Source: an uncultured Bacteroidales bacterium
GTDB taxonomy: Bacteria; Bacteroidota; Bacteroidia; Bacteroidales; G3-4614
Assembly: GCA_949297125.1 (NCBI GenBank)
Contig: CASFRS010000018.1
Span: 1 to 64,000 of the forward strand
Direction of reading: 5' to 3'
DNA length: 64,000 nucleotides
The notes below the pieces were generated by a model. That model was not told where the DNA came from. It worked only from the letters and a program-made list of their open reading frames with translations, and searched no databases. The first letter of the stretch is position 1; each line of letters begins with the position of its first letter. Made by a program: the position numbers and the translations under genes. Below, piece after piece: positions 1-64,000 of the stretch.

Positions 1-5
1 AAGAC

Positions 6-230
6 AGGCTGCACTCGGCATAATCAAACTCTTTGAGTTTGCTTCTGCTCTCGTTTGCACAACTTTGCTGCTGTTTCAGCGAAGATAGGCTGCACTCGGC
101 ATAATCAAACTCTTTGAGTTTGCTTCTGCTCTCGTTTGCACAACTTTGCTGCTGTTTCAGCGAAGATAGGCTGCACTCGGCATAATCAAACTCTTTGAGT
201 TTGCTTCTGCTCTCGTTTGCACTATCTTTG
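6..230 (+). repeat. Tandem 81-bp promoter-bearing repeat, 2.8 copies
   Basis: Units begin at 6, 87 and 168 with an exact 81-base period and are nearly identical. Each unit has the core GCACTCGGCAT, then an inverted repeat CAAACTC-TTT-GAGTTTG (25-41, 106-122, 187-203), then a CT-rich stretch and CTCGTTTGCA. The first two units continue into CAACTTTG, whereas the last ends in the consensus TATCTTTG. Related single copies lie at 56437-56497 and, inverted, at 53088-53152, with different hairpin arms. No reading frame is evident. Mobility mechanism unknown; I infer a dispersed non-coding element. Confidence 0.85.
200..230 (+). promoter_or_regulatory. Promoter at the end of the repeat
   Basis: TTTG at 200-203 is followed after 19 bases by TATCTTTG at 223-230, matching the Bacteroidota housekeeping promoter (TTTG, 19-21 bases, TAnnTTTG). 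The -33 TTTG is part of the 3' arm of the repeat hairpin. It would drive the gene starting at 266 with a leader of about 30 bases. Confidence 0.65.
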
Positions 231-265
231 TCCGCTAATTTGGAAAAGGAGTGTACGGAACAGAA

Positions 266-1477
266 ATGACACAACTGTATATATTCAATCCTGAAAATGA
301 TTTGGCTCTTGCAAACGGTTGCAGGAACTATTACCCTCCGCCTGCTGCTCGCCAGATAGCCCGCGACATGGCTTTGCTCCCGTTATGGTACTCGGCCGAT
401 AACGCTGTTGTGGTTGTCCCGGAGTGCCCCGATGCGGCTTTTGTGGAAAAAGCGGCGGAGAGTTTCGGTATAAGGTCAGGAATAGCCGTGCGGTCGAAGT
501 TCCGGGGTGCTCCTTACGTAACGGAGTGTGTTCCGTGGGGGTGGAGCCCGTACGTTGTAAAACGTTTTACCGACATGGGGATAAATCCGGCAATACTGCC
601 GTCGCAGGAGAGGATTTCATGGTATCGGGAGTTGTCGAACAGGAAAAGTGCAATAAGGATTTTGCAGAGTCTGAAGAGGAAAGGGTTGGACGTGCCCGAA
701 CCGTTGCCGGATTATGCCGGGTCGGTGGAGGATGCGATGCGGTTTGTCGAAACATTCCCGCGTTCCGTTCTGAAAGCCCCGTGGTCCGGCAGCGGGCACG
801 GACTGGTTTGGGGTAGAGGCATGCGCGAGCGTTCGGTAGAACAGTTGTGCAGGGGCATAATAAACCGACAGGGAGGGATTGTATGTGAAAGGGCGCTCGA
901 TAAAGTGGCGGATTTTGCAATGGAGTTCAATGCCGGTAAGGACGGGGTGGAATTTGCGGGGTATTCGTTGTTCCGTACCGATGAAAAAGGGGTATATCAG
1001 GGAAATCTTCTTGCCGATGACACCTGTATCGAGAACCTGTTGTGCCGGTATATAAGGAAAGAATACCTTTTCTCCTTGAGACAGGCAATGGCCGAAGTGT
1101 CGGGCGGTATCCTCGGCGGTAACTACCGCGGGGTTTTCGGAGTGGATATGATGATATACGATGATGCAGGTGTTTACCGTATCAATCCGTGCGTTGAACT
1201 TAACCTCAGGATGAGCATGGGGGCATTGGCGCGGGTGTTTTACGACCGGTATGTAGCTGAGGGCGTTGCGGGGCGTTTGGATATTCTCTATTTCGACAAG
1301 CCGGGCGAGGCTGTCCGGTATGTGGAAAACGCCGCAGCTGAATATCCCGCCACAATAGAGGGTAGGAGGCTCGTTTCGGGTGTGCTGCCTCTTGTCCCGG
1401 TAGCGGAGGATACAGGTTATGTCGCGCTGGCGAGGTGCGGCACGGCAGTATCAGAACTTCAGGAGTTCTCTGTATAA
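266..1477 (+). CDS. Conserved hypothetical protein, ATP-grasp-like
   Basis: A 403-residue protein I recognise only as a conserved Bacteroidales type. The N-terminus (YIFNPENDLALANG) is distinctive. The middle has VLKAPWSGSGHGLVWG, which resembles the ATP-binding Lys and glycine-rich loop of ATP-grasp enzymes, and the C-terminal part has FGVDMM...INPCVELNLRMSMG, like the metal-binding E-x-N-x-R of that fold. Substrate unknown. I chose ATG 266 over GTG 251 because the conserved N-terminus starts there. No signal peptide or membrane segment, so cytoplasmic. It is expressed from the promoter repeat just upstream and its 3' end overlaps the convergent maf gene by 27 bases. Confidence 0.75.
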   Translation: MTQLYIFNPENDLALANGCRNYYPPPAARQIARDMALLPLWYSADNAVVVVPECPDAAFVEKAAESFGIRSGIAVRSKFRGAPYVTECVPWGWSPYVVKRFTDMGINPAILPSQERISWYRELSNRKSAIRILQSLKRKGLDVPEPLPDYAGSVEDAMRFVETFPRSVLKAPWSGSGHGLVWGRGMRERSVEQLCRGIINRQGGIVCERALDKVADFAMEFNAGKDGVEFAGYSLFRTDEKGVYQGNLLADDTCIENLLCRYIRKEYLFSLRQAMAEVSGGILGGNYRGVFGVDMMIYDDAGVYRINPCVELNLRMSMGALARVFYDRYVAEGVAGRLDILYFDKPGEAVRYVENAAAEYPATIEGRRLVSGVLPLVPVAEDTGYVALARCGTAVSELQEFSV

Positions 1478-2044
1478 CCGCTGCATCGGAAGCCCCATTA
1501 CATTGTAATACGAGCCGTTTATGCTTTCAACGCCTATATAACCTATCCATTCCTGTACGCCGTATGCCCCGGCCTTGTCCAACGGCGAATACTTCCGTAC
1601 ATAGTATTCTATCTCTTCTGGCGACAGTTCCGCGAATTTCACATCAGTGGCAACCGTAAACGTACGTTCCTTTTCCCTGGTAGTCAGGGTTACGCCGGTA
1701 TAAACGGTGTGGGTATTGCCCGACAGTTGCCGGAGCATTTCTTCGGCTTCCTTTTCATCGGAGGGTTTCCCGTATACTTTTCCGTCGAGCCATACAATAG
1801 TATCGGCCGTTATGAGCAAAGTCTCTTCCGTCATCATGCTCTTGTACGATTCGGCCTTTTTTTTCGATATGTATGCCGGAATTTCGCCTCCCTTCAACCC
1901 TGAAGGGTAAGATTCGTCTATGTCCGGGAGCGATACCGTTTCGTACTCTATACCCAATCCTGCCAGCAATTCACGCCTGCGCGGCGAGTTGCTGGCTAAG
2001 AGGATCCTGTAATGCCCGAGGTTCTGCAATGTGTTGTGCATCAT
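1451..2044 (-). CDS. maf: Maf-like nucleotide pyrophosphatase
   Basis: About 197 residues. The N-terminal LASNSPRRRELL motif, ITADTIVW, and GKP followed by LSGNTHTVYTG identify the Maf/YhdE family, which hydrolyses dTTP, UTP or modified nucleotides to the monophosphate and has been linked to septum arrest. The start is uncertain: ATG 2044 or 2041 gives the usual short N-terminus, while ATG 2056 overlaps the stop of the upstream kdsC-like gene as ATGGTAA and could be translationally coupled. Last gene of a four-gene minus-strand operon (nitroreductase, DUF2520, phosphatase, maf), as is common in Bacteroidales. Its end overlaps the convergent gene by 27 bases. Confidence 0.9.
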   Translation of the reverse strand: MMHNTLQNLGHYRILLASNSPRRRELLAGLGIEYETVSLPDIDESYPSGLKGGEIPAYISKKKAESYKSMMTEETLLITADTIVWLDGKVYGKPSDEKEAEEMLRQLSGNTHTVYTGVTLTTREKERTFTVATDVKFAELSPEEIEYYVRKYSPLDKAGAYGVQEWIGYIGVESINGSYYNVMGLPMQRLYRELLKF

Positions 2045-2049
2045 GTTGT

Positions 2050-2571
2050 TTACCATCCGAATGCTTCGCCTTTCATCCACTTTCCCTGTGCCTTTAAAAC
2101 CTCTTCGATGACTTCCCTTGCACACCCTTGCCCGCCGTTACGCGACGATATGAATGTCGCCACCGATTTTATTTCCGGAGCTGCGTCGGCCGGACAACAC
2201 GGCAACCCCACTATTTTCATCGTTTCGTAGTCGGGAATATCGTCTCCCATGAATACTATTTCTTCGTCCTTAAGGTTGAAGGCATCGCGCCACTCCTTGT
2301 AAGTGGAGATCTTGTGCTTGATAGACATATATATGTATTTTACCCCGAGTCCCTTGAAGCGTTCATAGACAGCCCTTGTATGCCCGCCCGTAATAATGGC
2401 TATGTGGAATCCGAGTTTTACGGCCAGCTGTATGGCGTACCCGTCCTTTATGTTTACCATGCGCATCGGCTCGCCTTTGGGATGCAAGGTGATGGTCTCC
2501 GGCGACAGTACGCCGTCTACATCGAAAGCGAAACCTTTTATTTTGGTAAGGTCGTAGTTTATCTTGCTCAT
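2050..2571 (-). CDS. kdsC: HAD-family phosphatase, KdsC-like (KDO 8-phosphate phosphatase)
   Basis: 173 residues with the HAD catalytic motif FDVDGVLS (residues 16-23), motif II IITGG, and GDDIPD near the C-terminus, plus the tail [17 protein letters not shown] typical of the small capless YrbI/KdsC group. These proteins dephosphorylate 3-deoxy-D-manno-octulosonate 8-phosphate on the way to lipopolysaccharide KDO; some relatives act on other keto-acid phosphates, so the exact substrate is inferred. Cytoplasmic. Lies between the DUF2520 gene (11-base gap) and maf, with which its stop overlaps if the longer maf start is used. Confidence 0.82.
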
Positions 2572-2582
2572 ATACGATTTTT

Positions 2583-3380
2583 TTATTCAGTCCTTATTCC
2601 GTTACCGTAATTTGTGGCGGAGCGCATTATGCTGTCGCTCAGTGCCGTATAAAGTTCTTTAAGCCGTTCGTCCTTAATCTTTTCAAGATGTGCATTCATG
2701 ACTTTCCGGTCGTCGCGGACAGCCGGGCCGGTCTGTGCAAGGGCCGGGGGCATGGCAGCGGCCTTTGCCGCCGTCTCCTTTATAAGAGGGTGCAGCATGG
2801 AGTAGGGAAGCCCCGCCTCCTGCATTATGCATGATGCTATATGGTACAGGTGGTTTGTAAAGTTGCATGCGAAAACCGCAGCCACGTGAAGCATCCTCCG
2901 CTGCTCCGAATCGGCTGCCGTTACCGTTTTTGACAGCTTCTCCGACAATTCTCTTATTTCGGCGAGCGTACCCTTGTCGCAAGCCTCTATGAAAAGGGGA
3001 ATTTCGGAAAAATCCAGACTCCTGTTCCATGTGAATGTCTGTAGCGGATAGATTATGCCGTAGCGCGGACTTTTTCCGGCAAGGGTATCGGCCGATATCC
3101 CTCCCGATGTATGAATCAATATCGCACCGTTTTCGGGCAACTGCGATACGACCCCGGCTATTGCGTCGTCCTTTACCGAGATTATAACGGCATCGGGGTT
3201 TCCCATATCCGTGTCTTTTATACTGCCGGCATGTGCAACTCCCAGTTTTTCCGCCAGTTTTCGCGCATGTTCCGGATGCAGAGAACAGATACACCTTATT
3301 TCTATCCCCGCCTGTTTCAGGGCCGCACCCAAATGCGTGGCCACATTGCCTGCCCCTATTATCGCAACGCTCCTTATCAT
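2583..3380 (-). CDS. Rossmann-fold protein with DUF2520 C-terminal domain
   Basis: 265 residues. An NAD(P)-binding Rossmann motif opens the protein ([14 protein letters not shown], residues 5-18), and the C-terminal half (from about residue 125, with [20 protein letters not shown]) matches the DUF2520 helical domain. The layout recalls 6-phosphogluconate or ketopantoate reductase-like dehydrogenases, but no substrate is established. It is always found near kdsC and maf in Bacteroidales as far as I remember. The gap to the upstream nitroreductase gene is 16 bases, so it is likely cotranscribed. Confidence 0.8.
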
Positions 3381-3396
3381 CCGGGATGTACGTCTG

Positions 3397-3924
3397 TTAC
3401 CATTTGCCTATGTGCACTTTCTCCCATTTGCTTTTTTCCGGGTCGTAAGGTTTCCGTTCCTCAGCTTTGTGCCCGAATGTTATCACAGACAGGACTGCAA
3501 ACTCGCCGGGAATCCCGAACATGTCCCTTATGTATTCTTCGGCCGGAGTGCCGTCGGCACCGAAACGCCCCCTTATCTGTATCCAGCAGCTGCCGATTCC
3601 CAAATCGGCAGCCTGGAGCTGCATTATGACAGAGGCGATAGAGGCGTCTTCTATCCACACGTCGCTTTTTGTCGTATCGGCGGTAACCACCACGGCAAGT
3701 TTTGCCCCGGCTATCGGCCCTGCGCCGAACTCCTTGCATAGGGCGAGTTTTTCAAGTTGTTCTTTCTCTTCTACAACAATAAACTCCCAACCCATTGTAG
3801 ATTTGGACGATGGCGACACAAGGGCCGCTTCAAGTATTAATTTTACCTGTTCGGGAGTCAATGCCTCCTCGGTGTATTTTCTGATGCTTCTGCGGTTAAG
3901 CAGCAAATCGTGAAAATTTTCCAT
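3397..3924 (-). CDS. Nitroreductase-family FMN oxidoreductase
   Basis: 175 residues from ATG 3924, chosen because the conserved N-terminus (ENFHDLLLNRRSIRKY) begins there; an upstream in-frame ATG at 3957 would add 11 residues without family support. RRSIRKY binds FMN phosphate, and SPSSKSTMGWEFIVV and the glycine-rich GIGSCWIQ stretch are typical of the family. It is predicted to reduce nitro or quinone-like substrates with NAD(P)H in the cytoplasm; the natural substrate is not known. First gene of the operon that continues with DUF2520, kdsC and maf. Confidence 0.85.
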   Translation of the reverse strand: MENFHDLLLNRRSIRKYTEEALTPEQVKLILEAALVSPSSKSTMGWEFIVVEEKEQLEKLALCKEFGAGPIAGAKLAVVVTADTTKSDVWIEDASIASVIMQLQAADLGIGSCWIQIRGRFGADGTPAEEYIRDMFGIPGEFAVLSVITFGHKAEERKPYDPEKSKWEKVHIGKW

Positions 3925-3959
3925 ATGGATGTAATGTTTATCCGTTCGTGTATTCAATG

Positions 3960-3990
3960 CGAAGTTATAATATTTATTCCGTTCTTACAA
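3960..3990 (-). promoter_or_regulatory. Promoter of the nitroreductase-maf operon
   Basis: On the minus strand TTG (990-988 of the 3 kb block, i.e. 3990-3988) is followed after 20 bases by TAACTTCG (3967-3960), one base from the Bacteroidota -7 consensus TAnnTTTG. It lies about 36 bases before the chosen start at 3924. Confidence 0.45.
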
Positions 3991-4071
3991 CCTGCTATAT
4001 GCGGCAAACGGCAGAAATAAAATTTGCTCTTTATATACGTTAAGGCATATTGTTACGTTATATTAATTGGC

Positions 4072-6504
4072 ATGTCTTTAATAAGGAGGATATATATAGT
4101 AGCGGCGTTTCTGCTTTTGCTGGCGAATCTTGACGTTTCGGCCCAGCGTTTTACTGTTTCCGGCAAGGTTATAGATGCCAACAATGAGCCTATGGAATTC
4201 GTCTCGGTCCGCATATCCTCTACCATGGACGGGGCTCTGACCAACGAAAAAGGGGAGTACAGCATATCGTCCATGAAACGGGATACGGCCGAACTGGTCT
4301 TTTCCTGTGTGGGGTACAAAACCGAAAAAAGGGTTCTGGTTGAACCCGAGGGACAGCTCCGGCTCAATATGCGCATGTACCACAAGGACTGGTATCTCGA
4401 TGAAATTTCCGTATCGGAATTCAGGAAGCAGACTTCGACGCTTGAAATACTCGACGCAAAAGACCTGAGGCTTATGCCCGACGCTACCGGTGGGAGCATA
4501 GAATCTCTGCTGACCAGCATGCCCGGCGTGCATTCCAATAACGAACTCAGTACCCAGTATTCGGTACGCGGCGGAAATTACGACGAGAACCTCGTATATA
4601 TAAACGGGATTGAGGTGTACCGCCCGCTTACCGTACAGTCCGGCCAGCAGGAAGGCCTCAGCATAATAAACCCCGATATGGTTGAATCCGTAGGGTTCTC
4701 ATCGGGCGGTTTCGCTGCGGAATACGGCGACAAGATGTCTTCCGTGCTCGATATAAAATACCGCAAGCCCGAGAAACCTGTCGAAGGGTCGGTTTCGGCA
4801 AGCCTTATGGGGGCGAGCGTTGCAATAGGCAGCAAGGTCGGGAACTTCACGCAGTTGCACGGGCTTCGCTACAAACGTAATACTTCGTTGCTCAGTTCGC
4901 TCGACATGCAGGGCGAATATGACCCTACGTTCATCGATTACCAGACTTACATGACGTACAGGATAAATTCCAGGTGGGGAATATCCCTGCTCGGAAACAT
5001 TTCGCATAACCTGTATAATTTCGTGCCTCAGACGCGGACCACAAGTTTCGGTACATATTCCTCACTCACGGAATTCAAGGTCTATTTCGACGGGGCCGAG
5101 CATGACAAGTTCCAGACCTTCTTCGGCGCCCTGACGCTCGATTATTCGCCCGATTCCAGGACCAAACTGTCGCTCTTTACATCGGCGTTTGCAACCAATG
5201 AGATAATAAAATACGATATAAGCGGGGAGTACTGGCTCAGTGAACTGGATGCCGCCCAGACCGGCGGGGAGGCTTCGACAGAAGCCGGGACGCTCGGTTA
5301 CGGTTCGTACCGCGAACATGCAAACAACCGTCTCAATGCCGCAATCTATGCCGTATCGTTGAAAGGCGTGTCGCACCTGAAGAAGAACAATGAACTGCAT
5401 TACGGAGTGAATTACCAGTACGAAAGGATAAAGGACCGCGTAAGGGAGTGGGAGACGCGCGACTCGGCAGGCTATAATCTCCCGCATACGGGTAACGGGA
5501 TAGATATGATATATGCCATATCGTCGCATCAGGATATGAATTCCAACCGCCTGTCCATGTATATTCAGGATATTTACAAGTGGGGCGGCAAGATAGGGCG
5601 TTTTACCTTGACTGCCGGGGTAAGGGCCGCCTATTGGGATTTCAACAACGAGTTTACCGTAAGTCCCCGTGCCTCGTTGGGGTATATCCCGTCGTTTGAA
5701 GAACGCCTTACGTTCCGCTTCGCGACGGGACTGTATTACCAGGCCCCGTTCTACAAGGAGTTGAGGGATACGGTGCGGAATGAAAACGGCAATGTGGTCG
5801 TTCAGTTGAACCGGAATATCAAATCGCAGCAGGCAGTCCATTTTATTCTCGGCAGCGACTTTACGTTCCGTCTGGCAAACCGCCCGTTCAAGTTTACGGC
5901 CGAAGCGTATTACAAGATATTGAACCACCTGATTCCCTACGAGGTGGACAATGTCAGCATCTGGTATCGCGACGGCAATGTCTCGCACGGGTATGCCACC
6001 GGGCTGGATATGAAACTTTTCGGCGAGTTCGTCCCGGGAGTGGATTCGTGGATCGGTTTTTCATTGATGTCCACGCAAGAGTATATAAACGGTGTAAAAG
6101 TGCCCCGGCCTACCGACCAGCGATACAGTTTTACAATATATTTCCAGGACTATATACCGCGCTTCCCACGTTTCAAGGTGAGCCTTAGGGGTGTGTTTGC
6201 CGACGGCCTGCCGCAGTCGGCCCCGCGCAAGGGCCGGGATCAGGGGTGGTTCAGGCCTCCGCCATACAAGCGTATCGACATAGGTGCCTACTGCATGTTG
6301 GCCGGAGGGAACGACCGTGTTATGAAACGTCCGTTTTTCAGGGAGTTGAAGAGCATATGGCTCGGGTTCGACGTATTCAACCTGTTCGATTTCAGCAACG
6401 TCAATTCATATTACTGGGTAACCGACATATACAACCAGCAAAGCGCAGTACCCAATTACCTTACGCGGCGTCAGTTCAATGTGAAGCTTACGGTCGACTT
6501 TTAA
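4072..6504 (+). CDS. TonB-dependent outer-membrane receptor with carboxypeptidase-regulatory-like domain
   Basis: 810 residues from ATG 4072, which begins directly with a signal peptide (IRRIYIVAAFLLLLANLDVSAQ). Residues about 27-110 form a CarboxypepD-reg-like domain (VSGKVIDANNEPMEFVSV), about 115-225 a plug domain (SIESLLTSMPGV, YSVRGGNYDENLVYINGIEV), and the rest a beta-barrel with alternating aromatic strands ending in LTVDF. It imports an unknown ligand using TonB energy. No SusD-like partner or enzyme genes follow, so it is not a typical polysaccharide-utilisation pair. The stop codon overlaps that of convergent comEC. Confidence 0.9.
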   Translation: MSLIRRIYIVAAFLLLLANLDVSAQRFTVSGKVIDANNEPMEFVSVRISSTMDGALTNEKGEYSISSMKRDTAELVFSCVGYKTEKRVLVEPEGQLRLNMRMYHKDWYLDEISVSEFRKQTSTLEILDAKDLRLMPDATGGSIESLLTSMPGVHSNNELSTQYSVRGGNYDENLVYINGIEVYRPLTVQSGQQEGLSIINPDMVESVGFSSGGFAAEYGDKMSSVLDIKYRKPEKPVEGSVSASLMGASVAIGSKVGNFTQLHGLRYKRNTSLLSSLDMQGEYDPTFIDYQTYMTYRINSRWGISLLGNISHNLYNFVPQTRTTSFGTYSSLTEFKVYFDGAEHDKFQTFFGALTLDYSPDSRTKLSLFTSAFATNEIIKYDISGEYWLSELDAAQTGGEASTEAGTLGYGSYREHANNRLNAAIYAVSLKGVSHLKKNNELHYGVNYQYERIKDRVREWETRDSAGYNLPHTGNGIDMIYAISSHQDMNSNRLSMYIQDIYKWGGKIGRFTLTAGVRAAYWDFNNEFTVSPRASLGYIPSFEERLTFRFATGLYYQAPFYKELRDTVRNENGNVVVQLNRNIKSQQAVHFILGSDFTFRLANRPFKFTAEAYYKILNHLIPYEVDNVSIWYRDGNVSHGYATGLDMKLFGEFVPGVDSWIGFSLMSTQEYINGVKVPRPTDQRYSFTIYFQDYIPRFPRFKVSLRGVFADGLPQSAPRKGRDQGWFRPPPYKRIDIGAYCMLAGGNDRVMKRPFFRELKSIWLGFDVFNLFDFSNVNSYYWVTDIYNQQSAVPNYLTRRQFNVKLTVDF

Positions 6505-8594
6505 ATGCCGAAACGCGCCACATATGCCCCTTCGCGTTTTATATCGTAACAGGGTATCCTAAGGGTACTGCATTCTTCAAGAATCCTGTTGCGGATATAC
6601 CACGGGACATTGGATGCTATTATGGTTTCGCCTATGTTGAAGAACTCGCATACTCTGGAGAAATCGCCGTTGAACCCCCATGTTATTACAACCTTGTCAA
6701 CGTAAAGCCTCTTTTCGGGGACGTTGTACCGGCTGAACCTGTCCGAGTCGAGAATTACAATCTTCTCTCCTCCGAATACCATGTACGGCATGGAAAGTAG
6801 GATACCCTTGTCTGTAATGGAGTCCGATGCGAACCGGACATCGGGAAACAGGTTCGCAAACCAGAAAGTTCCGGCCATTCTTCTTACGTCGTCGCCGCCG
6901 TCGGTTATGCCCGGGGTGATTATATAGTTGTACCACGGCGATGCCATGTTTATCGCCGTTATATCGTTGTCGTCATACACGGCAAAGGTGTATTTTTCCC
7001 TGTCTTTCATCCTGCCTGCGCTTTCGGCAAGGGTGAAAAGGAATACAAAGCAGGCGAGCCCGGTTATTATGCCGCTCCTCTTCGTGCGTATCCCCCATGC
7101 CGTGCAGAAAACGGTTATAAACAGGAATATAACGTATTCGGGTTTTATGAATATGCCGTCTATCGAAGAAAACGGCAAAGTCTCCGTCATTGCAGCCAGT
7201 CCGTTTATTGCCGCAAGCGACGTGTCGAGCAGGTATATGGCAATCCAGTGTTTCAACAAAACGGTAATGACGGCCAATGCCATTATAAACGGAAGGAGGG
7301 GGATTACCAACAGGTTGGTGAATATTCCGAGTACCGGTAATTGGTGAAAGTAGTATATGCATAAGGGCAGAGTCCCTGTTTGCGCCGCTGCAGTAACCGC
7401 CACTACGGAACTCAGTTTGCGCCGGAAGCCGTTGCCGTCGGGCAGATATGCCATAAAAAGCGGATAGAAGCAGAATATTGAAAATACAGCCGTATAGCTT
7501 AACTGAAACCCTACGTCGAACAAGTAGTATGGGTTGTATACGAGCATCAGGAACGCCGCTGCCAGCAGCGAATTCACCGATGTCCCTTTTCTGCCGATAA
7601 TCTCCCCGAACAGCACGAACGAAGCCATTATTCCCGCTCTTACGGCAGACGGGGGCATACCTGCCACGTAGACGTATCCCCATGTAACTGCAAGGCTTAT
7701 GGCCGGAATAAGCCGTCTCAGCCCGATATATTTGAGCGGGGAGAGCAGGAGGTATATCATGTACGCGATTATTCCCGTATGCAGGCCGCTGACGGCAAGG
7801 ATGTGCGAAAGCCCGGCTACTGAATAACTTGATCGCATCGATTGGGTCAATTGCGATGTGTCGCCGGCCAGAAGGGCTTTTACAAGGGCTTCCGAGCGGT
7901 ATTGCATGTTCAGGCTTTCTATCCGCTCAACAAGCATGCTGCGGGCATGTTGCGCGGCATCCGATACGGTCCTGCTGCTGTCGTGTCCCAGATATTCCCA
8001 GCTTCCTGCCGGCACGTATTGCGAATATAAGTACCCCTTCTTCTGCATCATGTCGCCGAAATCCGATCCGTACGGGTTGCTGCTGCCGCTTATGGGTTGC
8101 AGTTTCTCTTTAAAGATTATTGCGTCCCCCTTTTTCAGCATGGCGGAAAGCGAGTCTTTCTGGAAAAAGAGTGCAGCCGGCATATCAGAGCCGGTTTTTT
8201 CGCCGTTCTGTTTTACAAACTGCAACACGTTTATGCTGCACTGGATGCTCCGTTCCTGTTCCTTCGGAGGGGCGGTTATTATTGCGACAGCCGTTTCGGA
8301 CGAGGCGGGGGGTGCAGTATCGGCACGTTTCCCGTTAAGGGCCGTATTCAGCGAACCGGCAAACAGGAATACTGCAAAAACGGCATACCCGAAGTATCGC
8401 GATTTGGCGTATTTGTACCGGGGTGTGCCAACGGCATAGTAGCGTATCAGAAAAATAATTGCGGCAAGTACGGAAACGGCAGGGATGATATACCCGCCTG
8501 TTGCGAATTGTATTGCTATTCCTGCGATATAGGGGAGAAGAAAACGCAAGAAAGGGGCTTCTGCAACGCTTAAGAACCCCTTCCCGTTTTCCAT
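6501..8594 (-). CDS. comEC: ComEC/Rec2-family DNA uptake channel
   Basis: 697 residues, polytopic. An N-terminal pair of membrane helices and a soluble DUF4131-like region (about 25-190) precede the Competence domain with GLSHILAVSGLHTG (about 265-278) and MPPSAVRAGIMASF, followed by many helices. The C-terminal soluble part (about 540-697) resembles a shortened beta-lactamase-like region but lacks the HxHxDH metal motif, as in many Bacteroidota homologues. Likely transports single-stranded DNA across the inner membrane. It follows rpe by 33 bases and is probably cotranscribed with it. Confidence 0.88.
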   Translation of the reverse strand: MENGKGFLSVAEAPFLRFLLPYIAGIAIQFATGGYIIPAVSVLAAIIFLIRYYAVGTPRYKYAKSRYFGYAVFAVFLFAGSLNTALNGKRADTAPPASSETAVAIITAPPKEQERSIQCSINVLQFVKQNGEKTGSDMPAALFFQKDSLSAMLKKGDAIIFKEKLQPISGSSNPYGSDFGDMMQKKGYLYSQYVPAGSWEYLGHDSSRTVSDAAQHARSMLVERIESLNMQYRSEALVKALLAGDTSQLTQSMRSSYSVAGLSHILAVSGLHTGIIAYMIYLLLSPLKYIGLRRLIPAISLAVTWGYVYVAGMPPSAVRAGIMASFVLFGEIIGRKGTSVNSLLAAAFLMLVYNPYYLFDVGFQLSYTAVFSIFCFYPLFMAYLPDGNGFRRKLSSVVAVTAAAQTGTLPLCIYYFHQLPVLGIFTNLLVIPLLPFIMALAVITVLLKHWIAIYLLDTSLAAINGLAAMTETLPFSSIDGIFIKPEYVIFLFITVFCTAWGIRTKRSGIITGLACFVFLFTLAESAGRMKDREKYTFAVYDDNDITAINMASPWYNYIITPGITDGGDDVRRMAGTFWFANLFPDVRFASDSITDKGILLSMPYMVFGGEKIVILDSDRFSRYNVPEKRLYVDKVVITWGFNGDFSRVCEFFNIGETIIASNVPWYIRNRILEECSTLRIPCYDIKREGAYVARFGI

Positions 8595-8627
8595 TTCCGT
8601 TATGACTTTTTGGTGCGTGGATGTCCA

Positions 8628-9275
8628 TTATAATGCTTTCAGCTCCGATATCGTGGCAATCGGGTCTTCTGCCTTGAATACCCAGTTGCCTGCAACGAGC
8701 ACATCTGCACCGGCTTCTACAACCTGTTTGCCGGTCTGGTTATTGATGCCTCCGTCTACTTCTATCAGGGCGTTGGAGTTTTTCCTTAAAATGAGTTCTT
8801 TCAGGGCCGATACCTTGTTTACCGTATTGGGTATGAACTTTTGCCCTCCGAAGCCGGGGTTTACCGACATCAGCAACACCATGTCGAGGTCTGCCACAAT
8901 ATCCTCCAGCATGGCTACCGGGGTGTGCGGGTTCAATGTTACGGCAGCTTTCATGCCGGCCTCCTTTATCTGCTGGATGCTCCTGTGCAGGTGCGTGGAT
9001 GCTTCGTAATGGATGTTCATGATATAGCCTCCGCAATCCTTTACCTGCCTTATGAATTTGGTCGGCTCTACAATCATCAGGTGTACATCGAGGGGCTTTT
9101 CGGAGAGTTTCTTTACATACTCCAGGACCGGGAACCCGAACGAGATATTCGGTACGAATACCCCGTCCATTACGTCTATATGAAGCCATTCCGCTTCACT
9201 TCGGTTTACCGTTTCTATGGATGCGGCAAGATTGCCGAAGTCGGCCGAGAGCAGCGAAGGTGATACTATTGCCAT
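8628..9275 (-). CDS. rpe: Ribulose-phosphate 3-epimerase
   Basis: 215 residues, full length for the family. SPSLLSADFGNL at the N-terminus, HIDVMDGVFVPNISFG with the metal-binding His and Asp, DVHLMI, MSVNPGFGGQ and EVDGGIN are the family signatures. It interconverts ribulose 5-phosphate and xylulose 5-phosphate in the pentose phosphate pathway in the cytoplasm. Upstream gene of the rpe-comEC pair. Confidence 0.96.
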   Translation of the reverse strand: MAIVSPSLLSADFGNLAASIETVNRSEAEWLHIDVMDGVFVPNISFGFPVLEYVKKLSEKPLDVHLMIVEPTKFIRQVKDCGGYIMNIHYEASTHLHRSIQQIKEAGMKAAVTLNPHTPVAMLEDIVADLDMVLLMSVNPGFGGQKFIPNTVNKVSALKELILRKNSNALIEVDGGINNQTGKQVVEAGADVLVAGNWVFKAEDPIATISELKAL

Positions 9276-9382
9276 GTTTTTTGTCTTTTATGCGGTTTCG
9301 GGTGCAGGGATTCACCGCTGCGGCGCTCGTGTGCTGTCGTGTGCATGGGCAATGCGGGAATCCGTGTTTTGTATTCCTTTTG

Positions 9383-9390
9383 CAAAGTTA
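9383..9390 (-). promoter_or_regulatory. rpe: Possible -7 element of rpe
   Basis: TAACTTTG on the minus strand matches TAnnTTTG and lies about 110 bases before the rpe start. I see no good TTTG at the expected distance upstream, so support is partial. Confidence 0.35.
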
Positions 9391-9465
9391 ATAAATAACA
9401 GCAAGATTCCTTGTCGTGTCGCCGCAAAAAAAGAAATGCGGTTGCTGGCGTTTGAATATGCAAAA

Positions 9466-9491
9466 TAAAAAAACGGCCTGAAACAGACCGT
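9466..9491 (-). terminator. Rho-independent terminator after the sigma-factor unit
   Basis: Minus-strand hairpin ACGGTCTG-TTT-CAGGCCGT (8 pairs including one G-U) followed by seven T residues. It ends the minus-strand unit of the ECF sigma factor and the small ORF before rpe begins. Confidence 0.75.
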
Positions 9492-9569
9492 CCTTTACCG
9501 GTTGCAGGCACTTGCCGTATGCCTGCCGCATCTTAGGCATCACCGCATGGCATGTTGCCGGAAACGGAG

Positions 9570-9746
9570 TCAGTTTAAAAGCAGCCTTTTGCCGGCGCCT
9601 ATTGCGGTTTCGCAGGTATATACCCGTGCAAAGATTCTTAGAAAATCGATAGTCGATTGTTTGGGAGAGATGACTTTTTCCTTTGAAGTGGATAGTTCAG
9701 AAGTAATTTTTCCTTTCATAGGCAGTCCGTTTTTTGTTCCGTTCAT
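9570..9746 (-). CDS. Small conserved-looking protein downstream of the ECF sigma factor
   Basis: 58 residues if started at ATG 9746; other in-frame starts lie at 9779 and 9716. The C-terminal half (VISPKQSTIDFLRIFARVY) reads as an amphipathic helix and resembles small uncharacterised Bacteroidales proteins I have seen; the function is unknown. It sits between the sigma factor (stop at 9884) and a terminator at 9466-9491, which supports real expression as the second gene of that unit. It could still be fortuitous. Confidence 0.5.
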   Translation of the reverse strand: MNGTKNGLPMKGKITSELSTSKEKVISPKQSTIDFLRIFARVYTCETAIGAGKRLLLN

Positions 9747-9883
9747 ATATAGAACGGGCTCCGCCCTTTTTTGTTGCATGTTTTTGCAAAAAAAAATTGC
9801 GAAGCCCGTTGCAGTTCCGGCATTCCCGCGACAGGACGGGAGTATTTACGTTGCGCTTCCGTTTTCAGGGAGAGGGGAGTGCG

Positions 9884-10474
9884 TCAGAACGTGAGTTCTA
9901 TTTTGTTCTCCTCGGCCATCCTGCGCATATTGAGTATGGCGTACCGCATGCGTCCCAATGCCGTGTTTATGCTCACGTTGGTTGCATCGGCTATTTCCTT
10001 GAAACTCATGTTGCGGTAATAGCGCATTATAAGGACTTCTTTCTGGTTCTCCGGCAGGGCGGACACAAGCCGCTTTACGTCTTCCTGAATCTGGTACGAC
10101 ACCATTTCGTCCTCGACGGTTGCCTGACTTAATTCCTTGCGGTTGAATATGTCGGGCGTTACGTCGTTGTTGGATACATGGTTCTCCGCCTTTTCCTGCC
10201 TGTAATGGTCTATTATCAGGTTGTGGGCTATCCTTGTTATCCAGGACGAGAATTTACCGGTTTCGACGTACCGTTTCTGTTTGATTGTAACGATTACCTT
10301 GACAAAGGTTTCCTGAAAAATATCTTCGGCTATGTCGCGGTCTTTTACGATGTAGTATACGTAAGAAAATATACGGTTCTTGTATCTGAGAAGCAAGATG
10401 TCGAAAGCAGCGTTGTTCCCTTCAGAATACAATGCAACCAACTGTTCGTCGGATTGCGAGTTCAAATTGTTCAT
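9884..10474 (-). CDS. ECF-type RNA polymerase sigma factor
   Basis: 196 residues. Region 2 (about 20-95) contains YYIVKDRDIAEDIFQETFVKV and SWITRIAHNLIIDHYR; region 4 (about 130-190) contains LPENQKEVLIMRYYRNMSFKEIA with a helix-turn-helix (ADATNVSINTALGRMRYAI). It directs core RNA polymerase to a small regulon. No anti-sigma factor or FecR-like gene is adjacent, unlike the sigma/anti-sigma pairs that serve SusC/D loci, so control may be at its own promoter. The regulon is not visible here. Confidence 0.92.
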   Translation of the reverse strand: MNNLNSQSDEQLVALYSEGNNAAFDILLLRYKNRIFSYVYYIVKDRDIAEDIFQETFVKVIVTIKQKRYVETGKFSSWITRIAHNLIIDHYRQEKAENHVSNNDVTPDIFNRKELSQATVEDEMVSYQIQEDVKRLVSALPENQKEVLIMRYYRNMSFKEIADATNVSINTALGRMRYAILNMRRMAEENKIELTF

Positions 10475-10547
10475 TACCTCTTCGTTTAATGTTTCAAGAG
10501 TAATGGTATTCTTATAGGCAGCTAACTTTTAAATGTGATACGGAGGG

Positions 10548-10579
10548 CAAATTTATTATTACCGTTTGTTAATTCCAAA
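10548..10579 (-). promoter_or_regulatory. Promoter of the ECF sigma factor gene
   Basis: Minus-strand TTTG (10579-10576) and TAAATTTG (10555-10548) are separated by 20 bases, a full match to the Bacteroidota promoter. It lies 74 bases before the start codon. Confidence 0.65.
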
Positions 10580-10705
10580 ATTATTAAATCCGATTTATTG
10601 TGTATATAACTATTTTTAACAAATGGTGCATCCCTTTTTTTTAACTGCCATGCTTGCGGCAGTATAATTAACAGGTAAAATTTTTACTAATAGCGATAAT
10701 ATTTA

Positions 10706-10713
10706 TAACTTTG
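10706..10713 (+). promoter_or_regulatory. Probable -7 element for the nucleotidyltransferase gene
   Basis: TAACTTTG fits TAnnTTTG and is 50 bases before the start codon. Upstream only a T-run is found where TTTG is expected. Confidence 0.45.
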
Positions 10714-10763
10714 TAGCTAATGTTGATTTTTACTGTATTTACAGTTTTATAAATAAAAAATAT

Positions 10764-11660
10764 ATGAAACCTACGCTTTTTGTATTGGCTGCCGGAATGG
10801 GTAGCCGTTATGGCTCGTTGAAGCAACTGGACGGTCTCGGACCCAATGGCGAGACAATTATGGATTATTCTGTATATGACGCTATCCGGGGGGGATTCGG
10901 CAAGGTGGTATTTGTAATCCGCCATTCGTTTGCGGAAGAATTCAAGGAAAAGGTAGTGAAGAAATATGCCGAAGTGATACCCACGGAGGTTGTATATCAG
11001 GAACTGGACTATCTCCCTGCCGGCTTCTCCGTTCCCGAAGGTCGCCAGAAACCGTGGGGGACCAACCATGCCGTAATGATGGGCAAGGATGTTATAAAGG
11101 AACCGTTTGCGGTTATCAACGCCGACGATTTTTACGGCCGTGAAAGTTTTGCCATAATAGGGAAGTGGCTTTCGGAACAGACTGGGGAAAACAAATACTG
11201 CATGGTAGGTTACCGCGTGGGAAATACCATGTCGGAGAGCGGGACCGTTTCGCGCGGGATATGCGAAACAAATGAAAAATCCGAACTGACTTCTGTCGTC
11301 GAGCGTACGCAGATAGGGTATTATAACGGCGGAATAGCATTCAAGGAGGATGAAGAGTGGACCATGCTCGATCCCAACGTTCCAGTATCGATGAACATGT
11401 GGGGTTTCACGCCGGACTATTTCAAATATTCCGAGGAGATATTCATCGAGTTCCTGAAAGGGAACATATCCAATTTGAAAGCCGAGTTCTTAATACCGTT
11501 TGTAGTAAACGAACTTATACAAACCGGGCGTGCATCGGTAACCGTTCTCGATACCCCGTCGAAGTGGTTCGGTGTAACATACGCTCAGGACAGGCCCGAC
11601 GTGGTAGCAAAGATTGCCGGCCTGATTGCAAAGGGCGAATATCCGTCAAAACTTTTCTGA
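10764..11660 (+). CDS. Sugar nucleotidyltransferase-like protein
   Basis: 298 residues. The N-terminal LAAGMGSRYGSLKQLD motif (residues 8-23) is the nucleotide-binding loop of NTP transferases such as glucose-1-phosphate thymidylyltransferase, and NADDFYGRE (about 119-127) carries the metal-binding Asp pair. It probably joins a nucleoside triphosphate to a sugar phosphate; the substrate is not evident. Monocistronic: promoter-like box upstream and a strong terminator at 11715-11736. Confidence 0.82.
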   Translation: MKPTLFVLAAGMGSRYGSLKQLDGLGPNGETIMDYSVYDAIRGGFGKVVFVIRHSFAEEFKEKVVKKYAEVIPTEVVYQELDYLPAGFSVPEGRQKPWGTNHAVMMGKDVIKEPFAVINADDFYGRESFAIIGKWLSEQTGENKYCMVGYRVGNTMSESGTVSRGICETNEKSELTSVVERTQIGYYNGGIAFKEDEEWTMLDPNVPVSMNMWGFTPDYFKYSEEIFIEFLKGNISNLKAEFLIPFVVNELIQTGRASVTVLDTPSKWFGVTYAQDRPDVVAKIAGLIAKGEYPSKLF

Positions 11661-11714
11661 CGAAGCCGGCATGTCGCCGTACCGGATGCGGATGCGCATG
11701 AAATTCGTTTTTCA

Positions 11715-11736
11715 GGATGCGTCCGCATCCTTTTTT
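11715..11736 (+). terminator. Rho-independent terminator
   Basis: Hairpin GGATGC-GTCC-GCATCC followed by six T residues, 55 bases after the nucleotidyltransferase stop. Confidence 0.85.
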
Positions 11737-11817
11737 GGATAATGGGCGATGCGCTCCCGGTTTTTCCGTATTGCCCAAGGGGCACACGTCGGGCGGTTCG
11801 CCGCATTTGCCGCTTCA

Positions 11818-11849
11818 TTTGGGGGATACGGCAGAACTCGCTATCTTTG
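11818..11849 (+). promoter_or_regulatory. Promoter of the tsaC-like / sugar transferase / ClC / fmt unit
   Basis: TTTG (11818-11821) and TATCTTTG (11842-11849) with a 20-base spacer, a consensus Bacteroidota promoter. The leader to ATG 11932 is about 75 bases. Confidence 0.7.
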
Positions 11850-11931
11850 ACATCTGTATCTGGATTCGACAGACAGAGAGAGAAATTTTTATATTACAAA
11901 CGTCTGCAAGACTTTATTTTCTGTTGTGTGT

Positions 11932-12507
11932 ATGGCGGAAGTTTTTGAGGATGATTTGCGCGCAGCGTGCGAAGTATTGGGCAAGGGCGGCATTATATTG
12001 TATCCGACCGATACCATATGGGGTATAGGGTGCGATGCTACTAACGACGATGCCGTAAGAAGGGTTTTCGATATCAAGCGCAGAGCCGACGGGAAAGCTC
12101 TTATAGTAATGGTGGATTCGCCCGTAAAGATAGACTTTTACGTGGATGCTCCCCCGCCCGTTGCATTCGATCTTGTTGAAGTCAGCGAAAAACCCCTCAC
12201 GATAGTATATCCCCGCGGACGGAATCTTTCCCCGTTATTGCTGGCCGAAGACGGGAGCGTGGGCATAAGGGTTACATCCGAATCCTTCTCGCAGGCATTG
12301 TGCCGGAGATACCGCAAGGCGATAGTCTCTACATCGGCCAATATAAGCGGCGAGAAAGCCCCGGTGAACTACAACGGGATATCGGACGAAATAAAAGCCG
12401 CGGTGGATTATATTGTTGCGTACCGGCAGGACGATGTGTCGGAACCGTCGGCTTCGAGCGTGATAAAAGTGGATGACGGAGGTGTAATTAAGATTCTGCG
12501 CCCGTGA
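11932..12507 (+). CDS. tsaC: L-threonylcarbamoyladenylate synthase (Sua5/YciO/YrdC family)
   Basis: 191 residues. GGIILYPTDTIWGIGCDA near residues 19-36, KRRADGKALIVMV and STSANISGE are the YrdC-fold signatures for binding ATP, threonine and bicarbonate. The product is used for the t6A modification of tRNAs. ATG 11932 is preferred over GTG 11926. No Sua5 C-terminal domain is present, so it is the short TsaC type. The stop overlaps the next gene's GTG start by four bases (GTGA), which suggests translational coupling. Confidence 0.9.
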   Translation: MAEVFEDDLRAACEVLGKGGIILYPTDTIWGIGCDATNDDAVRRVFDIKRRADGKALIVMVDSPVKIDFYVDAPPPVAFDLVEVSEKPLTIVYPRGRNLSPLLLAEDGSVGIRVTSESFSQALCRRYRKAIVSTSANISGEKAPVNYNGISDEIKAAVDYIVAYRQDDVSEPSASSVIKVDDGGVIKILRP

Positions 12508-13913
12508 AAAGCGGAAAATACAAACGGATTTACCTGTTAACAGACTGTATAGCCTTGTTGTCGGCATGGTTGGTATACAGCCGGTTCAGATACTGGCTGC
12601 TTCCGCTTGAATCCGTATATGGCGATTTCTGGGGGTTCGTAACCTCCCCCAGGCCACTTATGGGACAGTTCCTCTATCCGGCCGTATTCCTGTTCATATT
12701 CTACCTGTCGGGTTATTACAACAAACCGTTGTTCAAGTCGAGGATAGGCGATTTCTTCGTTACTTTCTTCTCGGTTCTGGCAGGAACGCTCGTAATCCTG
12801 TTTATATCCCTGTTGAACAAATACATTTATACCGAGTACAACTACGCACTGGTATCGGGCATGTTCGGCATTGTCTTCGCTTTCGTCTTCTTGTCGCGCA
12901 TAGCCGTAACAAAACATATAAACAAACTTGTCGCGGGCAGGAAACTGGGGTACAGGACACTTATAATAGGGTGCGGGAGCAATGCTGCCGCTCTGTCGGA
13001 CTATATCGGCGACAACAGGCATGTTTCGGGATACATAATAAAGGGATTTGTAAAAGCGGGCGATGAAGACTGCAAGGTTTCTTCCTCTCCGGTATACGGT
13101 ATGGACGATTTGAAAAGGGTCATATCGGAAGAGAAAATAGACGTCCTGATAGTCGCCGCGTCGAGCAAGAGCATTGCCGAAATAAGGGGAATGATAAACC
13201 GTCTGTACGAATACGACACACCTATCCTGCTTGAAGCAGGGGAATATGAAATGCTGTATTCTAAAATAAAGCTCTCCAACATATACGGTACGCCTTTTAT
13301 CGATATCTGTTCGTGCGGTTTGACTGAAGCCGAAAAAAACATAAAACGTTTTTGCGACGTGCTTTTATCGTCGCTGGCGCTTATCCTGATGTCGCCGTTG
13401 TTTTTGTACCTTTACGTCCGTTTGAGGTTTTCCGAAGGGAAACAGGTAATATACAAACAGAAGAGGGTGGGGTACATGCACCGCGAATTTGTAATGTACA
13501 AGTTCCGTACAATGGATATCGGCGCAGAGAGCGAAGGCGTGCCGCGCTTGTCGGATTACAACGATTCTCGTATAACGCCGATAGGCCGCTGGATGAGAAA
13601 ATACCGCATCGATGAACTGCCGCAATTCTGGAATGTGATAAAGGGCGACATGTCGATAGTGGGGCCGCGTCCGGAAAGGGCGTATTTCATAGAGAAGATA
13701 GTAGAGCGCGCCCCGTACTACAACCTGCTGCATCAGGTACGTCCCGGAATAACCTCTTTGGGAATGGTCAATTACGGGTATGCCCGCAATATCGACGAAA
13801 TGCTGCAACGTTTGAAGTACGATATTGCATATATTGAAAACATGTCGCTGCTGCTGGATATGAAGATTGTTTTATATACGGTCAGGACCGTACTTACAGG
13901 GAAGGGGATATGA
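12504..13913 (+). CDS. Polyprenyl-phosphate sugar-1-phosphate transferase (WbaP/WcaJ-like)
   Basis: 469 residues, GTG start overlapping the tsaC stop. Four to five N-terminal membrane helices (about 8-130), a Rossmann-like middle (RTLIIGCGSNAAAL, about 152-165), one membrane helix near 285-310, and a C-terminal bacterial sugar transferase domain with KQKRVGYMHREFVMYKFRTM, IDELPQFWNVIKGDMSIVGPRP. It starts an undecaprenyl-linked exopolysaccharide or O-antigen chain. A second such enzyme is at 19066-20454. No glycosyltransferase cluster follows; instead it is coupled to a ClC gene through an ATGA overlap. Confidence 0.88.
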   Translation: MKSGKYKRIYLLTDCIALLSAWLVYSRFRYWLLPLESVYGDFWGFVTSPRPLMGQFLYPAVFLFIFYLSGYYNKPLFKSRIGDFFVTFFSVLAGTLVILFISLLNKYIYTEYNYALVSGMFGIVFAFVFLSRIAVTKHINKLVAGRKLGYRTLIIGCGSNAAALSDYIGDNRHVSGYIIKGFVKAGDEDCKVSSSPVYGMDDLKRVISEEKIDVLIVAASSKSIAEIRGMINRLYEYDTPILLEAGEYEMLYSKIKLSNIYGTPFIDICSCGLTEAEKNIKRFCDVLLSSLALILMSPLFLYLYVRLRFSEGKQVIYKQKRVGYMHREFVMYKFRTMDIGAESEGVPRLSDYNDSRITPIGRWMRKYRIDELPQFWNVIKGDMSIVGPRPERAYFIEKIVERAPYYNLLHQVRPGITSLGMVNYGYARNIDEMLQRLKYDIAYIENMSLLLDMKIVLYTVRTVLTGKGI

Positions 13914-15706
13914 GTATTTACGACAGATTTGACGAGTGGTTCCTGAAAGTTGCCGTATGGCGGGAAAAACATATCAAGGAAAAGAACCTGATACTGTTTT
14001 TGAGCCTTGTCATAGGTATCCTTGCCGCAGTTGCCGCCATGGCGCTCAAGTACATAATCCATTTCATACAGGACGCGTTGACCGAACATTTCTCGCTGAC
14101 CGGGGCGAACTATCTTTATCTGCTGTACCCGTGCATAGGGGTGCTGATAGCCGGGTTGTTTGTCAAATATATTGTAAAAGACAATATAAGCCACGGCGTA
14201 ACGCGTGTACTGTATGCCATATCACAGCGGAAGAGCCGTCTTAAACCGCACAATATGTACACCTCTGTCATAGCAAGTTCGGTTACGATAGGCTTCGGCG
14301 GCTCGGTAGGAGCGGAAGCCCCCATGGTATATACGGGTGCTGCGATAGGCTCCAATGTGGGACGCCTTTTCCGTCTGGACACGAGGATGCTGATGCTGCT
14401 GGTAGGGTGCGGGGCTGCTGCCGGTATTGCCGCGATATTCAAGGCGCCCATTGCGGGGCTGTTGTTCACCGTAGAGGTATTGATGCTGGAGCTGACAACG
14501 GCTTCGGTAATGCCTTTGATGATTTCGGCGGCAACCGCCGCAACGGTAATCTACTTTTTCAACGGGCCCATGCCGGAGTTCAATTTCGACCAGACGGACA
14601 TATGGCAGGCATCGCGCTTTCCGTTTGTACTGATGCTCGGTATCTTCTGCGGCTTCGTATCGCTGTACTTTACCAAAATGATACTGGTAATGGAACGTCT
14701 GTTCGGAAGCCTGAATTCCAGGTCGTGGCTCAAATATTGTCTCGGCTCGGTAATACTCAGCAGCACGATATTCTTCCTCCCTCCGCTTTACGGTGAAGGG
14801 TATGATTCCATAACAAAGCTGTTGAGCGGCGACCCTACGCTGATAACCGACGGAAGCATATTCTATTCTCACCGGGACAATTTCTGGACAATGGCACTGA
14901 TGGTAGGGCTGATAATCCTTTTCAAGTCGTTTGCCACCGCCGCCACAAACGGAGCCGGGGGAGTGGGGGGAACATTCGCCCCGAGCCTTTATATGGGGTG
15001 TATGAGCGGCTTCCTTTTTGCATATGTGTTCAACCATTTTGTACCGCTTCCCGACCCTATATCCGAACGCAACTTCGCGCTTATGGGAATGGCCGCCGTT
15101 ATGTCCGGCGTAATGCATGCCCCGCTCATGGCGCTTTTCCTTACAGCTGAGCTGACCGGAGGGTATTCGCTTTTCCTCCCCCTGATGATTGCATCGTTGT
15201 CGGCCTACGGGACGGTAAGGATTTTCAACAACTACAGCCTGTACACGTACCGTCTTGCCCAGAAAGGCGAACTGATAACCCACCACAAGGATAAAACCGT
15301 CCTTACCCTGTTGAAAATGGACAGTGTTATAGAACGCGACCTTATGACGGTAAAACCCGATATGACGCTCGGTGAAATGGTGAAGGTCATTTCCCGTTCG
15401 CACAGGAACATATTCCCGGTGGTGGACAACGACAATACCCTTCTCGGTATCGTCTCCCTCGATGATATACGCAATATAATGTTCCGACCCAAACTCTACA
15501 ACCGCTTTAAGGTAAGCAAGTTTATGGTTTCGCCTCCCGCAAAGATAGAATTGGGGTGTACAATGGAACAGGTAATGAAGGTGTTCGATGACACCAATGC
15601 GTGGAACCTCCCGGTGGTAGAGAACGGGAAATACGTGGGCTACGTCTCCAAGTCGAAGATATTCAATTCGTACCGCAGGGTGCTGGTACATTATTCCGAA
15701 GATTGA
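13910..15706 (+). CDS. ClC-family chloride channel or transporter with CBS pair
   Basis: 598 residues. The voltage-gated ClC fold spans about 25-440 with GSVGAEAPMV (the first selectivity motif, keeping the gating Glu but with Ala where most have Gly before Pro), and GAGGVGGTFAPSLYMG. Two CBS domains follow (about 460-598) and may bind adenosine nucleotides. Inner-membrane anion channel or H+/Cl- exchanger. The start overlaps the sugar transferase stop by four bases and fmt begins one base after its stop. Confidence 0.92.
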   Translation: MSIYDRFDEWFLKVAVWREKHIKEKNLILFLSLVIGILAAVAAMALKYIIHFIQDALTEHFSLTGANYLYLLYPCIGVLIAGLFVKYIVKDNISHGVTRVLYAISQRKSRLKPHNMYTSVIASSVTIGFGGSVGAEAPMVYTGAAIGSNVGRLFRLDTRMLMLLVGCGAAAGIAAIFKAPIAGLLFTVEVLMLELTTASVMPLMISAATAATVIYFFNGPMPEFNFDQTDIWQASRFPFVLMLGIFCGFVSLYFTKMILVMERLFGSLNSRSWLKYCLGSVILSSTIFFLPPLYGEGYDSITKLLSGDPTLITDGSIFYSHRDNFWTMALMVGLIILFKSFATAATNGAGGVGGTFAPSLYMGCMSGFLFAYVFNHFVPLPDPISERNFALMGMAAVMSGVMHAPLMALFLTAELTGGYSLFLPLMIASLSAYGTVRIFNNYSLYTYRLAQKGELITHHKDKTVLTLLKMDSVIERDLMTVKPDMTLGEMVKVISRSHRNIFPVVDNDNTLLGIVSLDDIRNIMFRPKLYNRFKVSKFMVSPPAKIELGCTMEQVMKVFDDTNAWNLPVVENGKYVGYVSKSKIFNSYRRVLVHYSED

Positions 15707-15707
15707 C

Positions 15708-16685
15708 ATGAGTATGGACAATAAAAAGATTCGCATAGTATTTATGGGTACTCCCGATTTTGCCGTGGAGTCGTTGAAACGCCTCGTGGAAAAGGGGTAT
15801 AATGTGGTGGCCGTAATAACGATGCCTGACAAGCCCTCCGGCAGGGGGCAGAAGGTGCGCTACTCTGCGGTAAAGGAATATGCCATGTCGGCGGGACTAA
15901 AGGTCTTGCAGCCCGAAAGGTTGAAAGACGAAGCATTTTTGTCGGAGTTGAGGGCACTGGATGCGGATTTGCAGATAGTGGTAGCTTTCAGGATGCTGCC
16001 CGAGGCGGTATGGGGCATGCCACGTTTGGGAACTTTCAACCTGCATGCTTCACTGTTGCCCCAATACAGGGGTGCCGCTCCCATAAACCGGGCAATAATG
16101 AACGGCGATACGGAAACCGGGGTTACCACGTTTTTCCTTACGCACGACATCGATACAGGGAAAATAATTATGCAGCGCAGGACGCCTGTATCGGACAACG
16201 ACACAGCCGGAACGCTGCATGACCGTCTTATGGCGATAGGTGCCGATATGGTAACGGATACCGTCGATGCGATAGCTGCCGGAACGGTGTCGCCGGTTGA
16301 ACAGTCGGTGTTGGTGGAAGACGCCTCCATGTTACGCGCCGCCCCCAAGATTTTCAAGGAAGATTGCCACATAATATGGGACAGAGATGCGGTAGAAGTG
16401 CGGAATATGATAAGGGGGCTTTCTCCGTATCCGGGTGCATGGAGTATGCTCGTTTTCCCGGACGGAGAGAGTTTGCAGGTTAAGGTATTCGATACGGAAA
16501 TAGACAGCGCCGAAGAACGGGATACACCCGGCAATATCCGTTCAGATAATAAAAAATGCCTTTCTGTCGCCTGCCGACAAGGACGCTTGAATATACTCTC
16601 CCTGCAGTTGCCCGGGAAAAAACGTTTGGGTGTAGAAGAACTTCTGCGAGGATTCAAATTGCCTGAAAACAGCAGGTTTGAATAG
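15708..16685 (+). CDS. fmt: Methionyl-tRNA formyltransferase
   Basis: 325 residues, usual length. IVFMGTPDFAVESL at the N-terminus, NLHASLLPQYRGAAPI (catalytic Asn and His), and THDIDTGKI (catalytic Asp) define the family; the C-terminal tRNA-binding domain spans about 210-320. It formylates initiator Met-tRNA with 10-formyl-THF. Start ATG 15708; an internal ATG at 15714 is also possible. Last gene of the tsaC-like unit. Confidence 0.96.
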   Translation: MSMDNKKIRIVFMGTPDFAVESLKRLVEKGYNVVAVITMPDKPSGRGQKVRYSAVKEYAMSAGLKVLQPERLKDEAFLSELRALDADLQIVVAFRMLPEAVWGMPRLGTFNLHASLLPQYRGAAPINRAIMNGDTETGVTTFFLTHDIDTGKIIMQRRTPVSDNDTAGTLHDRLMAIGADMVTDTVDAIAAGTVSPVEQSVLVEDASMLRAAPKIFKEDCHIIWDRDAVEVRNMIRGLSPYPGAWSMLVFPDGESLQVKVFDTEIDSAEERDTPGNIRSDNKKCLSVACRQGRLNILSLQLPGKKRLGVEELLRGFKLPENSRFE

Positions 16686-16707
16686 AGTGGCAGTACTTGG
16701 CATACAT

Positions 16708-16818
16708 TATCTTTGCCGCTTAAAAGGCTTAGGAAAGGCAGCAAATAATTTTGTTGTTGGTGCAAATATAGAGCAAATTTCAGTAATAGAAAAATTTTAT
16801 ACTGAAAAAATAACAGTA
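16708..16818 (+). promoter_or_regulatory. Putative promoter and operator half-sites before the S24 repressor
   Basis: A TATCTTTG box is at 16708-16715. Closer to the gene, pentamers CAGTA (16781-16785), TACTG (16800-16804) and CAGTA (16814-16818) form two alternating inverted pairs within 60 bases of the start. This arrangement is what an autoregulating CI/LexA-type repressor would bind. The pentamers are short and the region is AT-rich, so chance is possible. Confidence 0.3.
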
Positions 16819-16838
16819 AATTAAAAAATAGTTTGTAT

Positions 16839-17489
16839 ATGCCGGAAAATCAAACTGTTAAAAGCCGACTGATAGCATTCATTGCGTATCTCGGAATTGG
16901 GCAAGGAAAATTTGAGAAAAACTGTGGCCTGGCAAATGCTTATGTGGCAAATATAAGAGAGTCCGTAACTCCTAAAAAATTACAGCAAATATCTCAGCGC
17001 TATCCAGAACTCAATACAGGGTGGCTATTAACCGGCGAGGGGGAAATGCTGAAGTCCGGACAGGACGGAGTGCAAAAGGAAGTTCCGGCAAGAAAACCGC
17101 AGGAAGTGTACCTGCTGCCCGTATCGGCGCAAGCCGGGTCGCTGAACGATTTCATCGCATCGGTTTATGCAGGACAATGCGACAGCATACTATCCCCTAT
17201 TGCTGGCGCGGAACTTGCTTTAACGGTTGCAGGAGACAGCATGACGCCCGAATACCCAAACGGGTCAATAATATTAATAAAGCGCATAAACGAGAGGGCA
17301 TTTATTAACTGGGGCAATGTTTATGTACTTGACACTTGCAATGGGATTATTGTTAAAAAAGTATATCCTACGGAGGAGGTTGCAATATTGCAGTGCGTAT
17401 CAATTAATAGCGCATATCCTCCCTTTACCGTAAATATGGCGGATATTTACGGAATATACCGCGTTTTGCTTTGTATGTCGGTTAAGTGA
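16839..17489 (+). CDS. XRE-like/S24 (CI/LexA-type) transcriptional repressor
   Basis: 216 residues from ATG 16839 (TTG 16833 is upstream). The N-terminal about 65 residues form a helix-turn-helix domain (SRLIAFIAYLGIGQGKF ... LNTGWLLTGEGEM) common in Bacteroidales phage-type repressors. The C-terminal half is a peptidase S24 fold: AGDSM puts the nucleophile at Ser134, IIVKKVY supplies Lys173 or Lys174, and an Ala99-Gly100 pair is a candidate self-cleavage site. It probably represses genes until RecA-stimulated cleavage. No phage genes are next to it and the DNA is more AT-rich than its neighbours, so a solitary remnant or host regulator is likely. Confidence 0.85.
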   Translation: MPENQTVKSRLIAFIAYLGIGQGKFEKNCGLANAYVANIRESVTPKKLQQISQRYPELNTGWLLTGEGEMLKSGQDGVQKEVPARKPQEVYLLPVSAQAGSLNDFIASVYAGQCDSILSPIAGAELALTVAGDSMTPEYPNGSIILIKRINERAFINWGNVYVLDTCNGIIVKKVYPTEEVAILQCVSINSAYPPFTVNMADIYGIYRVLLCMSVK

Positions 17490-17517
17490 ACCTTCAAGAT
17501 TGCCTGAGAAGAGAAAT

Positions 17518-17586
17518 GTGCAATTCGGACGGCTGATAAAATACATGCCATATCTGAACCTAAGTCAAGCCGGATTGGCTTATTGA
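17518..17586 (+). pseudogene. Possible decayed fragment of a second S24-type repressor
   Basis: Reading from GTG 17518 gives 22 residues, with RLIKYMPYLNLSQAGLAY before a stop. This resembles the N-terminal helix region of the neighbouring repressor (RLIAFIAYLGIGQGKF). It ends at a TGA with no continuing homology. It may be a leftover of a duplicated repressor gene; the match is short. Confidence 0.3.
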
Positions 17587-17607
17587 ATACAAGTCCATCA
17601 GTCCTGC

Positions 17608-17636
17608 ACAGCCATGCTTTTACATGGCATGGCTGT
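17608..17636. terminator. Stem-loop between convergent genes
   Basis: Perfect 10-bp inverted repeat ACAGCCATGC ... GCATGGCTGT with a 9-base loop, between the S24 repressor and the convergent UDP-sugar dehydrogenase gene. There is no strong T-run on either side, so termination is plausible but unproven. Confidence 0.4.
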
Positions 17637-17727
17637 ACTGTTTACGGAAAATACCGCAAAAATTTAATAAGTATAAGCGCTGGTTAAAAGGGACGGACTT
17701 ATATCCCTGTTACCGGATGTTCCATCC

Positions 17728-19044
17728 CTATCTGCCTATTCCTTCATAGCAGAACCCGAGCGATGTGAGATAATCCTTTTCGTATATGTTGCGTCCGTCG
17801 AGTATGTACGGGGTGCGCATACGTTTCTTTATATCGTTCCAGTCGGGCATCCTGAACTGTTTCCACTCGGTCAGCAACATCAGTACGTCCGCACCGTTTA
17901 CCGATTCGTACATGTCTTTGGCATATGTTATAGCCTTGTCTGCGAATATCTTTTGCGATGTCTTAACGGCTATAGGGTCGTACGCGGTTATCTGGCATCC
18001 CGAAGTCAGCAGGGCGTTTATTATATCCAGCGATGGGGCGTCACGCATGTCGTCGGTTTCGGGTTTGAAGGCGAGCCCCCAAACGGCTACCTTTTTATCG
18101 GCGATATCACCGCTGTAGTGTTTCAGGAATTTGTTGTACAGAACGCTTTTCTGTCTGTCGTTTACTTTTTCTACGGCTTTGAGTACCGTCATTTCAACGC
18201 CGTTTTCCTCGCCCGTCTTTATGAGTGCGCGTATGTCTTTAGGAAAACACGACCCTCCGTAACCTATTCCGGCATACAGGAACTTGTTCCCGATGCGTCC
18301 GTCCCCGCCCATTCCTGCACGGACCTGGGTTATGTCGGCGCCGACCCGTTCGCTCAGGTTGGCTATGTCGTTCATAAAACTGATTCGGGTTGCAAGCATG
18401 GCATTCGATGCGTATTTGGTCATCTCGGACGAAGCTATATCCATGAACATTACCCTGAAGTTGTTTATAAGGAACGGTTTGTACAAACGCGTCAGAATTT
18501 TGCGGGCTTTTTCGCTTTCTATTCCCACAACCACGCGGTCGGGGCTCATGAAGTCCTTTACCGCATTCCCTTCTTTCAGGAATTCGGGATTGGACGCCAC
18601 GTCGAACTCTATATCTGCCCCTCTTTTATCCAGTTCCCGGCGTATGGCCTCTTTTACTTTCATCGATGTCCCTACCGGCACGGTACTTTTGGTTACTACA
18701 AGCAGGTAGCCGGTCATGCACTGTCCTATCTCCGAAGCCATCCCCATAACATACGACAGGTCGGCGCTCCCGTCCTGTGCCGGAGGAGTACCTACGGCGC
18801 AGAACAGGATTTCAAGCCCGTCCATTACCGACGGCAAGTCTGTCGTGAACCGAAGCCTCCCTTCCCGGGCGTTCTTCTTTACCATATCTTCAAGCCCCGG
18901 TTCATATATGGGAATTACACCGTTTTTGAGATTCTCTATTTTTTTCTTGTCGATATCGACGCATGTAACGTTATTGCCCATTTCCGCGAAACAGGCCCCA
19001 CTGACCAAACCTACATATCCGGTGCCAACTACTGCTATTTTCAC
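17728..19044 (-). CDS. ugd: UDP-glucose/GDP-mannose dehydrogenase family, probably UDP-glucose 6-dehydrogenase
   Basis: 438 residues. VVGTGYVGLVSG (residues 5-16) is the NAD-binding loop, NPEFLKEG and GYGGSCFPKD (catalytic Cys) define the family, and the C-terminal domain (about 315-438) binds the UDP-sugar. It oxidises a UDP-hexose to a uronate for capsule or exopolysaccharide. Encoded 21 bases downstream of the sugar transferase at 19066, so both probably serve one surface glycan. Confidence 0.9.
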   Translation of the reverse strand: MKIAVVGTGYVGLVSGACFAEMGNNVTCVDIDKKKIENLKNGVIPIYEPGLEDMVKKNAREGRLRFTTDLPSVMDGLEILFCAVGTPPAQDGSADLSYVMGMASEIGQCMTGYLLVVTKSTVPVGTSMKVKEAIRRELDKRGADIEFDVASNPEFLKEGNAVKDFMSPDRVVVGIESEKARKILTRLYKPFLINNFRVMFMDIASSEMTKYASNAMLATRISFMNDIANLSERVGADITQVRAGMGGDGRIGNKFLYAGIGYGGSCFPKDIRALIKTGEENGVEMTVLKAVEKVNDRQKSVLYNKFLKHYSGDIADKKVAVWGLAFKPETDDMRDAPSLDIINALLTSGCQITAYDPIAVKTSQKIFADKAITYAKDMYESVNGADVLMLLTEWKQFRMPDWNDIKKRMRTPYILDGRNIYEKDYLTSLGFCYEGIGR

Positions 19045-19065
19045 GTTTTGTTTTTGTTAATCGTT

Positions 19066-20454
19066 TCAGAATGCGTTGTCATCTCCTTTTACGGCTTGCC
19101 ATATTGTAAGGAGTATTATTTTTATATCCAGCAGGAAATTCCAGTGCTCGATGTACCATATGTCGTGCTTGACACGCATTTCCATTTGCGTCAGTTCTTT
19201 TGTCTCGCCCCTGTATCCGTTTACCTGTGCCCAGCCTGTCAGCCCCGGTTTTATGAAATGCCGCACCATATACTTGTCTATTATGGCCGAATATTCTTTT
19301 GTATGTTTCAGCATGTGCGGCCGCGGGCCTACTACCGACATCTCCCCTTTGAAGATGTTGATGAACTGCGGAAATTCGTCCAGACTCGTTTTCCTGAGGA
19401 AACGCCCTATTTTGGTAATTCTGTCGTCTCCCCTTACCGCCTGTTTTGAATCGCTTTCGCTGTTCAGTTTCATTGTCCTGAACTTCAGGCATTCAAACTC
19501 TTTTCCCATAAGTCCTGTCCTTTTCTGCCTGAACAGGACAGGGCCGGGCGACGACCGTTTTACAGCTATCGCAATGGGTACGAACCATAGTGGGAACAGA
19601 AGCAGTACAATGCCGGATATTATCAGGTCCATTGTCCTTTTTATAAGGCGGAACTCCCATTTTTGCAACGGTTCTTCCCGTACCGAGAACAGGGGGATAG
19701 CCCCAAGTGTCTGGAAATTCAGCCGCCGCAATACGTAACGGCGGATTTCCGGGACAATATAAAACCTTATGGAGTTGCGTTCGGATATCTGTATCAGATT
19801 GATAATCTTGTTGTCCTGCGAGCCGGGCAGTGCGCAATATATTTCATCCACCTTATGTTCCTTGCAGAACTTCTCCACATCGTCCGTGCAGCCCAACAAC
19901 TGCGATTTTATCCCGTCGTTCGTCTCCGACGGGTTGTCGTCGAAGAAACCGAGGAACTTGTAGCCGTATCCCATATCGGAGCCGAGCTCGTTGTACAGCA
20001 TCAGGCCGGTTTTACCTGCACCCACTATAACCACGCGCCTGAAGTTGTACCCTTTGCGCCGGTAATACTTCAACAGCCTGTTTACTATTATCCACCACAG
20101 GTTGAGCGCCACATACAGGCCGACGAAAAATATGGCCAGTGTTTTTGTCTTTATCTCGAACTGCAGGAACATCGAGAGCGACAGGAATATCAGGAAGTAG
20201 AGCAGCACCGACCTCGTGGTCGTCAGCAACAATTCGTCTATATATGTTACGCGGTTGTTGTGTACGTCGCGGAACATTATGCTTACCGGAATGTATGCAA
20301 TGTTGAGGACAAACCATACTATTTTCCGGTTGAACGAGTCTGTCAGGTCGGGGGGCAGGAATAGGCACGAGAGGAGAAATACCATGTTTATACAGATAAA
20401 ATCTCCTGCAGTAACTATTGTCCTTATAAATTGTCCTTTTCTCCTCTTGCCCAT
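19066..20454 (-). CDS. Undecaprenyl-phosphate glucose phosphotransferase (WcaJ-like)
   Basis: 462 residues from ATG 20454; a TTG at 20481 would add nine residues. Four to five N-terminal membrane helices, a CoA-binding-like Rossmann domain (VVIVGAGKTGLMLYNELG), a further helix, then the sugar transferase domain with KRTGLMGKEFECLKFRTM, SLDEFPQFINIFKGEMSVVGPRP and GLTGWAQVNGYRG. It loads the first sugar phosphate onto undecaprenyl phosphate. Followed by ugd. It is the second protein of this type in the window (see 12504). Confidence 0.9.
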   Translation of the reverse strand: MGKRRKGQFIRTIVTAGDFICINMVFLLSCLFLPPDLTDSFNRKIVWFVLNIAYIPVSIMFRDVHNNRVTYIDELLLTTTRSVLLYFLIFLSLSMFLQFEIKTKTLAIFFVGLYVALNLWWIIVNRLLKYYRRKGYNFRRVVIVGAGKTGLMLYNELGSDMGYGYKFLGFFDDNPSETNDGIKSQLLGCTDDVEKFCKEHKVDEIYCALPGSQDNKIINLIQISERNSIRFYIVPEIRRYVLRRLNFQTLGAIPLFSVREEPLQKWEFRLIKRTMDLIISGIVLLLFPLWFVPIAIAVKRSSPGPVLFRQKRTGLMGKEFECLKFRTMKLNSESDSKQAVRGDDRITKIGRFLRKTSLDEFPQFINIFKGEMSVVGPRPHMLKHTKEYSAIIDKYMVRHFIKPGLTGWAQVNGYRGETKELTQMEMRVKHDIWYIEHWNFLLDIKIILLTIWQAVKGDDNAF

Positions 20455-20499
20455 ATCTCGCAAAATGCGGCGCAAATACAAAATGAACAGAATGCCACT

Positions 20500-22401
20500 T
20501 TATTTCATGCTCTCGTCGATCATCTCAATTTTCTGAGCTATCAGCTGCATGTCGTCCTTCAGTTTCTTGATTTTCCTTTCTATCTCCTTGACTATGCTGT
20601 TACCCTGCTTGGAAGATATGTTGAAAAAGCCCATATTGTTTTCGCAGGTCTGAAGTTCGGCCTTCATGCGGTCGTATGTCCTCAGGAGACGGTCTCTTTC
20701 GCTTTGCAGTTTCGAGCCGCTGCCGCCAGAAATATCCTTTATTGCGGACGCGAATGCCGAAAGTTTGGCATTTCTGTTCTGTATGTTGAATTTTTCAAAC
20801 TGTTCGTCGAGGGCAGCCTTGAACGCTTTGTTGAGCTTGTCTTTCTCCTTGAACGGAACGAAACCTATGCTGTTCCATTCGGCAATTATGGTACGCAGTT
20901 CATTCTCCGCTTCCTTTACGTCCAGATCGGAATTTATAGCCGAAATCTTTTCTATAAGCGCGCGCTTTGCCTCCAGGTTGGCTTTTTCGGCTTCCATTTG
21001 CCCGGCAGTCTCTTTTGCCTTGCGCTCAAAAAAGTAATCGCATGCGCCTATGAAGCGTTTCCACAAAGCATCGGAATATTTCCGCGGGACAGCTCCTACG
21101 GTTTTCCACTCTTTCTGGAGGGCTATGTATTTTTCAGTGGCCTTTTGCCAGTCGGTACTCTCCTTCATTTCTTCGGCCTTTTCGCACAAAGCCCGTTTCT
21201 GTTCGAGATTTTTCGCAAACTCGGTTTTTACGGTTTTGTAGTATTCCGACTTTTTCTTGAAGAATATGTCGCAGGCATTCCTGAAACGTTCGTACAGTTG
21301 GTTGCTCTTTTTTCTCGACGTATACCCGGTCTTTTTCCATTCGGCCTGAATCTCCACTATCTCTTTCGTCTTGTCCTCCCATGCCTGAAAACTCTTCAAG
21401 GCATCGGTATCGATGGCCTCTATCTTTTCGCACAACTTTATTTTCGCTTCCTCGCTCTCTTTCTCCTTCTCCTTTATAGCCTCGAAGTGCGCCTGGTACT
21501 CTTTGCTTATTACTGTGGATGCATTCTTGAACCTGGTCCAAATCTGCTCGCGCAGTTCCCTCTCTACCGGGCCTGTATTGCGCCACTCCTCGTGCAGCCG
21601 TTGCAGTTCCTTGAATGCGGCTATTATGTCCTTCTGCCCGGCCAAAGCCTCGGCCGCATTGCAAAGGGCGGTCTTCTGTTCGAGATTCTTTTTGAAATCG
21701 TAATCCCGGAGTTCCTTGTTTATTTTCAGCATGTCGTAGAACTGTTCTACGCAGTGCTGGAAGTTTTTCCACATCTGGTTGACGGCAGGGGCGGGAATAT
21801 CCGTAATTTCCTTGAATGCCTGCTGCAACTGCTGGAATTCGTTGTACCGTTTGTTTATATTGTCCGAGTCGTTTACGATTTCGGCCATTTCGTTCAAGAC
21901 TGCCTGTTTGCGCTCGAGGTTCCTGTTTCTCCTTTCCTCCTGTTCTGCCAGGAACCGGGCTTTCTTCTCCTTGAATGTCTGGAGGGCGCTTTTCAGCCTC
22001 TCTTCCAATACGTCGGGCGAAGGGACAAAGGGCTCCTCCGGCTCCGCCTGATTACCGGCTTCATATTCTGCCTTCTCCGCTTCAACCTCCTGTTTGCGCA
22101 GTTTGTAGTAAATCTGTTTCAGGTGCTCTATTTCGTCCTTTACTTCTTCAACGGACGAATTTACAAGTTTTTCGACCCGTTCCACTATTTGCGGCCTTGT
22201 GTATTCGGGCTTTGTTTCATTATCCCGGGCCAGGGCAGCCGTTTCTCCTTCCGCCTCCGGCTCTGCAGCAAACTCTTCCGTGCTGTCCGTCCCGTTATTT
22301 TCCGGGTGTGAGGCCTCGGGCTCTGTTGCCGTTCCGCCCATTACTATATCTTCTTCTTCGTTTCTCATTTCCGGTAAAACACTCTCTTTTTGTTCAGTCA
22401 T
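20500..22401 (-). CDS. DUF349 repeat protein
   Basis: 633 residues, very rich in Glu and Lys, with no membrane segment. An acidic low-complexity N-terminus (about 1-80) is followed by five DUF349 units of about 75 residues between about 175 and 560, each with a W-(K/R)-x-[TI]-G-like core (EEWRNTGPV, AEWKKTGYT, KEWKTVGAV, AEWNSIGFV; the first is degenerate). The C-terminus is a coiled coil. The family is conserved in Bacteroidota but its role is not established; nucleic-acid or ribosome interaction has been suggested for DUF349 proteins. Transcribed alone, ahead of the sugar transferase. Confidence 0.85.
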   Translation of the reverse strand: MTEQKESVLPEMRNEEEDIVMGGTATEPEASHPENNGTDSTEEFAAEPEAEGETAALARDNETKPEYTRPQIVERVEKLVNSSVEEVKDEIEHLKQIYYKLRKQEVEAEKAEYEAGNQAEPEEPFVPSPDVLEERLKSALQTFKEKKARFLAEQEERRNRNLERKQAVLNEMAEIVNDSDNINKRYNEFQQLQQAFKEITDIPAPAVNQMWKNFQHCVEQFYDMLKINKELRDYDFKKNLEQKTALCNAAEALAGQKDIIAAFKELQRLHEEWRNTGPVERELREQIWTRFKNASTVISKEYQAHFEAIKEKEKESEEAKIKLCEKIEAIDTDALKSFQAWEDKTKEIVEIQAEWKKTGYTSRKKSNQLYERFRNACDIFFKKKSEYYKTVKTEFAKNLEQKRALCEKAEEMKESTDWQKATEKYIALQKEWKTVGAVPRKYSDALWKRFIGACDYFFERKAKETAGQMEAEKANLEAKRALIEKISAINSDLDVKEAENELRTIIAEWNSIGFVPFKEKDKLNKAFKAALDEQFEKFNIQNRNAKLSAFASAIKDISGGSGSKLQSERDRLLRTYDRMKAELQTCENNMGFFNISSKQGNSIVKEIERKIKKLKDDMQLIAQKIEMIDESMK

Positions 22402-22588
22402 ATCTGTTCGCTATTTGTGAATGATGTCCTCTTTGCGGCATCGGCAATTGCACGACAATACACGCGCCGGATTGCACAAGCCGCCGTCATCTCCCATTTA
22501 CTTTGCTGTTCTACGGCAAAAATAAGGATTTTATTTATCTATTAAAATATTATGCAGATTTTTATATGCGAAAAAAACTGTTAATATT

Positions 22589-23824
22589 TCAAATAGCATT
22601 GTAATACAATGTGGTACAATTTGTTGGGGTCAGGAATTTTTCAGCGGCATGTCTGATGTCGCGTTCATTGACCTGGCGGTACCGGCCGGTGAGCGAGGCA
22701 AGGTCGCCCGCGTCGCCCAACAGCTCGAAATATGCCAGCCGTGCGGCGTATTCGGCGTTATCGGTCCGGTCGAAAAGTTCGGCCGATTCAAACTTGTTTA
22801 CAACTTTTCTCAGTTCATGTTCCGGTATTTTCCCGAGCGACAGTTTTTCGATTTCGCTTTCTATGGCCCTGTCCGCTTCTTCCAGTTCTACGCCGGGCAG
22901 TACAAAGCCGGAAACGATAAGCAAGCCCGGGTCGATGTCGCCGGTAACTGATGCATCGATTGAAAAGAACAGGCGTTTCCTTTTTGTCAGTTCTGTTTTG
23001 AGGCGCGATGATTTTCCGTTGGCAAGTATATCCGATACGAGATCGAGGCACGGGTATTCCGCATCATTTCTTCCCGGAATATGCCATACCTTGTATATGG
23101 CATCGGCCCTGACGTTCCGCTCTACACTCTTTTTCCTCGCTTTCTTTTGTTCGGGTTCTTCTGCGATTGCAGTACGTTTGCCGCCCGATGCGGCAAGAGG
23201 GGAGAACCATTTTTCGACAAGTTCCATGCACCGGTCGAACTTTATGTTCCCGACTATCGACAGCACTGCGTTGTCCGGCGAATAATAACTGTTGTAGTAC
23301 TCCTTTATGTCGTTTAGCGTAATGGCGTTTATTTCAGCTATATTGTTACCTATAACCCTGTTCCTGTAAGGATGTATCCTGTATGCAGTTTTCCTGTATA
23401 GGTAAGATGCATCGCCATACGGGCGGTTCAGGTTCCTTTGCTTGAATTCCTCCGTTACAACGCTCCTTTGGACAGACAGGGCCCGCTCGTCGAGATTCAG
23501 GAACGACATGCGGTCGGCTTCAGCCCATAGTGCCGTTTCAATATTGCGCGCAGGTACTATATCGTAGTAGTTCGTTATGTCGGCGGTCGTGTAAGCGTTG
23601 TTTTCCCCTCCGGCATTCTGGATTGCCGTGTCGAAGTTGGGGACGTTGGCCGATCCCCCGAACATCAGATGCTCCATAAGGTGCGCGCATCCGCTTTTTC
23701 CCTTTGGGTCGTTTTTGCCGCCTACATTGTACAGGGTATTGACGACGGCAATCTCCGTCAGGGGATTGTAGCTGTGGACTATACGCAGCCCGTTAGGCAA
23801 GACGTGTCTGTTGATGTCGTTCAT
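22589..23824 (-). CDS. M16-family zinc peptidase
   Basis: 411 residues from ATG 23824, where the conserved LPNGLRIV begins. The inverted zinc motif HLMEH lies at about residues 67-71, with a downstream Glu about 75 residues later, and the R/Y-type C-terminal domain (about 220-411) is complete. It lacks a signal peptide, so it is probably cytoplasmic, like the single-domain processing-peptidase type. Substrate unknown. It is followed by a gap of 187 bases before the DUF349 gene and is divergent from the cys cluster. Confidence 0.9.
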   Translation of the reverse strand: MNDINRHVLPNGLRIVHSYNPLTEIAVVNTLYNVGGKNDPKGKSGCAHLMEHLMFGGSANVPNFDTAIQNAGGENNAYTTADITNYYDIVPARNIETALWAEADRMSFLNLDERALSVQRSVVTEEFKQRNLNRPYGDASYLYRKTAYRIHPYRNRVIGNNIAEINAITLNDIKEYYNSYYSPDNAVLSIVGNIKFDRCMELVEKWFSPLAASGGKRTAIAEEPEQKKARKKSVERNVRADAIYKVWHIPGRNDAEYPCLDLVSDILANGKSSRLKTELTKRKRLFFSIDASVTGDIDPGLLIVSGFVLPGVELEEADRAIESEIEKLSLGKIPEHELRKVVNKFESAELFDRTDNAEYAARLAYFELLGDAGDLASLTGRYRQVNERDIRHAAEKFLTPTNCTTLYYNAI

Positions 23825-23930
23825 ATCGGGGTTCCGGTGCTGAAAATAACGGCAGCGAAAATAATCATTAAGCCTCAAACGGGCAAATGCGGGAAAAGCG
23901 GGCAGGCAGGTAAAACATTTTTTACATTTC

Positions 23931-23962
23931 TTGCATACGGATTAATTTATTTACTACCTTTG
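23931..23962 (+). promoter_or_regulatory. Promoter of the sulfate activation cluster
   Basis: TTG (23931-23933) and TACCTTTG (23955-23962) with a 21-base spacer. The leader to the cysQ start is about 170 bases, long enough to hold regulation, although I recognise no riboswitch in it. Confidence 0.55.
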
Positions 23963-24137
23963 GCGTTTGAAATTTTTAATACAATGCAGGTATACGGCGC
24001 ATGGTGCCGACGGGTTTCTTGAAGCAGCCGTATAGATGCATGGTTAATGTCCCCTGCCATAATTGAAGGTCCGGACAACGATAAGGCGCGTATGCCGCTT
24101 GCCGGGCAATCGGGTACGGAATAGTTGGTTTTACTGT

Positions 24138-24950
24138 ATGGGAAAAGACTTGGAATCATTACTTGGTACAGCAATAAAAGCAGCCGTACAAGCCGGAAAC
24201 GGGATAATGGAGATATATTCCGATGAAAATGCCGATTTCGGTGTGGAAATGAAATCGGACAATTCGCCCTTGACGATAGCCGACAGGAAATCGGACGGAA
24301 TAATCGCTTCGTACCTTTCCAAAACCGGAATACCGCTCCTTGGGGAAGAGATAAAGAACAGCCCGTACGAAGAGCGTAAGAACTGGAATCTGTTATGGGT
24401 GGTAGACCCTCTCGACGGGACAAAGGAGTTTATCAAGAGAAACGGGGAATTTACCGTCAATATAGCGCTGGTGGAAAATTCCGCCCCGATACTTGGCGTG
24501 ATATACGTGCCGGCAAAGAATACGCTATATTTCGGGCTCTCGGGGTTCGGGAGCAGAATGGCCGAAAACGTCTCTGCCCGGGAGAGTTGCGATGATATAA
24601 TGGCCCGGAGCAGGCAGATGCCGCCGGGAGGGAACAGCTGTCGCCCGTATACCGTAGTAGCGTCCCGTTCGCATTTGTCCCCCGAAACGGAGGCTTTCAT
24701 CGCAGAGAGGAAAAAGGTTTACCCCGACCTCGTAACGGTCAGTGCGGGAAGTTCCCTGAAAATATGCCTCGTGTGCGAGGGTAAAGCCGATGTATACCCC
24801 CGTTTTGCCCCTACCATGGAGTGGGATACGGCAGCAGGGGATGCCATTGCCAGAGCCATGGGGCTTAGATGTACGCTTCCCGACGGCATTACCCCGCTGT
24901 CATACAATAAAGCCGAATTGAGGAATCCCTGGTTTGTTGTAGAACGATAG
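24138..24950 (+). CDS. cysQ: 3'(2'),5'-bisphosphate nucleotidase
   Basis: 270 residues from ATG 24138. The inositol-monophosphatase fold is shown by LLGEE (67-71), DPLDGTKEF (90-98) and EWDTAAGDAI (228-237), which hold the Mg ions. It hydrolyses PAP, the by-product of PAPS use, to AMP. Being the first gene of a PAPS-producing cluster that ends in a sulfotransferase fits this role well. The SLC13 gene follows after 12 bases. Confidence 0.93.
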   Translation: MGKDLESLLGTAIKAAVQAGNGIMEIYSDENADFGVEMKSDNSPLTIADRKSDGIIASYLSKTGIPLLGEEIKNSPYEERKNWNLLWVVDPLDGTKEFIKRNGEFTVNIALVENSAPILGVIYVPAKNTLYFGLSGFGSRMAENVSARESCDDIMARSRQMPPGGNSCRPYTVVASRSHLSPETEAFIAERKKVYPDLVTVSAGSSLKICLVCEGKADVYPRFAPTMEWDTAAGDAIARAMGLRCTLPDGITPLSYNKAELRNPWFVVER

Positions 24951-24962
24951 AATAGACAGGAT

Positions 24963-26780
24963 ATGAATATAGAAGCCTTATTTGTACTTTGCACCCTTAT
25001 CGTAATGCTTGTGGTGCTGGCAACGGACCGTATGAGGCCGGGGCTGACACTGCTGCTTGTGGCAATAATCATGATGCTTACCGGAATAATAACCCCTTCC
25101 GAAATGGTGGCCGGTTTCAGCAACAAGGGAATGATTACGGTTGCAATACTGTTCCTGGTCAGCGAGGGGGTACGGCGTTCTGGTGCGCTGGACCACATAA
25201 TAAAAAGCATCCTGCCCCAAAAGAAGACATCGGTGGCAAAAGCGCAGTTGAAAATGTTGCCGGCAGTAGGTGCTATATCGGCGTTCCTCAACAATACGGC
25301 AGTAGTGGTAATATTCGCCCCGATAGTAAAGAAATGGGCGCAGTACGTTGGGATGCCCATGAAGAAATTCCTGATACCGCTGTCGTATGCAACGGTGCTG
25401 GGCGGGACATGTACGTTGATAGGGACATCGACAAACCTTGTCGTGTACGGCATGATGCAGCAGAACGGGTACGACATGAAGATGTTTGAACTGTCGAAAG
25501 TCGGGGTCATAATACTTGCCGTGGGGCTCATATATATGCTGATTGCGTCTAAACGCCTTTTGCCGAACGAGGAGAAAGACCGCGGGCCGTCCGCAAGCGA
25601 GGGAGGCAGGAAAGAATTCTTCTTTGAACTTGCCCTGACAGATAACTCGCCGTTTATAGGGGAAAAGATAGAGAACGGGCATGTATCCCTGCTGGCGCAG
25701 AATTCCATATCGGGCATCAGGAGGAACGGCGAGTATATCGATACGTCTGACAGGACCATTGAAATAGAACAGGGCGATATACTGATAATAGCAGGGAGGA
25801 CCCCGCATGTAGAGCATCTGACGAAAATAGATGGGGCGCGCCTCCTGTCTCTGACGCAGGCCGACCCTGCTTTCCTGAAAAATGCCGACAATGTGGTGGA
25901 AGTGGTTCTCGCCCCCCGTTTCCCGGGCTTGAGACAGACGCTCAAGGAGTTCGATTTTTTCCGCCGGTACGGAGCCATAATAATAGCCATAAACAAAGGC
26001 GGGAAAACCATAACATCGGGATTCGAGGATGTAAAGTTCGAGGAGGGGGACGATCTGATACTGCTTACGAACGATTCTTTCAGAAAAGCGTGGGGCGAAT
26101 CGACGGTGTTCCACCTCATGTCGGACGTGGCCGATTATGAAGCCCCGCAAAAAAAGAGCCGCAAATGGATGGCTCTTGCAATACTTGTAATAATGGTCGT
26201 GGGGGCTTCGCTCGGGGAATACATACAGAAAATAGACGGGTTGAAACTGGATATGTTCTTTTTCGCTGCGGCAGCCCTTTTTGCAATGACGGCACTGAAA
26301 CTTTATCCGGCAAAGAAATATACAAAGTTCATAAGCTGGGATGTCCTGATAGCCATAGCATCGGCATTCGCCATAGCATCGGCCATGACCAACTCGGGCA
26401 TAGCCGATATAATCGCTACAACCATAATATCGTCTGTAAAGGGACTGGGCCCGGTAGCCGTACTGGCAGCCCTTTTCCTCATAACATGCGTATGTACGGA
26501 GTTCATAACCAATAATGCCGCTGCGGCGCTCACTTTCCCCATAGCGTTGTCTATCGCGAAAGAGATGGGGCTGGACCCCATGCCGTTCTTCATAACCATA
26601 TGCGTGGCGGCATCCACTGGGTATGCAGTCCCCATAGGGTATCAGACAAACCTTATAGTGCAGAGCATGGGCGGATACCGTTTTAAGGATTTTATCCGGT
26701 TCGGGCTGCCTCTCGATATATTGATATTCATAACCACCGTAACATTCGTTTCATTAATCTGGGGGTTCAAACCCGCATAA
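24963..26780 (+). CDS. SLC13/DASS-family permease with two TrkA-C domains, probable sulfate transporter
   Basis: 605 residues. Membrane helices at about 1-200 and 400-605 flank two soluble RCK/TrkA-C domains (about 210-300 and 310-390). The paired substrate/sodium motifs [11 protein letters not shown] and [14 protein letters not shown] mark the DASS superfamily; family members with TrkA-C inserts next to cys genes are usually annotated as sulfate permeases. Inner membrane. It would supply the sulfate for the downstream CysD/CysN. cysC starts four bases after the stop. Confidence 0.88.
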
Positions 26781-26784
26781 TTTT

Positions 26785-27384
26785 ATGGCAGAAAACAACA
26801 TATATCCGGTATTTGACAGGATGCTCTGTCGGAGCGACAGGGAATCCCTGCTGAAGCAGCACGGCATAGTATTATGGTTTACCGGGTTGTCCGGCTCGGG
26901 AAAGAGCACTTTGGCTATTGCACTGGAACGGGAACTCTTCAAGGCCGGTTTCGTATGCCGTCTGCTCGACGGGGACAATATCCGCACGGGAATAAACAGC
27001 AATCTGGGCTTCTCGGAAGCCGACCGCATAGAAAATATCCGGAGGATAGCGGAGGTGGCCAAACTCTTTGCCGACAGCGGAATAGTAACGCTTGCGTCGT
27101 TTATTTCCCCCACAAGGGAGATCCGCCGCATGGCCGAGAATATTATCGGCAAGGACGACTTTACCGAAATATACGTCAGCACGCCGCTTGAGGTATGCGA
27201 GTCGCGCGACGTGAAAGGCCTTTACAAAAAAGCCAGAAGAGGGGAGATAAAGGACTTTACAGGTATTTCCGCCCCGTTCGAGGCTCCCGACTCTCCTGCC
27301 ATATCGGTCGACACGTCCAAGGCTTCGCTTGAAGAATGCGTGGAAATGCTTAAAAACAAGATTCTGGAAAAAATATCTTACTGA
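26785..27384 (+). CDS. cysC: Adenylylsulfate kinase
   Basis: 199 residues. Walker [10 protein letters not shown] at 34-42, the APS-binding DGDNIR at 62-67 and FISPTREIR near 106-114 are all intact. It phosphorylates APS to PAPS. Third gene of the cluster; a 211-base gap with an inverted repeat and a new promoter separates it from cysD. Confidence 0.95.
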
Positions 27385-27415
27385 AACTCCCGAAACGTGA
27401 AGTTCACGCAACCGG

Positions 27416-27454
27416 ATACACGAATCAGGCACCGGAAAAGGCCGTTTCGTGTAT
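27416..27454 (+). terminator. Stem-loop after cysC
   Basis: Inverted repeat ATACACGAA ... TTCGTGTAT with a 21-base loop, 32 bases after the cysC stop and followed by only a short T stretch. It may partly terminate or protect the cysQ-SLC13-cysC transcript. Confidence 0.35.
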
Positions 27455-27534
27455 TTGTACTGTAAGGGAGTACCCTCCGTAAGCCCCGCATACAGGAGGA
27501 GTGATGCCGCAAGGGTGTCATAAAATTGCGCCTG

Positions 27535-27568
27535 TTGCAGTCAGATTAATATATTATTCGTATTTTTG
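27535..27568 (+). promoter_or_regulatory. Second promoter, before cysD
   Basis: TATTTTTG at 27561-27568 fits TAnnTTTG; TTG at 27535-27537 is 23 bases upstream, slightly longer than the usual spacer. It would give cysD-cysN-sulfotransferase its own transcript with a leader of about 20 bases. Confidence 0.45.
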
Positions 27569-27595
27569 CCGAAGTTTTACGTAATCCTAACAAAG

Positions 27596-28504
27596 ATGGA
27601 AGAATACAAGTTAAGTCATCTAAAAGAGTTAGAAGCGGAATCCATCCACATTATCAGAGAAGTTGTTGCCGAATTCGAGAAGCCTGTAATGTTATATTCA
27701 ATAGGCAAGGACTCGTCGGTTATGGTCAGGCTTGCCGAGAAGGCCTTTGCTCCCGGCAGGGTGCCTTTCCCCCTGATGCACATAGATTCAAAATGGAAGT
27801 TCCGCGAAATGATAGAATTTCGCGACAAATACGCAAAAGAGTACAACTGGAATCTTATAGTCGAATACAACAAGGCTGGATACGAGGCTGGCATCGGCCC
27901 GTTCACGCACGGAAGCAAGGTCCATACCGACGTTATGAAAACGCAGGCGCTCCTGGCTGCCCTCGACAAATATAAATTCGATGCAGCTTTCGGCGGGGCG
28001 AGGCGCGACGAGGAGAAATCGCGCGCCAAGGAGCGCATATTCTCGTTCCGCGACCGCTTCCACCAGTGGGATCCGAAAAACCAGCGTCCGGAACTTTGGG
28101 ACATATACAATGCCAAAGTCCATAAAGGGGAATCGATAAGGGTTTTCCCCCTTTCCAACTGGACAGAACTCGACATATGGCAATACATAAGGCTTGAAAA
28201 GATACCTATCGTGCCGCTCTATTTCGCGAAAGAGCGTCCGGTTGTAAATATCGACGGCAACCTGATAATGGTAGATGACGACCGTATGCCGGAAGAGTAC
28301 CGCAAGAAGGCCAAGATGATGAAAGTGCGTTTCCGTACGTTAGGGTGCTACCCGTTGACGGGCGCAGTGGAATCGGAAGCCGATACGATTGAAAAAATTG
28401 TGGAAGAGATGATGGTAACGACCAAATCGGAGAGGACCACCCGCGTGATAGACTTCGACCAGGATGCCAGCATGGAACAGAAAAAAAGAGAAGGGTACTT
28501 TTAA
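27596..28504 (+). CDS. cysD: Sulfate adenylyltransferase subunit 2
   Basis: 302 residues from ATG 27596. SIGKDSS at 35-41 is the PP-loop of the ATP-pyrophosphatase fold; [31 protein letters not shown] and the C-terminal [10 protein letters not shown] are typical CysD. It adenylylates sulfate to APS, driven by GTP hydrolysis in CysN. cysN follows after 14 bases. Confidence 0.96.
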
Positions 28505-28518
28505 AACAAGCAGAGATT

Positions 28519-30207
28519 ATGGCACAGAAACTGAATATAACCGAATTTTTGGAGCAAGACGAAAAGAAAGACTTACTGCGTTTGCTTACGGCAGGCTCGG
28601 TGGATGACGGAAAGTCTACCCTTATAGGAAAACTGCTGTTCGACAGCAAAAGGTTGTATGAAGACCAGCTGGACGCTCTCGAACGCGACAGCAAAAGGTT
28701 GGGGAATGCCGGCGAAAACATCGACTACGCCCTTCTTCTGGACGGTTTGAAGGCCGAACGCGAACAGGGTATAACAATAGATGTCGCATACCGTTATTTC
28801 TCTACGAACAAACGCAAGTTCATCATTGCCGATACTCCGGGGCACGAACAGTATACCCGCAATATGATAACCGGCGGTTCGACGGCAAACCTTGCGATAA
28901 TTCTCGTAGACGCCCGCACGGGGGTAATAACGCAGACCAAAAGGCATACGTTCCTCGTATCGCTTCTGGGAATAAAGCACCTTGTGCTGGCAGTAAACAA
29001 AATGGACCTTGTAAACTTCGACAAGGAGGTGTTCGACAAGATTACCGCCGACTACAAGGCATTCGTTTCCGCACTTGACATCCCCGACATAACGTATATC
29101 CCGTTGTCGGCATTGAAAGGAGACAATGTGGTCAACAAGTCGGAAAATACGCCGTGGTATGAAGGAAAATCGTTGCTCGATTTCCTGGAGACCGTACATA
29201 TAGCAAGCGACAACAACTTTGACGATTTCAGATACCCGATACAGTACGTATTGCGCCCGAATCTCGATTTCAGGGGGTTCTGCGGGAAAGTTGCATCGGG
29301 CGTAGTCCACAAGGGAGACGAAGTCGTTGCCATACCGTCGGGAAAGAAGTCGAAAGTAAAATCGATAGTAACATACGACGGTGAACTGGATTACGCTTTC
29401 CCTCCACAGTCGGTAACGATAACCCTTGAAGACGAGATAGACCTGTCGCGGGGGGAAATGCTTGTCCATCCCGACAACCTCCCCTGTGTGAGCCGCAGTT
29501 TTGAAACAATGCTCGTATGGATGGACGAGAAGGCAATGAACAGGGAGACCCAGTATTTCATCAAGCAGACGACGCATACCACAAGGGTCCATATCGACAA
29601 GATTGCATACAAGGTGGACGTGAATACCATGAAACAGTATCCGGCCGAAAACCTTGTGCTGAATGAGATAGGCCGTGCCGTACTTGTCGCCAACGAACCC
29701 ATGTTCTTCGATCCGTACAAACGCAACAGGAGTTGCGGTTCGTTCATCCTTATCGACCCTATTACGAACAATACGTGTGCCGTGGGGATGATAATAAGCG
29801 AGGTGGAAGATTCAGAACTGACAATGGAGATAAGTGCGGAAGACCGAAGGACAATGCGAGAGGGCCATACTACAGTATCGGCCGAGGAACGCAAAAGGGT
29901 AACCGGACACGAGGGGAAACTGATTGCCGTAAAGGGTGAGAATGCAGAAACGGCAAGAGAGTATGCATATACGCTGGAAAGGCGGCTCTTCGATTTCGGC
30001 TATATTGCGGCTGTAATCGACCTGAACAGTATCGGACCCGATGCGGTTTCGGTATGCAAAGCGGCAGAGGCCATATCGCAGCAGGGAGTTATCGTAATAG
30101 TTATCGATACGCAATCGCAGTGCACCTGCGACAGTGCGCTCGTCTGCAGAACCGGCGATACGGTAAGCGTAGCGGAAATTGAAAATCTGATAAACGAAAA
30201 ATTATAG
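28519..30207 (+). CDS. cysN: Sulfate adenylyltransferase subunit 1 with a degenerate C-terminal APS-kinase-like domain
   Basis: 562 residues. The GTPase domain has GSVDDGKST (26-34), DTPGHEQY (105-112) and NKMD (160-163), followed by two beta-barrel domains to about 455. It then extends about 100 residues beyond ordinary CysN. That tail ([20 protein letters not shown] ... [17 protein letters not shown] ... [11 protein letters not shown]) lines up in order with the neighbouring CysC ([17 protein letters not shown] ... [17 protein letters not shown] ... [11 protein letters not shown]) but has lost the P-loop Gly-Lys-Ser and the DGDN motif. I infer a vestigial CysN-CysC (NodQ-type) fusion retaining structure but not kinase activity. 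Sulfotransferase gene follows after nine bases. Confidence 0.93.
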
Positions 30208-30216
30208 AATTGCCTC

Positions 30217-31329
30217 ATGGGAATAAACTTTCAGAAACTCCCTGTAAACACAATGGTGGGAGCATCGTGGGACACGTTCAAAAGAGTGTGCGCCGGACGT
30301 ACCGTAGATAAAGGGTATAAGAACAAATATCTTTTCACCAAGATAATATGCCGCATTCTCAGTTCGCTTAACGTAGTAGAGAATTCGAGGTACGAGGCGC
30401 GTTTCAAGGATGTTGCGATAGAGGAAGCCCCTGTGTTTATAATAGGACACTGGCGCAGCGGGACTACTTACATGCACAATGTATTTGCATGCGACAAACA
30501 GTTCGGGTATACTACGACATACCAGACCGTGTTCCCGTTCCTGATGCTTTTCATGCAGAAGTTCTTTAAAAAAATGGCTGCGATATCGATGCCGAAAAAG
30601 CGTCCTACCGACAATCTCGAACTCAATACCGACCAGCCCCAGGAAGAGGAGTTTGCAATGGCCAACATGACACCCTATTCCTTCTATAATTTCTGGATAT
30701 TCCCGCGCGATACCCCCGAATACAGGGAGAAGTACCTCCTTTTCAAATCGATAGATAAGTCCGAACTGGAAGACTACGAAAAGGCGTATTTGCGCCTTAT
30801 CAAACTGTCGTTGTGGAATACGAAAGGCAAACGCTACCTGTCGAAGAACCCGCCCAATACGGGCCGTATCCCGCAGTTGCTCGAGATGTTCCCGAATGCC
30901 AAGTTCGTATATCTGGTGAGGAATCCGTATACGGTGTTTGAATCCACGCGCAATTACTTCATAAATACGATACGTCCTTTGAAGTTGCAGGAGTATGGGG
31001 ATGAATCCATAACCAAGGATATCCTGGAAACGTACAAGGAACTGTTCTTCAAGTACGAGGAGGACAAAAAACTGATACCCGAAGGGAATCTCGTAGAGAT
31101 GCGGTTCGAGGATTTTGAGGCCGCCCCCCTTGAAAAGATGCAGGAAATATACGAAAAGCTTTCCTTGCCCGGGTTTGAAGAAGCTAAACCGGCAATAGCT
31201 GCGTATGTGAGCAAGAAGAAAGGGTATAAGAAAAACAAATACGATTATGACCCCGCGACTGTGGAAACAGTTGAAAAGAACTGGAAATTCGCACTGGAGA
31301 AGTGGGGCTACGATATGCAAAAAGCATAA
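30217..31329 (+). CDS. PAPS-dependent sulfotransferase (Sulfotransfer_3 type)
   Basis: 370 residues, cytoplasmic, no signal peptide. VFIIGHWRSGTTYMHNVF (73-90) is the 5'-phosphosulfate-binding loop, KNPPNTGRI (210-218) an active-site stretch, and YLVRNPYTVFEST (232-244) the 3'-phosphate-binding loop. It moves a sulfonate group from PAPS to an acceptor. The position after cysD-cysN in a cluster with cysC and cysQ matches, from memory, the Bacteroides thetaiotaomicron BT_0412-BT_0416 cluster, where BT_0416 sulfonates cholesterol and other steroids. The acceptor here is inferred, not shown. Confidence 0.87.
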   Translation: MGINFQKLPVNTMVGASWDTFKRVCAGRTVDKGYKNKYLFTKIICRILSSLNVVENSRYEARFKDVAIEEAPVFIIGHWRSGTTYMHNVFACDKQFGYTTTYQTVFPFLMLFMQKFFKKMAAISMPKKRPTDNLELNTDQPQEEEFAMANMTPYSFYNFWIFPRDTPEYREKYLLFKSIDKSELEDYEKAYLRLIKLSLWNTKGKRYLSKNPPNTGRIPQLLEMFPNAKFVYLVRNPYTVFESTRNYFINTIRPLKLQEYGDESITKDILETYKELFFKYEEDKKLIPEGNLVEMRFEDFEAAPLEKMQEIYEKLSLPGFEEAKPAIAAYVSKKKGYKKNKYDYDPATVETVEKNWKFALEKWGYDMQKA

Positions 31330-31365
31330 AACCGTGCATGAGGTAAACGTTATCGGATAAACGGG

Positions 31366-31416
31366 AAAGCCGTCGGTGGGGGTATAACGGAGAGTTATAT
31401 GACGCCGGCGGCTTTT
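31366..31416 (+). terminator. Terminator of the sulfation cluster
   Basis: An 11-bp stem AAAGCCGTCGG / CCGGCGGCTTT (one T-G wobble) with a 28-base loop, followed by TTTT-type sequence, 37 bases after the sulfotransferase stop. Confidence 0.6.
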
Positions 31417-31495
31417 CAGATATTGGAAAAACGGACAGGAACTTTGTCCGCGATGGCAGCAGGTTAAGGGAAGTAAAAGGAATAAACTGTACGAT

Positions 31496-33466
31496 ATGGA
31501 CGAAACACACGTGGGAGGTCTGCCCGAACAGGCGTTCCGCCCGCTTAAGGAGGGGGAGAAGTATACCCCTGTAATGTCTCCCGGCAAGGAGTATCGCGAA
31601 GTAACGCCGTGGTCGGTAAGCTGGGGTCTGATAATGGCGGTACTCTTTTCGGCCGCCGCTGCATACCTCGGGTTGAAGGTAGGACAGGTAATAGAGACGG
31701 CAATCCCGATAGCGATAATCGCTGCGGGCATGTCGAACGCCTCGGGAAAGAAAAGGGGACTGGGCGAGAACGTGATAATGCAGTCTATCGGCTCGGCTTC
31801 CGGCGGGATAGTAGCCGGGGCGATTTTTACCCTTCCAGCAATATATATCCTCGGGCTTTCCGCTTCATACCTGCAGATATTCCTGAGTTCCCTGCTCGGC
31901 GGGGTGTTGGGAATACTGATGCTTATCCCGTTCCGGAAATATTTTGTTTCGGACATGCACGGGAAATACCCTTTCCCCGAGGCTACGGCTACGACGCAGG
32001 TTCTTATATCGGGCGAAAACGGGGCAAAACAGGCCAAACCCCTTATATTGTCGGCGGCCATAGGGGGCATATACGATTTCCTGCTTTCAACGTTCGGGTG
32101 GTGGAGCGAAACCCTTACAACCCGGATTCTCCCTTACGGCGATATGATTGCCGACAAATTCAAGGCCGTCTTCAAAATCAATACCGGAGCGGCAGTACTC
32201 GGCCTGGGTTACATTGTGGGACTGCGGTACAGTGTGGTGATTTGTGCCGGTTCTGTATTCGTGTGGTTTATATTGATACCGTTCATAGGAGGTGCCTTCC
32301 CCGATATGCCATATCCGTCGGGAGGGGGTGCTGCGCCTGTAAGGGTAGGGGATATGTCCCCCGAATCGATATTCACGGCGTATGCCCGCTATATAGGTAT
32401 AGGGGGTATAGCCATGGCCGGCCTTATCGGCATAGTCCGTTCGTGGAATATCATATCGGGCGCTCTGTCGCTGGCATGCCGCGAGATTAAGGGAAAGACG
32501 GCCGCCGTAAAGACCGCTGTACTCAGGACGGAAAGGGATATTGCCATGAAGCATGTTGCCGTTTCCCTGCTGATAACGTTTGCAGCCATGTTGTTGTTCC
32601 TCTGTTTCGGCGTTGTAACGAGTTTCCTGCATGCCGTTGTGGCATTTGCCGTAATAGCCGTAATTTCATTCCTGTTCACGACCGTAGCAGCAAATGCAAT
32701 AGCTATTGTAGGCACCAATCCGGTTTCGGGAATGACGCTGATGACCATGATAATTGCTTCGGCCGTACTGGTAGGAATAGGCATGGAGGGAGACAGGGGG
32801 ATGATAGCCGCGCTTATAATAGGGTGTGTAGTATGTACAGCCCTCTCGGTGTCGGGCAGTTTCGTTACGGACCTGAAAATAGGTTACTGGCTGGGGGCTA
32901 CGCCCGAAAAGCAGGAGCGTTGGAAATTCCTCGGCGTACTGGTATCGGCGTTGACGGCGGGCGGCGTTATAATGATATTGAACAAGACCTACGGATACTC
33001 CGAGACCGGGTTTGCCGCACCGCAGGCAAATGCCATGGTGGCTGTCATAAAGCCGATGATGTCTGGCGAAGGCTCACCGTGGCTGCTCTATATCATAGGT
33101 GCCGTTATAGTGCTGTTGCTGACACTGTTCAAGGTCCCGGCCCTGGCTTTCGCCCTCGGCATGTTTATCCCCATGGAACTGAATGCCCCGCTTGTTGTCG
33201 GCGGAGCGATAAACTGGTATGTCGGTTCGCGCGGCAACAGTAAACTGCGTGCCATGCGGGTGGAGAAAGGGACTCTGCTCGCTTCGGGCTTTATCGCCGG
33301 CGGGGCCTTAATGGGTGTCGTGAGCGCATCGATGCGTTTCTGCGGCTTCAAGTATGCCTCGCCGTTGAACGATGTAACGGCTCAGATTCTGGGATTGGCT
33401 GCATATCTGGCCCTTACGGCTTTCCTGCTTGCGGGAAGCCTGCGGGTAAAAGACCGACGCGGTTGA
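31496..33466 (+). CDS. OPT-family oligopeptide (or metal-chelate) transporter
   Basis: 656 residues with about 15 membrane segments. The family is recognised from the N-terminal TPWSVSWGLIMAVLFSAAAAYLGLKVG, HGKYPFPEATATTQVLISGE, and TTVAANAIAIVGTNPVSGMT. OPT proteins import small peptides or, in the YSL branch, metal chelates; the bacterial branch is usually given as oligopeptide transporter. It comes after a terminator, so it is a separate unit from the sulfation cluster, and ends convergently 10 bases from the next gene. Confidence 0.9.
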   Translation: MDETHVGGLPEQAFRPLKEGEKYTPVMSPGKEYREVTPWSVSWGLIMAVLFSAAAAYLGLKVGQVIETAIPIAIIAAGMSNASGKKRGLGENVIMQSIGSASGGIVAGAIFTLPAIYILGLSASYLQIFLSSLLGGVLGILMLIPFRKYFVSDMHGKYPFPEATATTQVLISGENGAKQAKPLILSAAIGGIYDFLLSTFGWWSETLTTRILPYGDMIADKFKAVFKINTGAAVLGLGYIVGLRYSVVICAGSVFVWFILIPFIGGAFPDMPYPSGGGAAPVRVGDMSPESIFTAYARYIGIGGIAMAGLIGIVRSWNIISGALSLACREIKGKTAAVKTAVLRTERDIAMKHVAVSLLITFAAMLLFLCFGVVTSFLHAVVAFAVIAVISFLFTTVAANAIAIVGTNPVSGMTLMTMIIASAVLVGIGMEGDRGMIAALIIGCVVCTALSVSGSFVTDLKIGYWLGATPEKQERWKFLGVLVSALTAGGVIMILNKTYGYSETGFAAPQANAMVAVIKPMMSGEGSPWLLYIIGAVIVLLLTLFKVPALAFALGMFIPMELNAPLVVGGAINWYVGSRGNSKLRAMRVEKGTLLASGFIAGGALMGVVSASMRFCGFKYASPLNDVTAQILGLAAYLALTAFLLAGSLRVKDRRG

Positions 33467-33476
33467 AAACCGGCGG

Positions 33477-34109
33477 TTACAGAAGTTTGGCACTCTTATA
33501 CTTCATTACAAACTGACAGATAAGTTCTATCGTCTCATTCGTCCCCAATACGGACGAATCGATAGAGAGGTGGTACGAACTGCTGTCGCCCCATTGCTTG
33601 TCGGTATAGAAATTGTAATACGATGCACGCTGCTTGTCGCGCCTTTGGGCAAGGGCAATGGCGTCCTTCTCTCCTATGCGGTCGCGGGCCATAATCCTTT
33701 TTACCCGCTCCTCCATGGGGGCGTGGATGAATATGTTTATGCAGTGAGGGTAGTGGCGCAGGATATAGTCGGCACACCGCCCGACAATGACGCACCTCCC
33801 TTTTCGGGAGAGCATTTCTATGACATCCGACTGGTATTTGAATATGTGTTCGTTGGTAAGCGCTCCTTCCATCCCTGCACCGCTCCCCATGGAGAGCCAG
33901 TTTGCGGAAAATATTGCAGGTATAGAAAACATCTCCTTCTCGTCTTTTTCCTCGAAACACCCTTTTGCAAGCCCGCTGTGCTTGGCTGCCTCGTTTATCA
34001 GTTCCTTGTCGAAATAATCGTATCCGAACCGTTGGGCGAGCTCCTTGCCTATTACGCGCCCGCCGCTTCCGAACTGTCGGCCTATAGTTATAATAAAATT
34101 ATCATCCAT
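33477..34109 (-). CDS. Cytidylate kinase-like protein
   Basis: 210 residues of the cytidylate-kinase-2 family. ITIGRQFGSGGRVIGKELAQ is the modified P-loop (GxxGSGG instead of GxSGxGKS), followed by CVIVGRCADYILR and IMARDRIGEKDAIAL with the lid Arg residues. Such proteins resemble CMP kinase but their true substrate is uncertain. It follows the NDH-2 gene by 32 bases. A second, membrane-fused homologue is at 41238-42536. Confidence 0.82.
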   Translation of the reverse strand: MDDNFIITIGRQFGSGGRVIGKELAQRFGYDYFDKELINEAAKHSGLAKGCFEEKDEKEMFSIPAIFSANWLSMGSGAGMEGALTNEHIFKYQSDVIEMLSRKGRCVIVGRCADYILRHYPHCINIFIHAPMEERVKRIMARDRIGEKDAIALAQRRDKQRASYYNFYTDKQWGDSSSYHLSIDSSVLGTNETIELICQFVMKYKSAKLL

Positions 34110-34141
34110 GGCAATTTATCGGTTTTTCAGAGAGTACTGCC

Positions 34142-35398
34142 TTATTCATCCTCCTTGTCGTCCGGGAATCGTATGAATACCCGCAACGAAGTGCTGTACG
34201 ATATATAATTCCACATCCAGTTGATGAAGACTATTATCTTGTTCTTCATGCCGAGCAGGGACATAAGGTGCACCAACATCCACATCATCCACGCTATCGT
34301 CCCGTGCAGGAATACCCCTTTTATGTTTACGACGGCTTTGTTGCGGCCTATCGTGGCCATGCTGCCCTTGTCCTTGTATTTGAACGGGGTCCACTTGTCG
34401 GGAGAGTTCAGGTTCGCCGCAAGGTGCTTTGCCTGTTGTATGGCGGGTTGTGCAACCTGCGGCAATCCCCGGGGGTATTCGTCCGATACGGTCATGCTTA
34501 TATCCCCGAGGGCGAAGATATCCTCAACGCCTTCTATCCTGTTGTATTCGTCCGTAACATAGCGTCCCCTGACGAAAGACGTTTCCGGAATCCCGGGCGT
34601 GTATTCGCCCGTTACGCCGGCGGTCCATATTACCGTGCGGGATTCTATCTGTTCTCCGTCATTGAACTTTACCGTCCTGCCGTCGTACGATGTTATAAGC
34701 TTGTTCAGCCGTACTGTTACACCGAGTTGCTGAAGGTATACGAGCGATTTTTCCGATTCTTCTTTCCCCATTGCCGCGAGTACTCCGCCCGCACCTTCGG
34801 CAAGTATGACCTTTACGTCGTCCTTGTCTATCTCGGGATATTCGCGTTTCAGGATGAACTTTTTCATTTCGCCCAACGCCCCGGCAATCTCCACGCCTGT
34901 CGCCCCTCCGCCTACTACTACGAAAGTGAGGTATTGCCGACGTATTTCTTCATCGACGCATGTGGCCGCATTTTCCAGACAGCTCAATATGCGGTTGCGC
35001 AGTTCCAGCGCCTCGGTTGCGCTTTTAAGCGTGTATACGTGTTTTTTCAAGGCGTTGTTGCCGAAAAAATTGGTAACGGTACCGGTCGCTATTACCAGAT
35101 AGTCGTACCGGATTTCCCCTATGGTGGTGGTGATATAGTGTTCTTCGGGCGAGACGGAAAGGAGTTTTCCCATTGAGTAGTGGATATTCTTGTTCCTCCG
35201 TATTTCCTCCCTGAACGGGAAGCATACCGACGCCACTTCAAGACCCGATGATGCAACCTGGTAAAAAAGAGGGGGAAAAGCATGAAAATTATTCATGTCC
35301 AGCAACACCACATCGTACAACTCCGGCGAGAGGCGTTTTATCAGGTTGAGACCTGCAAATCCTCCGCCGACAACAACAACTCTTTTCTTATTGTCCAT
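34142..35398 (-). CDS. ndh: Type II NADH:quinone oxidoreductase
   Basis: 418 residues. VVVGGGFAGLNLIKRL near the N-terminus binds FAD, VVVGGGATGVEIAGALGE (about 158-175) binds NADH, and GVEDIFALGDIS lies near the flavin. The C-terminal region (about 350-410: LHGTIAWMMWMLVHLMSLLG) is hydrophobic and anchors the enzyme to the inner membrane. It passes electrons from NADH to menaquinone without pumping protons. Divergent from the TPR gene at 35526. Confidence 0.92.
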   Translation of the reverse strand: MDNKKRVVVVGGGFAGLNLIKRLSPELYDVVLLDMNNFHAFPPLFYQVASSGLEVASVCFPFREEIRRNKNIHYSMGKLLSVSPEEHYITTTIGEIRYDYLVIATGTVTNFFGNNALKKHVYTLKSATEALELRNRILSCLENAATCVDEEIRRQYLTFVVVGGGATGVEIAGALGEMKKFILKREYPEIDKDDVKVILAEGAGGVLAAMGKEESEKSLVYLQQLGVTVRLNKLITSYDGRTVKFNDGEQIESRTVIWTAGVTGEYTPGIPETSFVRGRYVTDEYNRIEGVEDIFALGDISMTVSDEYPRGLPQVAQPAIQQAKHLAANLNSPDKWTPFKYKDKGSMATIGRNKAVVNIKGVFLHGTIAWMMWMLVHLMSLLGMKNKIIVFINWMWNYISYSTSLRVFIRFPDDKEDE

Positions 35399-35425
35399 AT
35401 ATTTTGTTACATTTCATATGCGCCG

Positions 35426-35456
35426 CTAAAATAATTAATAAATACAAAATATCAAA
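35426..35456 (-). promoter_or_regulatory. ndh: Promoter of ndh
   Basis: Minus-strand TTTG (35456-35453) and TATTTTAG (35433-35426) with a 19-base spacer; the -7 box differs from TAnnTTTG by one base. Leader about 25 bases. Confidence 0.45.
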
Positions 35457-35525
35457 CTTGAACCACGGCATATGTCCGGCTTATCCGGCAAAATTCGTAT
35501 ATTCGCGGAGTATTAGTAAAGAGCG

Positions 35526-37595
35526 ATGTCATACAGTAAAATAACAGCGTCGGCAGGCAAAACGTTATTCATCGTACCCATGCTGCTGCTAGCATTTGCC
35601 GCAAAGGCCCAGCTGAATACCGACCGCATAATGAATATCGGCCGCAATGCCCTTTACTTTGAAGACTACGTATTGGCGATACAGTATTTCAACCAGGTCA
35701 TAAAGGTCAAGCCGTATATGGCGGAGCCGTATTTTTTCAGGGCGGTCGCAAAAATCCGTCTTGAAGATTACAAGGGCGCCGAGTCCGACTGCGACATAAG
35801 TATCGAATACAACCCGTTCATAATAGACGCATACCGTGTCCGCGGAGCAGCCAGGCAAAGCCGCGGCGACTTTAAAGGCGCGATAGAGGATTACAGCAAA
35901 GGTCTCGAATATATGCCTGAAGACCGATATTTCCTGCTGCAAAAAGCCATAGCCGAAGCCGAAGACAAGCAGTATGCACAGGCCGATTCCACGTATTCGG
36001 TACTGGTGGAGAGCAATCCGTCGTTTTACGAGGCGTATATAAGCCGCAGCCAGTTCCATATGGAGCGCAAAGATACGTTGCGGGCCATTCAGGATATAGA
36101 CAAGGCGCTTGAAATAGACAAGTACTCGTCGTACGGATATGCCATGCGGGCATTGTTGCGGTTCCAGTTCAAACACGAAACCGACAGCGCCCTGGCCGAT
36201 ATGGACGAAGCCATAAAACTCGACCCGAAAATGTCGGGGTATTATATAAACCGTGCGGTAATGCGGTATTATGCCGAGAACCTGCGGGGGGCCATGGACG
36301 ATTATACCCATGTAACCGAGGTAGACCCGATGAATACCCAGGCATGGTACAATAGGGGGCTGCTCAGAATGCAGGTGGGGGAGTACAACGGCGCGGCCGA
36401 TGATTTTTCAAATGTAATAAAACTCGAACCAGACAACATATTCGCCTACTACAACAGGGCGATAATAAGAGACCGCATAGGCAACTGGCGCGGAGCGATA
36501 ACCGACTACTCCAAAGTGATAGAGGCTTATCCCGATTATGCCGGCGCGTATTATGCACGTTCGGAAGTAAGGCGCAAATCGGGCGATACGGCCGGGGGAA
36601 AAGCCGATTATGCAAAAGCACTGGCCCTGATTGATAAAGAGAAGGAGAAAGGCAGTCCGACAAAGGATGAGGCAGCGGACGACAATGAAAAAGTGCGTAA
36701 GGAATCGGACAAAAACATAAACAAGTTCGACAGGCTTCTGGTAGCCGATAATTTCAACTCCATTGAAGGGGAGTATGACAGCGATATAAGGGGCCGCATC
36801 CAGGACAGGAACATGAAGGTTGAGCTTGAACCGTCGTTTACCCTTACGTATTACGAAAAGGAATCGGAAATAAATACCGGACACAAGTACAGCCGGGCAT
36901 TGGACGAGTTGAACCGTTCTGGCCTGCTGCCAAGGCGTCTTTACATTACAAACAGGGAAGCCCCGCTCGATTCGGCCATGATAGCCAGGCACTTCAATTC
37001 TATCAACGACAATTCCAAATTGATAGAAATAAACCCGAACAACCTTATCCCGTACCTTGCCCGAGCGATTGACTTCATTCTGATACAGGACTATACCGGG
37101 GCTATCGAGGACCTCAGCCGCATAACCGCTGCCGGAGGGGACTTTTTCTTTGCGTATTTCCTGCGTGCGGTAGTAAGGTACAGGTATATCGAATATCTCA
37201 TGTCGTCGGACAGCGGCAGCGACGGGTACATAACGGTAAATTCCGGCGGTGGCATGTTCGGCGGCAAGGATGCGGGCTTGAACAGCCGTGCCGTCAATCT
37301 GGAGTATGAAATGGTGTTGCGCGATTACGACAAGGTAATAGAACTGGCGCCAGATTTCCCTTATACATACTTCAACCGCGGCAACATAAGATGCGAGCAG
37401 AAAGACTTCACAGCGGCTTTGGCCGATTATACCAGGGCGATAGAACTATACCCCGATTTTGCCGAAGCATATCTCAACAGGGGGTTGGTGTATGTGTATA
37501 TGGGGGAAAACGAAAAAAGCGTGGCCGATTTGAGCAAAGCCGGCGAGTTGGGCATAATATCGGCCTACAACATATTGAAACGCATAGGAGAGTAA
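35526..37595 (+). CDS. Secreted tetratricopeptide-repeat protein
   Basis: 689 residues with an N-terminal signal peptide (LFIVPMLLLAFAAKAQ, cleavage near residue 30). About eight TPR units run to residue 365 (for example YFNQVIKVKPYMAEPYFFRA, AWYNRGLLRMQVGEYNGAADD), then a charged linker (about 370-420), a middle segment of unknown fold, and three more TPRs at the C-terminus. Periplasmic or outer-membrane-associated scaffold; partners unknown. Conserved in Bacteroidales as far as I recall. A weak TATATTCG box is at 35498-35505. Confidence 0.85.
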   Translation: MSYSKITASAGKTLFIVPMLLLAFAAKAQLNTDRIMNIGRNALYFEDYVLAIQYFNQVIKVKPYMAEPYFFRAVAKIRLEDYKGAESDCDISIEYNPFIIDAYRVRGAARQSRGDFKGAIEDYSKGLEYMPEDRYFLLQKAIAEAEDKQYAQADSTYSVLVESNPSFYEAYISRSQFHMERKDTLRAIQDIDKALEIDKYSSYGYAMRALLRFQFKHETDSALADMDEAIKLDPKMSGYYINRAVMRYYAENLRGAMDDYTHVTEVDPMNTQAWYNRGLLRMQVGEYNGAADDFSNVIKLEPDNIFAYYNRAIIRDRIGNWRGAITDYSKVIEAYPDYAGAYYARSEVRRKSGDTAGGKADYAKALALIDKEKEKGSPTKDEAADDNEKVRKESDKNINKFDRLLVADNFNSIEGEYDSDIRGRIQDRNMKVELEPSFTLTYYEKESEINTGHKYSRALDELNRSGLLPRRLYITNREAPLDSAMIARHFNSINDNSKLIEINPNNLIPYLARAIDFILIQDYTGAIEDLSRITAAGGDFFFAYFLRAVVRYRYIEYLMSSDSGSDGYITVNSGGGMFGGKDAGLNSRAVNLEYEMVLRDYDKVIELAPDFPYTYFNRGNIRCEQKDFTAALADYTRAIELYPDFAEAYLNRGLVYVYMGENEKSVADLSKAGELGIISAYNILKRIGE

Positions 37596-37738
37596 CGGCT
37601 CCCGGTATGCTTCCCGAAAACAGCACGATAAACAGCTTCGGAGCAATACTCGTGCATTTGCCGCGAAAAAGCGGAAAAATAAAGCAAAACCGCATGTTTT
37701 TTATTGCATGCCAAGTTCTAATATATAAAAATAATCAT

Positions 37739-37746
37739 TAACTTTG
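37739..37746 (+). promoter_or_regulatory. Probable -7 element of the thrS-infC-rpmI-rplT operon
   Basis: TAACTTTG fits TAnnTTTG and is 86 bases before the thrS start; no clear TTTG at the expected distance. No T-box-like structure is apparent in the leader. Confidence 0.45.
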
Positions 37747-37831
37747 CGGCTCTTGAAAAGTGTCTGTTTTGCGGGTTTCAGGCAAAACGGCAGCCTCTTT
37801 TCAGAAACAGAACGAACGTAAGTATAGAAAT

Positions 37832-39772
37832 ATGGTAAAAATAACTTTTCCAGACGGTTCAGTAAAAGAGTTTGAAAGCGGGGTAACTCCGTTGCAGATA
37901 GCCGAATCCATATCGCCGAGACTGGCGGCCGAGGTTCTGGCTTCGACGGTGAACGGCGAAGAATGGGACTTGTCAAGGCCTGTAGAGAACGATGCTTCGA
38001 TAAAACTTTTCAAATGGGAAGATGCCGAAGGCAAGCACGCTTTCTGGCATTCATCGGCGCACTTGCTGGCCGAAGCCCTGCAGGAGTTGTATCCGCAGGT
38101 AAAATTCGGGATAGGCCCGGCTATAGAGAACGGTTTCTATTACGATGTGGATTGCGGCGACAATCCGCTTACCGACAGCGATTTCGCAGCCATAGAAGCA
38201 AAAATGGCGGAACTGGCGGCACGCAAGGAAAAAATAGTCCGTAAGGAAATATCCAAAGCCGACGCCTTGAAAATGTTCGGCGACCGCGGCGAAGTTTACA
38301 AAACGGAACTGATTTCGGAACTCGAAGACGGAACGATAACGACATATACGCAAGGGGCGTTTACCGATTTGTGCCGCGGCCCGCACCTGCCGGATACTGC
38401 ACCCATAAAGGCCGTAAAGATAACTTCGCTTGCCGGAGCATACTGGCGCGGCGATGAGAAACGCCACCAGCTTACCCGTATATACGGCATATCTTTCCCC
38501 AAGAAAAAGATGCTTGACGAATATCTGGCAATGCTGGAAGAGGCCAAAAAACGCGACCACAGGAAAATAGGCAAGGAGATGGAACTCTTTGCGTTTTCCC
38601 CAGCTGTAGGGCAGGGATTGCCGTTGTGGCTTCCCAAAGGGACGATGCTGCGAGACAGGCTCGAGGCATTCCTTCGCAAGATACAGAAACGCTTCGGTTA
38701 CCAGCAGGTAATAACCCCGCATATAGGCAACAAGATACTTTACGTTACATCCGGGCATTATGCAAAATACGGGAAAGACTCTTTCCAGCCCATACATACG
38801 CCGGAAGAGGGTGAAGAGTTCTTGCTTAAACCCATGAACTGTCCCCACCACTGCGAAATATACAAGACGTCGCCCCGTTCGTACAAAGAACTGCCGCTGC
38901 GTTTTGCCGAGTTCGGTACGGTTTACCGCTACGAGCAGAGCGGGGAGCTTCACGGATTGACCCGTGTACGCGGATTTACGCAGGATGATGCGCACATATT
39001 CTGCCGTCCCGACCAGCTCAAGGAGGAGTTCCTGAAAGTTATGGATATAATATTCATAATATTCAAGGCGTTGAATTTCGACAAGTTCGAGGCTCAGATA
39101 TCATTGCGCGACCCCAACAACAAGGACAAATACATAGGGAGCGATGAAAACTGGGAAAAAGCAGAGCGGGCAATCGTAGAAGCATGTCAGGAGAAAGGCC
39201 TTGAGGCCCGCGTGGAACTCGGTGAAGCAGCATTCTACGGGCCCAAACTCGACTTTATGGTAAAGGACGCCATAGGGCGCAGGTGGCAGTTGGGAACGAT
39301 ACAGGTCGACTACAACCTGCCGGAGCGTTTCGGGCTTGAATATACGGGCAGCGACAACCAGAAGCACCGTCCCGTAATGATACACCGCGCTCCTTTCGGG
39401 TCGATGGAACGTTTCGTGGCCGTACTGATTGAGCATACTGCAGGAAAATTCCCGCTTTGGCTTACGCCGGAACAGGCTGTGGTTCTCCCCATAAGCGAGA
39501 AGTTCAACGATTATGCATGGGAAGTTGCCCGCCAGCTTGAAATGCAGGATATACGTACTGCCGTAGATGACAGGAATGAAAAAATAGGGCGTAAGATACG
39601 CGACAATGAACTGAAACGTATCCCGTACATGCTTATTGTAGGAGAAAAAGAAGCCGCCAACGGAGAAATTTCTGTAAGAAAACAGGGTGAAGGTGATAAA
39701 GGTTCGATGAAAATTGCTACCTTTGCCGAGATTTTGACAGAGGAGGTGAATAGAATGTTAAACCAATGGTAA
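37832..39772 (+). CDS. thrS: Threonyl-tRNA synthetase
   Basis: 646 residues from ATG 37832, where the TGS domain begins ([17 protein letters not shown]). The editing domain has HxxxH-type [11 protein letters not shown], and the class II catalytic core has [10 protein letters not shown] (zinc ligands), [20 protein letters not shown] and [13 protein letters not shown]; the C-terminal anticodon-binding domain starts near 540. It charges tRNA-Thr. Heads the translation operon; infC starts six bases after the stop. Confidence 0.98.
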
Positions 39773-39778
39773 TTACGA

Positions 39779-40354
39779 ATGGCGAATAATCCCATCCAAA
39801 ACAAAAATCCCAAGGGAGGCCGTCCGCAGAGAAAGGACGACGGGTTAAAAGATGCATACCGCATCAACGATAGAATTTTTGCGAAAGAAGTCCGTCTTGT
39901 AGGCGATAACGTGGAGCAAGGCATATATTCGATAAGAGATGCCCGCGCTATTGCAGAAGAGCAGGAACTGGATCTGGTGGAAATATCGCCTAACGCAGCA
40001 CCCCCGGTTTGCAGGATAATAGATTTCCAGAAGTTTATATACCAGCAAAAGAAACGTCAGAAGGAGCAGAAAGCAAAATCGACCAAGGTTGTTGTGAAGG
40101 AGATTCGTTTCGGACCGCAAACCGACGATCACGATTACAACTTCAAGTTGAAACATGCAATGGAATTCCTCAAGGAAGGAGCAAAGGTAAAAGCCTACGT
40201 ATTCTTCAAGGGCCGTTCCATACTGTTCAAGGAGCAAGGGGAAGTCCTGCTGCTCCGTTTCGTAAACGACCTTGAAGAATACGGCAAGATAGAACAGATG
40301 CCGCAACTTGAAGGGAAACGGATGATAATAATGATAACCCCTAAGAAGAAATAG
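39779..40354 (+). CDS. infC: Translation initiation factor IF-3
   Basis: 191 residues. [35 protein letters not shown] and [17 protein letters not shown] are IF-3 hallmarks. It keeps 30S subunits free and checks start-codon choice. The start is an ordinary ATG, not the rare ATT used for autoregulation in enterobacteria. The order thrS-infC-rpmI-rplT is ancient and conserved. Confidence 0.98.
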
Positions 40355-40424
40355 AGACAAACGGACTGTAAACCGTGAAAGCGGGATGCATTCCAAATAA
40401 ATAACTAATTAAACAAACAAAACA

Positions 40425-40622
40425 ATGCCGAAGACAAAGACTAATTCCGGTGCCAAAAAGAGGTTCGCCCTTACCGGATCAGGAAAGATCAAGAGAAAAC
40501 ACGCCTTCAAAAGTCATATTCTGACCAAGAAGACCAAAAAGCAGAAACGTAATCTGACCCACTTTACAACTGTTGCGAAAGCAGATGTAAAGAATATCAA
40601 GAAATTACTCTGCATCTCTTAA
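40425..40622 (+). CDS. rpmI: 50S ribosomal protein L35
   Basis: 65 residues beginning [14 protein letters not shown], with the strongly basic composition of L35. It lies 70 bases after infC in the standard order. The stretch to rplT (116 bases) holds two weak stem-loops (CGCAA/TTGCG and TTATC/GATAA) but no convincing L20 binding site. Confidence 0.97.
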
Positions 40623-40737
40623 TTAATTTATAAAACAAACCGCAAGAATAGATTATTGCGATTATTATTAACCGGATGTTTTAGCACGAAGATTATCGAA
40701 AAGGTGATAACGCTAACATTCAAAAAACAGTAGAATT

Positions 40738-41088
40738 ATGCCACGTTCAGTAAATCATGTTGCTTCGAGAGCAAAGAGAAAGAAAATCCTTAAATTAACC
40801 AAAGGTTACTACGGCGCACGCAAAAACGTATGGACCGTTGCCAAAAACACATGGGAAAAAGGCCTTACCTACGCATACCGCGACCGTAAAGACAAAAAAG
40901 GAAACTTCCGTGCACTTTGGATACAGCGTATAAACGCTGCAGCACGCCTTGAAGGGATGTCCTACTCCAAACTCATGGGAGCAATACATAAGGCAGGGAT
41001 AGAGATAAACCGCAAGGTGCTTGCCGATTTGGCTCTCAACAATCCCGCAGCATTCAAGGCAATAGTAGACAAAGTAAAGAACGCATAA
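40738..41088 (+). CDS. rplT: 50S ribosomal protein L20
   Basis: 116 residues, complete. [19 protein letters not shown] and GYYGARKN open the protein, and the globular C-terminus contains [11 protein letters not shown]. Essential for early 50S assembly. Last gene of the operon before a terminator. Confidence 0.98.
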
Positions 41089-41109
41089 AAACGGGTGCGA
41101 AAGACAATG

Positions 41110-41151
41110 GAAAGGGTAGGAGATTTCGGGTCTTCTGCCCTTTCTGCTTTT
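41110..41151 (+). terminator. Terminator of the thrS-rplT operon
   Basis: A 14-bp stem GAAAGGGTAGGAGA / TCTTCTGCCCTTTC with two G-T pairs and a 7-base loop, then TGCTTTT. It lies 21 bases after the rplT stop. Confidence 0.7.
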
Positions 41152-41237
41152 ACCGTCCCTTTGTAAAAAGGCGAACTAGTCCCGTCCCCGCCGTGCGGGA
41201 GACGGTAATTCCGTTTCCATACATAAAAAGAGTCCTT

Positions 41238-42536
41238 ATGAACAAATATCTGTCAAGGCGATACGTGCTCTTTATAATATCGCTTTTTATCAATTCCTTA
41301 GGGATAGCGATAATAACCAGGGCCATGTTGGGTACATCGCCCATTACAAGCGTAAACTATGTCCTGAGCTTTATCACGCCCCAGACCATGGGCCAGTGGA
41401 CTATTATCGTAAACATCCTGTTTGTGCTACTGGAACTCTTCATGATGAAAAGAGAGGAGTTAAAGTCCGATCTGCGTATTTTCCTGTTACAGATACCTGT
41501 ATCGCTCTGTTTCGGTATATTCATAGATTGTTCGATGAATCTTATTAACTGGTATAACCCCATAACTTATCCGGGACAGATAGCAGGCGTGATAGCGGGG
41601 TGTATAGTACTGGCCGCCGGAATTGCCCTTGAAGTGAAAGCAAACGTCGCAATGCTTTCGGGCGAATATCTCGTACAGGTAATATCGCGTCGTCTGAACG
41701 TGGAGTTCGGGTATGTAAAACTGGGGTTCGATATTACGCTTGTGGCAATCAGCTGCATTTTGTCATATGCATATTTGTCGGGATTGTACGGCGTGAGGGA
41801 AGGTACTGTGATAGCCGCACTGACCGTAGGGCCGATAGTCCGCTTCCTGATGCCGCATTACGGAGTACTGGACAAATGGATAAATGCGGAGAGGCATACC
41901 GGTAAAAGCGGGCGAGGCATATCGGGCAATATAATAATAACGATTGCACGCCAGTACGGAAGCGGAGGACATCTGCTGGGGAAAATGCTCTCCCGTGAGT
42001 TGGGGATAAAACTGTACGACAGCGATTTTATAAGTATGGCGGCACGGAAAAGCGGACTGGACGAAGATTATATAAAAGCGAACGAACAGAACATCCCTTC
42101 CTTTTGGTTGAAATGCATAACGGGGCAGAATTATAAATCTGAGATTAAAAGCAGTTTTTCGCCCGACGACATACTGTTCGTTTCGGAAAGCAAAATCATA
42201 ACCGAACTCTCCGAAAAGGAATCCTGCATAATAGTAGGCCGTTGTGCCGATTTCGTACTTAAAGATTATCCCGGGGTAATAAAGGTATTTTGCTATTCCG
42301 GTTTTAACGATGCATGCAACAGGTGTGTAGAATTATACGGAATACCGAAAGAAAAAGCCGAAACGGAAGTAAAACGGATAAACAGGCACCGGGCCATACA
42401 TTACGGACATTATACGGGTATGAAATGGGGAGACCCCCATAACTACGACCTGATGATAAATACAAGCAGAACGCCCTTAAACGTAGCCTGCCGGATGATA
42501 AAAGAATTATATTCTGATTTCCGTAACCGGAACTGA
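41238..42536 (+). CDS. Fusion of a YczE/YitT-like membrane domain to a cytidylate kinase-like domain
   Basis: 432 residues from ATG 41238. Residues about 5-215 form five to six membrane helices (YVLFIISLFINSLGIAII, PISLCFG-type segments, EVKANVAMLSGEYLVQVISR) of the YczE/DUF6198 type. Residues about 230-430 are a cytidylate-kinase-2 domain: IIITIARQYGSGGHLLGKML, CIIVGRCADFVLKDYPG and a C-terminal NYDLMINTSRTPL. The kinase part is clearly related to the protein at 33477-34109. A membrane-tethered nucleotide-binding sensor or kinase is suggested; no function is known to me. Confidence 0.82.
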   Translation: MNKYLSRRYVLFIISLFINSLGIAIITRAMLGTSPITSVNYVLSFITPQTMGQWTIIVNILFVLLELFMMKREELKSDLRIFLLQIPVSLCFGIFIDCSMNLINWYNPITYPGQIAGVIAGCIVLAAGIALEVKANVAMLSGEYLVQVISRRLNVEFGYVKLGFDITLVAISCILSYAYLSGLYGVREGTVIAALTVGPIVRFLMPHYGVLDKWINAERHTGKSGRGISGNIIITIARQYGSGGHLLGKMLSRELGIKLYDSDFISMAARKSGLDEDYIKANEQNIPSFWLKCITGQNYKSEIKSSFSPDDILFVSESKIITELSEKESCIIVGRCADFVLKDYPGVIKVFCYSGFNDACNRCVELYGIPKEKAETEVKRINRHRAIHYGHYTGMKWGDPHNYDLMINTSRTPLNVACRMIKELYSDFRNRN

Positions 42537-42569
42537 CAGTATTGAAACAATACCCTGAGGCAGATATTG

Positions 42570-42601
42570 TTTGATTATTCTGTATTATATGGCTATTTTT
42601 G
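42570..42601 (+). promoter_or_regulatory. Promoter before the acetyltransferase pseudogene
   Basis: TTTG (42570-42573) and TATTTTTG (42594-42601) with a 20-base spacer match the Bacteroidota consensus. The ATG at 42646 is 44 bases downstream. Confidence 0.6.
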
Positions 42602-42645
42602 ATTCTTGATAAATAAGAATATTCACACAAGCACCTTATTACGAT

Positions 42646-43337
42646 ATGCGAAAGATTAAAAAACTGTTGGAAATAAACCTTATAAAAACAGCATATATAA
42701 ATTTCCGGCTGCTACCGGTATCGGAAGCGATAAAATTCCCCGATATATATATATATATATATATATCGGGGAGTAAAACTATACAAATATGCCAAAGGTA
42801 AAATTATATTCAATACGCCTTTGACTTCCGGTATATTTAAAATAGGGAAACACAATGTAGGTACGGTAGACTGCCGGTATTCCAGAAGCATATTGGAAAA
42901 TAACGGGACCATAATAATAAACGGAAATGTACAGATAGGAGCCGGTTCGAAGATTTCAGTAATGAAAGGGGGAATATTGGAATTTGGCAACGACTTTTCC
43001 ATAACAGGGCAGAGTCAGATAATATGTGGAAAACATATAAAATTCGGAGACCGTTGTCTGCTGTCATGGGATATTATTGGTAATGGATACCGATTTCCAT
43101 AAAATAACAGAGTTGACGGGGAATAAAATCATAAATCCGCCTGCGCCTATAATATTCGGGAACCATATATGGATAGGGTGCAGGGCGACGGTCCTGAAAG
43201 GCGTCGAAATTGCAGACAACGCAATAATAGCAGCCGGAGCTACAGTAACCCGCAGTATAACGGACAAAAACGCAATATATGGAGGAAACGGGAAGGATGC
43301 GGGAATAATCCGCCGCAATGTAGACTGGGAATTATAG
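42646..43337 (+). pseudogene. Hexapeptide-repeat acetyltransferase with two frame breaks
   Basis: Translation from ATG 42646 (RKIKKLLEINLIKTAYINF...) runs into a dinucleotide repeat and then stops. After the repeat another frame continues (RGVKLYKYAKGKIIFNTPL, GNVQIGAGSKISVMKGG) up to LSWDII. A third frame resumes with VMDTDFHKI, IFGNHIWIGCRATVLKG and AGATVTRSI, the usual C-terminus of serine/maltose-type acetyltransferases. The first break needs +2 or -1 bases and falls inside (AT)12; the second is an extra G at 43079-43080. Together about 230 residues, the normal size. Disrupted gene, phase-variable gene with a second lesion, or sequencing error. Confidence 0.75.
42738..42771. repeat. (AT)12 microsatellite inside a perfect palindrome
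   Basis: Twelve AT units (42743-42766) are flanked by CCCCG and CGGGG, giving a perfect 34-base palindrome within the acetyltransferase coding sequence. One extra AT unit (or two fewer) would join the upstream and downstream frames. Confidence 0.9.
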
Positions 43338-43419
43338 AATTCAACCGATGCGACAGCATTCTTGGTTCCCGTATTAATCCGTCGGCAGAAACGATTCCCG
43401 TTTGTTCAAAGCACAAATA

Positions 43420-43462
43420 AAAAGGGGTTGCGCCAAGCATTATTCTCGGTGCAACCCCTTTT
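43420..43462. terminator. Bidirectional terminator between the acetyltransferase and leuB
   Basis: Stem AAAAGGGGTTGC / GCAACCCCTTTT (12 bp, extendable to 15 with one G-T pair) with T-runs on both strands. It can end the plus-strand acetyltransferase transcript and the minus-strand leucine operon. Confidence 0.8.
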
Positions 43463-43484
43463 GTATTGTTATGTGATTATCGGA

Positions 43485-44558
43485 TTACTTCGAGGTCAGG
43501 ATATAATCCACAATCCATTTTCCTACGTCGGATGTCCTGTAAGCCTTTCCGCCCTGGGCAATATCTTCCGTTACTATGCCGGCATCGATAGAGGCGCTGA
43601 CAGCCTTGCGGATAAGCGCACCCTCTTCTGTTAGTTTGAATGCATATTCAAACATAAGTGCAGCAGAGAGGATGGTTGCAAGGGGGTTTGCTATGTCTTT
43701 GCCTGCGGCCTGCGGATAAGAACCGTGAATCGGTTCAAAGACAGAGGTGTGCAATCCTACCGATGCCGAAGGGAGCATGCCGAGAGACCCTGTTATTACG
43801 GAAGCCTCGTCGGTAAGTATGTCGCCGAACATGTTCTCCGTAACGATAACGTCGAAACGCGACGGCCACTGGACAAGCTGCATGGCGGCATTGTCTACGA
43901 ACATGTATTCAGTTTCAACTTCGGGAAACTCCCTGGCTATATTCTGTGCTACTTCCCTCCACATCCGGGACGTACACAATACGTTGGCCTTATCCACTAC
44001 CGTTACCTTCTTGCGGCGTTGCATCGCGTATCCGTATGCAAGGCGAACTATGCGTTCAATTTCTTCGCGGCTGTAAACGCAGGTGTCGTACGCAACATTG
44101 CCGTCTTCGCTGCGGCCTTGCGGGCGTCCGAAATATATACCGCCGGTAAGTTCGCGGATGCACATCAAATCGGTCCCCTCAACTACATCCTGACGGAGCG
44201 GCGACTTGTGTATTAGCTGGCGGAATGTTGAAACCGGACGTATATTGGCATATAACCCGAGTTTCTTGCGCATTCCCAAAAGCCCTTGTTCAGGGCGTAC
44301 TTTGGCCTTCGGGTTGTTGTCGTATTTGGGGTCGCCTATTGCCCCGAACAGGACGGCATCCGATTCCATGCAAATTTCATGTGTCTCGTCGGGATACGGG
44401 TTCCCTGTCGCATCAATCGCACATGCGCCGACAAGAGCCCTTTTATATGTCAGTTCATGATTGAATTTTTTGCATACGGCTTTAGTTACATCCAATGCAA
44501 CTTCAACAATCTCGGGCCCTATTCCGTCGCCCGGGAGAACGGCAATATTCAATTTCAT
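43485..44558 (-). CDS. leuB: 3-isopropylmalate dehydrogenase
   Basis: 357 residues. [10 protein letters not shown] at the N-terminus, [17 protein letters not shown] and DILTDEAS with the catalytic Lys and Asp residues, and [13 protein letters not shown] are the family marks. It converts 3-isopropylmalate to 2-oxoisocaproate with NAD+. Last gene of the leucine operon, 35 bases after leuA2 and before a terminator. Confidence 0.97.
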
Positions 44559-44593
44559 ATTCCTTATGTTTTAAATCGTTGTTTTCAGTTGGT

Positions 44594-46117
44594 CTATAAA
44601 TCCTCTATCTGGTTCAGCATCTTCATCGTCGCCTGTATGGCCGCATATGTCTGGTCCACGTCGAGCCCCCTTGTCTTAAAGGTATGCCCGTTGTAATTCC
44701 ATGTTATCACGGTCTGCACAAGGGCGTCGGTCCTTCCGCCGGGAGGAATGGTTACGGTATAGTCGAGCAGGGAAGGGAAGGGGCGTTGCAGCATAACCTT
44801 GTATATGCGGCGTACGGCGCGGACGAACGCATCGTACTGTCCGTCTCCTGTTGCCCCCTGCTCGTAGACTTCGCCGTTGACTTCGAGTTTTATTATCGCT
44901 CCGGGTCGGAGACCTTTCGCTATTGCCAGCGAGAAGTTCTGAAGCTTGATTTTATGGTGTTCTGTATCGTGCTTCAGGACATCAGAAATTATATACGGCA
45001 GGTCTTCCTGTGTAACAATCTCCTTTTTGTCGCCGAGGGCTATAATCCGGTCGGTAACCTTGCGCATGGAAACGTCATCGAGTTCGATGCCGAGGGCTTC
45101 GAGATTCTTCCTGATATTGGCCTTGCCCGAGGTCTTTCCGAGAGCATATTCGCGCGTGCGGCCGAAGCGTTCCGGCAGCAGGTCGTTGTAATAGAGATTG
45201 GCCTTGCTGTCGCCGTCGGCATGAATGCCTGCGCATTGGGTGAAGACATGCTCGCCTATGACAGGCTTGTTGGTGGGAATCCGTATTCCCGAATATGATT
45301 CTACCATACGGCTCACCTGGTTTATCTTCTCCTCTTTTATATCGGTTTGAATATGCAGGTGGTCATGCAGAACCGCAACTACACTCGACAGCGTTGCGTT
45401 TCCGGCACGTTCGCCGAGTCCGTTTACCGTGCAGTGTACGCCATGGATGCCGGCCAGTGTCGCCGCATAGGTATTCGCAACGGCCAGGTCGTAGTCGTTG
45501 TGCGCATGAAAATCGAAATGCAGGGACGGGTAACGCTTTACAATTTCCTTGCAATACTCGAAGGTGTTGTAAGGATTAAGTATTCCCAACGTGTCGGGTA
45601 GCATAAAACGGTTTATCTTCTCTTCCGAAAGGGCATCGAGGAATGCGTAGACGTAATCCCTCGAGTCTTTCATCCCGTTGGACCAGTCCTCAAGATAGAC
45701 GTTTATTTCCAGCCCTGCGGCACGCGCCAGCGCTATTTCGCTTTTGATATCCCTTATGTGCTCTTCGGGAGTTTTGTGCAACTGCTCCCTGCAATGCAGC
45801 AGGGAACCTTTGCACAGCATATTCACCACCTTGCCGCCGGTATCGGTAATCCATTTTACCGATACGCCGTTGTCGATGAATCCCAATATTTCTATTTTCG
45901 ATATCTCCCCGCGGCGGGCGGCCCATTGGCATACTTCTTTTACCGCTTCTCTTTCGCCTTCCGAAACTCTTGCCGAAGCTATCTCTATACGGTTTACTTT
46001 CAGAACATCCAACAGCATGCGGGCAATACTCAACTTCTCCTGCGCAGAGAATGATACGCCCGATGTCTGTTCCCCGTCCCGCAGGGTTGTGTCCATTATT
46101 TCAACCTTCCTTTCCAT
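44594..46117 (-). CDS. Second 2-isopropylmalate synthase-family protein (LeuA2 / citramalate synthase-like)
   Basis: 507 residues from ATG 46117; the upstream TTG at 46144 overlaps leuD. The TIM-barrel domain has [32 protein letters not shown] and GLGERAGNATL, and a C-terminal LeuA dimer/allosteric domain is present (about 385-507). It condenses acetyl-CoA with a 2-oxo acid. Having a clear leuA in the same operon, this paralogue may make citramalate from pyruvate (isoleucine route) or an isopropylmalate; sequence alone does not settle it. It lies between leuD and leuB, as in other Bacteroidales. Confidence 0.82.
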   Translation of the reverse strand: MERKVEIMDTTLRDGEQTSGVSFSAQEKLSIARMLLDVLKVNRIEIASARVSEGEREAVKEVCQWAARRGEISKIEILGFIDNGVSVKWITDTGGKVVNMLCKGSLLHCREQLHKTPEEHIRDIKSEIALARAAGLEINVYLEDWSNGMKDSRDYVYAFLDALSEEKINRFMLPDTLGILNPYNTFEYCKEIVKRYPSLHFDFHAHNDYDLAVANTYAATLAGIHGVHCTVNGLGERAGNATLSSVVAVLHDHLHIQTDIKEEKINQVSRMVESYSGIRIPTNKPVIGEHVFTQCAGIHADGDSKANLYYNDLLPERFGRTREYALGKTSGKANIRKNLEALGIELDDVSMRKVTDRIIALGDKKEIVTQEDLPYIISDVLKHDTEHHKIKLQNFSLAIAKGLRPGAIIKLEVNGEVYEQGATGDGQYDAFVRAVRRIYKVMLQRPFPSLLDYTVTIPPGGRTDALVQTVITWNYNGHTFKTRGLDVDQTYAAIQATMKMLNQIEDL

Positions 46118-46122
46118 ACCTT

Positions 46123-46713
46123 TTATCTGTTCCTCTTTTCCCAATCTTCTATATCGCTTTTGCGGCTCAGCAGGTAGTCAATGTCGTCATACCCGTTGAG
46201 CAGACAGTTCTTCTTGTACGGATTTATGTCGAACGTCTCTTTCTTGCCGGTAGCATTGTTGGTTATAGTCTGTTCGGGGAGGTCAATGGTAACCGTATTG
46301 GCCGGGTTTTCCTCTATCGACCGGAACAGCTCGCCGAGGAACTCTTCCGATACGACAACCGGAAGTACGCAGTTGTTGAGGGCGTTGTTTTTGAAGATGT
46401 CGGCAAAGAAACTCGATACAACGGCACGGAAACCGTAACCTGCAACCGCCCATGCGGCATGTTCGCGGCTTGAACCGCTACCGAAGTTTTTACCTGCAAC
46501 AAGTACAGTACCGGTATATTTGGGATTGTTCAGGACGAAACTCTCTATCTTGTTCCCGTTCTTGTCATATCTCCAGTCCCTGAAAAGGTTGTCTCCAAAC
46601 CCTTCTCTTGTCGTAGCTTTCAAAAACCTGGCCGGAATTATCTGGTCTGTATCTACATTCTCTATTGGAAGAGGGATGCATGTAGATGTCAGTTTTTCAA
46701 ATTTTTCTCTCAT
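46123..46713 (-). CDS. leuD: 3-isopropylmalate dehydratase small subunit
   Basis: 196 residues. [14 protein letters not shown] and [16 protein letters not shown] are the swivel-domain signatures. With LeuC it isomerises 2- to 3-isopropylmalate. 14 bases after leuC. Confidence 0.97.
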
Positions 46714-46727
46714 GGCATTTCTTTTTA

Positions 46728-48131
46728 TTATTTCATAAAATCGCGGGGGTCGGTAACTTTCCCTGTTATTGCTGCCGCAGCTGCTACCAGCGGACTTGCA
46801 AGCAGCGTTCTGGAGCCGGGACCCTGACGCCCCTCAAAGTTGCGGTTCGATGTGGATACTGCATATTTCCCGGCCGGGACCTTGTCGTCGTTCATGGCAA
46901 GGCAGGCCGAACATCCGGGCTGCCTCAACTCGAAACCTGCTTCGGCAAGAATCTTGTCGAGCCCTTCTGCCCGTATGGCCTTTTCCACATTCCATGAACC
47001 GGGTACAAGCCATGCCGTTACCGATTGAGCTTTCTTGTGTCCCTTTACAAAGTTGGCGAAAGCCCGGAAGTCTTCTATCCTGCCATTGGTGCAGCTTCCG
47101 AGGAATACGTAGTCGACAGGCTTGCCTATCAGCGACTCGCCCGGCTTGAATCCCATATATTCCAGCGATTTTCCGAACGATATTTTCCCCGCCTCGTCAA
47201 TCTCGTCGAGTGTCGGAATCTTTTCCGTTATGCCTATACCCATGCCCGGGTTAGTTCCGTATGTAATGCGCGGCATAATGTCGGCGGCGTCGAATACCAC
47301 TTCCTTATCGAATACCGCCCCTTCGTCGGTGGGAAGTTTGCGCCATTCGCTTACGGCTTTTTCCCATGCCTCGCCCTTAGGTGCGAATTCGCGTCCCTTG
47401 AGATATTCAAACGTTGTCTCGTCTGGAGCAATCATCCCACCGCGTGCACCCATTTCTATACTCAGGTTGCAGACGGTCATACGCCCTTCCATGCTGAGCG
47501 AGCGGATTGCACTGCCGGCGAACTCAACAAAGTATCCGGTAGCTCCGCCTGTCGTCATTTTTGCAATTACATACAATGCTATATCTTTTGCGGTAACTCC
47601 TTTTGCAAGTTCGCCCTCAATGCTTATGCGCATCTTTTTGGGCTTGGGCTGGAGTATGCACTGCGAAGCAAGTACCATTTCCACCTCGCTGGTACCGATA
47701 CCGAAAGCAACGGCACCCATTGCGCCGTGTGTGGAAGTGTGGCTGTCGCCGCATACTATCGTCATACCGGGCTGCGTATATCCGTTTTCCGGACCTATTA
47801 CATGTATTATGCCGTTTTTGGGGTTAAGCAGGCCGTATACGGTAAGGCCGAATTCTTCGGCATTTTTCATGAGCGTATCTACCTGATTCCTCGATACGGG
47901 GTCGGATATGGGCTTGTCCTGGTTTATCGTGGGGATATTATGATCGGGCGAGCAGGTGTTCTGTGCCGGCCTGAAGACCTTCAGCCCCCGTTCTCTCAAC
48001 CCGTTAAAAGCCTGCGGGCTCGTTACTTCATGCAGGTAATGCCTGTCGATATAGAGTTGTGAAGGCCCGCCTTCCACTATGGAAACTACATGGGCGTCCC
48101 ATATCTTATCGAACAATGTTTTCTTTTCCAT
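46728..48131 (-). CDS. leuC: 3-isopropylmalate dehydratase large subunit
   Basis: 467 residues from ATG 48131. [24 protein letters not shown] and GCSACLAMN hold the Cys ligands of the [4Fe-4S] cluster; the aconitase fold is complete. Partner of LeuD. 24 bases after leuA. Confidence 0.97.
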
Positions 48132-48155
48132 ATTCAATTATCGTATTGACAAATA

Positions 48156-49649
48156 TTATATTACAAATTTGTTAATTGCATCTACAAACGCATCGGCCGA
48201 AGCTGCCACAATGTCGGTATTGGCCCCGAAACCGTAGTAATTCTCCCCGTTGTACGATACGGTCATGTGAACTTTCCCTGTATCGTCGCTCCCTTTTGTT
48301 ATTGCCTGTATCAGGAATTCTTCAAGGGTCATCTTGCGGCGTATAATCTGCTTGATGGCGTTTATGGCGGCATCGACAGGCCCGTTGCCCGATGCTGCGG
48401 CCTCGAACTTTTCGCCTGCTATATTGATTCCGACGCTTGCCACTGCACGGACTCCGATACCGGAGGTTACCTGCAGATAGTCGATTGAGATGCGTCCTTT
48501 TTCCCCGCGGCTCTTTCCTACCAGCATCAATATATCATCGTCGTTGAGGTCTTTCTTGCGGTCGGCCAGCGCGAGGAAGTCGTTATATGCACGGTCCAGT
48601 GCAGTCTGGTCGAGGTCTACGCCGAGTACGTGCAGCCTGTGTTTCAATGCTGCGCGCCCGCTTCTTGCCGTTAAAACTATCGAAGTTTCATCGATACCCA
48701 CATCCTTCGGGTCGATTATCTCGTAGTTCTCGCGGTTTTTCAAAACCCCGTCCTGATGTATCCCCGACGAGTGGGCGAAGGCGTTTCTTCCCACTATGGC
48801 CTTGTTCGGTTGTACCGGCATGTTCATCATGCTCGAAACCAGACGGCTTGTCGAGTATATTTTCTGAGTATTGATATTCGTGTCTATGCCCAACTTGTGG
48901 CTCTTGAATATCATGGCAACCTCCTCTAACGACGTGTTACCGGCACGTTCGCCTATTCCGTTTACCGTAACTTCTGCCTGACGGGCTCCGTTAAGGATTC
49001 CCGATATGGTGTTTGCCGTAGCCATACCCAGGTCGTTGTGGCAGTGTGTGGCTATCGTAACCTTGTCTATGCCCTTTACGTTTTCCTTGAGGTAGAGTAT
49101 CTTTTTCCCGAATTCGTCCGGCAGGCAATAGCCTGTCGTATCGGGTATGTTTACTACCGTTGCACCGGCTTTTACCACTGCTTCTACCACGCGGGCAAGA
49201 TATTCGTTGTCGGTACGTCCTGCATCTTCTGCATAGAACTGAACGTCTTCAACATACTTCTTGGCGTATTTTACGCATGCTATTGCCCTTTCTATAATCT
49301 CTTCGCGTGTTGAATTGAACTTGTATCTGATATGGTAATCCGATGTGCCTATACCGGTGTGTATCCGTTTGTGCTTGGCATATTTCAATGCTTCTGCGGC
49401 AGCATCGATGTCTTTTTCAACGGCACGCGACAACGCACATATTGTAGGCCATGTTACAGCTTTTGAGATTTCAACTACCGAATTGAAGTCTCCCGGGCTT
49501 GAAATGGGAAATCCGGCTTCGATAATGTCGACTCCCAATGCTTCCAGAGCCTTGGCTACCTGTATCTTCTCTACGGTGTTCAACTGACACCCGGGGACCT
49601 GTTCCCCGTCTCTCAATGTAGTGTCGAAAATAAATAATCTGTCTGACAT
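48156..49649 (-). CDS. leuA: 2-isopropylmalate synthase
   Basis: 497 residues. [17 protein letters not shown] at the N-terminus, [30 protein letters not shown] and [12 protein letters not shown] define LeuA; the C-terminal regulatory domain (about 380-497) confers leucine feedback. It condenses acetyl-CoA with 2-oxoisovalerate, the first leucine-specific step. First enzyme gene of the operon, downstream of the leader peptide and attenuator. Confidence 0.97.
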
Positions 49650-49687
49650 GTTATGATAGTTTATAATTGATATTCTGTTTGTCGCTC

Positions 49688-49723
49688 AAAAAAAGACCTT
49701 CCGCACGCGGGGTGAGAAAGGTC
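49688..49723 (-). terminator. Leucine operon attenuator terminator
   Basis: Minus-strand hairpin GACCTTTC ... GGAAGGTC (8 pairs with one G-T) with a 13-base loop, followed by seven T residues, lies between the leader peptide and leuA (stop to hairpin 29 bases, hairpin to leuA 38 bases). A strong intrinsic terminator before the structural genes is the mark of attenuation. Confidence 0.8.
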
Positions 49724-49751
49724 CTTAATATTCAAAGCATACCCATACGTC

Positions 49752-49820
49752 TCACTCCCTATTGATGCGCATCAATAGAATAATGGTAAGTCGTAGCGAT
49801 ATTGCAGATATCATTCTCAT
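49752..49820 (-). CDS. leuL: Leucine operon leader peptide
   Basis: A 22-residue peptide, MRMISAISLRLTIILLMRINRE, is encoded between the operon promoter and the attenuator. It holds four Leu and five Ile codons, with the run LTIILLMRI in the second half. Ribosomes stalled there for lack of charged tRNA would free downstream RNA from the terminator. The leader's 3' part includes the perfect palindrome CTATTGATGCGCATCAATAG (49759-49778), likely the pause or anti-terminator stem. The start ATG follows an A-rich stretch. Function inferred from layout. Confidence 0.7.
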   Translation of the reverse strand: MRMISAISLRLTIILLMRINRE

Positions 49821-49860
49821 TTCCTTTTTTATGCTTTGTGCGACTGTTTTTTTCGCAATG

Positions 49861-49891
49861 CAAAAGTATGTATTTTGAACTGAACAACAAA
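49861..49891 (-). promoter_or_regulatory. Promoter of the leucine operon
   Basis: Minus-strand TTTG (49891-49888) and TACTTTTG (49868-49861) with exactly 19 bases between. Transcription would start about 35 bases before the leader peptide ATG. Confidence 0.65.
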
Positions 49892-50121
49892 ATAAATTCG
49901 TAGAAAAATGCGCTTTGCTTAATATTTTTATCGAATATACTGTGTTTGCTTAAATAGTTTAAGTGTTTTGGTGATGCAAGCCGTTCAAAAAATATATTTG
50001 TAATGGAATATGCCGTATTGTGCCGGCTTTATATGTAATAAGTGCGGCAGGCAGCATAATGCAAGTATCGTTTTTTTCGACAAAAGCGTCCAGTTGCCGG
50101 GCCTTCCTTTTCCTTTATTAT
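49892..50121. other. Intergenic stretch with no recognised feature
   Basis: AT-rich DNA between the leucine promoter and the rpoD terminator. I see no reading frame or repeat here. Confidence 0.6.
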
Positions 50122-50154
50122 AAAAAAATACGGCAGCATTTTGTTGCTGCCGTA
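50122..50154 (-). terminator. Terminator of rpoD
   Basis: Minus-strand stem TACGGCAGCA / TGCTGCCGTA with a 6-base loop and a run of seven T residues; 20 bases after the rpoD stop. Confidence 0.9.
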
Positions 50155-50174
50155 CATGAGTGTTCCTGATGAAT

Positions 50175-51035
50175 TTAACCGAGATAGGTTTTCAGCTGTT
50201 TGCTCCTTGAGTTTTGCCTTAACCTGCGTATCGCCTTTTCCTTTATCTGGCGGACACGTTCACGTGTGAGGCCGAATTTGTCGCCGATTTCTTCGAGGGT
50301 CATCTCCTGACACCCTATGCCGAAGAACATTTTCACTATCTCGCTCTCACGGGGTGTGAGAGTTGCCAATGCCCTGTCAATCTCTTTCGATAAGGATTCC
50401 TTTATCAGCGGGCGGTCGGCATTGGGTGAGTCGTCGTTTACCAGAACATCGAGCAAACTGTTGTCTTCTCCTTCCACAAAGGGGGCATCCACGGAGATAT
50501 GACGTCCGGAAACCTTCATCGTATCGGTTATCTTGTCTACGGGTATATCCAACTCGTCGGCAAGTTCTTCAACCGAAGGGCGGCGTTCATTCTCCTGTTC
50601 AAAACGGGAAAACGCTTTGCTGATTTTGTTCAGCGACCCAACCTGATTTAACGGGAGACGCACTATACGCGACTGCTCTGCAAGAGCCTGCAGTATAGAC
50701 TGGCGAATCCACCATACGGCATAGGATATAAACTTGAAACCTCTTGTTTCATCAAACTTCTCTGCCGCTTTAATAAGTCCAAGATTACCTTCGTTGATAA
50801 GGTCGGGGAGCGATAGACCTTGATTCTGATACTGTTTTGCAACCGAGACAACGAATCTCAGATTTGCCCTTGTTAATTTGTCTAATGCTGCTCTGTCCCC
50901 ATTCCTGATGCGACCTGCAAGTTCGACTTCTTCTTCTACCGTAATCAACCCCTCACGTCCAATCTCTTGCAGATACTTGTCCAACGAAGCACTCTCTCTG
51001 TTTGTGATAGACTTTGTAATCTTTAACTGTCTCAT
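50175..51035 (-). CDS. rpoD: Primary RNA polymerase sigma factor
   Basis: 286 residues, the compact primary sigma of Bacteroidota without a long region 1.1. Region 1.2 ([16 protein letters not shown]), region 2 ([51 protein letters not shown]), region 3 and region 4 ([35 protein letters not shown]) are all present. It recognises the TTTG/TAnnTTTG promoters seen across this window. Single gene with its own terminator. Confidence 0.96.
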
Positions 51036-51056
51036 CTATTAGATTGAATTAACGTG

Positions 51057-51064
51057 CAAATATA
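51057..51064 (-). promoter_or_regulatory. rpoD: Possible -7 element of rpoD
   Basis: TATATTTG on the minus strand, 22 bases before the start codon; no obvious TTTG at the usual distance. Confidence 0.4.
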
Positions 51065-51117
51065 CAAAATTATTAGTTGAAATAATCGCTGTTCACTATA
51101 AAAATTATTTCATGGCA

Positions 51118-51164
51118 GAACACTATTGGCCGGGCTCGCGACCGATGCCTGACCAATGGTGTTC
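51118..51164. other. 12-bp inverted repeat upstream of rpoD
   Basis: GAACACTATTGG and CCAATGGTGTTC pair over 12 positions (one G-T) around a GC-rich 23-base loop, in an otherwise AT-rich gap of 314 bases between degP and rpoD. Could be part of an untranslated RNA or a regulator site; no family recognised. Confidence 0.5.
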
Positions 51165-51280
51165 CCATACTTTAACTTACATCATATACATTATTGTATT
51201 TCAGTTTGTTGTGTCAATAACACCTGTTGAAGCAATATTGTTGGGGACGGCAATGCAGATTTAATTTATTTTGTGCCTGC

Positions 51281-51332
51281 ATTACAAGACGGAGACAGGC
51301 ATTGTTTTAAACACCTGTCTCCGTGCTGTAAT
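51281..51332 (-). terminator. Long stem-loop after degP
   Basis: ACGGAGACAGG / CCTGTCTCCGT (11 bp, loop of 14) extends past a 3x3 internal loop with ATTAC / GTAAT. It starts 18 bases after the degP stop on the minus strand. It lacks a T-run, so termination or mRNA protection is inferred. Confidence 0.5.
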
Positions 51333-51349
51333 ATTATATGGCGTATGAG

Positions 51350-52849
51350 TTATTCCGAGGCAAGATCGACGGCATAATATGCGCTTTTACCGTTCGGGTA
51401 AATACCCGTTATGAACATTACCTTGTCGCGAGAACTGGATTTCTGGATATCATCGTATATCCTCTCTATCGTATCGGGCGAATAGATTATTTCGCCGTTT
51501 ATGTTCAGTATTATAAACCCTTTGCGTATTCCGGCACGCTGGAATTTGCCCTCTTTAGTGGCGGTTACCTCAACGCCGGCGGATATTCCGTACGACTCTT
51601 TCTGCTTGTCTGTCAGTTCGGAGAATGCCGCGCCGAGAGAGGTAAAGTCGGTAGGTTTGGTTATGGACGTGTCGCCCTGCAGATTCTTCAACACTACGTC
51701 GATATTCTTGCGCTTGCCGTCGCGTACTACCGTAATTGCAACCTTGTCGCCCGGGTTGTGCAGGCTTATTTCTTCCTGCAGCCTTGCAACCGATGCGATG
51801 CCTGTCCCGTCTACGGCCACAATTATATCCCCTTCCTTGAGCCCTGCTTCTTTGGCCGAGCCCCGCTCTTCTACTCCTACAATATATACGCCGGCAACGA
51901 AATCAATATCTTTCTCTTCGGCAAGTTCTGCCGTCATCTCCCGTATCGTTACTCCGAGCATGGCCCTTTGGACGCAACCGTACTTTTTAAGGTCGCTGAC
52001 AATTTTGATGGCTATGTTCGACGGTACGGCAAACGAATACCCGATGTAACTTCCCGTCTGCGATACTATCATGGTGTTGATGCCTACCAGTTCGCCGTTC
52101 GTATTTACAAGTGCGCCGCCGCTGTTGCCGGGGTTTACGGCCGCATCGGTCTGTATGTACGATTCTATCGACATGGATTTGCCGGTGCCTATGGAACGCC
52201 CTTTGGCGCTGACTATGCCGGACGTTACCGTAGAGGTCAGCCCCATGGGGTTGCCCACGGCAAGCACCCATTCTCCCACTTTCAGCAGGTCGGAGTTCCC
52301 GAACTTCATCATCGGCAGATCTTTTGCCTCTATCTTGAGCAACGCAAGGTCGGTAGAGGGGTCGCTCCCTATAACTTTTGCGTTAAATGCCCTTTTGTCG
52401 TTCAACGTAATATCTATTTTGTCAGCCCCTTCTATAACATGGTTGTTGGTTATTATATATCCGTCGCTGCTGATTATTACGCCCGAGCCCGTGCCGATGC
52501 GCGGCTGCTGCTGCGGGGTGGGCATTTCTCTTCCCGGACCGAAAAAGAATTCAAAAAACGGATCTTGAATCCTGCTCCTCGACGTCTGTTTGGGCGTAAT
52601 GGTGGATTTTATGCTCACTACCGCATTTACGCTTTTTTCGGCTATTTGCGTAAAGTCCATCGTTTGAGGGGCCATGTTCGATACGCGGACAAAATCTCCG
52701 GCTACTCTCTGTTCCGTCCCGATGATATCCATATCTGTCATCCGGGATGAAGATTCGTTGCTTATCAGTGCGTATGCTCCTACCGATATGGTGGAACTTA
52801 CAAATGCAACGGCTGCAAAACTTAAAAGCTTTTTTTGAAAACTTCCCAT
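51350..52849 (-). CDS. degP: HtrA/DegP-family periplasmic serine protease
   Basis: 499 residues from ATG 52849 (ATG 52855 also possible). A signal or anchor helix (LLSFAAVAFVSSTISVGAYAL) precedes a trypsin-like domain with the catalytic His in TNNHVI, Asp in SDPSTDLALL and Ser in NPGNSGGAL. Two PDZ domains follow (about 290-380 and 400-490). It degrades or refolds damaged envelope proteins. A copy of the dispersed promoter repeat lies about 240 bases upstream in the same orientation. Confidence 0.95.
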   Translation of the reverse strand: MGSFQKKLLSFAAVAFVSSTISVGAYALISNESSSRMTDMDIIGTEQRVAGDFVRVSNMAPQTMDFTQIAEKSVNAVVSIKSTITPKQTSRSRIQDPFFEFFFGPGREMPTPQQQPRIGTGSGVIISSDGYIITNNHVIEGADKIDITLNDKRAFNAKVIGSDPSTDLALLKIEAKDLPMMKFGNSDLLKVGEWVLAVGNPMGLTSTVTSGIVSAKGRSIGTGKSMSIESYIQTDAAVNPGNSGGALVNTNGELVGINTMIVSQTGSYIGYSFAVPSNIAIKIVSDLKKYGCVQRAMLGVTIREMTAELAEEKDIDFVAGVYIVGVEERGSAKEAGLKEGDIIVAVDGTGIASVARLQEEISLHNPGDKVAITVVRDGKRKNIDVVLKNLQGDTSITKPTDFTSLGAAFSELTDKQKESYGISAGVEVTATKEGKFQRAGIRKGFIILNINGEIIYSPDTIERIYDDIQKSSSRDKVMFITGIYPNGKSAYYAVDLASE

Positions 52850-53087
52850 ATTCATCGTATTTAAACAGGTTTTTGACTTGTCTGTATCCTCTTAGGATTT
52901 ATCCTCTGCTTCTTGTACTACAAAAAACGGGCAAATTTGTCTGCAAATTATACGGTTACAATATTTTAATAGCTGAGTCGCCAAGTTTAACACGGATTAA
53001 CCGGATATCGCCCTGGCAACAAGGCAAATTTGTCATGCTTTTGTTACTCTTTGACAAGTTTTTCCCCGTCAGGTTTACAGCATGGCC

Positions 53088-53152
53088 TGAAGATAATGCA
53101 AACGGGGGGGCGGAGACAAACCCCGCGGGTTAGGCTATGCCGAGTGCAGCCT
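53088..53152 (-). repeat. Dispersed promoter-type repeat, single inverted copy
   Basis: Read on the minus strand it starts AGGCTGCACTCGGCATAG, has the inverted repeat AACCC-GCG-GGGTT, then a C-rich stretch, CGTTTGCAT and TATCTTCA. This is the same plan as 6-230 and 56437-56497, but the hairpin arms differ in sequence while remaining complementary. The -7 box is degenerate (TATCTTCA) and the spacer is 21. The 403 bases between uvrA and degP hold nothing else I recognise. Confidence 0.75.
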
Positions 53153-53251
53153 GTTTTCGCTGTTCTACGATAAGAGGCGTTATGTAATCTGTCGGGCTGT
53201 CGGGCTCGGCTTTCGGCGGAACGGCGGAGGCTTTTGCCCCGTTGCAGCAAC

Positions 53252-56053
53252 TTACGTGTGCTGTGAGGAGGTCAGTTTCTCTTCAAGATATTTGCCGGTA
53301 TGGGAACATGCGCATTTTGCGACCTCCTCAGGTGTACCCTCGCATACCACGTACCCGCCTTTGTCTCCGCCTTCTGGTCCCATGTCGATAATATGGTCGG
53401 CATATTTTATAACCTCCAGGTTGTGTTCTATTACAATTACGGTATGCCCGCGGGATATCAGCGCGTCGAATACCTTGAGCAGCCTGTTTACATCGTGCGT
53501 GTGCAGGCCTGTCGTCGGTTCGTCGAAAACGAATATTGTGGGGGAGAGGGTTTCGTTCGACAGGAAAGAGGCGAGTTTTATCCTTTGGCTTTCCCCTCCC
53601 GACAGGGTAGAGGAGGACTGCCCCATTTTCAGATATCCGAGGCCAACATCCTGGAGCGGCCTAAGACGTTTTACTATGCGGCGTTCATATATGCCTTCCT
53701 GTTCCGAGAAAAATTCAACGGCCTGATTTATCGTCATGTCCAGGATGTCGCTTATGTTCTGCCCCCGGTATTCTATTTCCAGGACATCGCTTTTAAACCG
53801 CTTCCCGTGACAACTTTCGCATACCAGCGTTATGTCGGCCATAAACTGCATCTCGACCGTTATGTATCCGTCCCCCTTGCACTCTTCACACCTTCCGCCT
53901 TCGCTGTTGAACGAAAAGTATCCGGCCGGGAAGCCCATCTGCTTTGCAGCCTGCTGCTCGGCGAAAAGCCGGCGTATGTCGTCGAATGCCTTCAAATACG
54001 TCGCCGGGTTGGAGCGGGACGAACGCCCTATGGGGTTCTGGTCGACAAACTCGATTCCTTTCATAAGGGCCATATCGCCCGACAATCCGGTCATTGCGCC
54101 GGGGGCTTCCGCCTCTTTGTCGTAGTATCGGCATAATGCCCTGTAAAAGGTGTCGCGGACAAGCGATGATTTGCCCGAACCGCTTACCCCCGTTACCACC
54201 GTAAGGACGTAAAGCGGGAACTTTACGTCAATCCCCTTGAGGTTGTTGTGCGCTGCACCGGTTATCTGAATATAGTTGTTCCATTTTCTTCGGCGGGGCG
54301 GGACGGGAATTGTCAGTTCGCCTGTCAGGTATTTGACCGTATAGCTGTTGCTGCTTTTGCGCAAGCCGTCCATGTCGCCCTGATATACCACCTGTCCTCC
54401 CAAACGCCCGGCATCAGGGCCGATGTCGATTATGTAGTCGGCCGAGCGTATTATCTCTTCATCGTGTTCTACCACTATTACCGTATTGCCGAGCGACTGA
54501 AGCTGGCGCAAAACGTTTATGAGCCGGTCCGTGTCGCGGGGGTGGAGCCCTACACTCGGTTCGTCCAGTATGTACAGCGAACCGACCAGGCTGCTTCCGA
54601 GCGATGTGGCGAGGTTTATTCTCTGGCTCTCTCCTCCCGACAGGGTGGAGGAGAGGCGGTCGAGCGTAAGGTATCCGAGGCCTACATCCGACAGGAACCG
54701 CAACCTGTTGCGTATTTCCGTAAGCAGGCGTCCTGCTATCTGTGCGGAGGTCTCGTCAAGGACAAGCGAATCGAAAAAATTCCTCAGGTCGTTTACCGGC
54801 ATCAGTGTCAGTTCCGATATGGTTTTTCCGCCCACCTTTACATACATGGCCTCCGGCCTCAGCCTTGCCCCCTTGCATGACGGGCATACGGTTTTCCCCC
54901 TGTATCTGGCAAGCATTACACGGTATTGGACCTTGTACAGGTTCTCCTCTACCATATTGAAAAAGGCGTCTATCCCGTATACCTCGTCGTTGCCGTGCCA
55001 TAAAAGGGCCTTCTGCTTTTCGTCCAGTTCGTAGTACGGTTTGTGTACCGGAAATCCGTATTTTCCGGCATGCCGTATAAACTCGTCTTTCCACTGTCCC
55101 ATTTTTTCCCCGCGCCAGCACATTACGGCATCGTCGTATACCGAAAGAGCCTTGTTTGGTATGACAAGGTTCTCGTCTATGCCCAACACGCGCCCGTACC
55201 CTTCGCATTCGGGGCATGCCCCTATGGGCGAATTGAAATTGAACATGTGTTCATTAGGCTCTTCAAAGCGTATTCCGTCCAACTCGAAACGTTTTGAAAA
55301 CGTGTATGTCTTTTCCTGCGTGCCCGTGTAAAATCTCAGCAGGCATTCACCCTCTCCTTCGTAAAATGCGGTTTCGCCCGAATCTGCAAGACGGCTGGAT
55401 ATATCCTTGCCTTTCCCTGCTGTCATACGGTCTATTATCAGAAACCCGCCGTCGGTAGATATGGCCTTGTGCGAGTCGAGCAGTTCTTCTATCCGGACAA
55501 CCGACCCGCCCAGTTCTACACGCACGTACCCTTTCCTGAAAAGCGTTTCAAGATACGATGCCGCATCTTCACCCGAAAGCGAAGGGAGTTTTGTCATAAT
55601 CATGAATTTGGTTCCTTCGGGATAAGACAGCATGCATTCTACAAGGTCGTCGGCGTTATGTTTCTTGACCTCCCCTCCAGATACCGGGGAGAATGTTTTC
55701 CCTATCCTCCCGAAAAGCAGCCGCAGGTAGTCGTATATTTCCGTGGATGTACCTACGGTAGAGCGTGCGTTGCGTGTACTGACCTTCTGTTCTATGGCTA
55801 TGGCCGGAGGAAGGCCTGTAATATAGTCGCATTCCGGTTTGTTCATCCTGCCCAGAAACTGGCGGGCGTATGATGAGAGGCTTTCTACATACCGCCGTTG
55901 CCCTTCTGCATAAAGGGTGTCGAATGCAAGGGAAGTCTTTCCGGAACCTGAAACGCCCGTAATTACGATAAACTTGTCGCGTGGAATCTCCACGTCTATG
56001 TTTTTCAGGTTGTTTACCCTCGCTCCTTTTACAAATATGCTCTCTTCAGACAT
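53252..56053 (-). CDS. uvrA: Excinuclease ABC subunit A
   Basis: 933 residues from ATG 56053 (an upstream ATG at 56095 adds a non-conserved stretch). Two ABC ATPase halves: Walker [10 protein letters not shown] (33-41) and GVSGSGKSS (near 640), each with an LSGGESQRI signature. Zinc-binding [16 protein letters not shown] and [16 protein letters not shown] pairs are present. It recognises bulky DNA damage with UvrB. Transcribed alone on the minus strand. Confidence 0.98.
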
Positions 56054-56409
56054 ATACGGTATATAATTGAAAATTTTGAAGGCCGGATGCCGCAACTGTA
56101 ACCGGATTCTCTTGTGGCGACAAGCTTTGGCGGTGCGAATTTATAAAATTAGTTTGTAAAAGGGTCTCTGCCATGTCCTGTATGAACTATTTTTAAGACA
56201 ATCCGGCTTCCATTCCGTGAACAACATCCGCTTATACAGGGTTTTATAACGGTGCGGACGGCATCTTGCCGCATGAGCCGGACGGCAGTTGCCGTGCCGT
56301 TTTATCGGACAGGTTTTGCATCGTAAAAAGCATCGGCGGCTAAAAACGGGACAAGAAAAAATTATCTGCATTATTTTGGCTTAAAATTTTTTTATTATGC
56401 AGACTTTAT
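56054..56409. other. Intergenic region upstream of uvrA
   Basis: No gene seen. A minus-strand TAAATTCG (56136-56143) may be the uvrA -7 element. A GC-rich inverted repeat ACGGCA ... TGCCGT (56282-56300) followed by TTTT is of unknown role. Confidence 0.45.
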
Positions 56410-56436
56410 TATCTTTGCCGTGTAACAGCGAAAATA

Positions 56437-56497
56437 AGTTGCACTCGGCATAGTTGAACCTTACGGTTTGCCTCTGCCCTCGTTTGCATTATCTTTG
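56437..56497 (+). repeat. Dispersed promoter-type repeat, single copy with decayed predecessor
   Basis: GCACTCGGCATAG, the hairpin GAACC-TTAC-GGTTT, CTCTGCCCTCGTTTGCAT and TATCTTTG follow the plan of the repeat at 6-230. A second TATCTTTG at 56410-56417 lies 80 bases earlier, matching the 81-base period, so the remains of a preceding unit are probably there. Confidence 0.8.
56467..56497 (+). promoter_or_regulatory. Promoter within the repeat, before the ytxH-like gene
   Basis: TTTG (56467-56470), 19 bases, TATCTTTG (56490-56497): same geometry as the promoter at 200-230. The leader to ATG 56632 is about 130 bases. Confidence 0.65.
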
Positions 56498-56631
56498 CTA
56501 CAAAATATAAAGAACGACAGAAACAGAACGCGCCGCAGTGTCGGCGGGCCTTATATCGGCATATGTGCCTGCCGGCTGTCAGGGGCGCTGCTGTTAAAAC
56601 AAACAAATACTAACTTTAAAATTTTACGATT

Positions 56632-56826
56632 ATGAAATCAGTAGCTGTTATTTCCGCATTTTTGGGAGGCGCTGTACTGGGCGCTGCATTAGGTATAATT
56701 TTTGCTCCGGCAAAAGGTTCTGAAACCCGCGCATGCATATCCGACTATCTCGAAAGCCACGGAATAAAGCTGAACCGCCAGCAAATAGACGAACTGGTTG
56801 CGAAGATAGAGGAGAAAGTAGGCTGA
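56632..56826 (+). CDS. YtxH-like small membrane-associated protein
   Basis: 64 residues. A hydrophobic N-terminus ending in FAPAKGSETR is the YtxH/Gly-zipper pattern (AVLGAALGIIFAPAKGSE). YtxH proteins are stress-associated in Firmicutes; here the role is unknown. First of a three-gene set with the holin-like and small proteins. Confidence 0.75.
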   Translation: MKSVAVISAFLGGAVLGAALGIIFAPAKGSETRACISDYLESHGIKLNRQQIDELVAKIEEKVG

Positions 56827-56863
56827 TAAACTTTGTCTTATCTTAATACGGGAGGATGCCGAT

Positions 56864-57187
56864 ATGGCAAAAACTGATTACTTGACAGAGATTAAAGAGT
56901 ACCTCCTCCTTCGTAAAGAACTGCTTACGATAGAGGCGGCAACAAAGGCTACGCGCTTTGCTGCCGCCGTAATACTTATCCTTACGGGGATAATATCGGC
57001 AATGGGGGTGGTATTGCTGCTGACAATAGCCGGGGCATACGCCCTTGAGCCGTATACCGGGAAACCGCTGGCACTGATAATTGGAGCTGTTGCATACATA
57101 TTGGTTTGGGTTGCGGTATATCTGCTCAGGAGAACCCTTATTCTCAACCCGTTAGCACGGTTTATATACAAAGTCCTGAAAAACTGA
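56864..57187 (+). CDS. Phage-holin-superfamily (DUF1469-like) membrane protein
   Basis: 107 residues with two membrane helices (about 27-55 and 68-90) separated by a short turn, a charged N-terminus (TEIKEYLLLRKELLTIEA) and a basic C-terminus. This pattern fits the DUF1469/holin-3-6 family, which is not necessarily phage-derived and often sits with YtxH-like genes. Function unknown. Confidence 0.7.
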   Translation: MAKTDYLTEIKEYLLLRKELLTIEAATKATRFAAAVILILTGIISAMGVVLLLTIAGAYALEPYTGKPLALIIGAVAYILVWVAVYLLRRTLILNPLARFIYKVLKN

Positions 57188-57196
57188 CAGCCGAAT

Positions 57197-57424
57197 ATGG
57201 AGAATATAACACTGAAGTCTCTTGAAGAGAGAAGGGCAATGTTGCAGGTAGAGATAGCTGCAAGGCACGAAGCCGTATCGAAAAAAATAAAATCGGCTTT
57301 TATGGTCAGGACCGGGAAGCCCCTTACGAATATACTTTCGCGTATTTCCCTGATACTCACCTTCGTTGAAGGCCTTAAAATAGGGCGCACCATATTCCGC
57401 ACAATTTCCGCTTTGAGGAAATAA
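57197..57424 (+). CDS. Small conserved-looking protein of the YtxH/holin-like unit
   Basis: 75 residues, basic, mostly helical (SLEERRAMLQVEIAARHEAV; ILSRISLILTFVEGLKIGRT), without a convincing membrane span. I do not recognise a family. It starts nine bases after the holin-like gene, so it is probably cotranslated with it. Confidence 0.65.
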   Translation: MENITLKSLEERRAMLQVEIAARHEAVSKKIKSAFMVRTGKPLTNILSRISLILTFVEGLKIGRTIFRTISALRK

Positions 57425-57470
57425 CCGCAACGGTTGGCCGTCGGGAACAATTTCTGTAAAATTTATTTTG

Positions 57471-57514
57471 TATCTTTGCACCCGTTTTCGGGTGTAAGGC
57501 ACAGTTTTTGTGCC
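57471..57514 (+). promoter_or_regulatory. -7 element and paired hairpins before the TPR gene
   Basis: TATCTTTG at 57471-57478 fits the -7 consensus. Directly after it come two perfect hairpins, CACCCG-TTTT-CGGGTG (57479-57494) and GGCACA-GTTTT-TGTGCC (57498-57514), in the predicted transcript start region. They may stabilise or regulate the mRNA; the first may also end the preceding unit. Confidence 0.5.
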
Positions 57515-57536
57515 CATAATATAATAAAGAACGGAT

Positions 57537-58289
57537 ATGAATAAATTTTTGGCCGGAACAGCAATTATCCTTTCACTTGCTATGATAAACGGGAGGAGCA
57601 TGGCACAGAAAACAGACTTTAAGGCAACGACATACGAACTGTTCGTCGGAGGCAAGGTAAACCAGTGGGGCTCGATAATCAAAAAAATGGAAAAAGACCC
57701 GAACTGCCAAAGCGATATAAGCAAGATAGAACTGCTCGGCTATTATTACGGCTACATAGGGCATCTGCTTGATATAAAGGACAAGGATGCCGCATCGGTA
57801 ATGATAGAGAAGGCCGATGCCCTTTTGGATTACCTCGAACCGAAATATCCAGACAATACGCTTATAATGGCTTATTCGGCAAATATAACAGGCTACAAGA
57901 TTGCGGTATCGCCGATAAAGGCTACGGTATTGGCAAAAGGGATGATGTCGGATACGAAGAAAGCCATAAGCAAGTCGCCCAACGATGCGACGGTAAACAT
58001 ATTGACAGCCAACATATTCTTCTATATGCCCGATTTTATTGGCGGCAATACCGAAAAAGCCTTGAAACAGTACCACAAGGCCCTGGATATGTTTGAAGAG
58101 GACGAATCGCTCAGACACAACAACTGGATGTATCTCCAGTTGCTTGTAACGACAGGTATGGTAGAAGAGAAACTCAAACACTACGAAACGGCTAAAGCCT
58201 TGTATCAGAGAGTGCTTAAGCTATATCCCAATTACGTACACATACGCGACAACAGATACCCTAACCTGATTAAAAAAATGAACCAATGA
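57537..58289 (+). CDS. Secreted TPR-containing protein
   Basis: 250 residues. A signal peptide (FLAGTAIILSLAMINGRSMAQ) and helical repeats including KALKQYHKALDMFEEDESL and ALYQRVLKLYPNYVHIRDN. Probably periplasmic. The partner is unknown. Its stop overlaps the prmA start (ATGA), suggesting coupled translation. Confidence 0.75.
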   Translation: MNKFLAGTAIILSLAMINGRSMAQKTDFKATTYELFVGGKVNQWGSIIKKMEKDPNCQSDISKIELLGYYYGYIGHLLDIKDKDAASVMIEKADALLDYLEPKYPDNTLIMAYSANITGYKIAVSPIKATVLAKGMMSDTKKAISKSPNDATVNILTANIFFYMPDFIGGNTEKALKQYHKALDMFEEDESLRHNNWMYLQLLVTTGMVEEKLKHYETAKALYQRVLKLYPNYVHIRDNRYPNLIKKMNQ

Positions 58290-59131
58290 CGGGGTATGTA
58301 GAGACCGTATTGACCATAACCCCGCCCGACAAGGATGTCGCTGATTTACTTGCCGCATTTTTGGCGGAAAGCGGTTACGATACATTCCAGGATTGCGACG
58401 AAGGGATAAAAGGGTACATAAAGGAATCCCTTTACAGCGATGCGCTTGTCGAATCGGCTATCGAAGCGTTGCCCATAAGGACCAGCAGCGTTTCATACAA
58501 CAACAAACATATCCCCTTTGAGGACTGGAACAGGACGTGGATTGAAGAGAGTTTCTCTCCCGTTGCCGTAGGGGATGACTGTCTTATCCATTCTCCGGGT
58601 TACAAGCCGGACAAAAAGGTCGGGTACGATATTGAAATATTTCCTGTGATGTCTTTTGGCAGCGGACACCATCAGACGACTTACATGATGGCCGAATATC
58701 TCCTGGATGAATTCAATCCTGGAGAAACTTTCCTCGATATGGGATGCGGGACCGGCGTACTTGCCATACTTGCATCGAAACTCGGGGCCGAAAGCGTAAC
58801 TGCCATAGATATAGACGAGATTGCTTTTGAAAACTGCAAGAACAACATCCTCCTCAATTCTGCCGTAAACATTGAAGCCTTACTGGGTGATTCTGCGGCA
58901 ATAGACGGCAGGCATTTCGATGTCATTGCCGCCAACATAAACCGCAATATCCTTCTCTCCGACATGCCGGCATATGCCGGAGCTCTCAATCCGGGAGGCA
59001 GGTTGTATTTGAGCGGTTTTTTCCTGGAAGATACGGAAATCCTTAAAAACCGTGCGGCGGAGAACGGGCTCGTATTTGAAACCTGCAAGACTAAGGGTGA
59101 ATGGGCCTCGCTGAAGTTCCTGAAACCGTAA
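58286..59131 (+). CDS. prmA: Ribosomal protein L11 methyltransferase
   Basis: 281 residues. The N-terminal substrate-recognition domain is followed by the class I methyltransferase with DMGCGTGVLAILASKLGA (about 151-168, S-adenosylmethionine loop), VTAIDID and ANINRNIL (NPPF/Y-like position). It trimethylates L11. ATG overlaps the TPR stop by four bases. Clear assignment; its link to the TPR protein is unexplained. Confidence 0.93.
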   Translation: MTGYVETVLTITPPDKDVADLLAAFLAESGYDTFQDCDEGIKGYIKESLYSDALVESAIEALPIRTSSVSYNNKHIPFEDWNRTWIEESFSPVAVGDDCLIHSPGYKPDKKVGYDIEIFPVMSFGSGHHQTTYMMAEYLLDEFNPGETFLDMGCGTGVLAILASKLGAESVTAIDIDEIAFENCKNNILLNSAVNIEALLGDSAAIDGRHFDVIAANINRNILLSDMPAYAGALNPGGRLYLSGFFLEDTEILKNRAAENGLVFETCKTKGEWASLKFLKP

Positions 59132-59161
59132 AAGCGCATGCAGGCATGGTGTCATCCTGCT

Positions 59162-59182
59162 GCTGCCCGTATACGGGGCAGC
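59162..59182 (+). other. GC-rich stem-loop after prmA
   Basis: GCTGCCC ... GGGGCAGC can pair over seven bases, 30 bases after the prmA stop. There is no T-run after it, so it is at best a weak terminator. Confidence 0.35.
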
Positions 59183-59323
59183 CGGGTGTCCACGTCCGTT
59201 GTATACCTCCGGGCGTCCCTGTCGGTATGGCAGACGGCCAAAATGACAAGGTGTACGGATGCGCCGCCGCTGTTTTACTGCTATTTTTTTTACTATTATT
59301 ACCTGCACCTCGCGTTATTTTAG

Positions 59324-59331
59324 TATCTTCG
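59324..59331 (+). promoter_or_regulatory. purU: Probable -7 element of purU
   Basis: TATCTTCG, one base from TAnnTTTG, 24 bases before the purU start. No matching TTTG upstream. Confidence 0.35.
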
Positions 59332-59354
59332 CACACTCAAAAGTATGTCCATAT

Positions 59355-60230
59355 ATGCAAGTTAAGGATAAAAACAGCAAGAACGCCATATTGTTGATGC
59401 ACTGTCCCGACCAGCCCGGCATATTGGCTGTCGTAACCGACTTCATAAATGTGAACGGAGGCAACATATTGTACCTCGACCAATATGTAGACAGGGCCAA
59501 CAAAGTCTTTTTTATGCGTATAGAATGGGATTTGGAAAAATTCATCATTCCGCATGACAAAATCGAGGATTATTTTGAAACTCTGTACGGACGCAAGTAC
59601 GATATGACCTTTAAACTCCATTTCAGCGACCAGAAGCCGAAAATGGCCATATTCGTATCCAAAATGTCGCACTGCCTGTACGACTTGCTGGCAAGGTATA
59701 CGGCCGGTGAATGGGATGTGGAAATACCCCTGATTGTAAGCAACCACCCCGATATGGAGATTGCAGCCCGCCGGTTTGATATAGAGTTCATGCACCTCCC
59801 CATAACAAAGGAGAACAAGGCCGAGCAGGAAAAAAAAGAACTGCAGGTGCTTAAGGAAAAGGGAATAAACTTTATAGTGCTGGCCCGGTACATGCAGATA
59901 ATATCGGAAGATTTTATCCGCGAATACCCCAACAAGATAATAAACATACACCATTCGTTCCTTCCGGCATTTGTAGGCGCGAAGCCCTACCACGCTGCAT
60001 TCGAACGGGGTGTAAAACTGATCGGGGCGACAAGCCACTATGTTACGTGCGATTTGGATGCCGGGCCGATAATAGAGCAGGATATTGTACGCATAACCCA
60101 TAAGGACACAATAGACAATCTTGTAAGGAAGGGCCGCGATTTGGAAAAGATAGTCCTTTCGCGGGCAGTAGAGAAGCATATAGAACGGAAGATACTTGTT
60201 TACAAAAACAAAACTATCGTGTTCAATTAA
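59355..60230 (+). CDS. purU: Formyltetrahydrofolate deformylase
   Basis: 291 residues from ATG 59355; a longer frame upstream reads through the promoter and is not used. The N-terminal ACT domain (LLMHCPDQPGILAVVTDF) precedes a formyltransferase domain with NIHHSFLPAF and GATSHYVTCDLDAGPIIEQD (catalytic Asn, His, Asp). It hydrolyses 10-formyl-THF to formate, supplying one-carbon units. hisH starts immediately after its stop. Confidence 0.95.
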   Translation: MQVKDKNSKNAILLMHCPDQPGILAVVTDFINVNGGNILYLDQYVDRANKVFFMRIEWDLEKFIIPHDKIEDYFETLYGRKYDMTFKLHFSDQKPKMAIFVSKMSHCLYDLLARYTAGEWDVEIPLIVSNHPDMEIAARRFDIEFMHLPITKENKAEQEKKELQVLKEKGINFIVLARYMQIISEDFIREYPNKIINIHHSFLPAFVGAKPYHAAFERGVKLIGATSHYVTCDLDAGPIIEQDIVRITHKDTIDNLVRKGRDLEKIVLSRAVEKHIERKILVYKNKTIVFN

Positions 60231-60821
60231 ATGAAAATCGCAATAATAAAATATAATGCCGGGAACATATTTTCGGTTTATTGTGCGATGAAACGCGTAG
60301 GTGCGGATGCCGTCATAACCGATGACAAGGAGACCATTTTGTCTGCCGACAAGGTGATATTCCCGGGGGTGGGGGAGGCCGGAACCACAATGCGTTATCT
60401 TCGCAAAGAGGGGTTGGATAAAGTCATAAAGGGATTGCGCCAGCCGTTGCTGGGAATATGCATAGGGATGCAGCTCATGTGCCGTCATTCGGAAGAAGGC
60501 GATACCGAGTGCCTGGGAATATTCGATTCGGAGGTAAAAAGGTTCATCCCGCAGCAGCACGGCGACAAGGTGCCCCACATGGGCTGGAACAGTTTGTACG
60601 GCAGCGACAGGAATGTATTCGATTGCGACTTAAACGGCAAATTCGTATATTTTGTCCACAGCTATTATGTCCCTGTCTGTGCCGAAACGGCAGCGAAAGC
60701 CGATTATATACAGCCTTTCAGCGCAATGCTCAAGAAAGACAACTTTTATGCCACGCAATTCCATATCGAGAAAAGCGGAAGCGTAGGAGAGGAGATACTG
60801 AACGGTTTTCTGAAACTTTGA
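60231..60821 (+). CDS. hisH: Imidazole glycerol phosphate synthase glutaminase subunit
   Basis: 196 residues. Class I glutaminase: nucleophile Cys77 in LLGICIGMQLM, with His178 and Glu180 in QFHIEKSG. It supplies ammonia to HisF. First his gene in the window; hisG, hisD, hisC and hisB are not here. It abuts purU without a gap, so the two may share a transcript. Confidence 0.96.
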   Translation: MKIAIIKYNAGNIFSVYCAMKRVGADAVITDDKETILSADKVIFPGVGEAGTTMRYLRKEGLDKVIKGLRQPLLGICIGMQLMCRHSEEGDTECLGIFDSEVKRFIPQQHGDKVPHMGWNSLYGSDRNVFDCDLNGKFVYFVHSYYVPVCAETAAKADYIQPFSAMLKKDNFYATQFHIEKSGSVGEEILNGFLKL

Positions 60822-60826
60822 GAAAG

Positions 60827-61558
60827 ATGATAGAACTCGTACCTGCAATAGATATAATAGGGGGCAAATGCGTACGCCTGACCCAGGGAGACTACAGCCG
60901 GAAAACCGAATACGGGGCTGAACCGGCAGATATTGCCCGACAGTTTGAAGAGTGCGGAATAAAGCGCCTGCATATGGTTGACCTGGACGGGGCAAGAAGC
61001 AACCATATAGTAAATTACCGTGTTTTGGAGAAAGTTGCGGCAAAGACGTCCCTGACAATAGATTTCGGCGGCGGGCTTAAAAGCGATGACGATATACGGA
61101 TTGCATTCGAGTGCGGTGCAGCGATGGTTACCGGCGGGAGCATTGCCGTGAAGGAACGCGACAAGTTCCTGTCGTGGATAGGCCGGTACGGCAGCGACAA
61201 GATAATACTCGGTGCGGACGTGAAAAACGGCAATATAGCGGTAAGCGGCTGGGAGGAGACTTCCGATATGGAACTGATCGATTTTATTGCCGGATATATG
61301 GAATCCGGAATCAGGAAGACGATAGCGACCGATATCAGCCGCGACGGGATGCTGGAAGGCCCATCGGTAGGGATGTACAAGGAGATGTTGCAGAAACTGC
61401 CGGGCCTGTATGTCATTGCCAGCGGGGGGGTGTCGTCAATGGCCGATATAGAAAAACTCGCCGAAGCGGGAGTCCCTTCCGTAATATTCGGCAAGGCCAT
61501 CTACGAAGGGAGAATCACCGTAAAGGAATTAGAAAAATACATAGTATCAAACCAGTAA
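60827..61558 (+). CDS. hisA: ProFAR isomerase
   Basis: 243 residues from ATG 60827 (the same frame stays open far upstream inside hisH, but that part is not coding). [25 protein letters not shown] and [13 protein letters not shown] fit HisA, with catalytic Asp9 near the N-terminus. It isomerises the ProFAR intermediate in histidine synthesis. Five bases after hisH. Confidence 0.96.
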
Positions 61559-61562
61559 GAAA

Positions 61563-62318
61563 ATGCTTGCAAAAAGAATTATCCCGTGTCTTGACGTAAA
61601 AGACGGAAAGACTGTAAAAGGAGTAAACTTCGTAAACTTCAGAGATGCCGGCGATCCGGTAGAGTTAGGAAAGCAGTACAGCGACCAGGGTGCCGACGAG
61701 TTGGTATTTCTCGATATTACGGCCTCGTACGAAGGGAGAAAGACATTTACCGACGTAGTGAAACGTGTGGCCGAAAACGTAAGCATACCCTTTACCGTAG
61801 GAGGCGGCATAACCGAACTGGCCGATGTGGAAAGGTTGTTGAATGCCGGTGCGGACAAGGTGTCGGTGAACTCGCTGGCGTTGAAAAGGCCCGAAATAAT
61901 AAACGAGATAGCAGAGCATTTCGGTTCTCAGGTTTGTGTAGTGGCGATTGACGCTAATTTTGAAGACAATTTTTGGCGCTGTTATGTAAACGGCGGACAC
62001 CTCCCCACCGACAAAGAGATCTTTTCGTGGGCCAAAGAAGCGCAGGAACGCGGGGCCGGAGAGATACTCTTTACCAGCATGACTCACGATGGGATGAAAA
62101 TAGGATACCCCAATGAGGCTTTGAGGCAGTTGAGCGACACGCTCAAGATACCGGTAATAGCATCGGGGGGTGCAGGGAAAAAAGAAGACTTCAAGGATGT
62201 GTTTGAAATAGGGCATGCCGATGCCGCCCTTGCCGCAAGCGTATTCCATTTCGGGGAGATAAAGATACCGGAACTGAAACAGTATCTGTCCGAGCAGAAT
62301 ATCTGCGTCAGACTTTAA
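61563..62318 (+). CDS. hisF: Imidazole glycerol phosphate synthase cyclase subunit
   Basis: 251 residues. [19 protein letters not shown] (catalytic Asp11), VVAIDANF (second Asp) and [13 protein letters not shown] are HisF hallmarks. With HisH it makes imidazole glycerol phosphate and AICAR. Four bases after hisA. Confidence 0.97.
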
Positions 62319-62355
62319 AGAATTACATGACCTATAAAACGGGTACAGACATAAA

Positions 62356-62961
62356 ATGGAAAATATGAAACTCGATTTTGAAAAGATGGGCGGACTTGTT
62401 CCTGCCATAATACAGGATAAATACACCGGGAAAGTGCTTATGCTCGGGTTCATGAATGAAGAGGCTCTGGAGAAGACCGTGCAGTCGGGCAAGGTAACAT
62501 TCTTCAGCCGCACAAAGAACAGGTTGTGGACGAAAGGCGAGACAAGCGGCAACTTCCTTGACGTATGCGAAATAATGCCCGATTGCGACAATGACACCCT
62601 TCTTATAAAGGTAAAACCCGCCGGGCCCGTATGCCATACAGGCAGCGACACCTGTTTCGGGGAGGTCAATGCTGCCGATATTACGTTCCTTTCATATTTG
62701 CAGGATTTCATAGTCCGCCGCAAGGAGGAGATGCCGGAAGGCTCGTATACAACCGCTCTTTTCAGGAAAGGCGTGAACCGGATGGCCCAGAAAGTCGGGG
62801 AAGAAGGAGTAGAGACCGTAATTGAAGCGACAAACGGGACAGACGAAGGATTGATATATGAAGCTTCCGACCTTATATATCACCTTATAGTGCTCCTTAC
62901 ATCCAAAGGCCACAGGATTGAAGAACTGGCCAACGAACTTAAGAAGAGACACAAAGAATAG
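62356..62961 (+). CDS. hisIE: Bifunctional PRA-CH cyclohydrolase / PR-ATP pyrophosphatase
   Basis: 201 residues. The N-terminal HisI part has MLGFMNEEALEKT, the DCDNDTLL metal motif and GPVCHTGSDTCF; the C-terminal HisE part has KVGEEGVETVIEA. It performs steps 2 and 3 of histidine synthesis. Follows hisF by 37 bases. Confidence 0.97.
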   Translation: MENMKLDFEKMGGLVPAIIQDKYTGKVLMLGFMNEEALEKTVQSGKVTFFSRTKNRLWTKGETSGNFLDVCEIMPDCDNDTLLIKVKPAGPVCHTGSDTCFGEVNAADITFLSYLQDFIVRRKEEMPEGSYTTALFRKGVNRMAQKVGEEGVETVIEATNGTDEGLIYEASDLIYHLIVLLTSKGHRIEELANELKKRHKE

Positions 62962-62967
62962 ACGGTC

Positions 62968-63678
62968 ATGGATGACACCTTGTTGATAGACTATAACGGC
63001 GTTGATGTCGAGAGAAAAGAGTATACCGTTCTTAAAAACGTCGATTTCAAACTCTATTCCGGCGAATTCGTCTATTTCATAGGGCTTGTGGGCAGCGGGA
63101 AAAGCAGCCTCCTCAAGACATTTTATGCGGAAATTCCCGTAACGACCGGAAGTGCCAGGGTGCTCGATTATGACATGCTTGCCTTGCGGAAACGGGATAT
63201 ACCGATGTTAAGGAGGAAAATAGGGATAGTCTTCCAGGACTTCCAGCTGTTGATAGACCGTTCGGTAGGGGCCAATCTCGAATTCGTGCTTAAGGCGACA
63301 GGGTGGAAAGACAAGGGCGAAATAAACGACCGGGTTGAAGAGGTCCTTACAAAAGTCGGGATGCAGACAAAAGCCTACAAGATGCCGCACGAACTTTCGG
63401 GGGGCGAACAGCAGCGCATAGTGATAGCGCGGGCTCTGCTCAATTCGCCCAAACTTATCCTTGCCGATGAACCTACCGGAAATCTCGACCCGCAGACAGG
63501 GAACAAGATAGCCGAGTTGTTGCATGAAATATGCAGTACGGGCACATCGGTGATAATGACCACGCACAACCACAATATTATACAGGATTATCCCGGGCGG
63601 GTGGTAAAGTTCGAGGACAAGCATATAAACGAAACCTTTTTTATAAACAGGAATAAAGCAAACACAGAAAACATATAA
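62968..63678 (+). CDS. ftsE: FtsE-like ABC transporter ATPase
   Basis: 236 residues. Walker [11 protein letters not shown] (39-48), signature [16 protein letters not shown] and Walker [14 protein letters not shown]. The sequence and size match the cell-division ATPase FtsE in Bacteroidota, where ftsX is often elsewhere; here no FtsX-like gene follows. Start six bases after hisIE, so probably cotranscribed with his genes. Confidence 0.85.
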
Positions 63679-63682
63679 GCGT

Positions 63683-64000
63683 ATGAAAGTATTGAAGTTC
63701 GGAGGGACCTCCGTGGGATCGGCCCAACGTATGAAAGACGTCGCAAAACTGATATGCGACGGAGAGCAGAAAATAGTTGTGTTGTCGGCCATGTCGGGAA
63801 CGACAAACACGTTGGTGGAAATATCGGATTATCTGTATAAGAAGAACCCCGAAGGAGCCAATGAGACAATAAACAAACTCGAAAAAAAGTATTCGGGAGT
63901 AATTGACGAACTCTACTCGACCGATGAATACAGGACAAAGGCGAAAGAGACGCTGAAATTCAACTTCGATCTTATACGTTCATTCACCAAGTCGCTTTTT
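63683..64000 (+). CDS. Aspartokinase, N-terminal part (cut by the window end)
   Basis: 106 residues are visible. MKVLKFGGTSVGSAQRM is the substrate-binding start of aspartate kinase, and VVLSAMSGTTNTLVEI follows. It phosphorylates aspartate for lysine, threonine and methionine synthesis. Whether it continues into homoserine dehydrogenase cannot be seen. Four bases after the ftsE-like stop. Confidence 0.9.
   Translation, partial: MKVLKFGGTSVGSAQRMKDVAKLICDGEQKIVVLSAMSGTTNTLVEISDYLYKKNPEGANETINKLEKKYSGVIDELYSTDEYRTKAKETLKFNFDLIRSFTKSLF

Follow-up and report, generated by a model that had tools for sequence, protein, structure and literature searches.

The region ahead of leuA in this Bacteroidales genome raises a double question: is the short open reading frame (ORF) found there the leader peptide of an attenuator and, if so, which amino acids does it read? 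Judging from the parts of the locus, their alternative pairings, the placement and choice of codons and the association with cimA, as brought out by sequence and by comparison, the locus is very probably a ribosome-mediated transcription attenuator of the leuACD-cimA-leuB operon, which would read the supply of both leucyl- and isoleucyl-tRNA. In what follows, the window stands for the whole stretch of 64,000 nucleotides that was analysed. The elements of the leader region, from upstream to downstream, are the following:

50175-51035, sigma-factor gene, the upstream neighbour
50155-50128, terminator-like hairpin of the sigma-factor gene
49861-49891, minus strand, promoter of the Bacteroidota type: TTTG at 49891-49888, a 19-nt spacer and TACTTTTG at 49868-49861
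49752-49820, minus strand, leader ORF of 22 codons, MRMISAISLRLTIILLMRINRE, with its UGA stop codon at 49754-49752
49786-49797, minus strand, region 1 (protector): CUUAC (with CUACG), the partner of GUGAG in region 2
49773-49796, minus strand, control codons 9-16: CUA CGA CUU ACC AUU AUU CUA UUG, of which four are Leu and two Ile
49759-49778, minus strand, perfect 20-nt palindrome CTATTGATGCGCATCAATAG: hairpin core of the 1:2 pairing, its 5' arm covering control codons 15-16
49750-49759, minus strand, region 2, GGGAGUGAGA: spans the leader stop codon and has region 1 or region 3 as partner
49709-49717, minus strand, region 3, UCUCACCCC: pairs with region 2 in the antiterminator and overlaps the 5' strand of the terminator stem
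49688-49726, minus strand, intrinsic terminator (3:4): stem at 49726-49692 of 11 bp plus 3 bp, and U7 at 49694-49688

Transcription is expected to start near 49855, and the terminator sits between the leader ORF, which holds five Ile, four Leu and no Val codons, and the leuA start at 49649. The initial annotation had described a promoter, a 22-residue leader, a 20-bp palindrome and a terminator before leuA, and had read them as a ribosome-mediated attenuator. All four parts were recovered on the minus strand, where the coordinates given for them proved correct, and the combined leader and terminator score was matched in none of 400 dinucleotide-preserving shuffles of the leuA upstream region of this genome. 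The attenuator reading was strengthened in turn by two pairings that were absent from that annotation, the antiterminator (2:3) and the protector (1:2). As a whole, the sequence-level marks of an attenuator, i.e. leader codons, terminator, both alternative pairings and the placement of the control codons, are all found here. The palindrome hairpin may possibly act as a pause hairpin.

A simple scan for sigma-70 and terminator consensus sequences listed neither the leader promoter nor the 3:4 terminator, owing to the Bacteroidota type of the former and the interrupted stem of the latter. No Rfam family reached its gathering cut-off anywhere in the window, and a permissive Rfam scan of the leader region returned only a chance snoRNA match at E 3.3. 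Concerning the rest of the genome, a pattern search found no second copy of the switch, and no similar leader was seen by eye upstream of the ilvD-ilvB-ilvN operon: positions 6690-7200 of L131, ahead of ilvD, show no Ile/Leu/Val leader. Directly before ilvD, L131 carries AAGAAGG and CCTTCTT, tens of nucleotides apart, which could pair.

Folding of the 221-nt transcript gave a structure more stable than those of shuffled sequences (z -2.46). Within it, region 2 has two alternative partners, the control codons that precede it (1:2) and the 5' strand of the terminator stem (2:3); the 2:3 duplex reaches -18.9 kcal/mol in the window. Ribosome positions were then modelled with a footprint assumed to reach 12 nt beyond the A-site codon. 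In the folds obtained with no ribosome, region 2 binds CUUAC in the control codons and the terminator forms. When the ribosome is placed at any of codons 9-16 and region 4 is absent, the best fold is the 2:3 pairing, at -16.8 to -21.1 kcal/mol, and a ribosome at codon 19 or at the stop codon masks region 2, so that the terminator alone remains. Once region 4 is present, the terminator prevails in every minimum-energy fold of the full-length transcript, including those in which region 2 is free; therefore antitermination would have to be kinetic.

On these folds, translation of the leader probably decides transcription of the operon, and the stalling, kinetic trapping and regulatory response that we infer would run as follows. 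When leucine and isoleucine are plentiful, the leader ribosome would reach UGA and cover region 2, so that region 3 would be free to pair with region 4 and RNA polymerase would halt before leuA. Should charged tRNA-Leu or tRNA-Ile become scarce, the ribosome would stall on codons 9-16 and open the 1:2 hairpin; region 2, thus exposed, would capture region 3 as it emerges, no terminator would form and the operon would be transcribed. If the leader were left untranslated, region 1 would sequester region 2 and the terminator would form.

The genes that would be under such control bear directly on the second half of the question. They lie on the minus strand in the following order:

48156-49649, minus strand, leuA, 2-isopropylmalate synthase (NCBIfam TIGR00973, 661.8 bits, above cut-off)
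46728-48137, minus strand, leuC, large subunit of isopropylmalate dehydratase (TIGR00170, above cut-off)
46123-46713, minus strand, leuD, small subunit of isopropylmalate dehydratase (TIGR00171, above cut-off)
44594-46144, minus strand, cimA-type gene, the second synthase of the operon (leuA2 in the initial annotation)
43485-44558, minus strand, leuB, isopropylmalate dehydrogenase (TIGR00169, above cut-off)

The product of the cimA-type gene is probably a citramalate synthase (CimA), going by its similarities. Its best NCBIfam model is NF042433 (CimA, Leptospira), with 654 bits, below the cut-off of 950, and it scores 177 against a cut-off of 450 for TIGR00977. The nearest solved chain is 3ble, the citramalate synthase of Leptospira (E 1.4e-117), the next solved homologue being at 3.6e-56. 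Known pathways make it likely that CimA forms an isoleucine route together with LeuC, LeuD and LeuB. As for threonine deaminase (IlvA), none was found among the four PALP-family proteins of this genome (99.8% complete), which are a cysteine synthase, two TrpB types and a threonine synthase. With a probable CimA in the operon and no threonine deaminase among those four proteins, the operon probably supplies isoleucine too. The Ile codons of the leader would then be kept because the 2-oxobutyrate needed for isoleucine also comes from this operon, by way of CimA, LeuC, LeuD and LeuB.

Relatives were gathered by their LeuA, and leader and terminator were called at set thresholds. An Ile/Leu-rich ORF was found at the same place upstream of leuA in many Bacteroidales, and leader, terminator and promoter recur across the order, so that a lack of leader conservation, which the initial annotation had named as a ground for refuting its reading, was not borne out. 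One of the relatives with such a leader is L087, from the culturable species Bacteroides gallinarum. Leader and terminator occur together in 111 of the 247 Bacteroidales leuA upstream regions, whereas shuffling gave the combination in 1 case out of 741; many other upstream regions of the order have no leader. TAnnTTTG preceded by (T)TTG at 18-22 nt was present in 96 of the 126 distinct leaders vs. 5 of 1260 shuffled sequences, and the terminator form CCTTTCTCAC...GAAAGG also recurs among the relatives. In 124 of the 126 leaders, the core of region 2 was located between -20 and +16 nt relative to the stop codon, in a search confined to the vicinity of that codon.

Both pairings are better between cognate partners than between non-cognate or shuffled ones. 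For 2:3, the mean energies over the 126 leaders are -14.7 kcal/mol for cognate, -11.9 for non-cognate and -10.0 for shuffled partners (Wilcoxon p 1.3e-13 vs. non-cognate and 2e-18 vs. shuffled), and for 1:2, where the signal is weaker, they are -11.0, -9.4 and -8.9 kcal/mol (p 4e-6 and 7e-11, respectively), all of these p-values overstating the evidence because the species are not independent. In the cimA-less family f9 (L247, L251 and L254), a joint change has given the terminator arm and region 2 sequences of the CCACCT / AGGTGG type, which is an independent covariation of the same switch. The sequence of the palindrome varies among relatives and only a hairpin at the same place is kept, the palindrome being this lineage's own version of a sequence-variable hairpin.

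Several variants were met with along the way. In five upstream regions (L214, L215, L220, L224 and L153), the promoter is followed within some 10-80 nt by a terminator of the CCTTTCT...AGAAAGG type, with no leader ORF seen between them, which looks like a reduced attenuator consisting of the terminator only. Prevotella-type leaders (L075-L112) have the core IIIRL or IIIIRL (an Ile run, Arg and Leu) vs. IIILL elsewhere, and continue across region 2 to end in similar tails that contain GS. Of the 20 leuA upstream regions examined from other orders of the phylum, most follow other genes or have no leader. The sole possible exception, L268, from another order of the same class, has a short ORF MIIKYTISLNRLPLTKTV and a terminator GTGAGAAGGG...CCCTTTCTC upstream of leuA, and may be a distant or independent attenuator.

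Which amino acids the leaders read can be approached from their composition. Since enrichment in Ile, Leu and Val served to call the leaders, their pooled excess is in part a product of the method; the difference between Ile and Leu on the one hand and Val on the other is not, nor is the choice of codons. Ile, Leu and Val make up 19.4, 20.6 and 3.6% of the leader residues, respectively, vs. 8.8, 6.9 and 8.9% of LeuA in the same genomes. Between 12 and 47 nt upstream of region 2, Ile and Leu codons together represent 51-75% of all codons, a share that is down to 5-10% within 11 nt of region 2, as would be expected if the downstream footprint of a stalled ribosome had to leave region 2 uncovered. 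CUA accounts for 32% of the Leu codons in leaders vs. 3% in leuA genes.

Such figures have to be set against the best of the competing explanations, namely that this ribosome-mediated attenuator senses leucine only and that its Ile codons are incidental, owing for instance to AT-rich DNA or to RNA pairing. The leu leader of E. coli, rich in Leu alone, would be a precedent, and it is the rare Leu codon CUA that is enriched, whereas Ile is encoded by the common AUU. Incidental Ile codons would nevertheless have to account for an Ile enrichment about as strong as that of Leu alongside a depletion of Val, and for Ile and Leu codons sharing the same zone before region 2. If, on the other hand, the Ile codons are there because the operon makes isoleucine, then genomes devoid of cimA should have leaders with Leu only.

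Gene order, together with searches of whole genomes, showed whether cimA was present, giving 114 leaders of known state; those for which this was obscured by assembly gaps (L058, L145, L063, L027, L039, L015, L025 and others) were omitted. Before this comparison, occasional errors of the leader caller were fixed or removed by hand, i.e. a wrong overlapping frame (L084) and false leaders (L081, L118, L184, L029 and L038), and some of the cimA-less leaders were also read by hand. Ile-rich leaders were found in 100 of the 105 genomes with cimA vs. 2 of the 9 without it. In codon counts, the former leaders hold 482 Ile for 479 Leu and the latter 8 Ile for 50 Leu, so that cimA-less leaders lose Ile and keep Leu. 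The clearest pair, within one family, is that of G401, with cimA (MTITMNSIILSLSIIGLTLSK), vs. G032, without it (MNTTLLSLSLTSGLTLSK). Exceptions exist in both directions (L098, L154 and L101; L247 and L255).

Mapped on the LeuA tree, the cimA comparison comes down to three independent contrasts, of which 2.7 on average go in the predicted direction and none in the opposite one (sign test, p 0.25). A wider definition of the trait, chosen post hoc, also counts as not serving isoleucine the cases where leuA is apart from leuCD (L117 and L123) or cimA is on the other strand (L101); it gives 4.6 of five contrasts as predicted and none opposite (p 0.06). The link of Ile codons with cimA falls short of proof, because there are only three independent cimA losses: it is suggestive, consistent across the genomes compared and mechanistically sensible, and not statistically closed.

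Three further situations concern the same genes. The two Salinivirgaceae loci L117 and L123 have leuA without an adjoining leuC, and cimA elsewhere in the genome, and their leader shows a Leu run without Ile (RSLLLSLSLSLRLRRR). In L285 and L210, cimA is elsewhere, leuCD is in the operon and Ile is kept in the leader. A cimA-like frame with one in-frame TGA (G484:C53:544-2046) is a pseudogene or an assembly error.

Taken with the 3ble match and the threonine deaminase search, the tracking of cimA by the leader Ile codons supports the suggestion of the initial annotation that these codons reflect the citramalate-like gene, and sensing of leucine alone appears unlikely. Even less probable, to our mind very much so, is a scheme with no sensing ribosome, in which a fixed terminator lowers expression, or a protein or small RNA acts on the folds, while the peptide is translated but irrelevant. 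Loci such as L214, L215 and L224, where promoter and terminator stand with no leader ORF, would suit it, but it leaves the codon content, the placement of the control codons and the CUA bias unexplained, and the lack of an Rfam match at or above cut-off in the window also speaks against it. That the ORF, short and hydrophobic as it is, is no leader but the gene of a small membrane protein with a function of its own is scarcely credible, given that its sequence outside Ile and Leu is poorly conserved even within a genus, that the C termini run in differing frames through region 2, and that the synonymous CUA bias acts on codons and not on the peptide.

The ribosome-mediated attenuator reading both leucine and isoleucine may extend well beyond this genome. 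We lean, by a small measure, towards an order-wide and undescribed class of Bacteroidales attenuators, whose codons would be retuned to the content of the pathway: Ile and Leu where CimA makes LeuCDB serve both amino acids, and only Leu in genomes that have lost cimA or have leuA on its own. The way in which leader codons follow enzyme content would then be a natural experiment, and the leader by itself would predict whether an operon works for leucine alone or for both amino acids. If true, so widespread an attenuator in the Bacteroidales, which are dominant gut bacteria, would need close coupling of transcription and translation, with ribosomes trailing RNA polymerase closely enough to control termination. 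Most descriptions of leader-peptide attenuation come from Proteobacteria, Actinobacteria and some Firmicutes. Until it added its own case from Firmicutes, a survey of 2010 was aware of examples in Proteobacteria and Actinobacteria only (PMC2965389).

Among known systems, the leu operon attenuator of enterobacteria corresponds to the Rfam family Leu_leader, whose leader in E. coli is rich in Leu only. The locus described here resembles it in its rare CUA Leu codons, in its protector, antiterminator and terminator alternatives and in its position upstream of leuA. It differs from Leu_leader in having no Rfam match, in a leader that is also Ile-rich, in an operon with cimA and in a promoter of the Bacteroidota type. 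Within the phylum itself, the Bacteroid-trp RNA is, going by its name, linked to trp genes. This motif (RF01692), listed among the cis-regulatory RNAs of Bacteroidetes (PMC2864571), concerns a different operon and has no match within the window. Bacteroid-trp aside, searches of the open-licence literature yielded no account of an amino-acid attenuator with a leader peptide in Bacteroidota, an absence which is not proof.

In codon content, the nearest leader described is that of the ilv-leu attenuator of S. aureus, which precedes the whole ilv-leu operon from ilvD onwards and is combined with CodY, whereas the present one precedes leuACD-cimA-leuB only (PMC5794164). Rli60 of Listeria is likewise a ribosome-mediated attenuator of branched-chain amino acid synthesis, shown experimentally there and predicted from sequence here, with super-attenuation when the leader is untranslated; unlike the present case, it is a Firmicutes element with a 13-residue leader, located upstream of ilvD (PMC5864092). 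The LEU element of Actinobacteria shares a Leu-rich leader ORF upstream of leuA, but forms a pseudoknot whose base stem pairs the run of Leu codons with the Shine-Dalgarno box of leuA, and has no terminator switch (PMC1262725). Also, the attenuator-like leaders of ilvB and leuA in Streptomyces are reported to have shown no attenuator behaviour on mutation (PMC1262725), which is a caution against the attenuator reading proposed here. What lies outside Rfam, and was not found described for Bacteroidota, is the Bacteroidales example; the mechanism put forward for it is that of classical ribosome-mediated attenuation.
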